A stretch of DNA of 64,000 nt from Actinomycetospora succinea. Lineage in GTDB: Bacteria > Actinomycetota > Actinomycetes > Mycobacteriales > Pseudonocardiaceae. The stretch lies in contig NZ_SNYO01000001.1 in NCBI RefSeq assembly GCF_004363095.1, forward strand, positions 558,001 to 622,000. Direction: 5' to 3'. The notes beneath the pieces were generated by a model. That model had not been told where the DNA came from and did no database searches. It saw only the letters and a program-made list of their open reading frames with translations. How positions within the stretch are numbered: position 1 is the stretch's first letter; every line of letters begins with the position of its first letter. The position numbers were made by a program, and so were the translations under genes. This document shows positions 1 through 64,000 of the stretch, piece after piece.

Positions 1-1667
1 TCGCCGGGCTGGCGGGTCCACAGCGAGCCCTTGCCGTGCACGACCTCGTCGTGCGAGAGCGGCAGCACGTAGTTCTCGCTGTACGCGTACGTCATCGAGA
101 ACGTCATCTGGTTGTGGTGGTAGCTGCGGTGCACGGGGTCGCGCCCGATGTAGTCGAGCGTGTCGTGCATCCAGCCCATGTTCCACTTGAACCCGAAGCC
201 GAGCCCGCCGAGGTGGGTGGGCCGGGTGACGCCGGGCCACGCCGTCGACTCCTCGGCGATCGTCACGACGCTCGGGTGGGCCTTGTAGACGGTGGCGTTG
301 ACCTCCTGGAGGAACGACACCGCCTCGAGGTTCTCGCGGCCGCCGTAGCGGTTGGGCGTCCAGCCGCCGTCGGGGCGCGAGTAGTCGAGGTAGAGCATCG
401 AGGCGACCGCGTCGACGCGCAGACCGTCGACGTGGAACTCGTCGAGCCAGTACAGCGCGTTGGCGACGAGGAAGTTCCGCACCTGCGAGCGGCCGAAGTC
501 GAACACGAGCGTGCCCCAGTCGAGCTGCTCGCCGCGGCGCGGGTCGCCGTGCTCGTAGCAGGGCGTGCCGTCGAAGCGGGCCAGCGCCCACTCGTCCTTG
601 GGGAAGTGCGCGGGCACCCAGTCGACGATGACGCCGATGCCCGCGCGGTGCAGACGGTCGACGAAGTAGCGGAAGTCGTCGGGGGAGCCGAACCGCGAGG
701 TCGGCGCGTAGTACGAGCTGACCTGGTAGCCCCACGAGCCGCCGAACGGGTGCTCGGCCACCGGCAGCAGTTCGACGTGGGTGAAGCCGGTCTCGGTGAG
801 GTAGTCGGCGAGCTGGTCGGCGAGGTCGCGATAGCTCAGCCCCTGGCGCCACGAGCCCAGGTGCAGCTCGTAGACGCTCATCGGCTCGATGTGCGGGGTC
901 GACGCGGCCCGCTGCGTCATCCAGTCCTGGTCGGTCCACTCGTGGGTCGACGTGGTGACCACCGACGCCGGCGTGGGCGGCAGGTCGGCGGCGAAGGCCA
1001 TCGGGTCGGCCTTGTCGAGCCAGTTGCCGTCCGGGGAGAGGATCCGGAACCCGTAGCGGGCGCCGTCACCGATGCCCGGGACGAACAGCTCCCAGACGCC
1101 CGAGCCGAGCGCGCGCATCGGGGTGGCCGTCCCGTCCCACCCGTCCCAGTCGCCGCAGACGCGCACGCCGCGGGCGTGCGGCGCCCACACGGCGAACGAG
1201 GTGCCCTCGACGGGGCCGGCCGGCGTGGGCCAGCGGCGGAAGTGAGCGCCGAGGGCGTCCCAGAGCCGCTCGTGGCGGCCCTCGCCGATGAGGTGCAGGT
1301 CGACGGGGCCCAGCACCGGCGAGAAGCGGTACGGGTCGTCGGCGATCGTCTCGACGGTCTCGCCGGTGGCCTCGTCGGTGCGCCGCGTCGCGAGGCGGTA
1401 GCGCGGCAGCGGGCCGGGCACGCCGGCCGCGAACACACCCGCGTGGTGCACCTCGGCGAGCGGGTAGCGCCCGGCCGTCGGGCCGTCGTCGATGACGACG
1501 TCGACCGCGTCGGCACCGGGGCGCAGCGCGCGCACGATGACCGTGCCGGGCGACTCGGGGTCACGGTGCGGGCCGAGCACCCCGTGCGGGTCGCGGTGCG
1601 AGCCCTCCATGAGGAGGTGGACGTCGAGGTCCGAGGGGGTCGGGGTGAGGGGACGGGCCCGGGTCAT
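1..1667 (-). CDS. glgB: 1,4-alpha-glucan branching enzyme GlgB, 3' part outside the window
   Basis: Introduces alpha-1,6 branches into linear alpha-1,4-glucan in the cytosol, here the polymer made by GlgE. About 555 N-terminal residues are visible. They cover the N-terminal beta-sandwich modules (YELHLGSWR follows the second) and most of the GH13 barrel. The nucleophile Asp is in [18 protein letters not shown], the acid/base Glu in VTIAEEST, and the [12 protein letters not shown] motif lies just inside the window edge. The remaining C-terminal part is beyond position 1. The ATG at 1667 overlaps the TGA of the upstream maltokinase gene (ATGA), so the two are translationally coupled in the treS-mak-glgB operon. 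Family identity is not in doubt. Confidence 0.96.
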
Positions 1668-3118
1668 CGCTCACCACGCCCCGCGGGCGTGAGCAGTCGA
1701 CGCATCGACCGGAGCGGGATGGACACCCAGCTCGGCCGGTTGCGGGTCTCGTACAGCACCTCGTACACCGCCTTGTCCAGCTCGTAGGCCCGCAGCAGCT
1801 CGGGCGACTCCCGGGGGTCGGTCCCGGTGGCCTCGGCGTAGCCGTCGCAGAACGCCGACCGGTTGCGGTCGGCCCACTCCTGCGCGCGGCGCTCGAGCTG
1901 CGGATCGGGGTCGTCCGCGGATTGTTCCCACTCCGAGAGCTGGTGGAACGCGGCGTAGTCGAACGAGCGCAGCATCGCGGCGACGTCGCGCATCGGGGAG
2001 TCGGGGCGGACCCGGTCGGCGAGGGACTTCGACGGCTCGCCCTCGAAGTCGATGACCAGCCAGCCGGTGGGCGTGCGCAGCTCCTGGCCCAGGTGCAGGT
2101 CGCCGTGGATGCGCTGCAGCGTCGACGGCTCGGCCGCCGACACCCCGCGCAGGACGGCGGCGATCGCCTCGCGCTGCTCGGCGACGCCCGGGACGGCGGC
2201 GGCTGCGCGGTCGAGGCGCTCGAGCATCCACTCCTCGATCTCGGAGGCGCCGCGCGCGTCGAGCGGGTGGGTGCCCAGCGCGGCGGCGAGCTCGAGGTGC
2301 ACGGCCGCGACGGTCTTGCCGATGCGGTGGGCCTCGCCGGCGAAGTCGCCGCCGACCTCGTCGGCACGCAGGTCGGCCTCGGCGAGCAGGTCGCGCACGC
2401 TGGCCGCGGCCATCGACCAGCCGTCGGCCGAGTTCGACGCGTAGGTCTGCAGCATGGCCACGGTCATGGGCTCGCCGTCGATCTCGCCCTCGATCGCCCC
2501 GAGCAGCGGCGCCACCTCGTGGCTGCCCTGCCGGCCCAGCGCGCGGTGCAGCTCCAGGTCCGGGTTGAGGCCGGCCGTCGCGCGCCGGAACAGCTTCATG
2601 ATCGCGCGCTCGCCGTAGATCACCGAGCTGTTCGACTGCTCGCCGATCAGCGGGCGCCCGGGCCCCACGATCGGCGCCTCGGTGTCGGGCTCGGCGACGA
2701 AGCGCAGCGGCCCGCGCGTCGCGTTCTCGGTGATCAGCGACAGGAACAGGCGGCTGATCCGGCCGTCGGCGAGGCCGTCGTACACGACGTCCTCGCCACG
2801 CCGCCCGATCACCGCGTACTCGACGTCCGCCGGCGGGCTCGCCTGGACGCCCAGCACGAGCTGGTAGCGCTCCTCGGTGCTGCCGCCCGTGTCGGCGGCG
2901 TCGGCGAACGACACCCCGATCACGGCGTGCTCGACCGTCGGCGTCTCGCCGGGCGCGGACACCACGGCGTGGCTCACCGTGCGCAGGCCCGCGACCACCC
3001 GCCCCTTGGCCGGGAACCACCGCTGGGTGGGCAGCCAGGCGAGCAGGGCGTCGTGCAGGCCGGCGAGCGGGTCACCGGTGTCACCGGGATTTCCGTCGGT
3101 CGGGCTCGTGGCGGGCAT
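1664..3118 (-). CDS. mak: Maltokinase (ATP-dependent, forms maltose-1-phosphate)
   Basis: Phosphorylates maltose from TreS to alpha-maltose-1-phosphate, the donor for GlgE. The protein is 484 residues, a normal size for Mak/Pep2. It has the N-terminal cap ([14 protein letters not shown], residues about 27-40) and the aminoglycoside-phosphotransferase-like kinase core with catalytic loop [10 protein letters not shown] (about residue 338) and metal-binding [11 protein letters not shown]. In many actinobacteria Mak is fused to TreS. Here the two are separate but overlap as ATGA at 3116-3120. The open frame runs on upstream through treS, but the ATG at 3118 next to the treS stop matches the family N-terminus and is the start chosen. 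Confidence 0.95.
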
Positions 3119-4923
3119 CAGCGCTCCTCGGCCTCGTGGATGGCGAACCAGTAGAAGCCGTGACCCGGGAGGGTCAACAGGTACGGCAGTTCCCCGATCG
3201 CCGGGAAGGGCACACCCCCCGTGAGCTCCGTGGGCACGCAGTCCTTCCACGCGATGAGGTCGAGCTCCACCGGCTGGGGGAAGCGCGACATGTTGTTCAC
3301 GCAGAGCACCAGGTCGCGGAACCCGTCGGCGTCGACGTGCTCGCGCACGTAGGCGAGCACGCTCGGGTTCGACCCGCCGAGCTCGTGGAAGTTCCCGAGC
3401 CCGAACGCGGGGTGCTGCTTGCGGATGTCGATCATCCGCCGGTTCCAGTGCAGCAGGCTGGCCGTCGAGTTCGACTGCGCCTCGACGTTGACGGCCTGGT
3501 AGCCGTAGACCGGGTCCATGATGATCGGCAGGTTCAGCCGGCCCGGGTCGCACGTGGAGAAGCCGGCGTTGCGGTCCGGCGTCCACTGCATCGGGCTGCG
3601 CACGCCGTCCCGGTCGCCGAGCCAGATGTTGTCGCCCATCCCGATCTCGTCGCCGTAGTACAGGACGGGGCTGCCGGGCAGCGAGAGCAGCAGCGCGGTG
3701 AACAGCTCGAGCTGGTTGCGGTCGTTCTCGAGCAGCGGGGCCAGCCGCCGGCGGATGCCGATGTTGGCCTTCATGCGCGGGTCCTTGGCGTACTCCGCGT
3801 ACATGTAGTCGCGCTCGTCGTCGGTGACCATCTCGAGCGTGAGCTCGTCGTGGTTGCGCAGGAAGATCCCCCACTGCGCGCGCTCCGGGATCGCCGGCGT
3901 CTGCGCGAGGATCTCCGAGATCGGGAAGCGCGACTCGCGCCGCACCGCCATGAAGATGCGCGGCATCAACGGGAAGTGGAACGCCATGTGGCACTCGTCG
4001 CCGCCGACCTCGGCGTCGCCGAAGTACTCGACGACGTCGGCGGGCCACTGGTTCGCCTCGGCGAGCAGCACGCGGCCCGGGTACTCGTCGTCGACGACCT
4101 TGCGGCAGCGCTTGAGGAACGCGTGGGTCTCGGAGAGGTTCTCGCCGTTCGTGCCGTCGCGCTCGTAGAGGTACGGCACGGCGTCGAGCCGGAACCCGTC
4201 GATGCCCAGGTCGAGCCAGAAGCGCAGCGCGTCGATCATCGCCTCGCACACGGCCGGGTTGTCGAAGTTGAGGTCCGGCTGGTGGGAGAAGAAGCGGTGC
4301 CAGTAGAACTGGCCGCGCACCGAGTCGTAGGTCCAGTTGGACGACTCGGTGTCGACGAAGATGATCCGCGCGTCGGAGTAGCGGGTGTCGTCGTCGGACC
4401 ACACGTAGAAGTCGCCGTACGGCCCGTCCGGGTCGCGGCGCGACTCCTGGAACCAGTGGTGCTGGTCCGAGGTGTGGTTCATGACCAGGTCGGTGATCAC
4501 GCGGATCCCGCGGGCGTGGGCCTGGTCGAGGAGCTCGACGAAGTCCGCCACCGTGCCGAACTCCGGCAGCACCTTGCGGTAGTCGCGGATGTCGTAGCCG
4601 CCGTCGCGCAGCGGCGAGTCGTAGAACGGCGGCAGCCAGATGCAGTCGACGCCGAGCCACGCGAGGTAGTCGAGCTTGTCGGTGAGCCCGGACAGGTCGC
4701 CGAAGCCGTCGCGGTTGGAGTCGGCGAACGCCCGGACGAGCACCTCGTAGAAGACGGCGCGCTTGTACCACTCGTCGTCGACCGGGAGCGTCCGCGCATG
4801 TCGGAAGTCGTCGGCGCTGGGTTCCTCGACGGCCGAGGCGCCGTGGTCCTCGGTGACGTCGCGGACATGGTCCTCATCGCTCGGCGCGGCGGCGATGGCG
4901 CTCGCGCTGACTCCCTCGTTCAT
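3118..4923 (-). CDS. treS: Trehalose synthase TreS (maltose/trehalose isomerase, amylase)
   Basis: GH13 enzyme that interconverts trehalose and maltose, feeding maltose to the kinase encoded next. It has 601 residues. After a variable acidic N-terminus of about 50 residues comes [19 protein letters not shown], then [19 protein letters not shown]. The nucleophile Asp is in [16 protein letters not shown] (about residue 245), the Glu in [12 protein letters not shown] (about 288) and the third carboxylate in RNHDEL (about 357). The C-terminal beta domain ends in FYWFAIH. No Shine-Dalgarno precedes the ATG, but a TAGCGT box stands 8 nt upstream, which suggests a leaderless mRNA. First gene of the treS-mak-glgB operon. 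Confidence 0.97.
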
Positions 4924-4931
4924 CAGGCGTC

Positions 4932-4937
4932 ACGCTA
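4932..4937 (-). promoter_or_regulatory. Probable -10 box of a leaderless treS promoter
   Basis: On the minus strand TAGCGT fits the actinobacterial TANNNT -10 pattern. Eight bases separate it from the treS ATG at 4923, and no ribosome-binding site is present, which is the usual geometry of leaderless transcripts. Inferred from spacing only. Confidence 0.45.
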
Positions 4938-4944
4938 GTGGTCG

Positions 4945-4965
4945 GGGGCACGTGACCGGTGCCCC
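4945..4965 (-). terminator. Hairpin between fxsA and treS
   Basis: Perfect 7-bp arms GGGGCAC/GTGCCCC with a 7-nt loop lie 15 bases after the fxsA stop and before the treS promoter. It probably ends fxsA transcription. There is no clear T-run, as is common in high-GC actinobacteria. Confidence 0.5.
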
Positions 4966-4979
4966 GGGCGGGCATCTCC

Positions 4980-5516
4980 TCAGGTGGAGGGACGGTCGTC
5001 GTCCCGGCGGTCGACGACCTCGCCCTCGATGACCGTCCCGCGGAACGATCCGGTGTCCAGCCGGCCGGGGCCCGCGGTGTCGCGTGCGCCCCACGGGTCG
5101 GCGCCCCAGGCACCGGGCCCGCCCGCGCCCACGACGGTGACCGACGGCCCGACGCGCGCGCTCCCGGCGCGCACGGCCCGGGCGGCGGCGCGGCGCGCGA
5201 GGGCCCGGCGCACCGGCGGGACCAGCAGCACGAGCGCGGCGAGCGTGGACAGCAGGCCCGGCACGACCAGCAGGACGCCGGCGAGGGCGACGTACATGCC
5301 GTCGGCGACCTCGGCCTCGGCGGGCTGTCCGCGCCGCGCGGCCTCCCGCAGCGCCGTCATCGACCGGCGGCCCTCCCGCTTGATCGCCCAGGCCCCGACG
5401 ACCGCGGAGAGGACCAGCACCCCGAGCAGGCCCCAGAAGCCGATCGTCTGGCCCACCAGGACCAGCACGGTGATCTCGACGGCCAGATAGACCGCCACGG
5501 CGAGGAGCAAGCGCAC
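4980..5516 (-). CDS. fxsA: FxsA-family membrane protein
   Basis: A 178-residue integral membrane protein of the FxsA family. In E. coli FxsA affects phage F exclusion by PifA; the general cellular role is not established. Residues 1-45 hold two hydrophobic segments (LLLAVAVYLAVEITVLVLVG, then WGLLGVLVLSAVVGAWAI) followed by the family's KREGRRSMTALREAARRG loop. A further pair of membrane segments is around residues 75-105 (MYVALAGVLLVVPGLLST). The C-terminal 60 residues are Gly/Ala/Arg-rich and variable. The GTG start at 5516 has a strong AGGAGGT site 3 bases upstream. It lies between glgE and treS, both on the same strand, but hairpins on each side make it look independently transcribed. Confidence 0.88.
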   Translation of the reverse strand: MRLLLAVAVYLAVEITVLVLVGQTIGFWGLLGVLVLSAVVGAWAIKREGRRSMTALREAARRGQPAEAEVADGMYVALAGVLLVVPGLLSTLAALVLLVPPVRRALARRAAARAVRAGSARVGPSVTVVGAGGPGAWGADPWGARDTAGPGRLDTGSFRGTVIEGEVVDRRDDDRPST

Positions 5517-5528
5517 GGTGACCTCCTA

Positions 5529-5560
5529 GGGCTCTCGACCGGTCCAACGCCCGAGAGCCC
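5529..5560 (-). terminator. Hairpin downstream of glgE
   Basis: Perfect 9-bp arms GGGCTCTCG/CGAGAGCCC with a 14-nt loop, 59 bases after the glgE stop. It almost abuts the fxsA Shine-Dalgarno (AGGAGGT), so besides ending glgE transcripts it could influence fxsA translation. No T-tract. Confidence 0.5.
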
Positions 5561-5618
5561 CCGATCGTGCCCGATGCGCCCGGTTCTCAGCAGGCGCACA
5601 GGGTCACGATCTCCCCGC

Positions 5619-9785
<4,167 letters not shown>

Positions 9786-9836
9786 CGGATCGATCCAGGG
9801 AAGGTGGGCGGGCACGGCGCGTCGGGGGTCGAGCCG

Positions 9837-9842
9837 TAGGCT
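9837..9842 (+). promoter_or_regulatory. Probable -10 box of leaderless glgP promoter
   Basis: TAGGCT stands 8 bases before the glgP GTG at 9851 and there is no ribosome-binding site, as in leaderless actinobacterial promoters. The divergent glgE start is only about 65 bases away, so the two genes share a very compact promoter region. Confidence 0.45.
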
Positions 9843-9850
9843 CCCGGCGC

Positions 9851-12385
9851 GTGAAGGCTCTGCGTCGCTTCTCCGTCCGCGCCCAGCTCCCGACCGCTCT
9901 CGCGCCCCTCCAGGAGCTGGCCACGAACCTGCGCTGGACGTGGCACGGGCCCACGCAGGACCTCTTCGCCACCATCGACGAGACGGCCTGGCGCGCCACC
10001 GGCGACCCCGTCCGGATGCTCGGCGAGGTGCGTCCCCAGCGGCTGGCCGAGCTCGCCGAGGACGCCTCGTTCGTGGGGCGCGTGCAGGAGCGCGCGGAGG
10101 ACCTCCGGGGCTACCTGGACGCGCCGCGCTGGTACCAGTCCCGGTCCGCGGAGGGCTTCCCCTCGGCGATCGGCTACTTCTCGATGGAGTTCGGCGTCAG
10201 CGAGGTGCTGCCGAACTACTCGGGCGGGCTCGGCATCCTCGCCGGCGACCACCTCAAGGCGGCGAGCGATCTCGGGGTCCCCCTGGTCGCCGTCGGCCTC
10301 CTGTATCGATCCGGGTACTTCCGCCAGTCGCTCTCGCTCGACGGCTGGCAGCAGGAGCACTACCCGGCGCTCGACCCGCAGGGCCTGCCGCTGCACCTGC
10401 TCGCGGACGTGTCGGGCGCGCCGGTGCTCGTCGGCGTCGCGATGCCCGAGGGCCGCACGCTGCGGGCGCGGGTGTGGGTGGCCTCGGTCGGCCGGGTGCC
10501 GCTGCTGCTCCTCGACGCCGACATCGAGGACAACGACCCCGACCTGCGCCAGGTCACCGACCGCCTCTACGGCGGCGACGCCGAGCACCGCATCCGCCAG
10601 GAGATCCTCGTCGGGATCGGCGGGGTGCGCGCCGTCCGCGCCTTCTGCCGCTCCACCGGGCACCCGGCGCCCGAGGTGTTCCACACCAACGAGGGCCACG
10701 CGGGCTTCCTGGGCCTCGAGCGCATCCGCGAGCTCGTCGACGACGCCGGCCTCGACTTCGACCAGGCGCTCGCCACCGTCCGCGCGGGCACCGTGTTCAC
10801 CACCCACACCCCGGTGCCCGCGGGCATCGACCGCTTCCCGGTGGGGCTGGTCGAGTACTACTTCACCGCGGACATGCTGCCGGGCATCGAGCCCGCCCGG
10901 GTGCTCTCGCTGGGCCGGGAGCCCGCGGGCGACATGTTCAACATGGCGCACATGGGCCTGCGGCTGGCCCAGCGCTCCAACGGCGTCTCGCAGCTGCACG
11001 GCGAGGTCTCGCGCGGGATGTTCCAGAGCCTGTGGGGCGGGTTCGACGTCCCGGAGGTGCCGATCGGCTCGGTGACCAACGGCGTGCACGGACCCACGTG
11101 GACCGCGCGCGAGATCGCCGGGCTCACCGCGGGCGCCGAGGCCGCGGGCAGCCCGGAGCTGTTCGGGGTGTCCGACGCGCTGCTCTGGGAGATGCGCGGG
11201 ACGCTGCGCCGCCGCCTCGTCGAGGAGGTCCGCCGGCGGGTGCGCGCGTCGTGGCTGCAGCGCGGCGCCTCGGAGCCCGAGCTGGCCTGGACCGAGCGCG
11301 TCTTCGACCCCGACGTGCTCACCATCGGCTTCGCCCGCCGCGTGCCGACCTACAAGCGGCTGACGCTGATGCTGCGCGACCAGGAGCGCCTGCGCTCGAT
11401 GCTGCTCGACCCGGAGCGCCCGGTGCAGCTGGTGATCGCCGGCAAGTCGCACCCCGCCGACGACTCCGGCAAGCGGCTCATCCAGGAGATGGTGCGGTTC
11501 GCCGACGACCCCGCGGTCCGCCACCGGATCACGTTCCTGCCCGACTACGACATGTCGATGGCGCGCTACCTCTACTGGGGCTGCGACGTCTGGCTGAACA
11601 ACCCGCTGCGCCCGCTCGAGGCGTGCGGGACGTCGGGCATGAAGTCGGCGCTCAACGGCGGGCTCAACCTGTCGGTGCGCGACGGCTGGTGGGACGAGCT
11701 CTACGACGGCCGCAACGGCTGGGCGATCCCGACCGCCGACGGCGTCGACGACCCGGACCGCCGCGACGACATCGAGGCGAACGCGCTCTACGAGCTGCTC
11801 GGCACCACGGTCGCCCCGCTGTTCTACGACCGCGGCGCCGACGGCGTGCCCGACCGCTGGACCTCGCTCGTGCGGCACACGCTCGCGACCCTGTCGCCGA
11901 AGGTGCAGGCGACGCGGATGGTCACCGACTACGTCGAGCAGTGGTACGCCCCGGCGGCCCGGTCGGCGGCGCGCGTGCTCGCGAACGGGTTCGCGGGCGC
12001 CAGGGAGCTCGCGGGCTACCGGGCGCGCCTCGACGCCGCCTGGTCGTCGGTGGCCGTGGCGGAGGTCGACGCCTCCGGCGGCGCGGACACCCCGGTGCTC
12101 GGCGCGCCGATGACCGTGCGGGCCGAGGTCGTGCTCGGCGGCCTCGCGCCCGAGGAGGTCCTCGTGCAGGCGGTCGTCGGCCGGGCGGACGACGCCGACG
12201 AGCTCTCGGAGCCCGTCGTGCAGGAGATGTCCCCGATCGGGGCGGGCCACGACGGCTCGCACCGCTTCGAGGCCGTCGTCGCCCTGCCCCACGCGGGCGT
12301 GCTGGGCTACACGGTGCGCGTCCTGCCGCGCCACGACCTCCTCGCGGCGCCGGCGGAGCTCGGCCGGATCGTCCTGCCGGCGTAG
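9851..12385 (+). CDS. glgP: Alpha-glucan phosphorylase (glycogen phosphorylase type, DUF3417 N-terminus)
   Basis: Phosphorolyses alpha-1,4-glucan to glucose-1-phosphate. It has 844 residues. The N-terminal DUF3417 region ([14 protein letters not shown], residues 20-35) is typical of the actinobacterial/archaeal-type phosphorylase. Then come [20 protein letters not shown] and the phosphorylase core, with the pyridoxal-phosphate lysine in [18 protein letters not shown] (about residue 598). It is divergent from glgE and convergent with glgX, so synthesis and breakdown enzymes of the same polymer sit side by side. The GTG start is fixed by the [14 protein letters not shown] family N-terminus and the TAGGCT box. 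Confidence 0.95.
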
Positions 12386-12392
12386 ACGCCGA

Positions 12393-12454
12393 GATCGTGG
12401 TCCCGGTGACGGAACCCCGCAGATTCGCGGGGATTCGTCACCGGAGCCGCGATC
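12393..12454. terminator. Long bidirectional hairpin between convergent glgP and glgX
   Basis: Two 28-base arms (12393-12420 and 12427-12454) pair at 23 of 28 positions around a 6-base loop, with a fully matched CCCCGC/GCGGGG stem at the apex. The right arm runs into the glgX stop codon. It probably terminates both genes. Confidence 0.65.
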
Positions 12455-14498
12455 ATGCGCTCCGGGGGGACGCTCGCAGCGCCAGCGCCGAGTGCGCGGG
12501 CACCGGCAGCACGGTCCCGGCCGGCAGGGGGTCGGTGGTCGGCGGGGCGCCGGTGGTCGTGCCCGGGTCGAGCACCGGCACCCAGGCGGTGTCGCCGAAC
12601 GCGGCCGGCAGCAGCACGTCCACGGGCGCCCCGCCGGCGTGCAGGACGAGCAGCAGGGCCGGGTCGCCGTCGACGCGCACGACCAGGGTGGGGTCGTGGT
12701 GGTGGAAGTCGGGCTCGGTGAACTCGCTGCCGTCGGGGTGCAGCCACGCGATGTCCGGGGCGGCGCCGTCGGGGTCGGTGTCCTCGCGGCCGTAGAAGAA
12801 GTCGGTGCGCCGCAGGGCCGGGGTCGAGCGGCGCAGGGACAGGGCCCGGCCGACGAAGTCGACGAGGTCCGGTGACTCCCACGAGCGCCACGAGGTCTCG
12901 TCGTCGAGGCAGTACACGTTGTTGTTGCCGTGCTGCGTGTGGCCGAGCTCGTCGCCGCCGAGCAGCATCGGGGTGCCCGCCGAGAGCAGCAGCGTCATGA
13001 GCAGGTTGCGCGCCTGGCGGGCGCGCAGGGCGAGGATCGCCGGGTCGTCCGTGGGCCCCTCGACACCGTGGTTGGCCGAGCGGTTGTCGTCGGTGCCGTC
13101 GCGGCCCTGCTCGCCGTTGGCCTCGTTGTGCTTGCGCTCGTAGGACACGAGGTCGGCGAGGGTGAAGCCGTCGTGCGCGGTGACGAAGTTGACCGAGGCG
13201 GCCGGGGTGCGTGCGGGCCAGTAGAGGTCCGACGACCCCGCGATCCGCGTGACGATCTCCGAGACCGGGCCGTGGCCGCGCCAGAAGTCGCGCACACCGT
13301 CGCGGAAGCGCCCGTTCCACTCCGCCCACGGGGGCGGGAAGCCGCCGACCTGGTAGCCCTCGCCGGTCGCGTCCCACGGCTCGGCGATGAGCTTGACCTG
13401 CGACAGGACCGGGTCGTCGGTGATCGCGCCGAGCAGCGGCGTCGCCGGGTCGAAGGCGCCGCCGTGGGGCCGGCCGAGGGTCGAGGCGAGGTCGAAGCGG
13501 AAGCCGTCGACGCCCATCGTCGTCACCCAGTGCCGCAGCGAGTCCAGGACGAGCGCGCGCACCAGCGGGGAGGCGGCGTCGAGGGTGTTGCCGCAGCCGG
13601 TGACGTCGACGTCGCGGCCGTGCGCGTCGAGGGCGTACCAGCCGGCGGCGTCGAGGCCGCGCCACGACAGCGACGGGCCGTCGGCGCCTCCCTCGCAGGT
13701 GTGGTTGAACACGACGTCGAGCACGACCTCGAGGCCCGCGGCGTGCAGCGTCGCGACCATCGCCCGGAACTCCTCGACCTCGCGGCCCGGCGTCGACGCG
13801 TAGCAGGGGTGCGGCGCGAGGTAGGCCAGCGTGGAGTAGCCCCAGTGGTTGCGCCGGCCGCGGGTGAGCAGCGAGGGCTCGGAGGTGTGCGCGAACACCG
13901 GGAGCAGCTCGACGGTCGTCACCCCGAGCGCGACGAGGTGGTCGACGACGGCGGGGTGGGCGACGCCGGCGTAGGTCCCGCGCAGCTCCTCGGGCACCGC
14001 GGGGTGCAGCTTGGTGAGGTCGCGGACGTGGGTCTCGTAGATCACCGTGTCCGCCCACGGCACGGCCGGGCGGGCCGTCGTGGCGGGCTCGAGGTCCGCG
14101 GTGACGATCCCGTGCGGCACGGAGCCCGCGGAGTCGCGGTCGCCGGGCCGGGTCGAGAACGGGTCGGTGCCGGAGAACGGGCGCGCGGCCTCCAGCGAGG
14201 TGACGGTGCCCTCGACGCGGCGCGCCCACGGGTCGACGAGCAGCTTCGCGGGGTTGGTGCGCACGCCGCGCGCCGGGTCCCACGGCCCGTGCACGCGCAG
14301 CCCGTAGGGGTCGCCGACGCTCACGCCGCCGGCCTCCCCGGTCCACCGGTCGCCCGAGCGGCGCAGCTCGATCCGGCGTTCGCCCCCCTCGCCGGGCAGG
14401 CACAGCTCCACCGCCTCGGCGCTCGGCGCGGCCGGGACGGTGACGTGCAGCACGTCGCCGTCGAGATGGGAGCCGGGGCGGGGAGCGGTGGTGGGCAT
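12453..14498 (-). CDS. glgX: Glycogen debranching enzyme GlgX (isoamylase type)
   Basis: Hydrolyses alpha-1,6 branches, generally after phosphorylase has shortened the chains. The 681 residues are the usual GlgX/TreX length. There is an N-terminal CBM48-like beta domain (PYGLRVHGPWDPARG, then NPAKLLVDPWARRVEG). The GH13 barrel follows with VDGFRFDLASTLGR (nucleophile Asp near residue 336), LIAEPWDATGEGYQVGGFP (Glu near 371) and FVTAHDGFTLADLVSY. The ATG at 14498 (MPTTAPRPGSHLDGD) gives a standard N-terminus; the frame is open further upstream but that stretch has no family character. Convergent with glgP. Confidence 0.94.
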   Translation of the reverse strand: MPTTAPRPGSHLDGDVLHVTVPAAPSAEAVELCLPGEGGERRIELRRSGDRWTGEAGGVSVGDPYGLRVHGPWDPARGVRTNPAKLLVDPWARRVEGTVTSLEAARPFSGTDPFSTRPGDRDSAGSVPHGIVTADLEPATTARPAVPWADTVIYETHVRDLTKLHPAVPEELRGTYAGVAHPAVVDHLVALGVTTVELLPVFAHTSEPSLLTRGRRNHWGYSTLAYLAPHPCYASTPGREVEEFRAMVATLHAAGLEVVLDVVFNHTCEGGADGPSLSWRGLDAAGWYALDAHGRDVDVTGCGNTLDAASPLVRALVLDSLRHWVTTMGVDGFRFDLASTLGRPHGGAFDPATPLLGAITDDPVLSQVKLIAEPWDATGEGYQVGGFPPPWAEWNGRFRDGVRDFWRGHGPVSEIVTRIAGSSDLYWPARTPAASVNFVTAHDGFTLADLVSYERKHNEANGEQGRDGTDDNRSANHGVEGPTDDPAILALRARQARNLLMTLLLSAGTPMLLGGDELGHTQHGNNNVYCLDDETSWRSWESPDLVDFVGRALSLRRSTPALRRTDFFYGREDTDPDGAAPDIAWLHPDGSEFTEPDFHHHDPTLVVRVDGDPALLLVLHAGGAPVDVLLPAAFGDTAWVPVLDPGTTTGAPPTTDPLPAGTVLPVPAHSALALRASPRSA

Positions 14499-14562
14499 CG
14501 GAGCGAGATCGTGCCCGATCGCGGGGCGGGCCGTCGCCCGTCGGGGACTGTGATCCGTCAGG

Positions 14563-15384
14563 ATGGCGGCCGTGATGCAGCCGGATCCCCGCACGGCCGA
14601 CCCCGACACCGTGATCCGCATCGGCGGTGTCGGCGTGCGCCGCAGCGGCTCCGACCTGCTCGCCGACCTGGACTGGACCGTCGAGCTCGACGAGCGCTGG
14701 GTGATCCTCGGACCGAACGGCGCGGGGAAGACCACGCTGCTCAAGCTCGCCGCCGCCGAGATGCACCCCACGACGGGCACCGTCGAACTGCTGGGCGAGC
14801 GCCTCGGCCGCGTCGACGTCTTCGAGCTGCGCCCACGCATCGGTCTCGCCTCGGCGAGCCTCGCCGGGCGCGTGCCGCCCGACGAGACCGCGTTCGACGT
14901 GGTGCGCAGCGCCGGGTGGGGCGTGCTCGGCACCTGGCGCGAGCGCTACGACGAGACCGACGACCGCCGCGCGGCCGGGCTCATGGAGATGATGGGCGTC
15001 GCCCCGCTGTCCGGGCGGCACTACGGGACGCTGTCCACCGGCGAGCGCCAGCGGGTGCTGCTGGCGCGGGCCCTGATGACCGACCCCGAGCTGCTGCTGC
15101 TCGACGAGCCGGCCGCGGGGCTGGACCTCGGTGCCCGCGAGGACCTCGTCGAGCTGCTCTCCGAGCTGGCCGCCGACCCGGACGGCCCGGCGACCGTGAT
15201 GGTCACCCACCACGTCGAGGAGATCCCGCCGAACTGCAGCCACGCGATGCTGCTGCGCGAGGGACGGGTGGTCGCCCAGGGCCTGCTCGACGACGTGATG
15301 ACGTCGGAGAACCTGTCGGCGACCTTCGACCAGCCGCTCGAGCTCACGAGCAGGCGGCGGCGCTTCACCGCGTTCCGGAGATAG
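14563..15384 (+). CDS. ABC transporter ATP-binding protein (Rv3041c-like)
   Basis: A stand-alone ABC ATPase of 273 residues. Walker A is GPNGAGKTT (about residues 50-58), signature LSTGERQR, Walker B LLLLDEPAAGLD, and the switch histidine is in MVTHHVEEI. No permease lies next to it, so the substrate and whether it is a transporter at all are unknown. It is followed 39 bases later by the enoyl-CoA hydratase-like gene on the same strand, an order I recall from the mycobacterial Rv3041c-Rv3037c block. ATG 14563 is used; ATG 14575 is possible and would shorten it by four residues. Confidence 0.88.
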   Translation: MAAVMQPDPRTADPDTVIRIGGVGVRRSGSDLLADLDWTVELDERWVILGPNGAGKTTLLKLAAAEMHPTTGTVELLGERLGRVDVFELRPRIGLASASLAGRVPPDETAFDVVRSAGWGVLGTWRERYDETDDRRAAGLMEMMGVAPLSGRHYGTLSTGERQRVLLARALMTDPELLLLDEPAAGLDLGAREDLVELLSELAADPDGPATVMVTHHVEEIPPNCSHAMLLREGRVVAQGLLDDVMTSENLSATFDQPLELTSRRRRFTAFRR

Positions 15385-15423
15385 GGTCCGGCGCGCCATG
15401 ACCAGACCTGAGGAGGCTCGTCG

Positions 15424-16203
15424 GTGACGGAGTTCGTGCGGCTCGAGGTGGACGGCGGCGTGGGCACCATCCGCCTGGACCGCCCCCCGATGAACGCGAT
15501 CAACCGCCAGGTGCAGGACGAGCTGGTGGAGGTCGCCGCGGAGGCGACCAGCCGCAACGACGTGCGCGCGGTCGTCGTGTACGGCGGCGAGAAGACGCTC
15601 GCGGCCGGCGCGGACGTCAAGGAGATGGCCGACATGACCTACTCCGAGATGGCCGAGCGGACCCACCAGCTCTCGCGCGGCTTCGGGGCGGTCTCGGAGA
15701 TCCCGAAGCCGACGGTGGCCGCGATCACCGGCTACGCGCTCGGCGGCGGCTTCGAGGTCGCGCTGTCGTGCGACCGCCGCATCGCCGGCGACAACGCGAC
15801 GGTCGGCCAGCCGGAGATCCTGCTCGGGATCATCCCCGGCGGCGGCGGGACGCAGCGCCTCGCGCGCCTCGTCGGGCCGGCGAAGGCCAAGGACGTGATC
15901 TTCACCGGCCGCTTCGTCAAGGCCCCCGAGGCCCTGGAGATGGGCCTGGTGGACGAGGTCGTGGCGCCGGACGAGGTCTACACCCGCGCCCATGCCTGGG
16001 CGACCCAGTTCGCCACCGGGCCCACCCGCGCGCTCGCCGCGGCCAAGAACGCGATCGACCGCGGGCTCGAGATCGACCTGCGCGACGGGCTCGCCGTCGA
16101 GTCGGAGCTGTTCGCGGCGCTGTTCGGCACCGAGGACCAGACGATCGGCATGCGGTCGTTCGTCGAGAACGGGCCGGGCAAGGCCACGTTCCTCGGCCGG
16201 TGA
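15424..16203 (+). CDS. Enoyl-CoA hydratase/isomerase family protein (EchA17-like)
   Basis: A crotonase-fold enzyme of 259 residues expected to act on an acyl-CoA. The oxyanion-hole segment AAGADVKEMADM and the ALGGGFEVALSCDRRIA loop are present. PEILLGIIPGGGGTQRLARLVG contains the Glu that usually serves as a catalytic residue in hydratases (GQPEILLG). It ends with the normal RSFVENGPGKATFLGR. The GTG start at 15424 is preceded by GAGGAGG about 8 bases upstream. It overlaps the next methyltransferase gene as GTGA. The natural substrate is not evident from sequence. Confidence 0.9.
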   Translation: MTEFVRLEVDGGVGTIRLDRPPMNAINRQVQDELVEVAAEATSRNDVRAVVVYGGEKTLAAGADVKEMADMTYSEMAERTHQLSRGFGAVSEIPKPTVAAITGYALGGGFEVALSCDRRIAGDNATVGQPEILLGIIPGGGGTQRLARLVGPAKAKDVIFTGRFVKAPEALEMGLVDEVVAPDEVYTRAHAWATQFATGPTRALAAAKNAIDRGLEIDLRDGLAVESELFAALFGTEDQTIGMRSFVENGPGKATFLGR

Positions 16204-17132
16204 GCCCGACCCAGGCGGAGGTCGACGCGGCGCGCGACGACCCCAAGCTCGCCAACGTCCTCTACCACGACTGGGAGTCCGACTCCTACGACGAGAAGTG
16301 GTCGATCTCGTTCGACGAGCGCTGCACGACGTTTGCGGTGGACCGGTTCCGTGCCGTCAACCCGGGCTCCGAGACCTACGACCACGCCCTCGAGCTGGGC
16401 TGCGGCACCGGGTTCTTCCTGCTCAACCTCATGCAGGGCGGGATCGCGCGGCGCGGCACGGTCACCGACCTCTCGCCGGGGATGGTCGCGGTGGCGACGC
16501 GCAACGCGGCGAACCTCGGCCTCGACGTCGAGGGCCGGGTGGCCGACGCCGAGACGATCCCGGTGCCCGACGCGTCGGTCGACCTGGTGGTCGGGCACGC
16601 CGTGCTGCACCACATCCCGGACCTCGACACCGCGTTCCGCGAGATCCTCCGGGTGCTCAAGCCCGGCGGGCGGTTCGTCTTCGCGGGCGAGCCGACGCGC
16701 CTCGGCGACCTCTACGCGCGCAAGCTCGGCCAGGCGACGTGGTGGGCGACGACCCGGTTCGCGCCGGCGTCGTGGCTGCGCCCGCAGGTCGAGCTGGACG
16801 AGTCCTCGCGGGCGGCGGCGCTCGAGTCGGTGGTCGACCAGCACGTCTTCGACCCCGACCGCCTCGAGCGCTTCGCCCACGCCGCCGGTGCGGTCGACGT
16901 CCGCGTCGTCACCGAGGAGCTCACCGCGGCCGTGTTCGGGTGGCCGGTGCGCACCTTCGAGGCCGCCGTACCGCCGGAGCGCCTCGGCATGGGCTGGGCG
17001 ATGTTCGCCTACCGCGCGTGGCAGCGGCTGTCCTGGGTGGACTCGCGCGTGCTGAGCCGTGTCGTCCCGCGCTCGCTGTTCTACAACGCGCTGGTCACGG
17101 GCGTGCGGCCCCCGGATCCCGTCCGCGTGTAG
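16200..17132 (+). CDS. Class I SAM-dependent methyltransferase (Rv3038c-like)
   Basis: A 310-residue methyltransferase. Motif I is ALELGCGTGFFLLNL (about residues 64-78), followed by DLSPGMVAVATRNA. The motif II/III region is DASVDLVVGHAVLHHIPD, and LRVLKPGGRFVFAGEPTRLGDL follows. The C-terminal 120 residues are a helical extension of no clear function. The GTG start overlaps the stop of the preceding gene and its own TAG overlaps the GTG of the next, so the genes are coupled. Acceptor unknown; because the wider region resembles the mycobacterial methylglucan locus, a carbohydrate or lipid hydroxyl is possible but unproven. Confidence 0.87.
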   Translation: MSPTQAEVDAARDDPKLANVLYHDWESDSYDEKWSISFDERCTTFAVDRFRAVNPGSETYDHALELGCGTGFFLLNLMQGGIARRGTVTDLSPGMVAVATRNAANLGLDVEGRVADAETIPVPDASVDLVVGHAVLHHIPDLDTAFREILRVLKPGGRFVFAGEPTRLGDLYARKLGQATWWATTRFAPASWLRPQVELDESSRAAALESVVDQHVFDPDRLERFAHAAGAVDVRVVTEELTAAVFGWPVRTFEAAVPPERLGMGWAMFAYRAWQRLSWVDSRVLSRVVPRSLFYNALVTGVRPPDPVRV

Positions 17133-18325
17133 TGCCCTACGCCTTCACCCTCGACGACGTCGCGTACCTGGCCTCCGCGGCCGGGCGCGACGCCGTCGCG
17201 GGGGCGGCTCCTCTCGTGCGCGCCGACCGTCTCCGGGCCGTGCAGACGCTGCGCGAGCGGCTCGGCGACCGCGCCGCGCCGGTGCTCGAGACCGCGCTGC
17301 TCCAGGACCGCGCCCGCGGGCGGGTCCCCGACGGCTGGCTGCTCACCGCCGACGCCGCCGAGCAGGCGACCGCCGCCCCGGTCGCGGCGCACCGCGCGGC
17401 GCGGCTCGCGGGCCGCGACGTGCACGACGTGACGTGCTCGGTGGGGGCGGAGCTCTTCGCCTTGCGGGGCGTGGCCGGGCGTCTCCTCGGCTCCGACCTC
17501 GACCCGGTCCGCCTGGCCATGGCCCGCGTCAACGTCCCCGGCGTGCCCCTGGTCCGCGCCGACGCCCTGGCGCCGCCGTCGCGGGACACGGTGCTCGTCG
17601 CCGACCCCGCCCGCCGGACCGCCGCCGGCCGCCGCACCTGGCGCCCGGCCGACTTCGCCCCGCCCCTCGATCAGCTCGCCGAGGTGTGTCAGCGTGGGGG
17701 CCACGCTGGCACTGAACGTCAGGAAAGCACCCACGATCTCGTCGTCTCGACGGCGCCGGGCCTCGACGTCACGCTCGCTCCCTGGGCTGCCGAGGTCGAG
17801 CTCGTCAGCCTCGACGGCCGGGTCCGCGAGGCCGCGCTGTGGTCGGAGGGCCTCGCGACGACGTCCCGGCGGGCGACGGTGCTGTCCAGCCGCGGCCTCA
17901 GGTTCGAGGTCACCGACGCCGAGGACGACACGTGCCCCGTCGCGCTCACGGGGGAGTGGATCGTCGACCCCGACGGCGCGATCGTCCGGGCCGGCCTGGT
18001 GCGCCAGTACGGGGCGCGCCACGGGCTGTGGCGCCTCGACGAGCACCTCGCCTACCTCTCCGGCGACGCCCCGCCGCCCGGCGTCCGCGCGTTCCGGGTG
18101 CTCGAGCACGGCCGGTACACGGAGAAGACGCTGCGCCGCACGCTCGCCGACCGCGGCGTCGGGCGCGTCGAGATCCTCGTGCGCGGCCTCGACGTCGACC
18201 CGAACGCCCTGCGGCCCCGCCTCAAGCTGCGCGGCGACGCCGAGGCCACCGTCGTCCTCGCCCGCCTCGCGACCGGGCCGGAGGCCTACGTGTGTGAGGC
18301 CGTGGCCGGACAGGGCAGCCCGTAG
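17132..18325 (+). CDS. SAM methyltransferase-fold protein with THUMP-like domain (Rv3037c-like), carrying a palindromic insert
   Basis: A 397-residue protein of the family with an N-terminal Rossmann methyltransferase fold and a C-terminal THUMP-like domain. Visible landmarks are DVTCSVGAELFAL (motif I region, near residue 100), LGSDLDPVRLAMARVN, VLVADPARRTAAGRR and DFAPPLDQL. The C-terminal domain is VLEHGRYTEKTLRRTL to LRPRLKLRGDAEATVVLARL. Between DFAPPLDQLAEV and LVVSTAPGLD lies a segment (CQRGGHAGTERQESTHD, about residues 186-202) that coincides with a dispersed palindromic repeat and is probably an insertion in a surface loop; the reading frame is kept. The GTG start overlaps the previous stop. 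An RNA or glycan substrate has not been shown here. Confidence 0.84.
   Translation: MPYAFTLDDVAYLASAAGRDAVAGAAPLVRADRLRAVQTLRERLGDRAAPVLETALLQDRARGRVPDGWLLTADAAEQATAAPVAAHRAARLAGRDVHDVTCSVGAELFALRGVAGRLLGSDLDPVRLAMARVNVPGVPLVRADALAPPSRDTVLVADPARRTAAGRRTWRPADFAPPLDQLAEVCQRGGHAGTERQESTHDLVVSTAPGLDVTLAPWAAEVELVSLDGRVREAALWSEGLATTSRRATVLSSRGLRFEVTDAEDDTCPVALTGEWIVDPDGAIVRAGLVRQYGARHGLWRLDEHLAYLSGDAPPPGVRAFRVLEHGRYTEKTLRRTLADRGVGRVEILVRGLDVDPNALRPRLKLRGDAEATVVLARLATGPEAYVCEAVAGQGSP
17684..17738 (-). repeat. Dispersed palindromic repeat, copy A, in frame within a coding sequence
   Basis: Its reverse complement aligns with the element at 22407-22460 over about 50 bases with only a handful of differences. 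Shared blocks are GATCGTGG, GCTTTCCT, ACGTT and CCAGCGTGG-CCACGCTGA. The internal hairpin is CAGCGTGG, 3-nt loop, CCACGCTG. It adds about 18 codons to the THUMP-like protein without breaking the frame. Confidence 0.75.
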
Positions 18326-18328
18326 CCC

Positions 18329-18661
18329 ATGGATGCGGAGCAGGCTCGGACCCGGATGACCGAGGAGCGCGAGCGCCTGCAGGAGCTCGGGCGCTCCGTC
18401 GCGACCGAGGACCCGGACCCGTCCGACGAGGACATGGGTCTGCGGGGCCGGCGCGAGGCCGACGTCGCCACCGAGGTGGAGACCCGGATGGAGGACCGGG
18501 GGATGGCCGACGACGTCGCCCGCCAGATCGGGGACATCGACGCCGCCCTCGCCCGCGTCGACGACGGCACCTGGGGCACGTGCACGGTGTGCGGGAAGGC
18601 CATCGACGACGAGCGGCTCGAGGCGCTGCCGCAGGCCACGACCTGCCGCGATCACATGTGA
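18329..18661 (+). CDS. TraR/DksA-type zinc finger protein
   Basis: A 110-residue protein. Residues 1-80 are charged, probably helical hairpin (EEREERLQEL-type then MADDVARQIGDIDAALARVDDGTWG). The DksA/TraR finger CTVCGKAIDDERLEALPQATTCRDH supplies Cys residues and a terminal Cys-His for one zinc. Members bind RNA polymerase through the secondary channel or act as small regulators; which applies here cannot be read from sequence. It starts 3 bases after the THUMP-like gene stop and overlaps the convergent nucleoside hydrolase gene by 10 bases at a palindrome. Confidence 0.87.
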   Translation: MDAEQARTRMTEERERLQELGRSVATEDPDPSDEDMGLRGRREADVATEVETRMEDRGMADDVARQIGDIDAALARVDDGTWGTCTVCGKAIDDERLEALPQATTCRDHM

Positions 18662-18663
18662 TC
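18650..18663. other. Shared palindromic 3' end of two convergent genes (DHM-stop on both strands)
   Basis: GATCACATGTGATC is a perfect 14-bp palindrome. Read rightwards it encodes the DksA-type protein's last residues DHM and stop. Read leftwards it encodes DHM and stop of the nucleoside hydrolase. Confidence 0.9.
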
Positions 18664-19590
18664 GCCCAGGCGGCGGAGCAGTGCAGCGCGCACCCCGTCG
18701 ACGTCGGTGCCGTCGGGGACCGCGACGTCGACGGTCCGGCCGCCCGGCGCGCGCCCGCGGCGGTCGGCGAGCACCGTGCCCCGCGCCGGGCCGAGCGAGG
18801 TGTCGACCTCGAGCTCGAGCGGCACCGTCGCCAGCGTCCCGGGCGCGACCGCCTCGAGCAGCGCCACCGCGTCGTGGATCGGCACCCGGTCGACGCCGAG
18901 GGCCTCCCCGCGGGCGTAGACGTCGCGCGTCGCGGCCAGGGCCTCGCCGACGGGCCCCGAGGCCGCCAGCGCGGAGAGCCACGCCCGGTCGACCGTCACC
19001 ACGTGCGTGAGGTCGAGCGGGACCAGCGTCGTCGGCACCCGTTCCTCGACGAGCACCCGGCGCGCCGCCTCGGGGTCGGACCAGACGTTGAACTCGGCGC
19101 CGGCGCTGACGTTGCCGCCGATCCCGATCGAGCCGCCCATGACGACGAGGCGCCCGATCCGCTCGGCCAGGTCCGGGCGGGTCGCGAGCAGGAGCGCGAC
19201 GTCGGTCAGCGGGCCGATCGCGGCGAGCACGACCGGCTCGGTGGCCGCCGACAGCACGTCCGCGATGACGTCCAGCGCCCGTCCCGCCGGTTCCGGGCCG
19301 AGCGGGCCGAAGCGCTCGGCGACCCCGCCGAGCCCGTCGTCACCGTGCACGTCCGCCGCCCGCTGCGTCGTCGGGTGGATCAGCGGCCGCTCGGCGCCGA
19401 CGCCCAGCGGGACGTCCCCGCGCCCGAGCATCCCGAGCAGGCGCCGCGCGTTGGTCGTCGTGGTGGCGAGGTCGACGTTGCCGAACACGGCGGTGACGGC
19501 GCGCAGCTCGACCTCGGAGGCGCGGGCGGCGAGCGCGATCGCGTAGGCGTCGTCGACACCCGGGTCGGTGTCGACGATCAGCGGCGTCAC
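18652..19590 (-). CDS. Nucleoside hydrolase (inosine/uridine-preferring family)
   Basis: Cleaves the N-glycosidic bond of ribonucleosides, releasing ribose and base. It has 312 residues. The diagnostic Ca2+-binding motif is right at the N-terminus (TPLIVDTDPGVDDAYAI), NVDLATTTTNARRLL follows, and VVMGGSIGIGGNVSAGAEFNVWSDPEAA and HDAVALL complete the site. The GTG at 19590 overlaps the stop of the ribokinase gene (GTGA), and the pairing makes sense because ribokinase would phosphorylate the released ribose. Its 3' end overlaps the convergent DksA-type gene. Confidence 0.93.
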   Translation of the reverse strand: MTPLIVDTDPGVDDAYAIALAARASEVELRAVTAVFGNVDLATTTTNARRLLGMLGRGDVPLGVGAERPLIHPTTQRAADVHGDDGLGGVAERFGPLGPEPAGRALDVIADVLSAATEPVVLAAIGPLTDVALLLATRPDLAERIGRLVVMGGSIGIGGNVSAGAEFNVWSDPEAARRVLVEERVPTTLVPLDLTHVVTVDRAWLSALAASGPVGEALAATRDVYARGEALGVDRVPIHDAVALLEAVAPGTLATVPLELEVDTSLGPARGTVLADRRGRAPGGRTVDVAVPDGTDVDGVRAALLRRLGDHM

Positions 19591-20435
19591 GGGACGTCGA
19601 CCTCCCCGAGGGTCGGGAGCGAGGGCTGGGCGCCGGGCCGGGTCGCGGCGAGCGCGCCGGCGCGGCAGGCGCGGAGCAGGGCGGTCTCGTCGTCGAGGTC
19701 GGTGGCGAGCGCGAGCGCCAGCGCCGCGGTGAAGGCGTCCCCGGCGGCGGTGCCGTCGACGGCGTCGACGGGCGGCGGCTCCACGGTCGCGACGACGTGC
19801 CCGCGCCGGCGCAGCTCGGCCCCCGCGGCGCCGTGGGTGATCGCGACGGCGGCGAGGTCGTCCAGGTCGGCGTGCGCGGCGAGCGCCCCGAACTCGGCGG
19901 CGTTGACGCAGACCAGGTCGACGTCCACGAGCACGTCCCCGGCGACGGGTCGGGCGGGGGCGGCGTTGAGGACGGTGAAGCCCGGCGCGGCCATGGCCGT
20001 CGCGACCGCCTCGTCGGGGACCTCGAGCACGGTCAGGACGACGTCGGCGTCGAGGTCCTCGGGCGCGACGGTGAGCGTGGCGTTGGCGCCGGCGTCGATG
20101 ACGATCGTGGTCTCGCCGTCGTCGTCGACCTGGATCATCGCGGTGCCGGTGGGCGCGTCGCGGGCGATGCGGATGTGGCGCAGGTCGACGCCGCCGGCGC
20201 GCAGGAGGGTCAGGGCCTCGCCGGCGAGCGGGTCGTCGCCGACGGCGGCGTGGAGGCGGACCTGCGCGCCGAGGCGGGCGGCCGCGAGCGCCTGGTTGGC
20301 GCCCTTGCCGCCGGGCACGCGGGTCACGCCGTGGGCGGTCAGCGTCTCCCCGGGGCCCGGGAGCCGCTCGACCCGCGCCACGAGGTCGAGGTTGACGCTG
20401 CCGACGACGGCCACCCTCGGACCATGACGAGACAT
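19587..20435 (-). CDS. rbsK: Ribokinase (PfkB family)
   Basis: Phosphorylates D-ribose to ribose-5-phosphate, here probably ribose from the co-transcribed nucleoside hydrolase. It is 282 residues, slightly shorter than the typical 300. PfkB signature 1 is VPGGKGANQALAAARLG (about residues 40-56) and signature 2 is DAVDGTAAGDAFTAALALAL with the catalytic Asp in AAGDAF. Substrate-contact NLDLVARV is at the N-terminus. The ATG at 20435 lies only 23 bases from the divergent acyltransferase start. Another PfkB sugar kinase specificity is possible, but ribose fits sequence and context best. Confidence 0.88.
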   Translation of the reverse strand: MSRHGPRVAVVGSVNLDLVARVERLPGPGETLTAHGVTRVPGGKGANQALAAARLGAQVRLHAAVGDDPLAGEALTLLRAGGVDLRHIRIARDAPTGTAMIQVDDDGETTIVIDAGANATLTVAPEDLDADVVLTVLEVPDEAVATAMAAPGFTVLNAAPARPVAGDVLVDVDLVCVNAAEFGALAAHADLDDLAAVAITHGAAGAELRRRGHVVATVEPPPVDAVDGTAAGDAFTAALALALATDLDDETALLRACRAGALAATRPGAQPSLPTLGEVDVP

Positions 20436-20445
20436 CGGGCGATCG

Positions 20446-20451
20446 TAGGGT
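20446..20451 (+). promoter_or_regulatory. Probable -10 box, leaderless promoter of the acyltransferase gene
   Basis: TAGGGT is 7 bases from the GTG at 20459 with no Shine-Dalgarno between, the same geometry as for treS and glgP. Confidence 0.4.
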
Positions 20452-20458
20452 CGTCACC

Positions 20459-21166
20459 GTGAGGTCGGATCCGCGCCAGCCGCGACTGCTCACCTGGGCC
20501 TCGTTGCGCTGGATCGTGCGCCACCGCGCGTGGACGCCGTACTACCTGGTGCGCTACTGGCGGATGATGAAGGTCCGCGCGCGGCAGCCGCACATCGTGC
20601 TGCGCGGGCTGGTGTTCCTCGGCAAGGGCGTGCACCTCGAGGCGCGCGAGGGGTTCGGGCGCCTCGAGATCGGCCGCTTCGTGCACATCGGCGACCACAC
20701 CCGGCTGCGCTGCCACGAGGGCTCGCTGCGGATCGGGGACAAGTCGGTGTTCGGCAACGAGAACACGGTCAACTGCTACCTCGACATCGAGTTCGGCGAG
20801 GCGACGCTGCTCTCGGACTGGATCTACGTCTGCGACTTCGACCACCGCTACGCCGACGTGCACGTGCCGATCAAGGACCAGGGCATCGTCAAGACGCCCG
20901 TGCGCGTCGGGCCGGAGACGTGGATCGGGACGAAGGTGACGGTGCTGCGCGGCGCGCGCATCGGGCGCGGCTGCGTGATCGGCGCGCACGCGGTGGTGCG
21001 GGGGGACGTCCCGGACCACGCGGTGGCCGTCGGTGCGCCGGCGCGCGTGGTCCGCGACCGGATGGCCGACTACGAGGCCGCCGCCGCGGACCGGGCGGCG
21101 CTCGCCGACATCGCGCGGAAGACCGCGCTGGCGGCGGGGCAGGCGGTGGAGTCGGACCTCACGTGA
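20459..21166 (+). CDS. Left-handed beta-helix (hexapeptide) acyltransferase, Rv3034c-like
   Basis: A 235-residue O-acetyl/acyltransferase of the hexapeptide-repeat class. Residues 1-45 are a basic, partly hydrophobic N-terminal region (LRWIVRHRAWTPYYLVRYWRMM). Repeated IG-type turns follow (LEIGRFVHIGDHTRL, LRIGDKSVFGNENTV, TWIGTKVTVLRGARIGRGCVIGAHAVV) and the capping AVAVGAPARVV. The catalytic His is likely in CDFDHRY. In mycobacteria the homologous gene sits in the methylglucose lipopolysaccharide cluster, where short-chain acylation of the glucan is needed. The neighbouring GT4 and GH57 genes support that role here. Its last three codons share a palindrome with the convergent GT4 gene. Confidence 0.86.
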   Translation: MRSDPRQPRLLTWASLRWIVRHRAWTPYYLVRYWRMMKVRARQPHIVLRGLVFLGKGVHLEAREGFGRLEIGRFVHIGDHTRLRCHEGSLRIGDKSVFGNENTVNCYLDIEFGEATLLSDWIYVCDFDHRYADVHVPIKDQGIVKTPVRVGPETWIGTKVTVLRGARIGRGCVIGAHAVVRGDVPDHAVAVGAPARVVRDRMADYEAAAADRAALADIARKTALAAGQAVESDLT

Positions 21167-21168
21167 GG
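21157..21168. other. Shared palindromic 3' end of acyltransferase and GT4 genes (LT-stop on both strands)
   Basis: CCTCACGTGAGG is a perfect 12-bp palindrome. CTC ACG TGA is read as Leu-Thr-stop in both directions, ending the acyltransferase rightwards and the glycosyltransferase leftwards with an 8-base overlap. Confidence 0.9.
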
Positions 21169-22388
21169 CCGAAGACGTTCCCCGTCGGGATCTTCGGGCG
21201 GCCCAGGACGCGCGGGGGAGCGGGGCGGGCGGTGGCGTAGACGCCCGCGGTCCGGTCGGCGATCGCGGGCCAGGCGAAGTCGGTGTCGAGGCGCGCGCGG
21301 GCGGCGTCGGCGCGGGTGCGCGCGGCGGCCGGGTCGTCGAGGCAGCGGATCACGGCGCGCGCCAGCCCGGGCACGTCGCCGGGGTCGAACGACAGCCCCG
21401 TCACGCCGTCGACGACCACTTCGCCCAGCCCGCCCGCCCGCGACGCGACGAGCGGGGCACCGGCGGCCGCCGCCTCGAGCGCCGTGATCCCGAACGGCTC
21501 GTAGCGGCTGGGGAGGACCGCGGCGTCGGTGCGGGCGAGCAGGTCCCGCAGCGTGGCGTCGTCGACGTGGCCGAGCAGCTTGACCGACCGCCGGACCCGG
21601 GCGGCCCGGGCGCGCTCGGCGAGCCAGTCCGAGCACGAGCCGGTGCCCGCGACGTTAAGCGTCGTGCCGGGGTGGGCGCGGCGGATCGCGGGCAGGGCGG
21701 CGACGAGGTCCTGCACGCCCTTCTCCCACTCGAGGCGTCCGAGGTAGAGGAGGGTCGGGGGACCGGCGGATCGCTCGATGGTGCGCAGCCAGCTCGCGGG
21801 GTCGATGCCGTTGTGGACGACGGCGACGTCGTCGGGGTCGAGGTCGAAGAGTCCCGAGACCTCGGTGCGCATGGCCTCCGAGCAGGTGATGACGGCGTCG
21901 GCGCGGCGGGCGAGCCACCACTCCACGGAGTGCACCTGCTGGTTCAGCGTCTGCGAGAGCCAGCCGCCGTGCCGGCCGGCCTCGGTGGCGTGGACGGTGG
22001 CGACGAGCGGCGCCCCGGTCAGGTCCGCGACGGTGATCGCGGCGTGCGCGACGAGCCAGTCGTGGGCGTGCACGACGTCGGGGCTCCAGCCGCGCAGCAG
22101 CGTCCCGGCGGCGCGCAGCATCGCGTGCCCGAGCCCGAGGGTCCAGGCGACGAGGTCGCGGACGAACTCGAGGTGCGGGGGGTCCTCGGCGACGCGCAGG
22201 ACGCGGACCCCGTCGTGGCGCTCGAGCGTCGTGGGGTGGGTCGCCGCGTCGGTGCCGGTGGGCTGGCGGGCGACGACGACGACGTCGTGGCCGGCGTCCG
22301 CGAGGGCGATCGCCAGCGCGTGCACGTGGCGCCCGAGCCCGCCGACGACCACGGGCGGGTACTCCCAGGAGAGCATCAGGACCCGCAC
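21159..22388 (-). CDS. GT4 alpha-glucosyltransferase (Rv3032-like)
   Basis: A retaining GT-B glycosyltransferase of 409 residues. In mycobacteria the homologue makes the alpha-1,4-glucan chain of methylglucose lipopolysaccharide. The N-terminal donor/acceptor loop is MLSWEYPPVVVGGLGRHVHAL (with GGLGRH near residue 17). VVHNGID and LYLGRLEWEKGVQDLV follow, and the C-terminal EX7E motif is in SRYEPFGITALEAAAAGAPLVAS. The open frame extends 21 codons upstream, but that piece lies in a palindromic repeat. GTG 22388 has GGAGGGAGG upstream and was chosen. It follows GH57 in the same direction and converges with the acyltransferase gene. Confidence 0.92.
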   Translation of the reverse strand: MRVLMLSWEYPPVVVGGLGRHVHALAIALADAGHDVVVVARQPTGTDAATHPTTLERHDGVRVLRVAEDPPHLEFVRDLVAWTLGLGHAMLRAAGTLLRGWSPDVVHAHDWLVAHAAITVADLTGAPLVATVHATEAGRHGGWLSQTLNQQVHSVEWWLARRADAVITCSEAMRTEVSGLFDLDPDDVAVVHNGIDPASWLRTIERSAGPPTLLYLGRLEWEKGVQDLVAALPAIRRAHPGTTLNVAGTGSCSDWLAERARAARVRRSVKLLGHVDDATLRDLLARTDAAVLPSRYEPFGITALEAAAAGAPLVASRAGGLGEVVVDGVTGLSFDPGDVPGLARAVIRCLDDPAAARTRADAARARLDTDFAWPAIADRTAGVYATARPAPPRVLGRPKIPTGNVFGLT

Positions 22389-22406
22389 GCGCGGCCCTCC
22401 CTCCGT

Positions 22407-22460
22407 GATCGTGGCGGCTTTCCTCACGTTGAACGCCAGCGTGGCCGCCACGCTGATCCA
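22407..22460 (+). repeat. Dispersed palindromic repeat, copy B, between GH57 and GT4 genes
   Basis: Intergenic copy of the same family as 17684-17738, with hairpin CAGCGTGG, CCG, CCACGCTG at its 3' half. It abuts the GH57 stop codon. On the plus strand one frame reads AAFLTLNASVAATL, a peptide also recognisable from the other copies. Confidence 0.75.
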
Positions 22461-24008
22461 TCAGGCGAGCGACCCTACTCCCGAGTAGGTAGGGGTCGTC
22501 CGCCGCGTCGGGTGACGCCGCAGCGCCCGGGCGTCGAGGCGCCCGAACACGTCGTCCTGCGCGGCGAAGGTCGCGGCGCGGGCGGCGGCCTCGGCGTGGC
22601 GGCCGGCGGGCAGGAGGTCGGTGAGCTCGCGGACGCGGTCGCGGTGCTCGCCCGCGCGGCGCCGGGCGTAGTGCGCGGCGGAGTCCTTGGTGACCATGAA
22701 CGCCCAGTCGCTGGAGAGCGCCAGCGCCGCCTGCGCCGCCAGCGCGTCGAGGGTGGCGTCGCGTCCGGCGCCCGGCGCGGCCCCGTCGACGGCGGCGAGC
22801 AGGCGGCGCGCCACGTCCTCGTTGTCGGCCACGAGGTCGCGGACGGTGAGCCCGTCCCACACCCGCCAGTCCTTGCCCGACCCCCACGACGACGCCGGCA
22901 GCACCACCGGCTCCTCGACGTGCCCGGCCTCGACGGCGCCGCGCAGGGTCGTCACCCGCACCCCGGCCTCCGGCAGCGCGGTCAGCACGGCCTCGAGCCA
23001 CGCCGGGCCCTCGTGCCACCAGTGCCCGAACAGCTCGGTGTCGAAGGCGCTGACGACGAGGCCGGGGCGTCCCCGCTGTGCCCGCAACGACGCCAGCCGG
23101 TCGTGGACCACCCGCACGAAGTCCGCCGCGTCCCGCGCCACCGCGGCGGCCGCGCGGGCGGGGTCGTAGGGCTTCTTGTCCGCGGTGGCGACCCGGCGCC
23201 CGGTGACCCGCGCGGGCTTGAGGCCGGTGGTGTGGTCGTAGGTGTGGAAGTCGCGGTAGTCGGCGGCGCCCGGGTAGCCGGCGCGCGGCGACCACACGCG
23301 GTAGGTCACCTCGAGGTCGCGCGCGAACGCGACGACGTCGGTGCCGTCGACGGGGTGCGCGGCCGCGGTGTCGCCGCGCAGCGCGGGCCCGTCGACGAGG
23401 AAGCGCTCGACGCCGGCCGCCGCGTAGTCCTGCTCGAGTCCCGGCGTGTAGCCGCACTCGGGCGCCCAGATGCCCGCCGGGCGACGGCCGAGGCGCAGGT
23501 CGGCGTCGCGCAGCCCGGCATTGAGCAGGAACCGCCGCACGCGGCCCGGCAGCAGCGGGGCGAACGGGTGGGTCGCGGGCCCGCCGAGCAGCTCCACGAC
23601 GTCGTCGTCGGCCAGCCGGCGCAGGACCGGGGAGCCGCCGTGGCGCCAGTCGCGCTCGAAGACCTCGAGGGCGTGGCCGGCCGCGCGGTGCTCGCGGGTG
23701 GCCAGCGCGGGATCGCTGCGGTGGGCCTCGTGGGCGCGCAGCTGCCAGTCGGCGAGCCAGGTGTGCATCGCGCGCAGGGCGGCGGGGTGGTCGAGCTGGG
23801 CGGCGAGGACGGGGGTGACGCCGAGCGTCAGCAGGTCCCGGTGCCCGCGGGCGGCCAGGCGCTCGAGGGTCTCGACGACGGGGAGGTAGGAGTGCGCCCA
23901 GGCCTGGTAGAGCCAGTCCTCGCCGACCGGCCAGGCCCCGTGGCGCAGCAGCCACGGCAGGTGCGAGTGCAGGACGAGGCAGAACGTGCCCACCGGTTCC
24001 GTCGTCAA
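22461..24008 (-). CDS. GH57-family glycoside hydrolase / branching enzyme (Rv3031-like)
   Basis: A 515-residue GH57 enzyme, probably the 1,4-alpha-glucan branching enzyme of the methylglucan pathway (family role in mycobacteria, inferred here). FCLVLHSHLPWLLRHG is the N-terminal GH57 motif with the His-x-His pair. The nucleophile Glu is in AGIWAPECGYTPG and the second carboxylate in VSAFDTELFGHWWHEGP. The C-terminal helical domain contains LALSSDWAFMVTKDSAAHYARRR. The TTG at 24008 has AGAGGA six bases upstream and gives MTTEPVGTFCLVLHSHLPW; longer starts have no ribosome-binding site or homology-like sequence. The gene for the glycosyltransferase follows on the same strand. Confidence 0.92.
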   Translation of the reverse strand: MTTEPVGTFCLVLHSHLPWLLRHGAWPVGEDWLYQAWAHSYLPVVETLERLAARGHRDLLTLGVTPVLAAQLDHPAALRAMHTWLADWQLRAHEAHRSDPALATREHRAAGHALEVFERDWRHGGSPVLRRLADDDVVELLGGPATHPFAPLLPGRVRRFLLNAGLRDADLRLGRRPAGIWAPECGYTPGLEQDYAAAGVERFLVDGPALRGDTAAAHPVDGTDVVAFARDLEVTYRVWSPRAGYPGAADYRDFHTYDHTTGLKPARVTGRRVATADKKPYDPARAAAAVARDAADFVRVVHDRLASLRAQRGRPGLVVSAFDTELFGHWWHEGPAWLEAVLTALPEAGVRVTTLRGAVEAGHVEEPVVLPASSWGSGKDWRVWDGLTVRDLVADNEDVARRLLAAVDGAAPGAGRDATLDALAAQAALALSSDWAFMVTKDSAAHYARRRAGEHRDRVRELTDLLPAGRHAEAAARAATFAAQDDVFGRLDARALRRHPTRRTTPTYSGVGSLA

Positions 24009-24081
24009 GCACGGTCCTCTCGTCGTCGCCCGGCGCCGGAGTCTGTCACGGGCGCGTCCCCCGAACGGTGACGAGGCATCA

Positions 24082-24105
24082 CGTGATCGCCGCCGCCTCG
24101 TTGGG
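24082..24105 (+). promoter_or_regulatory. CGTGATCGCC...CCTCGTTGGG motif upstream of a secreted-protein gene, copy 1
   Basis: CGTGATCGCC, four extra bases, CCTCGTTGGG, ending 37 bases before the ATG of the small secreted protein at 24143. A nearly identical motif without the 4-base spacer stands upstream of the second small secreted-protein gene. Possibly a common regulator or sigma-factor site; no known regulator is claimed. Confidence 0.4.
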
Positions 24106-24142
24106 CCGGGGAGTTGACTCCCGAGCCCGGAAGGGGCTTCGC

Positions 24143-24439
24143 ATGACGAACCGCCGCACGGCGCGACTCCTCGCCGGCGCACTGGCCACCGCCTCCGCGG
24201 GCGGCGCCCTCCTCGGGCTCGCCGGCACCGCGACCGCCTCGCCGATCCCCGGCGTCCCGGTGACGACGGCCGACCAGTGCACGGGCGGCGGCGGCGAGCT
24301 CACGGCCGGCGGCACGCACTGCTCCGGCGGCGGCGACACCGGCGACGTGGTGGTCAGCGAGGCCGCGGCCGGCGCGATGCGCCAGGCGCTGCCCGAGTCG
24401 GTCGCCGACCCGGTGCTCACGGCCGTCGGACGGCGCTGA
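24143..24439 (+). CDS. Small secreted protein of unknown function
   Basis: A 98-residue protein with a clear Sec signal peptide: MTNRRTARLL, hydrophobic core AGALATASAGGALLGLAGTA, predicted cleavage after TATA near residue 32. The mature part is about 66 residues, Gly-rich, with a single Cys pair (QCTGGGGELTAGGTHC) likely forming a disulfide, and an amphipathic C-terminus (EAAAGAMRQALPESVADPVL). I do not recognise the family. ATG 24143 follows GGAAGGGG; an upstream in-frame ATG lacks a signal-peptide start. It overlaps the convergent methyltransferase gene by 23 bases over a GCCGTC/GACGGC hairpin. Confidence 0.75.
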   Translation: MTNRRTARLLAGALATASAGGALLGLAGTATASPIPGVPVTTADQCTGGGGELTAGGTHCSGGGDTGDVVVSEAAAGAMRQALPESVADPVLTAVGRR

Positions 24440-25184
24440 CCAGCAGGTCCAGCGACGCGTCGACGCTGCTGACGTCGTCGGCGCGCAGCACGAAGTCCTC
24501 GGCGGTCACCGACGCCACGTCGGCCGCGAGCGCGTCCGGCCACGGCTCACCGCTCAGCGCCAGCCCGATCTGGGCGTCGATCACCGACCCGCCGTGGCGG
24601 GCGTCGATCGCCCGCAGCGCCGGGCCGTGGTGGAGCCCGGTCAGCGCGTCGACGTGCATTCCGGCCTCGGTGACGAGCGCCGCCAGCTCCGACCCGGTCA
24701 GCTCGCGGGTGTGGAACGGGTTGAGCGGGCGGTCGTCGGGACCGGCGCCCGGGGAGAACGTCAGCCGGTTGGGCGTGGCGCAGTGCAGCCGCCCGCCCGG
24801 GCGCAGCACGCGCGCGCACTCGGCGAGGAAGCCGGGCTGGTCCCACAGGTGCTCGATCACCTGCAGGGTCACGACGGCGTCGACGGTCCCGTCGGCGACC
24901 GGGAGCGACTGGAGATCGGCGCGGGCCACACCGATCTCCGGGTACCGCCCGCCGACGTGCGCCGCGACGGCCGGGTCGAGCTCGAGCGCCAGCACCCGCA
25001 GCGCTTCCGTCGCGAGCAGCGCGGCCCCGTAGCCCTCGCCGACCCCGGCGTCGACGACCACCGCACCGGCGCACGACGGCACCAGCGCCCGGTAGACGGC
25101 CTCGTGGCGCCGGAACCAGTAGTTCTCGACGTCGAGCCCGGGCACCGTGCGCTCGCCGGTCAGCGGCAGGGGGGCGTGGGTCAT
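24417..25184 (-). CDS. Class I SAM-dependent methyltransferase (Rv3030-like)
   Basis: A 255-residue methyltransferase. Motif I is VVVDAGVGEGYGAALLA (about residues 42-58), ALELDPAVAAHV follows, then DGTVDAVVTLQVIEHLWDQPGFLAECARVLRPGGRLHCATPN. The N-terminal PLTGERTVPGLDVENYWFRRHEAVYRAL matches the Rv3030-type proteins that sit beside GH57 and GT4 genes in mycobacteria. There they are implicated in 6-O-methylation of glucose residues of methylglucose lipopolysaccharide. That role is inferred from neighbourhood. ATG 25184 starts the family-like N-terminus. Confidence 0.88.
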   Translation of the reverse strand: MTHAPLPLTGERTVPGLDVENYWFRRHEAVYRALVPSCAGAVVVDAGVGEGYGAALLATEALRVLALELDPAVAAHVGGRYPEIGVARADLQSLPVADGTVDAVVTLQVIEHLWDQPGFLAECARVLRPGGRLHCATPNRLTFSPGAGPDDRPLNPFHTRELTGSELAALVTEAGMHVDALTGLHHGPALRAIDARHGGSVIDAQIGLALSGEPWPDALAADVASVTAEDFVLRADDVSSVDASLDLLVSAVRRP

Positions 25185-25541
25185 GGGTTCCTCGTCGTCG
25201 GGTGTGCGTGGACCCCGACGTTCTACCCGGCTCCCACAAGGTGTTCACGCATCGTGGTCGCTTCTGTTCCGGTGCTCGGCGGGCGCAGCCCGCGCAGTTG
25301 CACCTTTCGGCTGGTCACGCGTACCGCCGAAGAGATCATCGACGTACGACGTCGGTCGGTGCGAACAGCGGCTTGTCACCACGAGTGATACCTGAAATGC
25401 GCACCGTCACTCCGCCGTGATCGCCTCGTTGGGTGACTGTCATCACCGTGCGCGTCCGTGGCGCGCACGAGGGCGACGGGTCGCCGCGGGGGGAGTGCGT
25501 CCGGGGCGTCCGCTCCCCTGACTGCTACGCGAGGAGTTCAC
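25185..25541. other. Divergent intergenic region with structured leader, no gene seen
   Basis: 357 bases between a leftward methyltransferase gene and a rightward secreted-protein gene. No convincing ORF is present. It has somewhat lower GC than the surroundings, a GACGT/ACGTC inverted repeat near 25341, a GTGCGCG/CGCGCAC hairpin at 25448-25468, and a GGGGAG...CTCCCC pairing closer to the start codon. The leader of the secreted protein may therefore be structured. No known riboswitch class was recognised. Confidence 0.5.
25416..25433 (+). promoter_or_regulatory. CGTGATCGCCTCGTTGGG motif upstream of a secreted-protein gene, copy 2
   Basis: Eighteen bases shared with copy 1 at 24082-24105 apart from its four-base insert. 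It lies 108 bases before the ATG at 25542. Confidence 0.4.
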
Positions 25542-25841
25542 ATGTTCAAGAAGCTGGGCACCGTCGCCGTGGGCGTCGCCGCCGGCCTCCTGGTCGCCGC
25601 GCCGTTCGCGTCGGCGAGCGAGTGCCACGAGGACTCGGACCACCACGAGTCGAGCTCGGTGAGCTCGGACGACGACTGCAACATCAACGGCGGCAACGCC
25701 TCGGCCGCCTCGGAGATCACCGGCGACTCGGGGCTGGGCAACCTGGTCGGGCAGAGCCCGATCGCCGGCAACATCGCGAACGTCACCTGCAGCGAGATCC
25801 TCAGCAACAACCTCAGCGGCAACAGCATCGACGTGCTCTGA
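25542..25841 (+). CDS. Small secreted Asn/Ser/Gly-rich protein
   Basis: A 99-residue exported protein. The signal peptide is MFKKLGTVAVGVAAGLLVAAPFASA with cleavage near residue 25. The mature 74 residues begin with an acidic His/Ser/Asp cluster (ECHEDSDHHESSSVSSDDD). They continue with Asn/Gly/Ala-rich sequence (CNINGGNASAASEITGDSG, then GNIANVTC) and end NNLSGNSIDVL. Three Cys are present. Such small Asn/Gly-rich secreted proteins are common on aerial-growing actinomycetes, but it lacks the chaplin consensus, so no function is assigned. ATG 25542 is preceded by GAGGAG. A strong terminator follows. Confidence 0.8.
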   Translation: MFKKLGTVAVGVAAGLLVAAPFASASECHEDSDHHESSSVSSDDDCNINGGNASAASEITGDSGLGNLVGQSPIAGNIANVTCSEILSNNLSGNSIDVL

Positions 25842-25853
25842 CGAGCTCGGGTG

Positions 25854-25893
25854 ACGACGGGCCGGTCCCTGCGGTCGGGGGCCGGCCCGTCGT
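25854..25893 (+). terminator. Rho-independent-type hairpin after the secreted-protein gene
   Basis: Perfect 12-bp GC-rich arms ACGACGGGCCGG/CCGGCCCGTCGT around a 16-base loop, 12 bases after the stop. No U-tract. Confidence 0.7.
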
Positions 25894-25940
25894 GCGCTGC
25901 GGCCCTGGTCAGGAGGGTCGGACGGCGCGATCCTGACGGG

Positions 25941-26672
25941 GTGCTGACGCAGTACTGCCCCATCGAGACTGCGGCCGAGATCGTCGCCGAGCGGTGGAAC
26001 CTGCTGATCATCCGCGACCTCATGGGGCCGGCCCGCGGGTTCAACGACCTGCACCGCTGCCTGCCGCGCTGCTCGCGCTCGATGCTCGCCGAGCGGCTCC
26101 GGCGCCTGGAGCGCGCCGGCGTCGTCACGCCCACGGCGCACGGCAGCGGGCGCACCGTGGAGTACCGCCTCACCGAGGCGGGCCGGGACCTCGAGCCGGT
26201 GCTGATGGCGCTGGGGGAGTGGTCGGTGCGCCGCCTGTTCGGCGACCCGGCGCCGGAGCAGCTCGACCCGGGGATGCTGGCGTTCCGGATGTCCGAGAAG
26301 GTCCGGGCCACGCGGCTGCCGCCGGACCGTACGGTCGTCGAGTTGCGGTGCCGGCGGCCCGACGCGCGGCAGTGGCTGCTGCTCGAGGCCGCGGGGTCCA
26401 CGGCCTGCGACCACGATCCGGGCCACGAGGTCGACGTCGTCGTCACCGGCGACACCGCCGAGCTGCAGCGGTGGTTCCTCGGGCGGCGCCGGTTCGCCGA
26501 GGCGCTCGCCGCGGGCACGATCACGATCGCGGGGCCGCGGTCGATCGCGACGGAGTTCCCGGGCTGGTTCGACCCGGCGACGCCGTGGCACGCGACCATC
26601 GCCCGGCTCGCCGACCAGTCCGATTCCCGGACTGGTGACGAGCGTGCCCCGGTCACGACCGTGGAGGCATGA
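25941..26672 (+). CDS. HxlR-family transcriptional regulator with C-terminal SCP2-like domain
   Basis: A 243-residue winged-helix regulator. The N-terminal 100 residues are a classical HxlR domain beginning with the conserved Cys (QYCPIETAAEIVAERWNLLIIRDL) and the recognition helix region FNDLHRCLPRCSRSMLAERLRRLERAGVV. Residues about 130-235 resemble an SCP2/sterol-carrier-like domain seen in many actinobacterial HxlR proteins (WLLLEAAGSTACDHDPGHEVDVVVTGDTAELQRWFLG). GTG 25941 gives the normal short N-terminus, though no good ribosome-binding site is visible. It overlaps the following methyltransferase gene as ATGA, so the regulator and enzyme are co-expressed. Ligand unknown. Confidence 0.85.
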   Translation: MLTQYCPIETAAEIVAERWNLLIIRDLMGPARGFNDLHRCLPRCSRSMLAERLRRLERAGVVTPTAHGSGRTVEYRLTEAGRDLEPVLMALGEWSVRRLFGDPAPEQLDPGMLAFRMSEKVRATRLPPDRTVVELRCRRPDARQWLLLEAAGSTACDHDPGHEVDVVVTGDTAELQRWFLGRRRFAEALAAGTITIAGPRSIATEFPGWFDPATPWHATIARLADQSDSRTGDERAPVTTVEA

Positions 26673-27433
26673 CGACCTCCACCGAAGGCAGCCGGGTGAC
26701 CGGCCACTACGAGCGGCTCCTCGCCGCGCACTACACCTCGATGCTGGGCGGCGACATCGAACGGGCCGCCGAGGGCCAGCAGGATCTGCTCGCGGGCGTC
26801 CTCCCGCCTCGTGACGGCGAGAGCGGCGTCGCCATGGACCTCGGCTGCGGATCGGGCGCGCAGACCCTCGCCCTCGCCGACCTCGGCTTCGACACCGTCC
26901 TCGCCGTCGACCCCGACCCCACGCTGCTCGCCGAACTGCGCGACCACGCCGCGGACCGGCCCGCCGTGCGGACCCGGGAGACCGACGCCGTCACGGCCCT
27001 CGCGGAGCTGGAGCCGGACTCCGTGGCGGTGATCGTGTGCATGGGCGACACGCTGCTGCACCTCGCGTCGGCCCAGGAGGTCGAGACCCTCGTCGCCGGG
27101 GCCGCCCGCGCGCTGCGACCCGGCGGGACGGTCGTGCTCACCTACCGCGACCTCGCCGGCGACCTGCGCGGCACCGAGCGGTTCATCCCCGTCCGGAGCA
27201 CCGACGACAAGATCATGACGTGCTTCCTCGACGTCGTGCGGCCGGACGTGGTGGAGGTCCACGACGTCGTCCACACCCGGACCGACGGCGGCTGGGTGAT
27301 GGACGTGAGCAGCTACCCGAAGTTGCGTCTGGCGCCGGCGGGCATCCGCGACCGGCTCGCCGCGGCGGGGCTCGAGGTCGTCCAGCACGAGCCGGGGGCG
27401 CGGGGCCTGTGGTGCACGGCGGCGCGTCGGTAG
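26669..27433 (+). CDS. Class I SAM-dependent methyltransferase, unknown substrate
   Basis: A 254-residue methyltransferase. MDLGCGSGAQTLALADLGFDTVLAVDPDPTLLAEL holds motif I and the acidic ribose-binding residue, and ARALRPGGTVVLTYRDLAGDLRGTERFIP contains the post-motif-III region. It is coupled to the HxlR regulator by an ATGA overlap, suggesting that the regulator controls its own operon. No substrate can be inferred. Confidence 0.83.
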   Translation: MTTSTEGSRVTGHYERLLAAHYTSMLGGDIERAAEGQQDLLAGVLPPRDGESGVAMDLGCGSGAQTLALADLGFDTVLAVDPDPTLLAELRDHAADRPAVRTRETDAVTALAELEPDSVAVIVCMGDTLLHLASAQEVETLVAGAARALRPGGTVVLTYRDLAGDLRGTERFIPVRSTDDKIMTCFLDVVRPDVVEVHDVVHTRTDGGWVMDVSSYPKLRLAPAGIRDRLAAAGLEVVQHEPGARGLWCTAARR

Positions 27434-27443
27434 CGGTCCGTTC

Positions 27444-27517
27444 CCCGGCGTGTCGCGCCATCGAGCCGGTGGCGATCCTGGCGTTGAGCGCGAGCGTGGC
27501 CGCCAGGCTGAGACACC
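27444..27517 (+). repeat. Diverged 74-bp repeat, unit 1 (contains palindromic repeat copy C)
   Basis: Starts CCCGGCGTGTCGCGCC and ends GACACC. It matches the 74-base unit at 27535-27608 at 57 of 74 positions. From about 27471 it is related to the 17684 and 22407 elements, with GTTGAGCGCGAGCGTGG and CCGCCAGGCTGA as landmarks. Confidence 0.65.
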
Positions 27518-27534
27518 CCGTGCCTCGGGCAGCT

Positions 27535-27608
27535 CCCGGCGTGTCGCGCCGGCGAGGATGTGGCGATCCTGGCCTTCATCGCCAGCGATGCCGCATCGCT
27601 CGCACACC
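27535..27608 (+). repeat. Diverged 74-bp repeat, unit 2 (copy D)
   Basis: Same 16-base start as unit 1, a shared GTGGCGATCCTGGC block and the same CACC end, same length, separated from unit 1 by 17 bases. It lies between the methyltransferase stop and the iron box. No gene is seen in 27434-27710. Confidence 0.65.
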
Positions 27609-27664
27609 GGATGGGCGGTTCGTCCCGGGCCCTCCGCCGTCGGGCGAGCACCCGACGTGAGCTG

Positions 27665-27683
27665 TTAGGTTCGCCTAAGCACA
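27665..27683 (+). promoter_or_regulatory. Iron box (DtxR/IdeR-type) upstream of the siderophore uptake operon
   Basis: TTAGGTTCGCCTAAGCACA matches the IdeR consensus TTAGGTTAGGCTAACCTAA at 14 of 19 positions and starts 46 bases before the FecCD gene. Iron-replete repression is the expected effect. Confidence 0.75.
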
Positions 27684-27710
27684 CACGGAGTCGACGGAAG
27701 GGCACGCACG

Positions 27711-28757
27711 GTGGCATCGACGACCGTGGGCCGGCCACTCCTGTCCCGGCCCCCCGTGCGGCGGCGTAACCGCCCGGTGCTGGCGGTGCTGCTGGGGCTC
27801 GGCGCGCTGGCGGTGGTCGTGGTCCTCAGCGTCGCGGTCGGCGCGGCCCCGACGACGCCGGCCGAGGTGTGGCACGCCCTGTTCTCGCCGACCGGCTCGC
27901 CCACCGACATCGTCGTCCGCGACCTGCGCCTGCCCCGCACCCTGCTCGGCGCCGTGGTCGGCGCCTCGCTCGGCGTCGCCGGCGTGCTCATGCAGGGCCA
28001 CACGCGCAACCCGCTCGCCGACCCGGGCCTGCTCGGCATCAGCGGCGGCGCGGCGTTCTTCGTCGTGCTCTCGACGACCGTGCTCGGCGTCACCGGCGTC
28101 TACGGCTACATCTGGTTCGCGTTCGCCGGGGCCGCACTCGCCGCCCTGCTCGTGTTCACGCTCGGCGCGGCGAGCCGGGGCGGCCCGACGCCGGTGACCC
28201 TGGCGCTCGCCGGCCTCGCGGTCTCGGAGCTGCTGCTCGCGATCACGTCGGCGATGGTGCTGGGCGACGGCCCGTCGCTCGACGCCTACCGCTTCTGGGC
28301 GGCCGGCGCGCTCGACGACCGCGGCGCCGACCTGACCCTGCAGGTGCTCCCGTTCATGGTGCTCGGGCTGGTCCTGGCCGCCGCGAACTCCCGCGCGCTC
28401 GACGTCCTCGCGCTCGGCGAGGACAGCGCCCGCGGCCTCGGGCAGAACATCACGCGGGCCCGGGTCGTCGGCCTCACCGGCGTGACCCTGCTGACCGGGG
28501 CGGCGGTGGCGGTCAGCGGGCCGATCGGGTTCGTCGGCCTCGTCGCCCCGCACATCGTGCGCTCGCTCGTCGGCCCCGCCCACGGGCGGCTGATCCCGCT
28601 CGCCGCGATCGTCGGGGCCGTGTTCGTGCTCGCCGCCGACGTCGTCGGGCGCGTCGTGGTCCGCCCCGGCGAGCTCGCGGTCGGCATCGTCCTCGGGATC
28701 GTCGGGGCGCCGTTCTTCATCGCCATGGTCCGCCGGCGCCGGATGGTGCGGCTGTGA
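27711..28757 (+). CDS. FecCD-family siderophore ABC transporter permease 1
   Basis: An inner-membrane permease of 348 residues with about ten membrane segments and the FecCD signatures. DLRLPRTLLGAVVGASLGVAGVLMQGHTRNPLADPGLLGIS is the N-terminal family motif. GPIGFVGLVAPHIVRSLVG lies near the cytoplasmic ATPase-coupling loop, and ELAVGIVLGIVGAPFFI is at the C-terminus. GTG 27711 follows GGAAGG. It is the first gene of an iron-boxed operon and overlaps the second permease as GTGA. Confidence 0.94.
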   Translation: MASTTVGRPLLSRPPVRRRNRPVLAVLLGLGALAVVVVLSVAVGAAPTTPAEVWHALFSPTGSPTDIVVRDLRLPRTLLGAVVGASLGVAGVLMQGHTRNPLADPGLLGISGGAAFFVVLSTTVLGVTGVYGYIWFAFAGAALAALLVFTLGAASRGGPTPVTLALAGLAVSELLLAITSAMVLGDGPSLDAYRFWAAGALDDRGADLTLQVLPFMVLGLVLAAANSRALDVLALGEDSARGLGQNITRARVVGLTGVTLLTGAAVAVSGPIGFVGLVAPHIVRSLVGPAHGRLIPLAAIVGAVFVLAADVVGRVVVRPGELAVGIVLGIVGAPFFIAMVRRRRMVRL

Positions 28758-29836
28758 CGACGACGGAGAAGCCCACCGAGGTCGCCGGCCGCCGCCCGCT
28801 GCGGCTCGGCCCGGTGTCGGCGGTGTGGCGCCCGCGCACCGCGAGCGTCGTCCTCGGCGCGGCGATCCTGCTCGTCCTGGTCGCCGCGGTGAGCATCGGG
28901 CGCGGCGAGTACTCGATCGCCGTCCCCGACGTCCTGCGCGTGCTCGCCGGCGGCGGCAGCCGGGGCGAGACCTTCGTCATCACCCAGCTCCGGCTCCCGC
29001 GCGTGCTGTGCGGCGCGCTGGTCGGCGCCGCCCTCGGCGTGGCCGGCGCGCTCACCCAGGGCGTCGCCCGCAACCCGCTGACCAGCCCGGACGTCCTCGG
29101 CGTCACCGACGGCGCCGGGGTCGCCGCGCTGCTGGTGATCGTGCTCGCCGGCAGCGGCGGCACCGCGGTCGGGCTGCTCGCCGCCGTGGGCCTGCCGATC
29201 GCGGCGCTGATCGGCGGGCTCCTCGCGGCCGGCCTGGTCGTCGTGCTGGCCTTCCGGCAGGGCCTCGACGCGTTCCGTTTCATCCTCATCGGCCTCGCGA
29301 TCAGCGTCGCGCTGGTCTCGGTGACGTCGTGGCTGCTCGTCATCGCGAACGTCCAGCAGGCGAGCCTCGCGCTCATCTGGCTGCGCGGGTCGCTCAACGC
29401 CCGCGGCTGGGAGCACGTCGTCCCGATCGCGGTCGTGCTCGTGGTCGTGCTGCCGATCGCGATCGCGCTGGCCTTCCGCCTCGACGCCCTCGACCTCGGC
29501 GACGACGCCGCACGCGGGCTGGGGGAGCGGGTCGACCGCTCGCGCGTGATGCTCCTCGGCCTCGCGGTCGTCCTCGCCGCCTCGGCCACCGCGGCCGCCG
29601 GGCCGATCCGCTTCGTCGCCCTCGTCGTCCCCCAGGTGTCGGTGCGCCTCACCGGCGGCTCGCGACCACCCCTGCTCGCCTCCGCGCTGGCGGGCGCCCT
29701 GCTCGTCGTGGCCGCCGACCTGCTGGCCCGTGTCGCGCTCGGCGGCGAGGTCCCGGTCGGCGTCGTCACCGTCGTCCTGGGCGCGCCCTACCTGCTCTAC
29801 CTGCTCGTCCGCCGCACGAGGAAGGACTCCGCGTGA
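28754..29836 (+). CDS. FecCD-family siderophore ABC transporter permease 2
   Basis: The 360-residue partner of the preceding permease. TQLRLPRVLCGALVGAALGVAGALTQGVARNPLTSPDVLGVT, GPIRFVALVVPQVSVRLTGG and EVPVGVVTVVLGAPYLLYLL are the conserved stretches. The N-terminal 35 residues are cytosolic. The open frame extends far upstream, but the GTG at 28754 overlapping the previous stop fits the family length. A heterodimer of the two permeases with the ATPase encoded next is expected. Confidence 0.93.
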   Translation: MTTTEKPTEVAGRRPLRLGPVSAVWRPRTASVVLGAAILLVLVAAVSIGRGEYSIAVPDVLRVLAGGGSRGETFVITQLRLPRVLCGALVGAALGVAGALTQGVARNPLTSPDVLGVTDGAGVAALLVIVLAGSGGTAVGLLAAVGLPIAALIGGLLAAGLVVVLAFRQGLDAFRFILIGLAISVALVSVTSWLLVIANVQQASLALIWLRGSLNARGWEHVVPIAVVLVVVLPIAIALAFRLDALDLGDDAARGLGERVDRSRVMLLGLAVVLAASATAAAGPIRFVALVVPQVSVRLTGGSRPPLLASALAGALLVVAADLLARVALGGEVPVGVVTVVLGAPYLLYLLVRRTRKDSA

Positions 29837-30705
29837 GCGCCGAGACCGAGGACCTCATCAGCAGTCCCGAGACGGCCGCCGCCGTCCGCCTGCGCGCCGA
29901 GGGCGTGCGCGTCGGCTACGGCGAGTCGATCGTCGTCGGGGGGCCCGACGGGCTCGACCTCGACGTCGTCGACGGCTCCGTCACCGCCGTCATCGGCCCC
30001 AACGGGTGCGGCAAGTCGACGCTGCTGCGCACGATGGCGCGCCTGCTGACCCCGAAGCACGGGCACGTGCTGCTCGACGGCCGCCGTCTCGACGCCGTGC
30101 CGTCCCGCGAGATCGCGACCGTGCTCGGCGTGCTGCCGCAGGACCCCACCGCGCCGGAGGGCATCACGGTCGCCGACCTCGTCGCGCGCGGCCGCCACCC
30201 CCACCAGCGCTGGTTCCGCCAGTGGTCGGCCGACGACGAGGAGGCCGTCGCCGAGGCCCTCGACTGGACCGGCATGGCGGGCTTCGCCGAGCGCACCATC
30301 GACACGCTCTCCGGCGGCCAGCGCCAGCGCGTGTGGATCTCGATGGCGCTCGCCCAGGGCACCGACGTGCTGCTGCTCGACGAGCCGACGACGTTCCTCG
30401 ACCTCGCCCACCAGGTCGACGTGCTCGAGCTCGTCGAGCGCCTCAACCGGGAGCGCGGCCGGACGGTCGTCATGGTGCTGCACGACCTCAACCTCGCCGC
30501 GCGCTACGCCGAGCGGCTGGTCGCCATGCACGACGGCGAGATCGCCGTGGCCGGCACGCCGCACGAGGTGCTCACCGAGGCGACGCTGCGCGACGTCTTC
30601 GGGCTCGAGGCCCGCGTGGTGCCGGACCCGGTCGCGGGCACGCCGATGGTGGTGCCCATCGGGCGCGGGGGCAAACCTCGCGTGACGGACGCCGCTCCCA
30701 ATTGA
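29833..30705 (+). CDS. Siderophore ABC transporter ATP-binding protein (FecE/FepC type)
   Basis: A 290-residue ATPase. Walker A is [19 protein letters not shown] (about residues 55-73). GVLPQDPTAPEGITVADLVARGRHPHQ is typical of the siderophore class. The signature is [18 protein letters not shown], Walker [16 protein letters not shown], and the switch His is in MVLHDLNLAARYAERL. GTG 29833 overlaps the permease stop. It completes a FecCD-FecCD-FecE import set for the receptors encoded immediately downstream. Confidence 0.95.
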   Translation: MSAETEDLISSPETAAAVRLRAEGVRVGYGESIVVGGPDGLDLDVVDGSVTAVIGPNGCGKSTLLRTMARLLTPKHGHVLLDGRRLDAVPSREIATVLGVLPQDPTAPEGITVADLVARGRHPHQRWFRQWSADDEEAVAEALDWTGMAGFAERTIDTLSGGQRQRVWISMALAQGTDVLLLDEPTTFLDLAHQVDVLELVERLNRERGRTVVMVLHDLNLAARYAERLVAMHDGEIAVAGTPHEVLTEATLRDVFGLEARVVPDPVAGTPMVVPIGRGGKPRVTDAAPN

Positions 30706-30718
30706 CCGATTCGCTGAG

Positions 30719-30737
30719 TTAGGCAAGCCTACCCTGC
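30719..30737 (+). promoter_or_regulatory. Second iron box, upstream of the siderophore-binding lipoprotein genes
   Basis: TTAGGCAAGCCTACCCTGC keeps the TTAGGC...GCCTA dyad and matches the IdeR consensus at 13 of 19 positions. It is placed 57 bases before the first receptor gene, so the receptors can be induced separately from the permeases. Confidence 0.65.
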
Positions 30738-30794
30738 CGAAGCGGTCACCGACCGCCACCGACCGATCACCGTCGATCCCGGGAGCGCCTCCGC

Positions 30795-31751
30795 ATGACC
30801 CTCCGCGTCCGCCTGGTCGCCGCGCTCGCCGCGGTCCTCGCCGTCCTGCTGGCCGGGTGCGGCTCCGGGAGCGACGAGCCGGCGCCGGGCGCCGCGGCGC
30901 CCGGCTTCCCGGTCACCGTCGACCACGCGTACGGGCAGACGACGATCCCGGACCGCCCGGCCCGCGTCGTGACCGTCGGCTACAACGACGTCGACTACGC
31001 GCTCGCGCTCGGCACCGTCCCGGTCGGCGTGCGCGACTTCATCGGCGCCTTCGACGAGACCACCCGCCCCTGGGCGCAGCAGGCGCTGGACGGGCAGCAG
31101 CCCCAGCAGGTCGGCGGCAACGAGATCGACATCGAGAAGGTCGCCTCGCTGGCGCCCGACCTCGTCCTCGGCGTGTACTCCGACATGGACCGCGCCACCT
31201 TCGACCGGCTCTCCCAGATCGCGCCCACCGTCGCCGACCCCGCCGGCGGCCCGGCGCCGTGGCAGGAGCAGACCCGCATCACCGCCCGCGCGCTGGGCGT
31301 GCCGGAGCGCGGCGACCAGGTCGTGAGCGACGTCGAGGGTCGGTTCGCCCAGGCCCGCGCGGCCAACCCGCAGTTCGCCGGCAAGTCCGTCGACGTCGCG
31401 CTGGTGACCTCCGGCGAGTTCTACGTGCTCGGCCAGGACGACGCGCGCACCCAGTTCTTCAGCGGCCTCGGCCTCGGGGTCGAGCCGACCACGGCGACGC
31501 TCTCGAGCGAGCAGCTCGGCCAGCTCGACGCGCAGGGCGTCGCCGTGCTCGGCGTGCCGCCGCAGGCGGCGCTGGCCAACCCGGTGTTCGCGAACCTCCC
31601 CGCCGTGGCGCAGAACCGCGTCGCCTACGTCGGCGAGGAGTCGTCGGCCGTGGCCGGCGCGCTGGGCTTCACCAGCCCGCTGAGCCTGCCCTTCCTGATC
31701 GACCAGGTCACCCCGGAGCTCGCGCGGGTCTACAGCCAGCCCGGCGCCTGA
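30795..31751 (+). CDS. Iron-siderophore substrate-binding lipoprotein 1
   Basis: A 318-residue extracytoplasmic receptor for a ferric siderophore (Peripla_BP_2 fold). The lipobox LLAGC puts the lipidated Cys at residue 22. FPVTVDHAYGQTTIPDRPARVVTVGYNDVDYALALGTVPVGV is the N-lobe, and EKVASLAPDLVLGVYSDMDRATFDRLSQIAPTV is the standard cleft region. It is followed 48 bases later by a close paralogue. Iron-boxed promoter upstream. Confidence 0.93.
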   Translation: MTLRVRLVAALAAVLAVLLAGCGSGSDEPAPGAAAPGFPVTVDHAYGQTTIPDRPARVVTVGYNDVDYALALGTVPVGVRDFIGAFDETTRPWAQQALDGQQPQQVGGNEIDIEKVASLAPDLVLGVYSDMDRATFDRLSQIAPTVADPAGGPAPWQEQTRITARALGVPERGDQVVSDVEGRFAQARAANPQFAGKSVDVALVTSGEFYVLGQDDARTQFFSGLGLGVEPTTATLSSEQLGQLDAQGVAVLGVPPQAALANPVFANLPAVAQNRVAYVGEESSAVAGALGFTSPLSLPFLIDQVTPELARVYSQPGA

Positions 31752-31799
31752 CCACTCCTCCGCCCCCCCGATCACCCACGACCCCCGGAGCGCCCCCGC

Positions 31800-32759
31800 A
31801 TGACCCTCCGTGTCCGCTTCGCCGCCGCCCTCGCCGCGGTCCTCGCCCTGCTGCTCGCCGGGTGCGGATCGAGCGAGCAGGAGGCGCCGCAGGGTGCCGC
31901 CGCGCCCGGCTTCCCCGTCACGATCCCGCACGCCTACGGCCAGACGACGATCCCGGACCGGCCGGCCCGCGTCGTCACCGTCGGCTACAACGACTCCGAC
32001 TTCGTCCTCGCGCTCGGCGTCGTCCCCGTCGGCGTGCGCCAGTCGATCGGCGCCTTCGACAGCTCCACCCGCCCCTGGGCCCAGCAGGCCCTGAACGGGC
32101 AGCGGCCCGAGGTCGTCGGCGGCAACGAGCTCGACATCGAGAAGATCGCCTCACTGCAGCCCGACGTCATCATCGGCCTGTACTCCTACATGGACCAGGC
32201 GACCTACGACCGCCTCTCCCAGATCGCGCCGACCCTGGCCGACCCGGTCAAGGACGTCGCCGCGCCGTGGCAGGAGCAGACCCGCATCACCGGCCGCGCC
32301 CTCGGCGTCCCCGAGCGCGCCGAGCAGGCCGTGGCCGACGTCGAGCGCCGGTTCACCGACGCCCGCGACGCCAACCCGCAGTTCGCCGGCAAGAACGTGT
32401 CGGTGACGCTCGTGGCGTCGAACGAGTTCATCTCGCTCGGCAAGGACGACCTGCGGACCCAGGCCTTCGCCGGCCTCGGGCTGGGCGTGCCGCCGACCAC
32501 CCAGACGCTCTCCAGCGAGCAGATCGGCCAGCTCGACGCACAGGGCATCGCCGTCGTCGGCGTCCCGCCGGCGACCGCGCTGGCCAACCCGGTGTTCGCG
32601 AACCTCGGCGCGACGCGGGCGAACCGCGTGGCGTTCCTCGGCGAGGAGTCCTCGCCGGTGGCCGGGGCGCTGGGCTTCTCGAGCCCGCTGAGCCTGCCGT
32701 ACCTCATCGACCAGATCACCCCGGAGCTCGCCCGGGTCTACAGCCAGCCCGGCGCCTGA
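31800..32759 (+). CDS. Iron-siderophore substrate-binding lipoprotein 2 (tandem paralogue)
   Basis: A 319-residue lipoprotein with Cys22 in LLAGC, clearly duplicated from the preceding gene: identical MTLRVR start, near-identical PDRPARVVTVGYND, EQTRITxRALGVPER and TPELARVYSQPGA ends. Differences cluster in the cleft (SDFVLALGVVPVGVRQSIGAF; SYMDQATYDRLSQ; VTLVASNEFISLGKDD), which suggests a different or broadened siderophore specificity. The N-hydroxylase gene follows after 49 bases. Confidence 0.93.
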   Translation: MTLRVRFAAALAAVLALLLAGCGSSEQEAPQGAAAPGFPVTIPHAYGQTTIPDRPARVVTVGYNDSDFVLALGVVPVGVRQSIGAFDSSTRPWAQQALNGQRPEVVGGNELDIEKIASLQPDVIIGLYSYMDQATYDRLSQIAPTLADPVKDVAAPWQEQTRITGRALGVPERAEQAVADVERRFTDARDANPQFAGKNVSVTLVASNEFISLGKDDLRTQAFAGLGLGVPPTTQTLSSEQIGQLDAQGIAVVGVPPATALANPVFANLGATRANRVAFLGEESSPVAGALGFSSPLSLPYLIDQITPELARVYSQPGA

Positions 32760-32808
32760 CGGGTCCTCCACCGACCAGCACCGACCGACGCACCTCGGGG
32801 AGCGCGCG

Positions 32809-34194
32809 ATGACCGACATCGACGGGACGAGGGGGCCAGGGGAGACCCTGGACGTGCTGGGGGTGGGGTTCGGGCCGTCGAACCTGGCCCTGGCGCTGGC
32901 CGTGCAGGAGCACAACGAGCGCTCCCCGGAGTCCGCGCGCGTCGCGGCGGGCTTCGTGGAGCAGCAGGCGGCGTTCGGGTGGCACCGGGGGATGCTGCTC
33001 GAGGGGGCGACGATGCAGGTGTCGTTCCTCAAGGATCTCGTGACGATGCGGGATCCGACGAGTCCGCGGTCTTTCCTGAACTACCTGCAGGGCCAGGGCC
33101 GGCTGGCGGACTTCATCAACACGAAGACGATGTTCCCGTCGCGGGTGGAGTTCCACGACTACCTGGAGTGGTGCGCCGCCGACGTGCGCCACCTCGTCTC
33201 CTACGGCACCCGCGCGGTCGCGGTCCACCCCGTCACCGGTCCGGACGGGTCGGTCGAGGAGCTCGACGTCGTGCTGCGCGACGCGACGGGGGAGGGCACC
33301 CGCACGGTGCGCACGCGCAACCTCGTCCTCGCGACCGGGCTGGTGCCGTGGCTCCCGCCGGGGGTCGAGCGCAGCGAGCGCATCTGGCACAACAGCGAGC
33401 TGCTCCACCGGCTCCGGGCCGTCGACGCCGACCCGTCCGATCCGTCCGGCGTGTCCGGGGCGCCCCGGCGCTTCCTCGTCGTCGGCGCGGGCCAGAGCGC
33501 GGCGGAGACCACCGAGCACCTGCACCGCCGCTACCCGGACTCCGAGGTCCGCTCGGTGTTCTCGCGGTACGGCTACAGCCCGGCCGACGACACGTCGTTC
33601 GCCAACCGGATCTTCGACCCGGACGCCGTCGACCACTTCTACGAGGCGCCGGGCGACGTCAAGCAGATGCTCATGGACTACCACGCGAACACGAACTACT
33701 CGGTGGTCGACCCGGAGCTCATCCAGTCGCTCTACCGGCTCGCGTACCAGGAGAAGGTCGCCGGCACGCAGCGGCTGCACGTCCACGGCGCGAGCCGGGT
33801 CGCGGGCATGCGGGACGCCGGGGACGACATCGACGTCGACATCGAGTTCCTGCCGACCGGTGAGCGGGAGACGGTGAGCAGCGACGTCGTCGTCTACGCG
33901 ACCGGCTACCGCCCGATCGACCCGACCTCGATGCTCGGCGACGTCGGCGGCTGGTGCCGCCGCGGCGACGACGGCGAGCTGCTCGTCGAGCGCGACTACC
34001 GCATCACCACGACCGCGCCGCTGCGCGCGGGCGTCTACCTGCAGGGACCCACCGAGCACACCCACGGCATCAGCTCGACGCTGCTCTCCACGACGGCGGT
34101 GCGGGCCGGCGAGATCCTGGCGTCGCTGGAGCTCCGCCGTCCCGCGGGGATCACCGCGGTGCGCACCGTGCCGGCCGCGCCGGTGGGGTCGTGA
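32809..34194 (+). CDS. L-ornithine/L-lysine N-monooxygenase, copy 1
   Basis: An FAD- and NADPH-dependent N-hydroxylase of 461 residues that prepares the hydroxamate building block, most likely N5-hydroxy-ornithine because the third adenylation domain downstream carries the exact hydroxyornithine code. The FAD motif [15 protein letters not shown] is at residues 19-33, [36 protein letters not shown] follows, the NADPH motif is [15 protein letters not shown], and ATGYRPIDP and the C-terminal [19 protein letters not shown] close the fold. GGGGAG precedes the ATG. Its stop overlaps the NRPS GTG. A near-duplicate lies at 53005. Confidence 0.93.
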
Positions 34195-37100
34195 GCACCC
34201 TCTCCGTCCGTTCCTCGACGGTCGTGGGGGGCCGGACCTGGCCGGACCGGTTCGCCGAGCAGGTCGCCGCCCGGGGCGACGCGGTCGCCGTCGAGCTGGG
34301 CGACGCGTCGCTGACCTACGCCGCGCTGGCCGACCGGGCCGCCCGGCTCGCAGCCCTGCTCGCCGGGCACGGCGCCGGGCCGGAGCGCCTGGTCGGGCTC
34401 GCCCTGCCGCGCTCGATCGACCAGGTCGTGGCCCAGGTCGCGGTGCTCTGCGCGGGCGCGGCGTACCTGCCGGTCGACCCGGACCAGCCCGAGGAACGGG
34501 TCCGGCTCGTCCTCGACGACGCGGCGCCCGCCGTGCTCCTGACGACGGGCGAGCTGCGCGGCGACCTCCCGCCGGAGTGGGCCGAGCGCGCGGTCCTGCT
34601 CGAGGAGCTCGACCTCGACGCGGCGACACCCGCGCCGCTCGACCCGAGCGTCGACGTCGCCTCGCTCGCCTACGTGATCTACACGTCGGGCTCGACAGGA
34701 CGTCCCAAGGGCGTGCTCGTCACCCACGGCGGCGTCGACAAGCTCGTCGCCACCCAGACCGAGCGCCTCGGCGTCGGCCCCGACGACCGCGTCCTCGCCT
34801 TCGCCTCGCCGAGCTTCGACGTCGCGTTCTGGGAGCTGTGCCAGTCGCTGCTCTCCGGCGGGCGGCTGGTGATCGTGCCGAGCGAGCTGCGGGCGCCGGT
34901 CCCGGAGCTCGCGGAGTACCTGCACGCCCACGACGTCTCCGTCATGATCCTGCCGCCGGTGCTGCTCGCGGCGATGCCCGACGACGTCACGCTGCCGCCG
35001 GGCGTGCTGCTCGCCGGGACCGAGCGCGTGGCCCCGGAGCTGGTGGCGCGGTGGGGGCGCGACCACCGCATGTTCAACGCGTACGGGCCCACCGAGGCCA
35101 CCGTGAACTCGACGCTCGGCGAGGCCCACCCCGACACCCTCGACGGCGCCTCGGTCCCGATCGGCGTGCCCGACCCGCTGACCACCGCCCGGGTCCTCGA
35201 CGCCGAGCTCGCGCCGGTCGCCGACGGGGTGCCGGGCGAGCTCTACCTCGGCGGCCCCGGTCTCGCGCGCGGCTACCTCGGCCGCCCGGGCCTGTCCGCC
35301 GAGCGCTTCGTCGCCGACCCGTACGGCGGGCCCGGCGAGCGGCTCTACCGCACCGGCGACCTCGTCGTGCGCCACGGCGGTGTCGCCGGCGTCCTCGACT
35401 TCCTCGGGCGCACCGACGACCAGGTGCAGATCCGGGGCTTCCGCGTCGAGCCCGGCGAGGTCGAGTCGGAGCTGCGCGGCCACCCCGGCGTGGCGCAGGC
35501 GGCGGCGGTCGTGCGCGACGACCTGCCCGCCGGGCGGGGGCTGGTGGGCTACGTGGTGCCGGCGCTGGAGTCCGTCGGCGACGATCGCGTCGCCGACTGG
35601 AAGGAGCTCCACGAGGTCCTCTACACGGCCGCCGACGAGGACGCCGCGCTCTTCGACGACGGCTTCGCCGGGTGGAACTCGACCTACGACGGCACCGACA
35701 TCCCGCGCGAGCACATGCGCGTGTGGCGCGACGGCGTCGTCGACCGGATCCGCGCGCTGCCCGCCGGGCGCCGCGTGCTGGAGGTCGGCGTCGGCAGCGG
35801 GCTGCTGCTCACCGAGGTCGCGCCGGAGGTCGAGCACTACGTCGGCATCGACCTGTCCGCCGAGGGGATCGCCGCGCTGCAGCGCCGGGTCGAGGCCTCC
35901 GACATGCTGCGCGAGCGCGTGGTCCTCGAGACCCGGCCGGCGCACGAGGTCGGCGGGGTCGACGGCGGCCCGTTCGACGCGGTCGTCGTGAACTCGGTGG
36001 CCCAGTACTTCCCCGACGGCGACTACCTGCGCGCGGTCCTGCGCGACGCGGCCGGGCTGCTGGCGCCCGGCGGCGCGATCCTCGTCGGCGACGTCCGGCA
36101 CGCTGGCCTGCTGCGCACGCTGCGCGCGGGCGTCGAGACGGCCCGGGACCCGGGCGCGGACCCGGTGGCGCTGCGCCGCGCGGTCGACGGCTCGGTGGCG
36201 TGGGAGCCCGAGCTGCTCGTGCACCCCGACTTCTTCCGCGAGGTCGCCGACGAGCTCGGGCTCGCCACGGACGTGGAGCTCGAGCGCACCCCGTTCCACG
36301 ACGAGCTCTCCCGCTACCGCTACCACGCGACCCTCTACGTGCGTGATCTTCACAGCTATAGCTCAGAAGATCACGCACGTACGGTGAGGTGGAGCGGGTC
36401 GGTCGAGGCGGTGCGGGAGGCGCTGGCTGCGTCGCCGGACCTGCGCGTGGTCGGCGTCCCGAACGCGCGGCTGACCCCCGACCTGGAGGCGCTCGCGCGG
36501 GTCGACGGGACCGAGCCGCCCGCCGTGCCCGCCGCCGATCCCGAGAACCTCCTCGCGCTCGCCACCGACCGCCCGGCCCGGGCGACCTGGGACCCCGAGG
36601 ACCCGACGCGCTTCGAGGTCCTCTACGGCGACGCCGGCCCGGTCTTCCGCGGCGGGGGGCCCACCGGCACGACGAGCCCCGCGCCGTTCCGCGACGTCGG
36701 CGCCCTGACCTCCGGGGTGCGCGAGCACCTGCGCGACCGGCTGCCCGAGCACCTGGTGCCGGCGGCGGTCGTCGCCGTCCCGGAGCTGCCGACACTGCCC
36801 AGCGGCAAGCTCGACCGCGCCGCGCTCCCGGCGCCCGACCTCGCCGCCGAGGTCGAGGGCACCGCGCCGCGCACGCCCCGCGAGGAGCTCCTCGCGCCGG
36901 TGTTCGCCGACCTGCTCGGGCTGCCGGGCATCGGCGTGCACGACGACTTCTTCGCCGTCGGCGGCGACTCGATCCTCTCGGTCTCGCTGGTCGCGCGGGC
37001 GCGGGCGGTCGGGCTCGTGATCACGCCGCGGCAGATCTTCACGCACCGGACCGTGGCCGGGCTGGCGGAGGTCGCGACGGCGCGCGACGACACCGTGCAG

Positions 37101-40100
37101 GACGGTGTCGCGGTCGAGCTGGACGCCGCGGCGCGGGCGGCGCTGGGCGATGCGAGCGAGGTCTGGCCGGTCTCCGCGCTGCAGGAGGGCTTCTTCGTCC
37201 ACGCGGCGCTCTCGGACGTCTACACCGTCCAGGAGGTCGTGCGGCTGCGCGGCCCGGTCGACGCCGGCGCGTGGCGGGCGGCGGCCGGGCGGCTCCTCGA
37301 ACGCCACCCCCAGCTGCGCGCCGGCTTCGCGCAGCGCGCCGACGGCCGCGTCGTCCAGGCGATCGCCGCGTCCGTCGAGCTGCCCTGGCGCGAGGTCGAC
37401 CTGCGCGACCTCGACACCCCGGCCCCCGAGAACGCCCTCGACGACGTCGTCGTGGCCGAGCGCGCCGAGCGCTTCGACCTCGCCCGCCCGCCGCTGATCC
37501 GCGCGGCCCTCGTGCACACCGGGGACGACGCCGCCGCGCTCGTGCTGACCTTCGAGCACATCGTGCTCGACGGCTGGTCGGTCGCCGTGGTCGTGCGGGA
37601 GCTGCTGGCCGACACCGGCGAGGCCACTCCCGACATCACCCCCGACTCCGACCTCGCCACCCACCGCGCCCGCTACGCCCGCCTGCCCGACCAGGACGCC
37701 GACCTCGCCGCCTGGCGCGAGACGCTCGCCGGCCTCGACGAGCCCACGCGGCTGCTCGAGGCCCTGGCCCCGGACGCCGCGACCGACCCCGCCCCCGCGC
37801 GCGCCCCCCGCCACCACCAGAGCCACCTCGGGGTCGACGAGGAGACCACCGGCCGGCTGGTCGCCGCGGCCCGGCGCCGCGGCCTGACCCTCGGCACCGT
37901 GCTGCACGGCGCCTGGGCGCTCATGGTCGGGCGCCTCACCGGCCGCCGCGACGTCGTCGTCGGCAGCACCGTGTCCGGTCGCGACGGCGTGCTGCCCGGC
38001 GTCGAGGACGCGGTCGGCCTGTTCATCAACACGGTTCCGGTCCGCCTGCGGTGGGCGCCGGGCGAGCCGGTCGGCGACGTCCTCGCCGCGCTGCAGGCCC
38101 ACCGCACCGAGCTGCTCGACCACGACGGCGTCGCCCTCGCGGCGCTCCAGCGGGAGCTGGGGCACGGGGAGCTGTTCGACTCGCTCGTGGTCGTGGAGAA
38201 CTACCCGCAGCCGGACGGGGTCGAGGCGATCGACGTCGTCGACGCCGTGCACTACCCCGTGGCGCTCATCGCGGCCGTCGGCCCGCGTCTCGACCTGACG
38301 ATCAAGCACGACCCGACGCGCGTGGACGCCGCGGCCGCCGAGCTGGTCGTCGCCCAGCTGCACCGCACCCTCGACCTCCTCGCCGCCGATCTCGACGCCC
38401 CCGTGGCGACGATCCCGCTGCGCGACGCCCCGCCGCGCCACCCCGACACCGCGCACGCCGCCCCGCCCACCACGCTCACCGGCTGGATCGCCGCGCAGGC
38501 CGCCACCACGCCGGACGCCCCCGCGGTGATCGCCGAGGACGGGACGCTCACCCACGCCGACCTGGCCCGACGCGCCGCCGGGCTCGCCGCGCGGCTGGCC
38601 GACGCCGGCCCCGTGGTCGGTGTCGCCGTGCCGCGCTCGGCCGACCTCGTCGTCGCCCTCGCCGGCGTGCTGCACGCGGGCCGCGCCTACGTTCCGCTCG
38701 ACGTGGAGCTGCCCCGCGAGCGCCTGGCCGCGGTGATCGCCGACGCCGGGGTCGAGGTCGTCGTGACGACGCGTGAGACCGCGCTCCCGGACGGGCCTCG
38801 GAGGGTCCTCATCGAGGACGCCGGCGACGCCGACACCCCGCCCGCGGAGCCGGACCCCGACGCCGCCGCCTACGTGATCTTCACGTCCGGCTCGACGGGG
38901 CGCCCCAAGGGCGTCGTCGTCAGCCACCGCGCGATCGTCAACCGGCTCGCGTGGACCCAGGACACCTACGGGCTCACGCCCGACGACCGGGTGCTGCAGA
39001 AGACGCCGGTCGGCTTCGACGTCAGCGTCTGGGAGCTCTTCTGGCCGCTCGTCACCGGGGCGGCGATCGTCGTCGCGCGCCCGGGCGGGCACCGGGACCC
39101 GGCGTACCTCGCCGGGCTCGTCGCGCAGGCCGGCGTGACGACGATGCACTTCGTCCCGTCGATGCTCGAGGCGTTCCTCGCCGCCGACGAGGTCACCGGG
39201 GACCCGTCCTGGGCGGCCCCGCTGCGCCGGGTGCTCGCGAGCGGCGAGGCGCTGCCGGCCGGTGCCGCGGCGCGCTGGCGGGCGCTCACCGGCGTCCCGC
39301 TGCACAACCTCTACGGGCCCACCGAGGCGGCCGTCGATGTCACGTACCACCAGGTCAGCGACGCCGACACGGCCCGCGTGCCGATCGGCGCGCCCGTCTG
39401 GAACACCACGCTGCACGTCCTCGACGCCTGCCTCGCGCCGGTCTCCGACGGGGTGCCCGGCGAGCTCTACCTCGCCGGCGTCCAGCTCGCCCGCGGCTAC
39501 ACCGGCCGGCCCGGGCTCACCGCCGAGCGTTTCGTCGCCGACCCGCACGGGTCGGGCGAGCGGCTCTACCGCACCGGCGACCTCGTGCGTCGCCTGCCGG
39601 ACGGCGAGCTCGAGTACCTGGGCCGCACCGACGAGCAGGTGAAGATCCGGGGCCAGCGCATCGAGCCGGGCGAGGTCGAGGCCGCGCTCGCCGCGCAGCC
39701 CGGCGTCGCACGCGCCGCGGTCACCGTGCGCCGCGACGGCCCGGCGCCCGCGCTCGTGGGCTACGTGGTGGGCGACGCCGACGGCCTCCGGGAGGCCCTG
39801 GCGCGGGAGCTGCCCGAGGCCATGGTCCCCGTCGCGGTCGTGGCGCTCGACGCGCTGCCCCTGACCGCCAGCGGCAAGCTCGACCGCGCGGCGCTCCCGG
39901 CCCCCGAGCTGGGCACGGGCCCGGCCCGCGAGCCCGCGACCGAGGCCGAGCGGGTGCTCTGCACGATCTTCGCCGAGGTGCTGGGCCGCGACTCGTGCGG
40001 CCCGGACGACGACTACTTCGCGCTCGGCGGCGACTCGATCGCCGCCATCGGCGTCGCGAGCCGCGCGCGGCGCGCGGGCCTCGCCGTCGGACCCGCCGAG

Positions 40101-43100
40101 GTGTTCGCGGGCCGCAGCCCGGCCGGTGTCGCGGCGCGGGTGCCGGCGACCGGGGGCGACGCGCAGCGCGTCGAGGACCTGGTCGCGCCGGTGGCGCCGT
40201 CCGAGGTACGGGCCGACGTCGACGTCGCCGAGGTCTGGCCCCTCTCCCCGCTGCAGGAGGGCCTGTTCTTCCACGCCGGCCTCGACGGTGAGGCGGACGT
40301 CTACCGGATCCAGGAGACCGTCGACCTCGACCACCGCCTCGACCCCGACCGCCTGCGCGGCGCGGTGGCGACGCTGCTCGCCCGCCACGACGCCCTGCGC
40401 GCCGGCTTCACCAGCGAGGGGCTCGACGAACCGGTCCAGTTCGTCGCCGCGTCGCTCGACCCGCCGGTCCGGGTGGTCGACGCGCCGTCCGACGACGCCG
40501 TCGCGGCCGCCACCGCCGAGGACCGCGCCGCCGGCTTCGACCTGGCCGCGCCGCCGCTCTTCCGCGTCGTGCTCGTGCGCGGCCCCGAGACCGACCGCGT
40601 CCTGATCTCCCGTCACCTGCTGCTCTGGGACGGCTGGTCGGCGTGGACCGTGCTCTCGCAGCTGCTCGGGGCCTACGCCGGCTCCACCGACAAGGAGCTC
40701 GAGCCCGCCGGCTCCTACCGCGACCACCTCGCGTGGCTCGCCGCGCAGGACACCGACGCCGCGGTGGAGGCGTGGCGGACCGCGCTGGCGGGGCTCGAGG
40801 AGCCGACGCTCGTCGGGCCGGAGACACCGGGGCCGCTGCGCGAGCAGGACCTCGAGCTCGACGTCGCGGTCACCGCCCGCCTGCGCGCGCTGACCCGCGA
40901 GCGGGGGATCACCGCGCACACCGTGCTGTCGACGGTCTGGGGTCTCGTGCTCGCCGCGGCGACCGGGCGCACCGACGTCGTCCTCGGCACCACGGTCGCC
41001 GGGCGCCCCGACGCCGTGCCGCACGTGGAGACCACCGTCGGCCTGTTCCTCACGACCGTGCCGACCCGCCTCGTGCTCGACGGCGGCGAGTCCGCGGGCG
41101 CGCTGCTCGCGCGCGTGCAGGACGAGCGGCTGGGGCTGCTGGCGCACGAGTGGGTCGGCCTCGGCGCGATCCAGCGCGCCGCGGGTCGGCGGACCCTCTT
41201 CGACACGCTGTTCGTCTACCGCCCCGAGGGCGGCGAGGAGCGCATCGCCGACCTGTCCGCACGCCACGGCGTCACCGCGCTGCGCAACGACGACGCCACG
41301 CACTACCCGCTGACCTTCATCGTCACCCCGGGCGAGCGGATGCGGCTCACGCTGGCGCACCCGCTCTCCGACGACGATGCGCAGGCGTGGCTCGACCGCT
41401 TCACCGCCCTGCTCGACCAGGTCCTCGCCGACCCCGACACCGCGGTGCCCGCGCTGGACCCGCTGCTGCCCGACGAGCGCGAGGCCGTGGTCGGCGGCCG
41501 CGACGGGGCGCCGGTCGACCTCGGGAACGTGACCGTCGCCGACATGCTCGCCGAGCGCGCGGCGCTCGTGCCCGACGACCTGGCCCTGGTGTCCGGGGAC
41601 GTGCAGTACACCTACCGCGAGCTCGACGCGGCGATCGACCGCACCGCGCGCCTGCTGCGCTCGCGCGGCGCCGGACCGGAGACCGTGGTCGCGCTCGCCG
41701 TGCCGCGCTCCGCCGAGACCGTCGTCGCGCTCTTCGCCGTCCTGCGCGCCGGGGCGGCGTACCTGCCGCTCGAGCTCGACCACCCCGCCGAGCGGCTCCG
41801 GGAGACCCTCGCCGACGCCGCACCGGTCGCGCTGGTGACGCTCGCGCGGGTCGCGGACCGGTTCGACGGGGTGCCGGCGATCGTGCTCGACGACCCCGCG
41901 GTCGCCGCCGAGCGCGATGCCCTGCCCGCGGGCGCGCTGACCGACGCCGAGCTCGGCGACTTCGCCTGCGACCGCGCCGACCGCCTCGACCGCCCCGCCT
42001 ACCTGATCTACACGTCGGGCTCGACGGGCAAGCCGAAGGGCGTCGTCACCCCGTACCGCGGGCTGACGAACATGCAGATCAACCACCGCACGGAGATCTT
42101 CGACCCGGTGGTGGCCGCGGCCGGCGGGCGCCGGCTGCGGATCGCGCACACCGTGTCGTTCGCCTTCGACATGTCGTGGGAGGAGCTGCTCTGGCTCGTC
42201 GAGGGCCACGAGGTGCACGTCCTCGACGAGGAGCTGCGCCGCGACGCGGCCCGGCTCGTGGCGCACGCCGCCGAGCACGCCGTCGACGTCGTCAACGTGA
42301 CCCCGACCTACGCCGAGGCGCTGATCGAGGAGGGGCTGCTCGCCGACCGCGGGATGCCGCTGGTGCTGCTCGGCGGCGAGGCGGTGTCGGACGCCGTCTG
42401 GTCAACCCTGCGCGACACCGGGGGGACGCTCGGCTACAACCTCTACGGGCCGACCGAGTACACGATCAACACGCTCGGCGGCGGCACCGAGGACAGCGCC
42501 ACCCCGACGGTCGGGCGCCCGATCACCAACACCCGCGCGCACGTGCTCGACCCCTGGCTGCGCCCGGTGCCCGACGGCGTCCCCGGCGAGCTCTACATCG
42601 CCGGCACCGGCCTCGCCCGCGGCTACTGGCGCCGCGCCGGGCTCACCGCCGAGCGCTTCGTCGCCGATCCCACCGACGCGGCCGGCGGGCGGATGTACCG
42701 CACGGGCGACCTCGTGCGCCGCCGCCCCGGATCGGGCGGCGTGCTGGACTTCCTGGGCCGCACCGACGACCAGGTCAAGATCCGGGGGCACCGCGTCGAG
42801 CCCGGCGAGGTCGCCGCGGCGCTGACCGCGCACGACGCGGTGGCGCGCGCGGCCGTCGTCGCCGACCGGTCCGGTCCGGGCGGGTCGGCGCGGTTGATCG
42901 GGTACGTGGTGGCGGCCGGGGACATCGCCGGTGTCCGCGACGACCTCCGTTCCCGGCTCCCGGACCACCTCGTCCCGGCCGCGCTCGTCGAGGTCGGCAC
43001 GCTGCCGCTGACCGTCAACGGCAAGCTCGACACGGGCGCGCTGCCGACGCCCGACCTGGCCCCGGCCGGCGGTGGGCGCCCGCCCGCGACGGCGACCGAG

Positions 43101-46100
43101 GAGACCCTCTGCGGGATCTTCGCCGCGGTGCTCGACGTCCCGCGGGTGGGGCCCGAGGACGACTTCTTCGACCTCGGCGGCCACTCGCTGATCGCCACCC
43201 GCCTGCTCTCGCGCGTGCGCACCGCGCTCGGCGCCGACGTCGCCCTGCGCGACCTCTTCGACGCGCCGACCCCGGCGGCACTGGCCGAGCGGGTGGGGGA
43301 GCGCGAGCCGGCCGACGCGCGCCCCGAGCTCGTGTCCCGCGAGCGCCCCGACGCGCTCCCGCTCTCGGCCGCGCAGCAGCGGCTGTGGATGCTCGCGCAG
43401 CTCGACGAGGCCGGTGGCGGCGCGTACCACTACCCGATCGTCCTGCGGGTGCGTCCCGACGGCGAGCGCCTGGATCTCGACGCGCTGTCCGCCGCGCTCG
43501 ACGACGTCGTCGCCCGCCACGAGCCGCTGCGCACGCTGATCGACGGCGCCATGCAGCGCGTGCTGTCCGACGTGCGCATCCCGCTGACGCGGGCGTCCGC
43601 GTCCTCGGAGGACGAGGCCGCCGAGATCGTCACGGCCGAGGTGGCGCGCCCCTTCGACCTGACCCGGCGGCCGCCGCTGCGGGCCACCGTGATCGACCTC
43701 GGCGACGAGCATCTGCTCGTCCTCGTCCTGCACCACATCGCCACCGACGAGTGGTCCGACGGGCCGCTGTTCGCCGACCTCGCCGCGGCCTACGCGGCCC
43801 GGCGCGACGGCCACGCGCCGGAGTTCGCGCCGCTGCCGGTGACGTACGCCGACTACGCGCTCTGGCAGGCGGAGCTGCTCGACTCCTCCGGCGCAGGGTC
43901 GTCGGAGGCGGACCGCCAGCTCGCGTTCTGGACGGACGCCCTCGCCGGCGTGCCCGACGAGCTGGAGCTGCCCACCGACCGCCCGCGGCCGGCGAGGCCC
44001 AGCTTCACGGGCGGCACGGTGGCGCTGCCGCTGGACAGCTCGGTCGCGGAGGGCCTGCGGGAGCTCGCCCGCGACCGCGGGGCCAGCACGTTCATGGTCC
44101 TGCAGGCCGCCGTGGCGGTGCTGCTCTCGCGCCTCGGCGCCGGCGACGACGTCCCGCTCGGCGCGCCGGTCGCCGGGCGCACCGACCCGCGTCTCGACGA
44201 CCTCGTCGGGTTCTTCGTCAACACCGTCGTCCTGCGCACCGACCTGTCCGGCGCGCCGTCGTTCGGCGAGCTCGTCGACCGGGTCCGCGCGACCGACCTC
44301 GCCGCGTTCTCGCACGCCGACCTGCCGTTCGAGACCGTCGTCGAGCACCTCGACCCGCCGCGCGTGCTCGCCCGCACCCCGCTGTTCCAGGTGATGGTCG
44401 GACACCACGTCCGCTCGGGGGCGCCGCTGTCGCTGCCGGGGCTCGCGGTCACCGAGGACGACGTCGCCGGCACCACCGCGAAGTTCGACCTGGTGTTCTC
44501 GTTCGTCGAGACCGACGGGGAGATCACCCTGCACCTCGAGTACGCGGCGGACCTGTTCGACCGCGCGTCGGCCGCCCGCGTCGCCGATCGGTTCGCGCAG
44601 GTGGCGGGGTCCGTGGTGTCGGCGCCGGGCACGCCGGTCGCGGACGTCGACGTGCTGACCGCCGACGAGCGGGCGCAGCTCGCCGCCCTCGAGGGCCGCC
44701 CCGACGCCCGCGCGGTGCCCGAGGAGACGTTGATCGACGCGTTCGAGCGGCACGCCGACGCGCGCCCGCACGTCGCGGCCGTCGCGGACGCCGAGCGCGA
44801 GGTGACCTACGCCGAGCTGGACGCGCTGGCCGAGGGCGTCGCCGACCGGCTCGACGGGGTCGGCCCCGAGGACGTCGTGGCGGTCGCGGTGCCGCGGTCG
44901 GTGACGATGGTCGCGGCGGTGCTCGGGGTGCTCAAGCGGGGCGCCGCCTGGCTCCCGCTCGACCTCGCGCACCCGTCGGAGCGCCTCGCGCACATGCTGG
45001 AGGACTCCGGGGCGGTCCTCACCGTGGCGACCTCTGCCACGGCCGAGCGCGTCCCGTCCGGGCCGCCGCAGGTGGTCCTCGACGGGGTCGCACCGTCACC
45101 GCGACGCGACCGCGCTCGCCCGGCGAGCCTCGAGGGCGCCGCCTACGTCCTCTACACGTCGGGCTCGACGGGCCGGCCCAAGGGCGTCGTCGTGCCGCAC
45201 GAGGGGATCGCGAGCCTCGCGGCGACGTCGGTCGACCGCATGAGCGTCACCGCGGAGTCGCGGATCCTGCAGTTCGCGTCCGTCGGGTTCGACGTCGCCG
45301 CGTTCGAGCTGACGATGGCCCTCACCCTCGGCGGGCGCCTGGAGATCCTGCCCGACGAGGCCCGGGTCGCCGGCCCGCCGCTCACCGACTTCCTGCACGA
45401 GCGCCGGATCACCCACGCGATCCTGCCGCCGTCGCTGGTCGCGGCCCTGCCCGCGGACTGCGTGATCCCCGACGGCACGACGGTGCTGGTCGGCACCGAG
45501 ACCGTGCCGCCGGACCTCGTCGCGCGGTGGGCCGACCGGCTGCGGATGCTCGTGGCCTACGGGCTCACCGAGGCGACCGTGAACTCGACACTGTGGCGCA
45601 CGCGCACCGACTGGTCGGGGCTGCTGCCGATCGGCGAGCCCGACCCCAACACGGTCGTGCGGGTGCTCGGGCCGCGCCTCGAGCCCGTGGCGCCCGGCGT
45701 CGTCGGCGACCTGTGGGTCGGCGGGCGGGGACTGGCGCGCGGGTACGTCGGGCAGCCCGGTCTGACGGCCTCGCGCTTCCTCCCCGACCCGTACGGCCCG
45801 CCGGGCGCGCGGCTCTACCGCACCGGCGACCGCGCGCGCTGGCGTCCGGACCCGGAGGCGAGCGCGGGCCGGGTGCTCGACTTCCTGGGCCGCGACGACG
45901 ACCAGATCAAGATCCGGGGCGTGCGGATCGAGCCCGGCGAGGTCGCCGCGGCGCTGTCCGAGCACCCCGGGGTGGCGCTGGCCGTGGCGGTGGCCGATCG
46001 CGACGGCGACCTGGCGCGCCTCGTGGGGTACGTGAGCCCGTCCGACGGCGTCGTGGACGTGGGCGAGGTGCGCGCGGCGGCGGCCGCCCGGCTGCCCGAG

Positions 46101-47600
46101 CACATGGTCCCGTCGCTGGTCGTCGCGCTCGACGGGCCGGTGCCGCTGACGCCGAACGGCAAGGTGGACCGCCGGGCCCTGCCGGCGCCGGACTGGTCGG
46201 CGCTCGTGTCGTCCGCCGCCCCGACCACGCCGGAGGAGGAGCAGCTGGCGGCGATCGTCGCCGAGGTCCTGCGCCTCGAGCGGGTGGGTGTCGACGACGA
46301 CTTCTTCGCGCTCGGCGGGCACTCGATGGCCGCGATGCGGCTGGTCTCGGGGGTGCGCGAGGCGCTGGGCGTCGAGCTGGTGGTGCGCGACGTCTTCGAG
46401 GCGCCCACCGTCGCCGCGCTGGCGCTGCGGGTGGCCGAGGCGCCGCGCGCCCGGCCCCGCCCGGTGCCGAGCGGGCCGGCCGGCGAGGAGGAGCCCCTCG
46501 CGCCGGGTCAGCGCCGCCTGCTCGTCGACGGCACGGTCCGGCGCCCGGACCACGCGCTCGTCCTCGACGGCCCGTTCGACCGGGAGGCGCTCGCGGCGGC
46601 GGTCGACGACGTCGTCGCGCGCCACGAGCCGCTGCGGACGACGATGCGCTCGTCGCGGCGCGTCGGTGTGGGCGGGCCCGGGCTGACCGAACGGACCGGC
46701 GCGCTCGAGGACCTGGCCCGCGAGCCGTTCGACCTGGCCACCGAGCCGGCGTTCCGGGCGCACCTGGTGGACGGGCGCCTGCTGCTGGTGCTCGGCTACA
46801 CGGCGGTCGACGAGTGGTCGGTGGTGCCGCTGCTGCGCGACCTCGCGGGTGCGTACGCCGCGCGGCGGGCGGGCGACGAGCCGGCGTGGACGCCGCTGCC
46901 GATCTCGTACACCGACTACGCGCGGTGGGCGGGGGCGCTACCGGTGCGATCTCCCGCCGACCGTGACGACCTCGTGGGGCTGCCGACGTCGTTGTTCGCG
47001 CCCTCCGGGGCCGCCGATGCCTCGGTGATCGCCGTCGAGCTGGACCCCGGGCAGCGGCTCGCGCTCGACCGTCTCGCGCGGCGCACCCGCGCGAGCCTGC
47101 TCATGGTGCTGCAGGCCGCCCTCGCGTGGGCGCTGACCGCCGAGGGCGCGGGCGAGGACCTGCCGCTGGTGACCATGGACGCCGGCCGCGTGGACGCCGC
47201 CCTCGACGACCTCGTCGGGTCGGTCGCCGACCTCATCGTCGTGCGCACCGACACCTCCGGGGCGCCGTCGCCCGAGGAGCTCCTCGACCGGGTGCGCCGC
47301 GCCGACCTCGCGGCGTTCGCCCACGACACCCCGTTCGCCGACGTCGCCGCCCACACCGGGCTCACCCGGCCCCCGGTGGCGCTCGTGCACCACGAGGACG
47401 TGGGGATGGCCGGCGAGCAGTCGGTGCTCGGCGCGCTCGACGCGGTGCCGACCGGGGCGTCGTTCGCCGACCTCACCCTCGCGTTCTGGGAGACGGCGCC
47501 GGGTCAGCCGATGGCGATCGAGCTGATCCACGACCCGGCGGCCGTCGACGACGCCCTCGCGCGCCGGATCCTCGACCGCGTCCTGGCGTTCGGGGCCTGA
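34191..47600 (+). CDS. Four-module siderophore non-ribosomal peptide synthetase, A-MT-T-C-A-T-C-A-T-C-A-T-C
   Basis: 4469 residues. Approximate order: A1 with embedded N-methyltransferase ([12 protein letters not shown], residue 530) between A8 and A10; T1 Ser near 925; C2 (EHIVLDGWS, 1122); A2 (1430-1880); T2 near 1947; C3 (HLLLWDGWS, 2142); A3; T3 near 2997; C4 (HHIATDEWS, 3181); A4; T4 near 4042; truncated terminal C5. Binding-pocket residues read by alignment to GrsA give A2 DVWHLSLVDK (serine) and A3 DMENLGLINK (N5-hydroxyornithine). A1 DVWILAAVNK and A4 DVFIVVAVNK are related to each other but unassigned. C5 has GYTAVDEWS, so the catalytic His pair is lost, and there is no thioesterase. 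The GTG start is coupled to the hydroxylase stop. A palindrome is inserted in frame near residue 722. Confidence 0.95.
36336..36381. repeat. 46-bp near-perfect palindrome in frame inside the NRPS gene
   Basis: Arms TACGTGCGTGATCTTC and its exact complement (16 bp) flank a 14-base centre whose own core AGCTATAGCT is a palindrome. Overall 21 of 23 half-positions pair. It is read as [14 protein letters not shown] at the junction after the methyltransferase domain. The AT-rich centre is foreign to the gene's codon use. Confidence 0.85.
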
Positions 47601-47624
47601 GATGCGGTGAGCGCGCCCCCGCTA

Positions 47625-47695
47625 CCGGAGATCAGGGGCGTCCTCATGCACCTGGTCCGGCTCGCGAGGTACGTGACGTTGCCCTTGATCTCCGC
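47625..47695. terminator. Imperfect long hairpin between NRPS and the convergent flavin-protein gene
   Basis: CGGAGATCA-GGGGC at the left pairs with GCCC-TTGATCTCCG at the right, and partial inner pairing (ACCT/AGGT) is possible across the intervening 40 bases. It lies in the 124-base convergent gap. Probably a bidirectional terminator, or a further palindromic element. Confidence 0.45.
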
Positions 47696-47724
47696 GGTGC
47701 GAGGCCCGATGCCGGCGCCCCGGC

Positions 47725-48615
47725 TCAGTTGAAGCGCGAGTACACGGGCTCCGACCACCCCGTGGGGAAGGCGTTCTCCGTCCACACCGACCCGGTGATC
47801 CGGAAGACCGTCTCCCGCCCGGTCGCGGCCTCCGCCGAGGGGCGCACCTCGGCCGTGCCCGTGAGCTGCAGCGTCGCGCCCGTCCGCCAGTCCGGGACCA
47901 GCAGGCCCGCCGCGGGGTTCAAGCGCAGGTTCCCGGCCGTCATCATCATCGCGTTGCCGACGTAGTCGGGCCAGACGAGCTCGGTCGGCGAGACGACGCG
48001 GACGAACCCGGGTTTGCCGCCGCGGTGCGAGACGTCCGCGCCGCCGGCGGCGGCGGTCGCGATGAAGAAGGTGTCGGCGGCCTCGACGAGCCGCGCTCCT
48101 TCGGCGTCGAGCGCCGTGCCCCGCGTCGCCACGGGCACGGGCCCCGCCGGTGCCTCCTCGAGGACGGCGCGGGCCTGGATGTACTGGGGGCAGTTGCCGT
48201 ACGCCTGGTGCACCGTGATCTCGCCGCCGCCCTCGACGCGGTGCCACCGGCCGTTGATCCGGAACCGCTTGCGCGTCGCGAGCTCGATGGCGAGCGTCCC
48301 GACGTCGGCCCGGTCGCGCAGGACGTCGGCGAGGGGATCGGTCGCCGGCACGACCGCTCGCGCGCGCAGCGTCACCGGGTCGGCGACGGACAGGAACCCC
48401 TCCGGGCCGTGCAGGCTCGTGGCCCACAGCGCGCCGTCGCGGTCCGCGGCGCCCAGCACGAGCATCCGCTGCCGGGCCAGGAACTCGACCGCCCCGCGGG
48501 GGATCGCGCCCGCGATGATCGGCCGGACCCTCTCCGCCTCCTCGGTGAGCCCGGCCGCGCGCTGCGCGGCCAGCTCGCCGTCGTGGAACGCCGTGCGGGA
48601 CATGAGGTCGGCCAT
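47725..48615 (-). CDS. Pyridoxamine-5'-phosphate oxidase-related FMN-binding protein
   Basis: A 296-residue split-barrel flavoprotein-like protein. The N-terminal half contains RQRMLVLGAADRDGALWATSLHGPEGFL. The middle has TRKRFRINGRWHRVEGG and the family's AYGNCPQYIQ motif. A second barrel-like repeat follows (TFFIATAAAGGADVSHRGGKPGFVRV, then NAMMMTAGNLRLNPAAGLLVPDW). Such proteins are often oxidoreductases or reductase-associated; the reaction is unknown. It lies directly downstream of a TetR gene with a shared operator, so it is likely the repressor's target. No evident link to siderophore synthesis. Confidence 0.82.
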   Translation of the reverse strand: MADLMSRTAFHDGELAAQRAAGLTEEAERVRPIIAGAIPRGAVEFLARQRMLVLGAADRDGALWATSLHGPEGFLSVADPVTLRARAVVPATDPLADVLRDRADVGTLAIELATRKRFRINGRWHRVEGGGEITVHQAYGNCPQYIQARAVLEEAPAGPVPVATRGTALDAEGARLVEAADTFFIATAAAGGADVSHRGGKPGFVRVVSPTELVWPDYVGNAMMMTAGNLRLNPAAGLLVPDWRTGATLQLTGTAEVRPSAEAATGRETVFRITGSVWTENAFPTGWSEPVYSRFN

Positions 48616-48624
48616 GGCTCCGAC

Positions 48625-48644
48625 ATTACCGAACGAACGGTAAT
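48625..48644 (-). promoter_or_regulatory. TetR-type operator upstream of the flavin-protein gene
   Basis: ATTACCG, 6 bases, CGGTAAT: a perfect 7-bp inverted repeat in the 31-base gap between the tetR stop and the flavin-protein ATG. A degenerate copy lies at the tetR start. Confidence 0.65.
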
Positions 48645-48646
48645 AT

Positions 48647-49210
48647 TCAAGCCTCAGGTGTGAGCAGGCTCGGGAGGAGGGCGACGGTCTCGGCGAAGAC
48701 GCCGGTGTCGCCGGTGACCCGGGCCAGCACGAGCGCGCCCTCGATGCGCACGAAGGCGTCCCGCGCGGCGCGCACCGCCGCCTCGGGTCGGCGGCCGGCG
48801 CGGCGCGAGGCGTCGGTCATCGCCTCGAGCCACGCCGTCGCGAGCGAGCGCGCGTGGTCGCGCAGCGCGGCGGGCGCCCCGGCCAGCGTCATCGTGTCCA
48901 AGACGCACGACAGCGCGCCGGCTTCGTAGAACGCGCCGAGCCGCCGGGCCGTCTCCGCGATGCCCGCGCCGACGTCCGGGTCGTCGCGCATCGGCGCGAG
49001 GACCCACCCGAAGCGCCGCTCGACCGTGGTCAGCGCGGCCTGCGCCATCTGCTCCTTCCCCTCGGGGAAGCGGTGGTAGAGGCTCGCCCGCTGCAGCCCG
49101 GTGGCCGCCGACAGGTCGCCGATGCCGGTCCCGTCGAAGCCCTTCTCGCGGAACACGGACACGATCAGGTCGGCGAGCTGGTCCTCGTCGATGGAGGGCG
49201 GGCGCGGCAT
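48647..49210 (-). CDS. TetR-family transcriptional regulator
   Basis: A 187-residue repressor. The N-terminal helix-turn-helix is DLIVSVFREKGFDGTGIGDLSAATGLQRASLYHRFPEGKEQMAQAAL (about residues 13-60). The C-terminal ligand domain resembles the TetR_C subgroup with SCVLDTMTLAGAPAALRDHARSLATAWLEAM. ATG 49210 (MPRPPSIDED) was preferred; GTG 49219 is also open. Matching palindromes before this gene and before the downstream flavin-protein gene suggest autoregulation of a two-gene unit. Confidence 0.86.
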   Translation of the reverse strand: MPRPPSIDEDQLADLIVSVFREKGFDGTGIGDLSAATGLQRASLYHRFPEGKEQMAQAALTTVERRFGWVLAPMRDDPDVGAGIAETARRLGAFYEAGALSCVLDTMTLAGAPAALRDHARSLATAWLEAMTDASRRAGRRPEAAVRAARDAFVRIEGALVLARVTGDTGVFAETVALLPSLLTPEA

Positions 49211-49219
49211 GCCGGCCAC

Positions 49220-49239
49220 ATTACCGAATTAACGGTCAA
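49220..49239 (-). promoter_or_regulatory. TetR-type operator at the tetR start, overlapping the ABC gene stop
   Basis: ATTACCG, 6 bases, CGGTCAA: left arm identical to the operator at 48625, right arm with two changes. It begins 10 bases upstream of the tetR ATG and covers the stop codon of the upstream ABC half-transporter gene. Confidence 0.55.
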
Positions 49240-51002
49240 GACGTGTGGCGCCCCGCCCCGGCCGCCCAGAGCTCGGCGTAGCGCCCGCCCGCGGCGAGCA
49301 GCTCGTCGTGGGTGCCGTACTCGACGAGCACGCCCGCGTCGAGCACGGCGACCCGGTCGGACGCGGCGGCCTGGGTGAGCCGGTGCGCGACGACCAGCGC
49401 GGTGCGCCCGCGCAGCGAGCGGTCGGCGGCGGCCTCGAGCACGCGCGCCCCGGCGCTGCCGGCCTCCGCGGTCGCCTCGTCGAGCACGGCGACGGCGGGG
49501 TCGGCGAGCACGAGTCGCGCGAGCGCCAGCTGCTGGGCCTGCGCGGCCGTCGGGGTGTGCGCGCCCGTGCCCACGACCGTCGCCAGGCCCTCGGGCAGCG
49601 CCTCCACCCAGTCGCGGGCGTCGACGACGTCGAGCGCGGCCCACAGCTGGGCGTCCGAGGCCCCGGGGGCGGCGAGGCGCAGGTCCTCGGCGAGCGGGCC
49701 GGCGAAGACGTGCACCTCCTGGCTCACCATCGCCACGTCGTCGGCGGCGACGGAGCCGGCGCTGGGCCGGTGCACGCCCGCGACGATCGTGGCCAGCGTG
49801 GTCTTGCCCGCCCCGCTCGCCCCGACCAGCGCCAGCCGCGTGCCGGGCGCGACGTCGAGGTCGATGCCGGAGAGCACCTCGTGGCCCTCGGCGTAGGCGT
49901 GGGAGACGCCCTGGACGCGGACGGCGCCGGGCGCGGCCCCCGACCGGTCCGCGGCGTCCTCCTCCTCGGCGAGCTCGGACACGCCCACCACGCGGGCGAG
50001 GCTCGCGCCGGCGGACTGCACGGTGTCGAGGAGGAAGAGCACCTCGTTGATCGGGGTGAACAGGTTGATGAAGTACAGGGCGGCGGCGCTCGCGACACCG
50101 ACCGTCGCGGTCCCGGCGTCGACCAGCGCGAACCCGGTCGCGAGGACGGCGGCGACCCCCAGGAACTCGGCGAGGTTGAGCCGCCCGAAGAACCCGGTCT
50201 GCAGCCGCACGACCCGCAGCGCGAGGTCCACGACCTCCGCCGCGCGCGAGCGGACCCGGTCGGTGTGGTCGTCGTGCAGGTCGAGCGCGCGCACCGTGGC
50301 GATGCCGCCCGCGGTGTCGAGGAGCTGTTGCTGCTGCGCGCCGCCGACCTCGCGCTGCTCGCGGTAGAGCGGGCTCGACCGCCGCACGTACCAGCGCGCG
50401 GTGAGCACCTGCACGGGCACGGCGATCAGCGCCGCGAGCAGGAAGCGCCAGTCGAGGATCGCGAGGCCGCCGAGGCTCAGGACGATCACCAGCGCGCCGC
50501 GCGCCATGTCCGGCACGGCCTGGCGCACCGCGTCGCCGACCAGCGCGAGGTCGGAGGTGACGCGCGAGGTCAGGTCGCCCGCACCGGCCTGCTCGAGGCG
50601 CGCGAGGGGCAGTCCGAGCGCCCGCGCGACGAACGTCTCGCGCAGGTCGGCGAGCACCTCCTCGCCGGCCCGGGCGATCGCGGCCATGCCCACGACGGCG
50701 AGCAGCCCCTGCGCGAGGGCCGCGCCGACGAGCCCGAGCACCGGGCCGGTGACGGCGTCGGCGCCCTGGCGCGCGACCACCACGTCGACGATCCGCCCGA
50801 GCAGCGGCGGGACGAGCACGCCCGCGACCGCGCTGGCCACGAGCGCCACCAGCCCCACGGCGAGGACGCCGCGGCGGCCCTGCAGCAGGCGTCCGACCGC
50901 GATCCGGACGGTGCGGGCCCCGGCGACGGGGAGGATCGTGCGCTGCCTCGACGGTCCGGCTCCCCTGTCGGCGTGCTCCCCTTGATGTTCCGCGTCCGCC
51001 AT
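49236..51002 (-). CDS. ABC half-transporter with intact Walker motifs and degenerate signature (siderophore locus)
   Basis: 588 residues: an ABC type I (exporter-fold) membrane domain (residues about 30-330, with LTSRVTSDLALVGDAVRQAVPDM at a coupling region) and a C-terminal ATPase. Walker A is GASGAGKTTLATIVAG and Walker B AVAVLDEATAEAG with the catalytic Glu; the switch His is in VVAHRLTQAA. The signature, normally LSGGQ, reads PTAAQAQQ. Its ATG touches the stop of the other half-transporter, whose defects are exactly complementary. Placed in a siderophore locus, the pair most likely exports the siderophore or imports its ferric form (IrtAB-like); direction is not decidable from sequence. 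Confidence 0.9.
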   Translation of the reverse strand: MADAEHQGEHADRGAGPSRQRTILPVAGARTVRIAVGRLLQGRRGVLAVGLVALVASAVAGVLVPPLLGRIVDVVVARQGADAVTGPVLGLVGAALAQGLLAVVGMAAIARAGEEVLADLRETFVARALGLPLARLEQAGAGDLTSRVTSDLALVGDAVRQAVPDMARGALVIVLSLGGLAILDWRFLLAALIAVPVQVLTARWYVRRSSPLYREQREVGGAQQQQLLDTAGGIATVRALDLHDDHTDRVRSRAAEVVDLALRVVRLQTGFFGRLNLAEFLGVAAVLATGFALVDAGTATVGVASAAALYFINLFTPINEVLFLLDTVQSAGASLARVVGVSELAEEEDAADRSGAAPGAVRVQGVSHAYAEGHEVLSGIDLDVAPGTRLALVGASGAGKTTLATIVAGVHRPSAGSVAADDVAMVSQEVHVFAGPLAEDLRLAAPGASDAQLWAALDVVDARDWVEALPEGLATVVGTGAHTPTAAQAQQLALARLVLADPAVAVLDEATAEAGSAGARVLEAAADRSLRGRTALVVAHRLTQAAASDRVAVLDAGVLVEYGTHDELLAAGGRYAELWAAGAGRHTS

Positions 51003-52690
51003 CAGGTCACCGCCCCGCGATAGGCGGGGTCCGCGTCGAGCAGCACGGCGTGCGTCCCCGTCGCGGCGACGCGGCCGTCGACGAGCAGCACCACGCGGTC
51101 CGCGACGCCGAGCAGCGCCGGGCTCGTCGCGAGCAGCAGGGTGGTCCGTCCGGCACGGAGATCCGCCAGCCCCTCCGCGATCCGCACCTCGGTGACCCCG
51201 TCGATGGCCGTCGTGGGGTCGTGCAGCACGAGCACCGGGGCGTCGGCGGCGAGCGCCCGGGCCAGCGCGACCCGTTGGCGCTGGCCGCCGGACAGCGAGC
51301 GGCCCTGCTCGGAGAGCACGGTCTCGACGCCGTCGGGCAGCACCTCGGCGACCTGGTCGGCCTGCGCGGCGGCCATCGCCGGGGCGACCGAGGAGTTCCG
51401 CGCGGCCGCGGCCACGTTCTCGTGCAGGGTCCCGGAGAAGAGCTCGGCGCCGTGCTCCGCGACGAGCACGGCGGTGCGGGCGACCCGGGGCGGGTGCGCA
51501 GCGAGGGGCCGGCCCTCGACGGTGATCGTGCCGCGGTCCGGGTCGACCTCGCGGGCCAGGCACGCGACGAGCGCGGCGGCGTCCGCGGGGTCGGCGGCGA
51601 CCACCCCGACGGTCTCGCCGGCGGCGACGTCGAGGTCGACGCCGCGCAGCGAGCCGTGGTGCAGGTCGTGCAGCGCGAGGGCGGGCCGGGCGGGCACCGC
51701 CGGGGTGGCCGCGTCGCCCTCGCCCACGGCGGGCCCGGTCGCGAGCACCGCCGCGATGCGCGCCGCCGACGCCCGGCCCTGCGCGATCCGCCCGTTGACC
51801 CACCCGAGCATCTGCAGCGGGGTGATGAGGAACTGCGCGAGGCCGACCGCCGCGACGAGCCCGCCGACGCTGATCTGCCCGTCGGCGGCGAGCCGCCCGC
51901 CGACCAGGGCGACGAGGGCGAGGAAGAGCCCGTTCGCCGCGAGCACCGCGCCCTGGTAGCCGGCCTGCACGCGGGTGGCGCCGAGCGTGGCGCCCAGCGC
52001 GTCGCGGCTCGCGCGCCGGTAACGGGCGACCGCCGCGGGCACCGCGCCGAGGCCCTTGAGCACCCGGACGCCGTCGACGAGGTCGGCGGCGACGCCCGAG
52101 GCGCGCGCGGCCCGCTCCTGCTCGGGGCCGCTGCGCCGCTGCAGCGGGACGCCGAGGAAGTGCACGAGGAGCAGCAGCGGCGGTGTCCCGAGCAGGATGA
52201 GCAGGCCGAGCGGCACCGAGGTCCGCAGCAGCGCGACGGCGGCCACGAGCATCGCCGCCAGCGCCGCGAGGCCCAGGGGGACCGCGAAGTTGACGACCCC
52301 GACCCGTTTCGCGTCGGCGACCGCGACGTTGGCGAGCTCGCCGGGCAGCCGCCCCGCCTCGGCGCCCCCACGCGGGTCGAGCAGGCGGTCGGCGATCAGC
52401 AGGCGCAGCCGTTGGTCGGCGCGGACGTCGCCGAGCCACGCGCGGCGGGCGCCCCAGCGGTAGCAGAACGACAGCACGAGGAAGTCGAGGCCGAGCACCG
52501 CGAGCCAGCCGACGAGAGCCACCGGGTCGCCCGCCGCGATCGCCCGGTCGACGACGACGCCGACGAGCACCGGGACCAGCGCCTCGCACCCCTGGTGCCC
52601 CATGAACAGGACCGCGGCGGAGGACACCGGGCCCCGCTGGTCGCGGATCGAGCCGCGGAGGACGGCAGGGCCGGTCAGGGGAGCGGTCAC
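51002..52690 (-). CDS. ABC half-transporter with intact signature but dead Walker motifs (siderophore locus)
   Basis: 562 residues with an exporter-fold membrane domain (about 20-300) and an ATPase domain. The signature [16 protein letters not shown] is perfect, but the P-loop position reads VVAADPADAAAL without the glycines or Lys. Walker B is VLVLHDPTTAID, where the catalytic Glu is Pro, and the switch region LLLATSPALLG lacks His. It cannot bind or hydrolyse ATP at its own Walker site and must work as the passive half of a heterodimer with the protein encoded next. The GTG start at 52690 is divergent from the iron-boxed hydroxylase gene. Confidence 0.9.
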   Translation of the reverse strand: MTAPLTGPAVLRGSIRDQRGPVSSAAVLFMGHQGCEALVPVLVGVVVDRAIAAGDPVALVGWLAVLGLDFLVLSFCYRWGARRAWLGDVRADQRLRLLIADRLLDPRGGAEAGRLPGELANVAVADAKRVGVVNFAVPLGLAALAAMLVAAVALLRTSVPLGLLILLGTPPLLLLVHFLGVPLQRRSGPEQERAARASGVAADLVDGVRVLKGLGAVPAAVARYRRASRDALGATLGATRVQAGYQGAVLAANGLFLALVALVGGRLAADGQISVGGLVAAVGLAQFLITPLQMLGWVNGRIAQGRASAARIAAVLATGPAVGEGDAATPAVPARPALALHDLHHGSLRGVDLDVAAGETVGVVAADPADAAALVACLAREVDPDRGTITVEGRPLAAHPPRVARTAVLVAEHGAELFSGTLHENVAAAARNSSVAPAMAAAQADQVAEVLPDGVETVLSEQGRSLSGGQRQRVALARALAADAPVLVLHDPTTAIDGVTEVRIAEGLADLRAGRTTLLLATSPALLGVADRVVLLVDGRVAATGTHAVLLDADPAYRGAVT

Positions 52691-53004
52691 GGCACCGTCA
52701 CCGCGCCGACGTCTCGGTCCAGCACGCAGGACAGGCTCACTTCACGACCCGCGATGGTCAACCTCCCGCGCGCCGGGAACGAGGAGATCGCCGCCACGCC
52801 GCACACCGTGGGCGGACCGTCGCCCACGTGGGCGACCGCTGCTCGGCGACCGTACGGACATGGCGTCCGTGGCCCGCGAGGTGCCCGGCGTCCCGTGACC
52901 GAACGGTCACCGAATGTGGCCGCTACGACAGTCGCGTCGCCCGATACGGGCGAGTTAGGTTAGGGTCTCCTAACGATCTTGCGGCTCACGGGCGAGGGAG
53001 TGCG
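52691..53004. other. Divergent promoter region between ABC pair and DHB operon, no gene seen
   Basis: 314 bases with a clear iron box at its right end (52955-52973). I see no second iron box near the ABC start and no convincing small ORF. Transcription to the left may still respond to the same repressor at a distance, but nothing in the sequence shows it. Confidence 0.6.
52955..52973 (+). promoter_or_regulatory. Strong iron box (DtxR/IdeR) of the hydroxylase-DHB operon
   Basis: TTAGGTTAGGGTCTCCTAA matches the IdeR consensus at 16 of 19 positions. It contains TAGGGT, a good -10 box, so a bound repressor would block polymerase directly. It ends 32 bases before the hydroxylase ATG. Confidence 0.88.
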
Positions 53005-54405
53005 ATGACTCGGGTGTCGGGGCGCGCGGAGACCCTGGACGTCCTCGGGGTGGGCTTCGGTCCGTCGAACCTGGCGCTGGCGCTGGCGGTCCAGGAGCAC
53101 AACGAGCGGTCTGGCGGGTCCTCGCGGGTGGAGGCCGCCTTCGTCGAGCAGCAGGCGGCGTTCGGGTGGCACCGGGGGATGTTGCTCGAGGGGGCGACGA
53201 TGCAGGTGTCGTTCCTCAAGGACCTGGTGACGATGCGGGATCCGACGAGTCCGCGGTCGTTCCTGAACTACCTGCAGGGCCAGGGGCGGCTGGCGGACTT
53301 CATCAACACCAAGACGATGTTCCCGTCGCGGGTGGAGTTCCACGACTACCTGGAGTGGTGCGCCGCCGATGTGCGCCACCTGGTCTCGTACGGCACGCGG
53401 GCCGTGGCCGTGCAGCCCGTGGCCGGCGACGACGGCACGGTCGACGAGCTCGACGTGGTCCTGCGCGACGCGGCGGGCGACGGCACCCGCACGGTCCGCA
53501 CGCGCAACCTCGTCCTCGCGACCGGGCTCGTGCCGTGGCTCCCGCCGGGCGTGCAGCGCTGCGAGCGCATCTGGCACAACAGCGAGCTCCTGTACCGCCT
53601 GCGCGACCTCGCGCCCGCCCCGCCGCGCAGCCGCCGCTACGTGGTGGTCGGGGCCGGGCAGAGCGCCGCGGAGGCCACCGCCTACCTGCACGACCGCGAG
53701 GACGCGGCCGCCGTGCACTCGGTGTTCTCCCGCTACGGCTACAGCCCGGCCGACGACACCTCGTTCGCCAACCGGATCTTCGACCCCGAGGCGGTGGACC
53801 ACTTCTACGCCGCCCCGGGCGAGGTCAAGCAGATGCTCATGGACTACCACGCGAACACGAACTACTCGGTGGTCGACCCGGAGCTCATCGGTGATCTCTA
53901 CGCCCGCGCCTATCAGGAGAAGGTCGGCGGGGAGCAGCGCCTGCACGTCCACGGCGCCAGCCGCGTGACCGGGGTCCCGGAGGCCGCCGCCGGCGACATC
54001 GATCTCCAGGTCGAGTTCCTGCCCACCGGACAGCGGCACACGATCAGCACCGACATCGTCGTCTACGCCACGGGCTACCGGCCGATCGACCCGAGCGGGC
54101 TGCTGGGCGACGTCGGCGCGTGGTGCCGGCGGGCCGAGGACGGCGAGCTGCTGGTCGAGCGCGACTACCGCATCACCACGACCGCGCCCCTGCGCGCCGG
54201 GGTCTACCTGCAGGGACCCACCGAGCACACGCACGGCATCAGCTCGACGCTGCTGTCGACCACGGCCGTGCGGGCCGCCGAGATCGTCGACTCGGTGCTC
54301 GGGCACCGCCGCCCCGAGCCCGAGCTGCCGGTCGCGCACGACGCGGTGGGGGAGCACGCCACGCTCGGGTCGGGTGTGGGCGACCCGGGGGTGATCACCG
54401 AATGA
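53005..54405 (+). CDS. L-ornithine/L-lysine N-monooxygenase, copy 2
   Basis: A 466-residue paralogue of the protein at 32809, with the same FAD motif [20 protein letters not shown] motif [24 protein letters not shown], and C-terminal [19 protein letters not shown]. The first 190 residues are about 90 percent identical by eye. A stretch of about 220 bases (53147-53370 against 32958-33180) differs at only six silent sites, far closer than the 3' halves. ATG 53005 has GAGGGAG upstream; the frame is open further back but runs through the iron box. Its stop overlaps the dhbA ATG. First gene of the iron-controlled DHB operon. Confidence 0.93.
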   Translation: MTRVSGRAETLDVLGVGFGPSNLALALAVQEHNERSGGSSRVEAAFVEQQAAFGWHRGMLLEGATMQVSFLKDLVTMRDPTSPRSFLNYLQGQGRLADFINTKTMFPSRVEFHDYLEWCAADVRHLVSYGTRAVAVQPVAGDDGTVDELDVVLRDAAGDGTRTVRTRNLVLATGLVPWLPPGVQRCERIWHNSELLYRLRDLAPAPPRSRRYVVVGAGQSAAEATAYLHDREDAAAVHSVFSRYGYSPADDTSFANRIFDPEAVDHFYAAPGEVKQMLMDYHANTNYSVVDPELIGDLYARAYQEKVGGEQRLHVHGASRVTGVPEAAAGDIDLQVEFLPTGQRHTISTDIVVYATGYRPIDPSGLLGDVGAWCRRAEDGELLVERDYRITTTAPLRAGVYLQGPTEHTHGISSTLLSTTAVRAAEIVDSVLGHRRPEPELPVAHDAVGEHATLGSGVGDPGVITE

Positions 54406-55187
54406 GCGCCGCGACCGGGCCGGCGCTCGTCACCGGCGCCGCCGGAGGGATCGGGGCCGCGGTCTGCCGGCGCCTCGCCGACGCGGGCGCGCCGGTCGCC
54501 CTGCTCGACCGCGACGCCGACGCCACCGAGGCCGCCGCCGACGCCCTGCGCGCCCGCGGCGCCACCGCGGTCGCGGTGCCGGGCGACGTCACCGACGCCG
54601 GAGCGGTCGAGAAGGCGGTCGCCGCGGCCGAGGACGCGCTCGGGCCGCTGGACACGCTGGTCAACGTGGCCGGGGTGCTGCACGTCGCGGCCGTCACGGA
54701 GATCGACGACGCCGACTGGCGCCACTGCCTCGACGTCAACGCCACCGGCGTCATGCACGCCTGCCGGGCCGTCGGGGCCCGGTTCGCCGGGCGCGGCCGC
54801 GGGTCGGTGGTGACGGTCGCGTCGAACGCCGCCGGCGTGCCGCGCACCGGGATGGCGGCCTACGCCGCGTCCAAGGCGGCCGCGGTGGCGGTCACCCGCT
54901 GCCTGGGGCTCGAGCTCGCCGGGCAGGGCGTGCGGGCCAACGTCGTGTGCCCCGGCTCGACCGACACCGGGATGCTCAGTGCCATGGGGGCGATGGGCGA
55001 CCTGCCCGCCGACCACGCCGCGCTGGTCCGCGGGTCGGCGGAGACCTTCAAGCTCGGCATCCCGCTGGGCCGGGTCGCCGCGCCCGAGGACGTCGCCGAG
55101 GTCGTCGCGTTCCTCGCCTCCGACGCCGCCCGTCACGTCACCTTGCAGACCGTCTACGTCGACGGCGGGGCCTCGCTCGGGCCCTGA
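54402..55187 (+). CDS. dhbA: 2,3-dihydro-2,3-dihydroxybenzoate dehydrogenase (EntA/DhbA type)
   Basis: A short-chain dehydrogenase of 261 residues that aromatises 2,3-dihydro-2,3-DHB to DHB using NAD+. Cofactor motif VTGAAGGIGAAVCRRLA (residues 10-26), NVAGV, the catalytic Ser in VASNAAGVP and the YAASKAA pair are all present. PGSTDTGML follows, typical of EntA-type proteins. The assignment to DHB rather than a generic SDR rests on its place directly before isochorismate synthase, the aryl-AMP ligase and isochorismatase. ATGA overlap with the hydroxylase gene. Confidence 0.9.
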   Translation: MSAATGPALVTGAAGGIGAAVCRRLADAGAPVALLDRDADATEAAADALRARGATAVAVPGDVTDAGAVEKAVAAAEDALGPLDTLVNVAGVLHVAAVTEIDDADWRHCLDVNATGVMHACRAVGARFAGRGRGSVVTVASNAAGVPRTGMAAYAASKAAAVAVTRCLGLELAGQGVRANVVCPGSTDTGMLSAMGAMGDLPADHAALVRGSAETFKLGIPLGRVAAPEDVAEVVAFLASDAARHVTLQTVYVDGGASLGP

Positions 55188-55233
55188 CCGCGCTGTTCTC
55201 GCACGACCACCCGCCCGCTGTGAGAGGACACCC

Positions 55234-56466
55234 ATGACCAGCACCCCGACCAGCGCCGGTCCGGACCCCGACGTGTCGCTCGACGTGCCACCGGGACCGG
55301 GGTCCGGGCCGGGCGCCTTCCTCTTCTCGACGCGCGAGTCGACGCTGCGCACGACCGGGGTGCGCACCCGCGTGCCCGCGGCGTCGCCCGGGTCGGTCGG
55401 CGCGATGGCCGCGGCGACGCTCGCCGCCGAGCGCGCCGCCGGGAACCCCGACCCGCTGGTGGTGGGCGCCATCGGGTTCGCGCACGGCGAGGCCCGCCTC
55501 GTGGTGCCCGCGCACGTCCACCGCACGCCCACCGTCGCCCGCGAGGCCGGGGACGCGCCGCCCGTCCCGCCGCTGGTGGCGCCACCGTCGGCGCCGGCCT
55601 CGGTCGGCACCCGCTGGGACTTCCGCGCCGAGCCGCCCCCGCCGCGCTACGCCGCCGCCGTGGCCCGCGCGCTGGAGATGATCGCCGAGGGCGAGTTCGA
55701 GAAGGTCGTGCTGGCGCGCGCCGCCACCCTGACCGCGCCCGAGCCGCTCGACGTCGCCGCGGTGCTCGAGCGCCTCGCCGCCCGCAACCCCACCGGCTAC
55801 GTGTTCGCCGCCGACGTCACCGACCCCCAGGAGGCGGGCCCGCGCACCCTGCTCGGCAACAGCCCGGAGCTGCTCGCGGCCCGGCGCGGCGACGCCGTCG
55901 TGTCCCACCCGCTGGCCGGGACCGCACCACGCAGCCCCGACCCCGAGGAGGACGCGCGCCGCGGCGAGGTCCTCGCGCGGTCGACCAAGGATCTGCGCGA
56001 GCACGCCCTCGTCGTCGACCGGGTCGCCGAGCGCCTGGAGCCCTTCTGCACGTCGCTCGAGGTCCCGTCGGCGCCGAGCGTCACGCGGACCGCGTCGCTG
56101 TGGCACCTCGGGACCCGCATCGAGGGCAAGCTCCGCGACCCCGCGCCGACGTCGCTGCAGCTCGCCGAGGCGCTGCACCCGACGCCCGCGGTGTGCGGGG
56201 AGCCGACCGGGGCGGCGCGCGCGGCGATCGAGGAGCTCGAGGAGTTCCCGCGCGGCTTCTACACCGGGCTCGTCGGGTGGTGCGACGCCGCCGGGGACGG
56301 CGAGTGGGCGGTGACGATCCGCTGCGCCGAGGTCGCCGGGCGCGCGGTGCGCGTCTACGCGGGGGCGGGCGTCGTCGAGGGCTCGCGCCCGGAGGCCGAG
56401 CTCGCCGAGACCGCCGCCAAGTTCCGCACGCTGCTCCACGCGCTGGGCCTGGAGGCCACGCCGTGA
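55234..56466 (+). CDS. dhbC: Isochorismate synthase (EntC/DhbC type)
   Basis: Converts chorismate to isochorismate, the first step to DHB. It has 410 residues. The chorismate-binding domain spans the C-terminal 270: [93 protein letters not shown] and [25 protein letters not shown]. The Glu/Lys residues for Mg2+ and water activation lie in these motifs. No pyruvate-lyase features were noted, consistent with a synthase feeding isochorismatase. ATG 55234 follows AGAGGA. Confidence 0.94.
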
Positions 56467-58163
56467 ACGGCGCCGTGACCGCGGTGGCCGACGGCGTCGT
56501 GCCCTACCCCGCCGAGGTCGCCGAGCGCTACCGCGCCGCCGGGTACTGGACCGGGCAGACGTTCCCCGACCTGCTCAGCGCGGCCGTCGCCGCGCACGGC
56601 GGGCGCACGGCCGTCGTCGGCACCGGACCGTCGGGGGCGCAGCGCTGGACCTACGCCGAGCTCGACGCCCGGGCCCGCGGGCTCGCCGCCGGTCTGGCCG
56701 AGCGCGGGGTGTCGCCCGGCGACCGGGTCGTGGTCTGGATGCCGAACGTCCCCGAGTACCTGGAGACGGTCTTCGCGCTGTTCCGGCTCGGCGCCCTGCC
56801 CGTGTTCGCGCTCCCGGCGCACCGCAGCAGCGAGATCCGCTACTTCGCCGAGCACGCCGAGGCGGTCGCGATCGTGACGGTCGCCCGGCACGACCGGTTC
56901 GACCACGCCGCGGCCGCCGCCGAGGTGGCCGCGGCGGTGCCGAGCGTGCGCCACGTGGTCGTCGCCGCGCCGTCCGGGACCGACCTGCCCGCGCGCGCCG
57001 TCACCCTGGCCTCGCTGCGCCACACCCCGCCGGAGACGCTGCCCGGGGACGACGTCGACCCGTCGTCGGTCGCGTTCCTGCAGCTCTCGGGCGGTACGAC
57101 GGGCCTGCCCAAGCTGATCCCGCGCACCCACGACGACTACCACTACAGCGTCCGGGCCAGCGCGGAGATCTGCGGCCTGTCGCCCGACACCGTGTACCTC
57201 GCGGCGCTGCCGGCGGCGCACAACTTCACGATGAGCTCGCCGGGCCTGCTGGGCGTCGTCCACGCGGGCGGGACGTCAGTGCTCGCGCCCTCGCCCGACG
57301 CCGACACGTGCTTCGGGCTGATCGAGGCCGAGCGCGTGACCCTCGCGGCCGTGGTCCCGCCGCTGGCCGCGGCGTGGGTGCAGGCCGCGTCGGCGTCCAC
57401 CAAGGATCTGTCCAGCCTGGCGATGCTGCAGGTCGGCGGGGCCAAGTGCGCGGCCGAGCTCGCGCGCCGGATCCCCGTGGCCCTGGGCGCACGTCTGCAG
57501 CAGGTCTTCGGGATGGCCGAGGGCCTCGTCAACTACACCCGCGACGACGACCCGGACGACGTCGTCGAGGAGACCCAGGGCCGCCCGATCTCCCCGGACG
57601 ACGAGATGCGGGTGGTCGACCCCGCCGACCCGGACGAGCGCGAGGTGCCGCCCGGCGAGGTCGGCGCGCTGCTCACCCGCGGGCCCTACACGATCCGCGG
57701 CTACTACCGCGCCGAGGAGCACAACGCCGAGGCGTTCACCCCCGACGGCTTCTACCGCACCGGCGACCTCGTCCGGATCACCGCGCGCGGCGACATCGTC
57801 GTCACCGGCCGGGTGAAGGAGCAGATCAACCGGGGCGGCGAGAAGATCGCGGCGGAGGAGGTCGAGAACCACCTCCTGGCCCACCCCGACGTCGTCGACG
57901 CGGCGATCGTCGGCGTCCCGGACGACTTTCTCGGCGAGCGCACCCACGCCTACGTCATCCCGGTGCCCGACCGGGACCCGCCGCGCCCGAACGCCCTGCG
58001 CCGCTTCGTCCGCGAGCGCGGGGTGGCCGCCTACAAGGTGCCCGACACCGTCGAGGTCGTCGACGCCTTCCCCGTCACCGGCGTCGGCAAGACCAGCCGC
58101 CGGGCGCTGCGGACGGCGCTCGCGGCACGCGCCACCGAGAAAGCGGAGGAGAGCCCGTCGTGA
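56463..58163 (+). CDS. dhbE: 2,3-dihydroxybenzoate-AMP ligase (EntE/DhbE type)
   Basis: Activates DHB as the adenylate and loads it on the aryl carrier protein (probably the free one encoded at 61752-61988). The 566 residues begin [25 protein letters not shown], the standard EntE start. The AMP-binding core is [47 protein letters not shown] contains the Asn of the aryl-acid pocket, and [22 protein letters not shown] and [16 protein letters not shown] with C-terminal GKTSRRALR follow. GTG 56463 overlaps the dhbC stop. Salicylate is an alternative substrate in principle, but the dhbA and isochorismatase neighbours argue for DHB. Confidence 0.95.
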
Positions 58164-58831
58164 GCATTCCGTCGATCGCGCCCTACCCGATGCCGCGGTC
58201 GCACGAGCTGCCCGCCAGCCGCCCCGACTGGTCGCCGGACCCCGCGCGGGCGGTCCTGCTCGTGCACGACATGCAGCGCTACTTCCTGGCCCCGTTCTCC
58301 CGCGGCGAGGAGCCGGCGAGCGTCTGCGTCGAGAACATCGCGACCCTGACGGCCCGCGCCCGCGGCCTCGGCGTCCCCGTCGTCTACACCGCGCAGCCCG
58401 GCGAGCAGCCGCCCGCCGAGCGCGGCCTGCTCGACGACCTGTGGGGCCGCGGCCCGGCCGCCGCCTACCTCGAGGACCCGGGCGTCGTGGCGATCGTCGA
58501 CGCGCTCGCGCCCGAGCCCGGCGACGAGGTGCTGACGAAGTGGCGCTACAGCGCCTTCCAGCGCACGCGGCTGGCGGAGCTGCTCGCCGAGGCGGGCCGC
58601 GACCAGCTGCTGATCACCGGCATCTACGCGCACATCGGGTGCATGGTCACCGCGGTGGAGGCGTTCATGCGCGATGTCCAGCCGTTCCTCGTCGCCGACG
58701 CCGTCGCCGACTTCTCGCGCGACCACCACGAGCAGGCGCTCACGTGGACCGCGCAGCGCTGCGGGGTGGTGCTGTCCACCGACGCCGCGCTCGGCGCGCT
58801 CGACCACGCGGCGCACCGGGCGCCGGCGTGA
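58160..58831 (+). CDS. Isochorismatase without aryl carrier domain
   Basis: Hydrolyses isochorismate to 2,3-dihydro-2,3-DHB and pyruvate. The 223 residues correspond to the N-terminal half of EntB/DhbB only. [39 protein letters not shown] contains the catalytic Asp, [14 protein letters not shown] the Lys, and [35 protein letters not shown] the C-terminal core. The usual C-terminal ArCP is missing and appears as a separate gene at 61752-61988 on the other strand. GTG 58160 overlaps the ligase stop and its own end overlaps the small NRPS gene. Confidence 0.94.
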
Positions 58832-61443
58832 CGCGTCACCAGCCGGCCCTGCCCCTCACCGGGGCGCAGGAGGGCATCTGGTTCGCCCACCACCTCGACC
58901 CCGCCAACCCGATCTACACCACGGGCGCGCGGGTCGACATCGACGGTCCGCTGGCCGGGGACGTGCTCGCCGCGGCGATCCACGAGACCGTCGAGGAGAC
59001 CGAGGCGCTGCACGTGCGGTTCGTCGTCCGCGACGGGCAGCCGCGCCAGGTCCCGCTCGGTCCGGACGAGCGCTCGCCGTGGGCCGTGGCGCGGGTCGAC
59101 CTGCGCGCCGAGCCCGACCCGGAGGCGGCGGCGCAGGCGTGGATCGAGGACGCCCTCGCCGCGCCGTCCGACCTGCACGAGGGGCCGCGGTTCTCCCAGG
59201 CCCTGTTGCGTCTCGGCGAGGAGCACCACGTCTGGTTCCACCGCTACCACCAGGTGGTGATGGACGCGTACGGCTTCTCGCTGATCGCCCGCCGCGTCGC
59301 GACGATCTACGGCGCCCGCCTCGCGTTCGACACGGTGCCGCCGACGCGCGCCGGGTCGCTCGCCGAGCTCGTCGCCGCCGACGGGGAGGCCCGGCGGCTC
59401 GCGGGGGAGGCCGACCGCGACTTCTGGACCGAGCGGTTCCCCGGGCCGCCCGAGCCGGCCACGCTCGCCGGCACCACGGCGCGCGTCACCGGCACCCGCC
59501 GGCGGCGCAGCAGCACCCTGCCGCCCGAGGTGGTCGTGCGGATGGAGGCCGCCGCCGACCGCGCGAAGGGGCACTGGCCGGAGATGGTGCTGGCGGCCGT
59601 GGCGCTGTACCTGCATCGGCTCTCGGACGCCCCGGACGTCGTGCTCGGCGTGCCGATGATGGGACGGCTCGGCCGGCCGGGGGCGCCCGCGGCCCGGACG
59701 CCCGGGATGCTCGTCAACATCGTGCCGCTGCGGGTCGCCCCGCGGCCGACGACCACGGTGCGCGGGCTCGTCGCCGACGTCGTCGCCGAGCTGGCCGCGG
59801 TGCGGGCCCACCAGCACCACCGCTTCGAGGACCTGCGCCGCGACCTGCGCCTCGACGCCGCCGAGGGCCCGCGCGGGGAGGCCGCGCTGGTCGGGCCGTG
59901 GGTCAACGTCCGGCCCGCCGAGCTGCTGCGCTTCGGTGCCCGCACCACCGGCGTCGCCCGCCCCGTCTCCGGCGGCCCGGTGCACGACCTCGCGGTGCAC
60001 GTCCAGCGCCTGCCCGACGGCGGCCTCGCCCTCGACGTCGACGCCAACCCGGCGACCTACGACGTCGCGGCGCTCGAGAGCCACCACGCCCACCTCGACG
60101 CCCTCCTGCGCACCCTGACCGCCGCGCCGCCGGACCGCCTCGTCGCCGCTGTCCCGCTGCTCGACGCCGACGAGCGCGCTGCGGCGGTGGCGGCGGGGCG
60201 GGGGACGGCGCCGGCGACGGGCGACCTGACCACGCTGCTCGGTCCCGCGGACGGCCTGGCCGGGCGTCTGCGCGACGCCGGCGCGGGCCCCGGGACCGTC
60301 GTCGCCGTGGCCCTCCCGCCCGGCCCCGAGCTCGACCGTGCGGCGCGCGCCGTGCTGCAGGCGGGGGCGAGCGTGCTGCCGGTCGACGTCGACGCCCCGG
60401 CCGCGCGCCTGGCGCCGCTGCTCGCCGAGACCGCGCCGGTGCTCGGGGTGGCGGCGACGCCCGACGCGCTGCCGGGGGTGCGGACGATCGCGGTCGACGG
60501 CGTTGCGGCGGACGCGGGCGAGGTGCTCGCGGTGGACGACGCCCACCCGGCGCTCGTGCTCCCGGTGCCCGCCGGCCGGCGGCGCCCCGTGGGGCTCGTC
60601 CTGTCCCGCGCGGCCGCGCGGGCGCGGCTCGCGGACGGCGGGACGCTCTGGTCCGCGGCACCGCCGCGCGGGAGCACCACCCGGGTGCTCGACCGCGCCC
60701 TGCAGGACGTCCCCGACGGCGCGGCCGGCGAGCTCTACGTCGGCGGCGCGGGCCTCGCCGACGGCTACCTCGGGCAGCCCGCCCTGACCGCCACCCGGTT
60801 CGTCGCCGACCCCGCCGGGGCGCCGGGGGCGCGGATGGTGCGCACGGGCGAGCGGGTGCGCCGGGACGGCACCCCCGTCGGGCGCCTCGACGGGCTGCTC
60901 ACGGTGGGTGGGCAGGTCGTCGAACCCGGCGAGGTCGGGGCCGCGCTCGAGGGCCTCGACGGCGTCGCGCAGGCCGTGGTGTCGGTGCGCGAGGGCCAGC
61001 TCGTGGCGCACGTGGTCGGGCAGGTCCCCGACGACCTGCGGGCCCGGGTGGCTGCGGTCCTGCCCGCCGCGCTGGTGCCGAGCGCCGTCGTGGTCGTCGA
61101 CGACTTCCCGCGCACCGCCGACGGGCGGGTCGACACGGCTCGGCTGCCCGCCCCGGCCGCCCGGACCGAGCCCGAGGACCGGACCCAGGAGCGGCTCTGC
61201 GCGGTCGTCGCCGAGGTCCTGGGTCTCGAGTCGGTGGGCCCCGACGACGACTTCTTCGCCCTCGGCGGGCACTCGCTGCTCGCGATGCGGCTGATGTCGC
61301 GGGTCGGCGAGGAGCTCGGCGTGACCCCGACGGTGCGCGACGTCTTCGACGCGCCCACCCCGGCGGCCCTCGCCGACCTCCTGGGCACGCGCCTGACGCC
61401 GACCCGGGTCCTCCGCGGCGACGAGGCCGTCCCCGCGCCCTGA
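58828..61443 (+). CDS. NRPS C-A*-T module with a deleted adenylation core
   Basis: 871 residues. The condensation domain (1 to about 440) starts [18 protein letters not shown] as in EntF/DhbF starter domains that accept an aryl acid; the active-site motif is [10 protein letters not shown] (near 138), keeping the second His and the Asp. Residues about 465-790 are an adenylation domain lacking most of its core: the P-loop position reads [14 protein letters not shown] instead of [10 protein letters not shown], and the roughly 180 residues holding A4 and A5 are gone. A6-A8-like pieces ([33 protein letters not shown]) and [12 protein letters not shown] (A10 Lys replaced by Arg) remain. The carrier domain [10 protein letters not shown] (Ser near 816) is intact. 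It probably condenses DHB with an amino acid loaded in trans. Confidence 0.9.
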
Positions 61444-61458
61444 CCAGCGCGGACCCCC

Positions 61459-61500
61459 TGTGAGCGAACTTTGGTGCCACAGCACCAAAGTTCGCTCACA
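61459..61500. terminator. Perfect 19-bp hairpin between convergent NRPS and mbtH genes
   Basis: TGTGAGCGAACTTTGGTGC and its exact complement enclose the loop CACA. It lies 16 bases after the NRPS stop and 8 bases before the mbtH stop, so it can terminate both directions. It is strikingly long and AT-richer than the surroundings. Confidence 0.8.
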
Positions 61501-61507
61501 TATCGGG

Positions 61508-61747
61508 TCAGCCCGCGCTCTCCATGCGCTCCACGAGGCTGCGGGGGCGCATGTCGGTCCAGTGCTGCTCGACGTACTCGAGCGCCGCGGCACGGTCGGC
61601 GCCGGGCTCGCCGTCCTCACCGGACTCGCCGAACACCACCGTCCACCCGGCGGGCACGTCGGCGAACACGGGCCACAGGCTGTGCTGGCCCTCGGAGTTC
61701 ACGAGCACGAGGAATCGGCCGTCGGGGTCGTCGAACGGATTGGGCAT
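61508..61747 (-). CDS. mbtH: MbtH-like protein (NRPS adenylation partner)
   Basis: A small activator that binds adenylation domains of NRPSs and aids folding or activity. The 79 residues contain the whole signature: [33 protein letters not shown] followed by [14 protein letters not shown]. It is encoded 4 bases after the aryl carrier gene on the same strand, facing the NRPS genes tail to tail. One MbtH probably serves all four active A domains of the large synthetase. Confidence 0.95.
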
Positions 61748-61751
61748 CGGG

Positions 61752-61988
61752 TCACGCTCCGTTGAACAGGCGGCTCCAGGCCGCGACGGTGGGTTCCTCG
61801 GCGAGGTCGACGAAGCCGATCTCGGCGCCCGTCTCGGCGCGCCACGCCTCGACGAGGCTCATGAGGCGGATCGAGTCGAGCCCCAGGTCCATGAGGTCGT
61901 CGTCGTCGCCGACGTCCTCCGGTGCCTCGCCCAGGGCCGCCGCGATGTCGGCCCGGAGCCGGTCGCGATCGAGGGTCACTGCCGCCAT
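61752..61988 (-). CDS. Stand-alone aryl carrier protein
   Basis: A 78-residue carrier protein whose phosphopantetheine Ser39 is in [16 protein letters not shown]. The sequence up to [18 protein letters not shown] closely follows the C-terminal ArCP of EntB. It therefore supplies the carrier half missing from the isochorismatase at 58160 and should receive DHB from the aryl-AMP ligase. ATG 61988 with AAAGGA upstream was chosen over a longer frame. Downstream of the ABC ATPase gene and directly before mbtH. Confidence 0.9.
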
Positions 61989-62019
61989 GGCTCTCGTCCT
62001 TTCGTCTCGAGGGTGCTGG

Positions 62020-62874
62020 TCACGAGGGATCCGGTGCCAGGGGCTCGTGCCGGGCGTCACCCGTCGCCGCTCCGGGGGCCACCTCCGAGCGCCGACGGCG
62101 CCGCCGCGCCGGCACGCACATCGGCGTGTGCTCCTCGGGGTCCGGGACGATCCGCACGTCGAGCCCGAAGACGGCGCGCACCATCGCCGCGTCGACGACG
62201 TCGGCGGGCGGGCCCTGGGCGTGGATGCGGCCGCGGTCCATGGCGACGAGGTGGTCGGCGTACCGGCAGGCCTGGTTGAGGTCGTGCAGGACCATGACGA
62301 CGGTGCGGCCCTGCTCGCGGTTGAGGTCGGCGAGCAGGTCGAGCACCTCGACCTGGTGGGCCATGTCGAGGAACGTCGTGGGCTCGTCGAGCAGGAGGGT
62401 CTCGGTGTCCTGCGCCAGCGCCATCGCGATCCACGCGCGCTGGCGCTGACCGCCGGAGAGCTGGTCGAGCGCGCGCCGGCGCAGCCCGGCCGTGTCGGTG
62501 ACCTCGAGGGCCCACTCGATGTGGTCCTGGTCGTCGCGGGAGAACTGCTGCAGCCACGACTGGTGCGGGTAGCGGCCGCGGGCGACGAGGTCCTCGACGG
62601 TCAGCCCCTCGGGCGCGGCGGGCGACTGCGGCAGCAGGCCCAGCCGGCGGGCGACCTCGCGGGTGCCGAGCTTCGCGAGCTCGGTGCCGTCGAGCAGCAC
62701 CGCCCCGGACCGCGGTGCTAGCAGCCGCGCCAGCCCGCGCAGCAGCGTCGACTTGCCGCAGGCGTTGGCGCCGACGATCGCGGTGATCGCCCCCGCGGGC
62801 AGCTCGAGGGAGAGGTCGGCGACGACCGGGTCGCCGCCGTAGCCCAGGGTCAGGCCATCAGCTCGCAGGCTCAC
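62020..62874 (-). CDS. Siderophore ABC transporter ATP-binding protein, second set
   Basis: A 284-residue FecE/FepC-type ATPase. Walker A is [19 protein letters not shown], then [29 protein letters not shown]. The signature is [18 protein letters not shown], Walker [16 protein letters not shown], and the switch His is in [16 protein letters not shown]. It is closely similar to the ATPase at 29833. GTG 62874 is one base from the permease stop. The basic RRRRRR stretch and Pro-rich C-terminal tail are variable. No receptor gene is seen within the window for this set. Confidence 0.94.
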
Positions 62875-62875
62875 G

Positions 62876-63925
62876 TCAGCCCCCTCCCACGGGACGGTTC
62901 GCGCGGTAGAGCAGGTAGAGGAAGAACGGCGCCCCGACGACGGCGGTCACCGTGCCGACGGGCAGCTCGATCGGGGCGAGGACGAGGCGCGCGACGAGGT
63001 CGCACACCATCACCAGCACCCCGCCGACGAGCGCGGCCGCGGGGAGCGCCGACGCCCCGGTCAGCCCGGTGAGGCGCCGGGCGATGTGCGGGGCGATGAA
63101 CGCGACGAACCCGATCGGCCCGGACGCGGCCACCGCGAACGCCGCGAGCGCCGCCGCCACGACCACCAGGCCCAGGCGGGCGCGCTGCACCGGGACGCCG
63201 AGCGCGACCGCCGACTCCTCGCCCAGCGACAGGGCGTCGAGGGCGCGGGTGAGCGCCGCGGTCGCCGGGAACAGCACGACCAGCCCCACGACCAGCGGCC
63301 AGAACTCGTCCCACGTGACGCCGTTGAGGCTGCCGACGAGCCACACGGCCGCGCGCTGGACGTCGATGAGGTCGCCGACCACCAGCAGGTACGAGGTCCC
63401 GGCGGCGAACGCGGCGGCCAGCGCGATGCCGACCAGGACCAGCCGGTACGGGGAGAGCCCGCCGCGCCACGCGAGCGCGTAGACCAGCGACGCCGACGCG
63501 ACCGCCCCGACGAAGGCGCCGACCGGCAGCACCGCGGGCGGGGCGCCGAGGATGAGGATCGCGACCCCGGTGAGGCTCGCGCCCCCGGTCACCCCGATGA
63601 CGTCGGGCGCCGCGAGCGGGTTGCGCACCAGCGTCTGGAAGATCAGCCCGGACACCCCGAGCGCCATCCCGCAGCCCAGCCCGACCAGCGCCCGCGGCAG
63701 CCGGAGCCCGACGATGATGAACTCGTCGGTGCGCGAGCCCGCCCCGACCAGCGTCGCGGCGACGTCGCCGAGCGGGATCGGGAACTCCCCGAGGCTCACC
63801 GACAGGGCCGTCGCGACGAGCCCGACCGCGACCGCACCGAGGCAGACCGCGAGCAGCCGAAGATCGAGCAGTCGCGAGAACGTCCGGGAGCGGACCGGGA
63901 CGCGGCGCGTGAGGGTGCCCGTCAC
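62876..63925 (-). CDS. FecCD-family siderophore permease, second set, distal gene
   Basis: 349 residues with about ten membrane segments. [63 protein letters not shown] and [27 protein letters not shown] are the FecCD motifs. The GTG start at 63925 overlaps the stop of another FecCD gene (GTGA). The set is transcribed leftwards towards the ATPase, aryl carrier and mbtH genes, probably as one operon. Confidence 0.94.
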
Positions 63926-64000
63926 AGCTGCACCAGCTTCCCGCGGCGCACCAGCCAGATGAACACCGGCGCGCCGATGACGGCCATGACGATCCCGACC
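63922..64000 (-). CDS. FecCD-family siderophore permease, second set, C-terminal end only
   Basis: The last 25 codons of a permease gene that begins beyond the window. The translated end, VGIVMAVIGAPVFIWLVRRG followed by KLVQL, is the standard FecCD C-terminus (compare LGIVGAPFFIAMVRRRRMVRL at 28757). The TGA at 63922-63924 overlaps the GTG of the next permease. Confidence 0.88.
   Translation of the reverse strand, partial: VGIVMAVIGAPVFIWLVRRGKLVQL

Follow-up and report, generated by a model that had tools for sequence, protein, structure and literature searches.

The palindrome embedded in a large NRPS gene of Actinomycetospora succinea raises the question of what kind of sequence can stand in frame within a coding region and how it came to be there. 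The window analysed is a 64,000-nt stretch of contig NZ_SNYO01000001.1, to which all coordinates without a locus or contig prefix refer. The NRPS ORF spans 33954..47600 on the + strand (coding-score start 34191), and its first 1,400 aa comprise an A domain interrupted by a methyltransferase, plus a carrier and a condensation domain. The initial annotation described a near-perfect 46-nt palindrome in frame after the methyltransferase domain, and both its palindromy and its position were confirmed. The strandless palindrome (36336..36381) consists of two 23-nt arms (36336-36358 and 36359-36381) that are 91% complementary (21/23 pairs) and joined without a spacer; the ORF reads through it in frame, yielding a 14-aa peptide between the upstream Methyltransf_12 match (aa 609-708, 35778..36077, + strand) and the downstream carrier (PP-binding) domain match (aa 980-1039, 36891..37070, + strand). 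The best palindrome in 30 codon shuffles of the ORF reached 16-19 pairs. The sharp compositional difference from the gene was equally real, with a GC content of 0.48 vs 0.769; among the 13,601 46-nt windows of the ORF, the only one with GC that low was the palindrome itself. A chance origin is ruled out by the codon shuffles and the near-identical copies dispersed elsewhere.

The size of 46 nt is correct for this palindrome, but other copies set the repeating unit at 40 nt (36339..36378, strandless, GTGCG...CGCAC dialect), the left arm of which departs from the family consensus at two bases, ACAG replacing TGAG. In the ortholog of genome G012 (85% amino-acid identity), the same site holds a palindrome of another dialect, GTGAGCGAAATTCCCGGCTATGGCCGGGAACTTCGCTCAC, translated as VSEIPGYGRELRSH, unlike the A. 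succinea peptide. An identical linker peptide over non-palindromic DNA had been named as evidence against a mobile element; this one close ortholog presents the opposite, palindromic DNA with a different peptide. The idea of a recent insertion fared less well, as the G012 site is already palindromic in its own dialect and no clean empty site was found. Nor did the palindrome simply add 14 aa: the linker from the conserved HA(T/V)L to the next W measures 18 aa in the A. succinea NRPS, 19 aa in G012 and 14 aa in G016, G001 and G003, the linker of the three more distant orthologs being 4-5 aa shorter. The NRPS element is an old and probably neutral occupant of the linker that follows the methyltransferase, and such hairpins within NRPS genes need not mean assembly errors or domain features.

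Membership in a family of mini-elements was substantiated by dispersed, near-identical copies in the A. succinea genome (G000) and by a wider class of such palindromes in its relatives, the majority of the form GTGAG...CTCAC. The consensus of the 40-nt unit in this genome, termed dialect 1, is GTGCGTGATCTTCTGAGC-NATN-GCTCAGAAGATCACGCAC. A search allowing three mismatches returned 21 copies, none with more than two mismatches and only the NRPS copy with two, and a spaced-palindrome search returned 20 exact-arm copies, each read on both strands. An additional weaker copy at C11:182563 (contig 11) lay beyond the reach of the 3-mismatch search. At ≤1 mismatch, all 43 half-sites of the genome fell inside the 21 palindromes or the weaker contig-11 one; isolated dialect-1 half-sites were absent at this threshold, and the single weaker copy did not form part of any decayed series in the genome. 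Since all 43 half-sites belong to palindromes, no longer element with these arms as ends, as a partner transposon would be, is present in this genome.

The unit comprises 40 nt and a mostly conserved AC/GT pair outside, with an outer GT(A/G) alike on both sides and symmetric GTG(A/C)G ends. The pattern CGTGAG-N30-CTCACG, used below, fixes the 40-nt length and cannot itself demonstrate it; a search without fixed length again returned 40-mers in G000 and G003. Exceptions to this length were 37 nt in G011 and 41 nt in G012. Beyond about 2 nt outside the 40-mer, flanks paired no better than the flanks of unrelated loci. At positions 4-15, five Actinomycetospora dialect-1 sets and the GTGAG sets from G000, G003 and G436 showed the same level of flank pairing as mismatched loci (p = 0.08 at the lowest), and Kineococcus exceeded that level (p = 0.001, 13 sites). 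Hairpins grown locally at each locus are thereby ruled out, Kineococcus excepted.

No T-run followed the hairpin in the dialect-1 flanks displayed. Rfam searches of six palindrome-bearing loci at gathering cut-offs gave no family match to the palindrome; a SAM-IV riboswitch match away from it (L037:1-110) was the sole match in these loci. Phage and plasmid collections queried with a 61-nt sequence contained no palindrome carrier, and the interior of the single viral_contigs match was not palindromic. A phage or plasmid carrier was rejected on these grounds.

Most copies occupy gene ends. The 21 copies in G000 included 13 between convergent genes, 4 between codirectional genes, 3 within genes and 1 in a C-terminal tail overlapping a convergent gene; the convergent copies mostly lie 4-8 nt past one stop codon, with the other stop 1-7 nt off or inside the palindrome. 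The loci of four other species, chosen for dialect 1 and to that extent biased, were convergent in 45/83 cases, codirectional in 20, divergent in 4 and in-gene in 11, with 3 cut by the locus end. Gene calls were made with our own codon-score caller, and the contexts assigned are subject to error close to where genes start or end. A second class member in the window (61460..61499, strandless, GTGAG dialect, 18/18 stem pairs) lies in the usual convergent position, between a + strand gene ending at 61443 and a - strand gene called from 61508. An unbiased but small census of pattern matches in G000, G003 and G436 revealed a convergent excess over the share of intergenic bases in G000 (6/8, P = 0.0004) and G436 (10/15, P = 0.0001) and no clear convergent bias in G003 (4/17, P = 0.07). 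One of the nine G000 census matches (140622, 13 pairs) is chance-like, yet was kept in the counts.

Among in-gene pattern matches in the collected loci, with orthologs counted apart, 26/28 were in frame 0, 4/26 of them near the protein end. The frame-0 copies encode peptides resembling the 14-aa NRPS one in unrelated proteins, and the out-of-frame matches L103:5416 and L202:15920 are taken as chance matches to the loose pattern. Hosts assigned by Pfam match were a GntR-aminotransferase (MocR) linker, a class-II glutamine amidotransferase (presumably EgtC-like), a PfkB-cytidylyltransferase-like protein, an NRPS A domain (L048), a GT9 ORF with a weak coding score just after the palindrome, and the A. 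succinea NRPS linker; the A-domain matches L062:7679 and L131 were assigned by motif alone. More than one gene appears to have an in-frame palindrome in the NRPS A-domain loop that follows a YGPTE-like motif (L048:2817, L062:7679, L131:2172).

The position of coding copies in linkers and loops agrees with the view of the initial annotation that inter-domain linkers tolerate insertions. Its proposal of selection for frame-preserving landing sites was not upheld: in the two dialects translated, frames 1 and 2 contain stops and frame 0 is stop-free, and most copies lie outside genes. With stops in two of three frames, frame 0 alone would be survivable within genes, so that filtering could explain the frame.

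Many of the palindrome positions are shared between species. The 105 dialect-1 sites of five species and one MAG formed 29 shared-site groups and 33 singletons, the groups being recognised by conserved flanks of about 74-95% identity matched on one or both sides. In 210 orthologous-flank comparisons, which are not independent and include other dialects, we found a like palindrome in 63, a different palindrome in 113, 30-80 nt of other sequence in 18 (some being a shifted or decayed palindrome) and less than 30 nt in 16, the last representing genomes without a palindrome at a shared site. At least two palindrome types (>6/40 differences) occurred in 9/28 groups, some of which were listed twice with overlapping loci.

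Dialect change at shared positions alters both arms together. In the MocR linker, palindromes were present in 10 species, all in frame 0 and with differing peptides; 93.8% of positions were paired, and 8/18 pairs had changed on both sides. The linker was unrelated in 8 other species, including G001, where it is out of frame in translation. After the stop codon before L123:8949, a 40-nt palindrome was found in 11 species and a 37-nt one in G011; the palindrome was absent in G002, G010, G013, G015 and G016 and none was recognised in G001, the left gene alone aligning in several species. Across the 11 species 98% of cells were paired and 14/18 pairs had changed on both sides, in an alignment that includes L152:1443 and omits L145:1368 (not an orthologous site) and the 37-nt palindrome of G011.

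Six of the 18 genomes of the genus contain the dialect-1 core (46, 21, 19, 11, 8 and 1 copies) and 12 lack it; besides G000, the records are Actinomycetospora cinnamomea, A. straminea, A. chibensis, A. callitridis and one MAG. A second dialect, GTGAGNGAACTTC, was found at ≤1 mismatch in G011 (33), G012 (12), G000 (9), G002 (6), G017 (2) and G009 (1), with 0 in the other 12 genomes. The dominant dialect differs between genomes, with 33/0 second-dialect and dialect-1 copies in G011 vs 9/21 in G000. By DNA identity over three regions (87-89%) rather than by a tree, G011 came nearest to G000 among the genomes compared, and the three dialect-1 sites of G000 open to comparison hold other palindromes in G011. 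Several dialects also coexist in one genome.

At least one match to CGTGAG-N30-CTCACG occurred in 57/90 Pseudonocardiaceae genomes, many of the low counts being due to chance, and at least 30 in 16 genomes, up to 460; the reversed control gave 0-2 matches. The matches listed for G000, G003, G436 and G474 showed palindromic interiors; in the other rich genomes, matches were counted only. In a class-wide sample, the dialect-1 core was present in 2/394 genomes, one of them G000. Kineococcus vitellinus has at least 14 loci (L006, L016, L031, L037 and ten more; a lower bound) with a 10-nt dialect-1 core and another inner arm, and its palindromes have locus-specific palindromic flanks. Core matches at one locus each in Ruminococcus, Lachnospiraceae, Sphingomonas, Verrucomicrobia and Methanothrix look like chance and lack inner pairing. 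Further repeated palindromes occur in G003, some of up to ~64 bp with GATCATG in the arms (L196:14798-14861, L202:18198-18243, L207:1431-1490) and others of ~50 bp, GAACGA...TCGTTC (L195:12334-12384, L203:17572-17626).

On balance, we favour the explanation that the NRPS palindrome is a coding member of an RPE/REP-like class of 40-nt palindromes, found in Actinomycetospora and further Pseudonocardiaceae, that has no known transposase, is homogenised at the level of DNA and is tolerated in loops. Copies would persist at harmless places, chiefly the gaps between two convergent stop codons. There the hairpin could act for both genes as a putative terminator or form the 3' end of their mRNAs, and a stop codon could come from the terminal GTGAG. 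Within genes, survival would be limited to the stop-free frame in loops, where the copy would be read as a short hydrophilic peptide that the protein does not need. Palindromy may be kept at the DNA level, probably by hairpin or cruciform template switching that copies one arm onto the other; PMC8604942 describes template switching that homogenises arms in coding DNA of yeast. Among the dialect-1 loci listed, a selection that biases such ratios, G-T and A-C mismatches on the transcribed strand numbered 21:22 (13:16 codirectional, 8:6 in-gene), a comparison of little power with 43 cells and 48 other mismatches set aside. This near equality means that selection on RNA alone is not supported.

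Template switching alone leaves the uniformity of dialects within a genome unexplained, and ordinary homologous conversion is unlikely since distinct dialects share little sequence. The dominance of a single dialect would point to a putative sequence-specific process that copies or favours it. A possible, still doubtful, extension is a transposase-free molecular drive, in which one trans-acting factor per lineage would recognise 40-nt palindromes and overwrite those already present, within protein genes as well as at gene ends, with its own dialect. If so, position sets would be re-written between close species, and new linker peptides would arise in proteins incidentally. A class whose positions stay fixed while its dialects change, and for which no transposase was found, lends itself to tests of concerted evolution among dispersed 40-base sequences. 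Neither a mechanism of spread nor a recent insertion was caught in the material analysed.

Several observations concern the surroundings of the palindromes. In G000, G011, G005 and G012, two palindromes enclose a divergent MarR/hydrolase pair (L284 2345-3655); G009 also has the pair, with a palindrome recognised on just one of its sides. Four species, G017, G006, G002 and G008, lack the pair (L284 compared with L290, L291, L292 and L289), and their outer genes adjoin a single palindrome, which is weak in G008. In addition, a ~1-kb segment between two palindromes seems inverted between A. cinnamomea and A. straminea (L010:392-1426 and L028:5752-6785; flank matches). Judged from sequence comparison, the pair and the inversion suggest palindrome-bounded rearrangement, and mixed arms at rearranged sites would fit recombination followed by arm copying. 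Synteny breaks were found at 12/28 boundaries with a palindrome vs 15/68 without (Fisher p = 0.048), a weak difference, as convergent boundaries may break more often anyway.

Among the rival explanations, bidirectional intrinsic terminators, with the RNA hairpin under selection, would account for the strong fold of a typical copy (-39.6 kcal/mol), for the convergent excess in G000 and G436 and for the location of most G000 copies a few bases from both stops of convergent genes. However, terminators need neither a shared sequence nor a fixed length, only 6/79, 4/61 and 10/63 convergent gaps hold a palindrome, some copies lie within long ORFs, and G-T is not in excess over A-C; we consider this explanation unlikely. 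Binding or uptake sites co-evolving with a putative sequence-specific protein are quite unlikely in our estimate, as dialect-1 half-sites never occur alone in G000, several dialects share a genome and the inner arms remain palindromic in spite of their variation; a near-invariant outer arm and dialects that extend genome-wide over shared positions speak for such sites, and passages of PMC5217627 describe inverted uptake sequences that act as terminators in Haemophilus.

Mobility by transposition was weighed in two forms. If a DDE or other transposase moved a MITE-like element, the dialects would be successive element families, and the sharp ends (flank pairing fades ~2 nt outside), the empty-like sites in 16/210 comparisons and the MarR/hydrolase pair missing in four species at a single palindrome would fit. 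Yet target duplications of 2-9 nt were not above chance at the 103 dialect-1 sites listed (units of 40-48 nt), a result that lowered our estimate slightly in favour of the terminator and binding-site explanations. Independent insertions at an identical spot in 10-11 species are implausible, the phage and plasmid collections gave no match, and the one weaker dialect-1 copy is no decay series; a MITE thus appears improbable. Mobilisation as REP elements by a RAYT/IS200-type Y1 transposase is hardly credible, even though length, palindromy, dispersal and gene-end position are REP-like. The Y1_Tnp profile (PF01797) is absent from 15/16 genomes with at least 30 matches, G000 included, which largely refutes such mobility, and 12 of the 13 genomes that encode it (13/90) hold 0-4 palindrome matches.

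The favoured reading, a homogenised class of 40-nt palindromes, can be set beside known systems. An actinobacterial family of in-frame palindromes is apparently undescribed, in a host family with many sequenced genomes; among the matches listed from the literature searched, mostly openly accessible papers, there was no prior description of the 40-nt family. Passages of PMC6649704 describe perfect coding palindromes in nematomorph mitochondria whose arms evolve in concert, with template switching proposed. The 40-nt class likewise has palindromes in genes with arms changing together, but the nematomorph palindromes do not form a family of dispersed sequences with a set length. Uptake sequences have dialects per species. 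According to passages of PMC5217627, inverted USS pairs of Haemophilus are sequence-specific dyads at 3' ends that act as terminators, and a CGAAA-N19-TTTCG palindromic pair is known from Mycobacterium. The class resembles the Haemophilus sites in its sequence-specific dyads at gene 3' ends and its dialects, and differs in that single dialect-1 half-sites are absent from G000 at ≤1 mismatch.

REP elements sit at gene ends. PMC3733652 describes them as high-copy palindromes of 20-40 bp, and the words Actinobacteria, GTGAG, Mycobacteri and Streptomyces do not occur in its main text. The class shares palindromy, high copy number and gene-end position with REP/BIME elements and their RAYTs, whereas the Y1 transposase is missing from nearly all rich genomes, copies occur in frame in coding sequences, and the ends are symmetric (GTGAG/CTCAC), the GTAG/CGTC tag at one foot of REPs not being encountered.

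To our knowledge, most known cases of palindromic elements in frame come from Rickettsia, and we know of no transposase for the Rickettsia palindromic elements (RPE). These are dispersed palindromes, some in frame in unrelated proteins and with a conserved peptide, in the passages of PMC10969869 that describe them. Like RPE, the 40-nt palindrome is found in frame in diverse proteins, namely NRPS, MocR, glutamine amidotransferase, PfkB-type kinase and GT9 proteins. Unlike RPE, its unit is 40 nt rather than ~150 bp (a distinction of length, not of sequence comparison), its host is actinobacterial, most of its copies lie at gene ends, and its dialects change at fixed positions.
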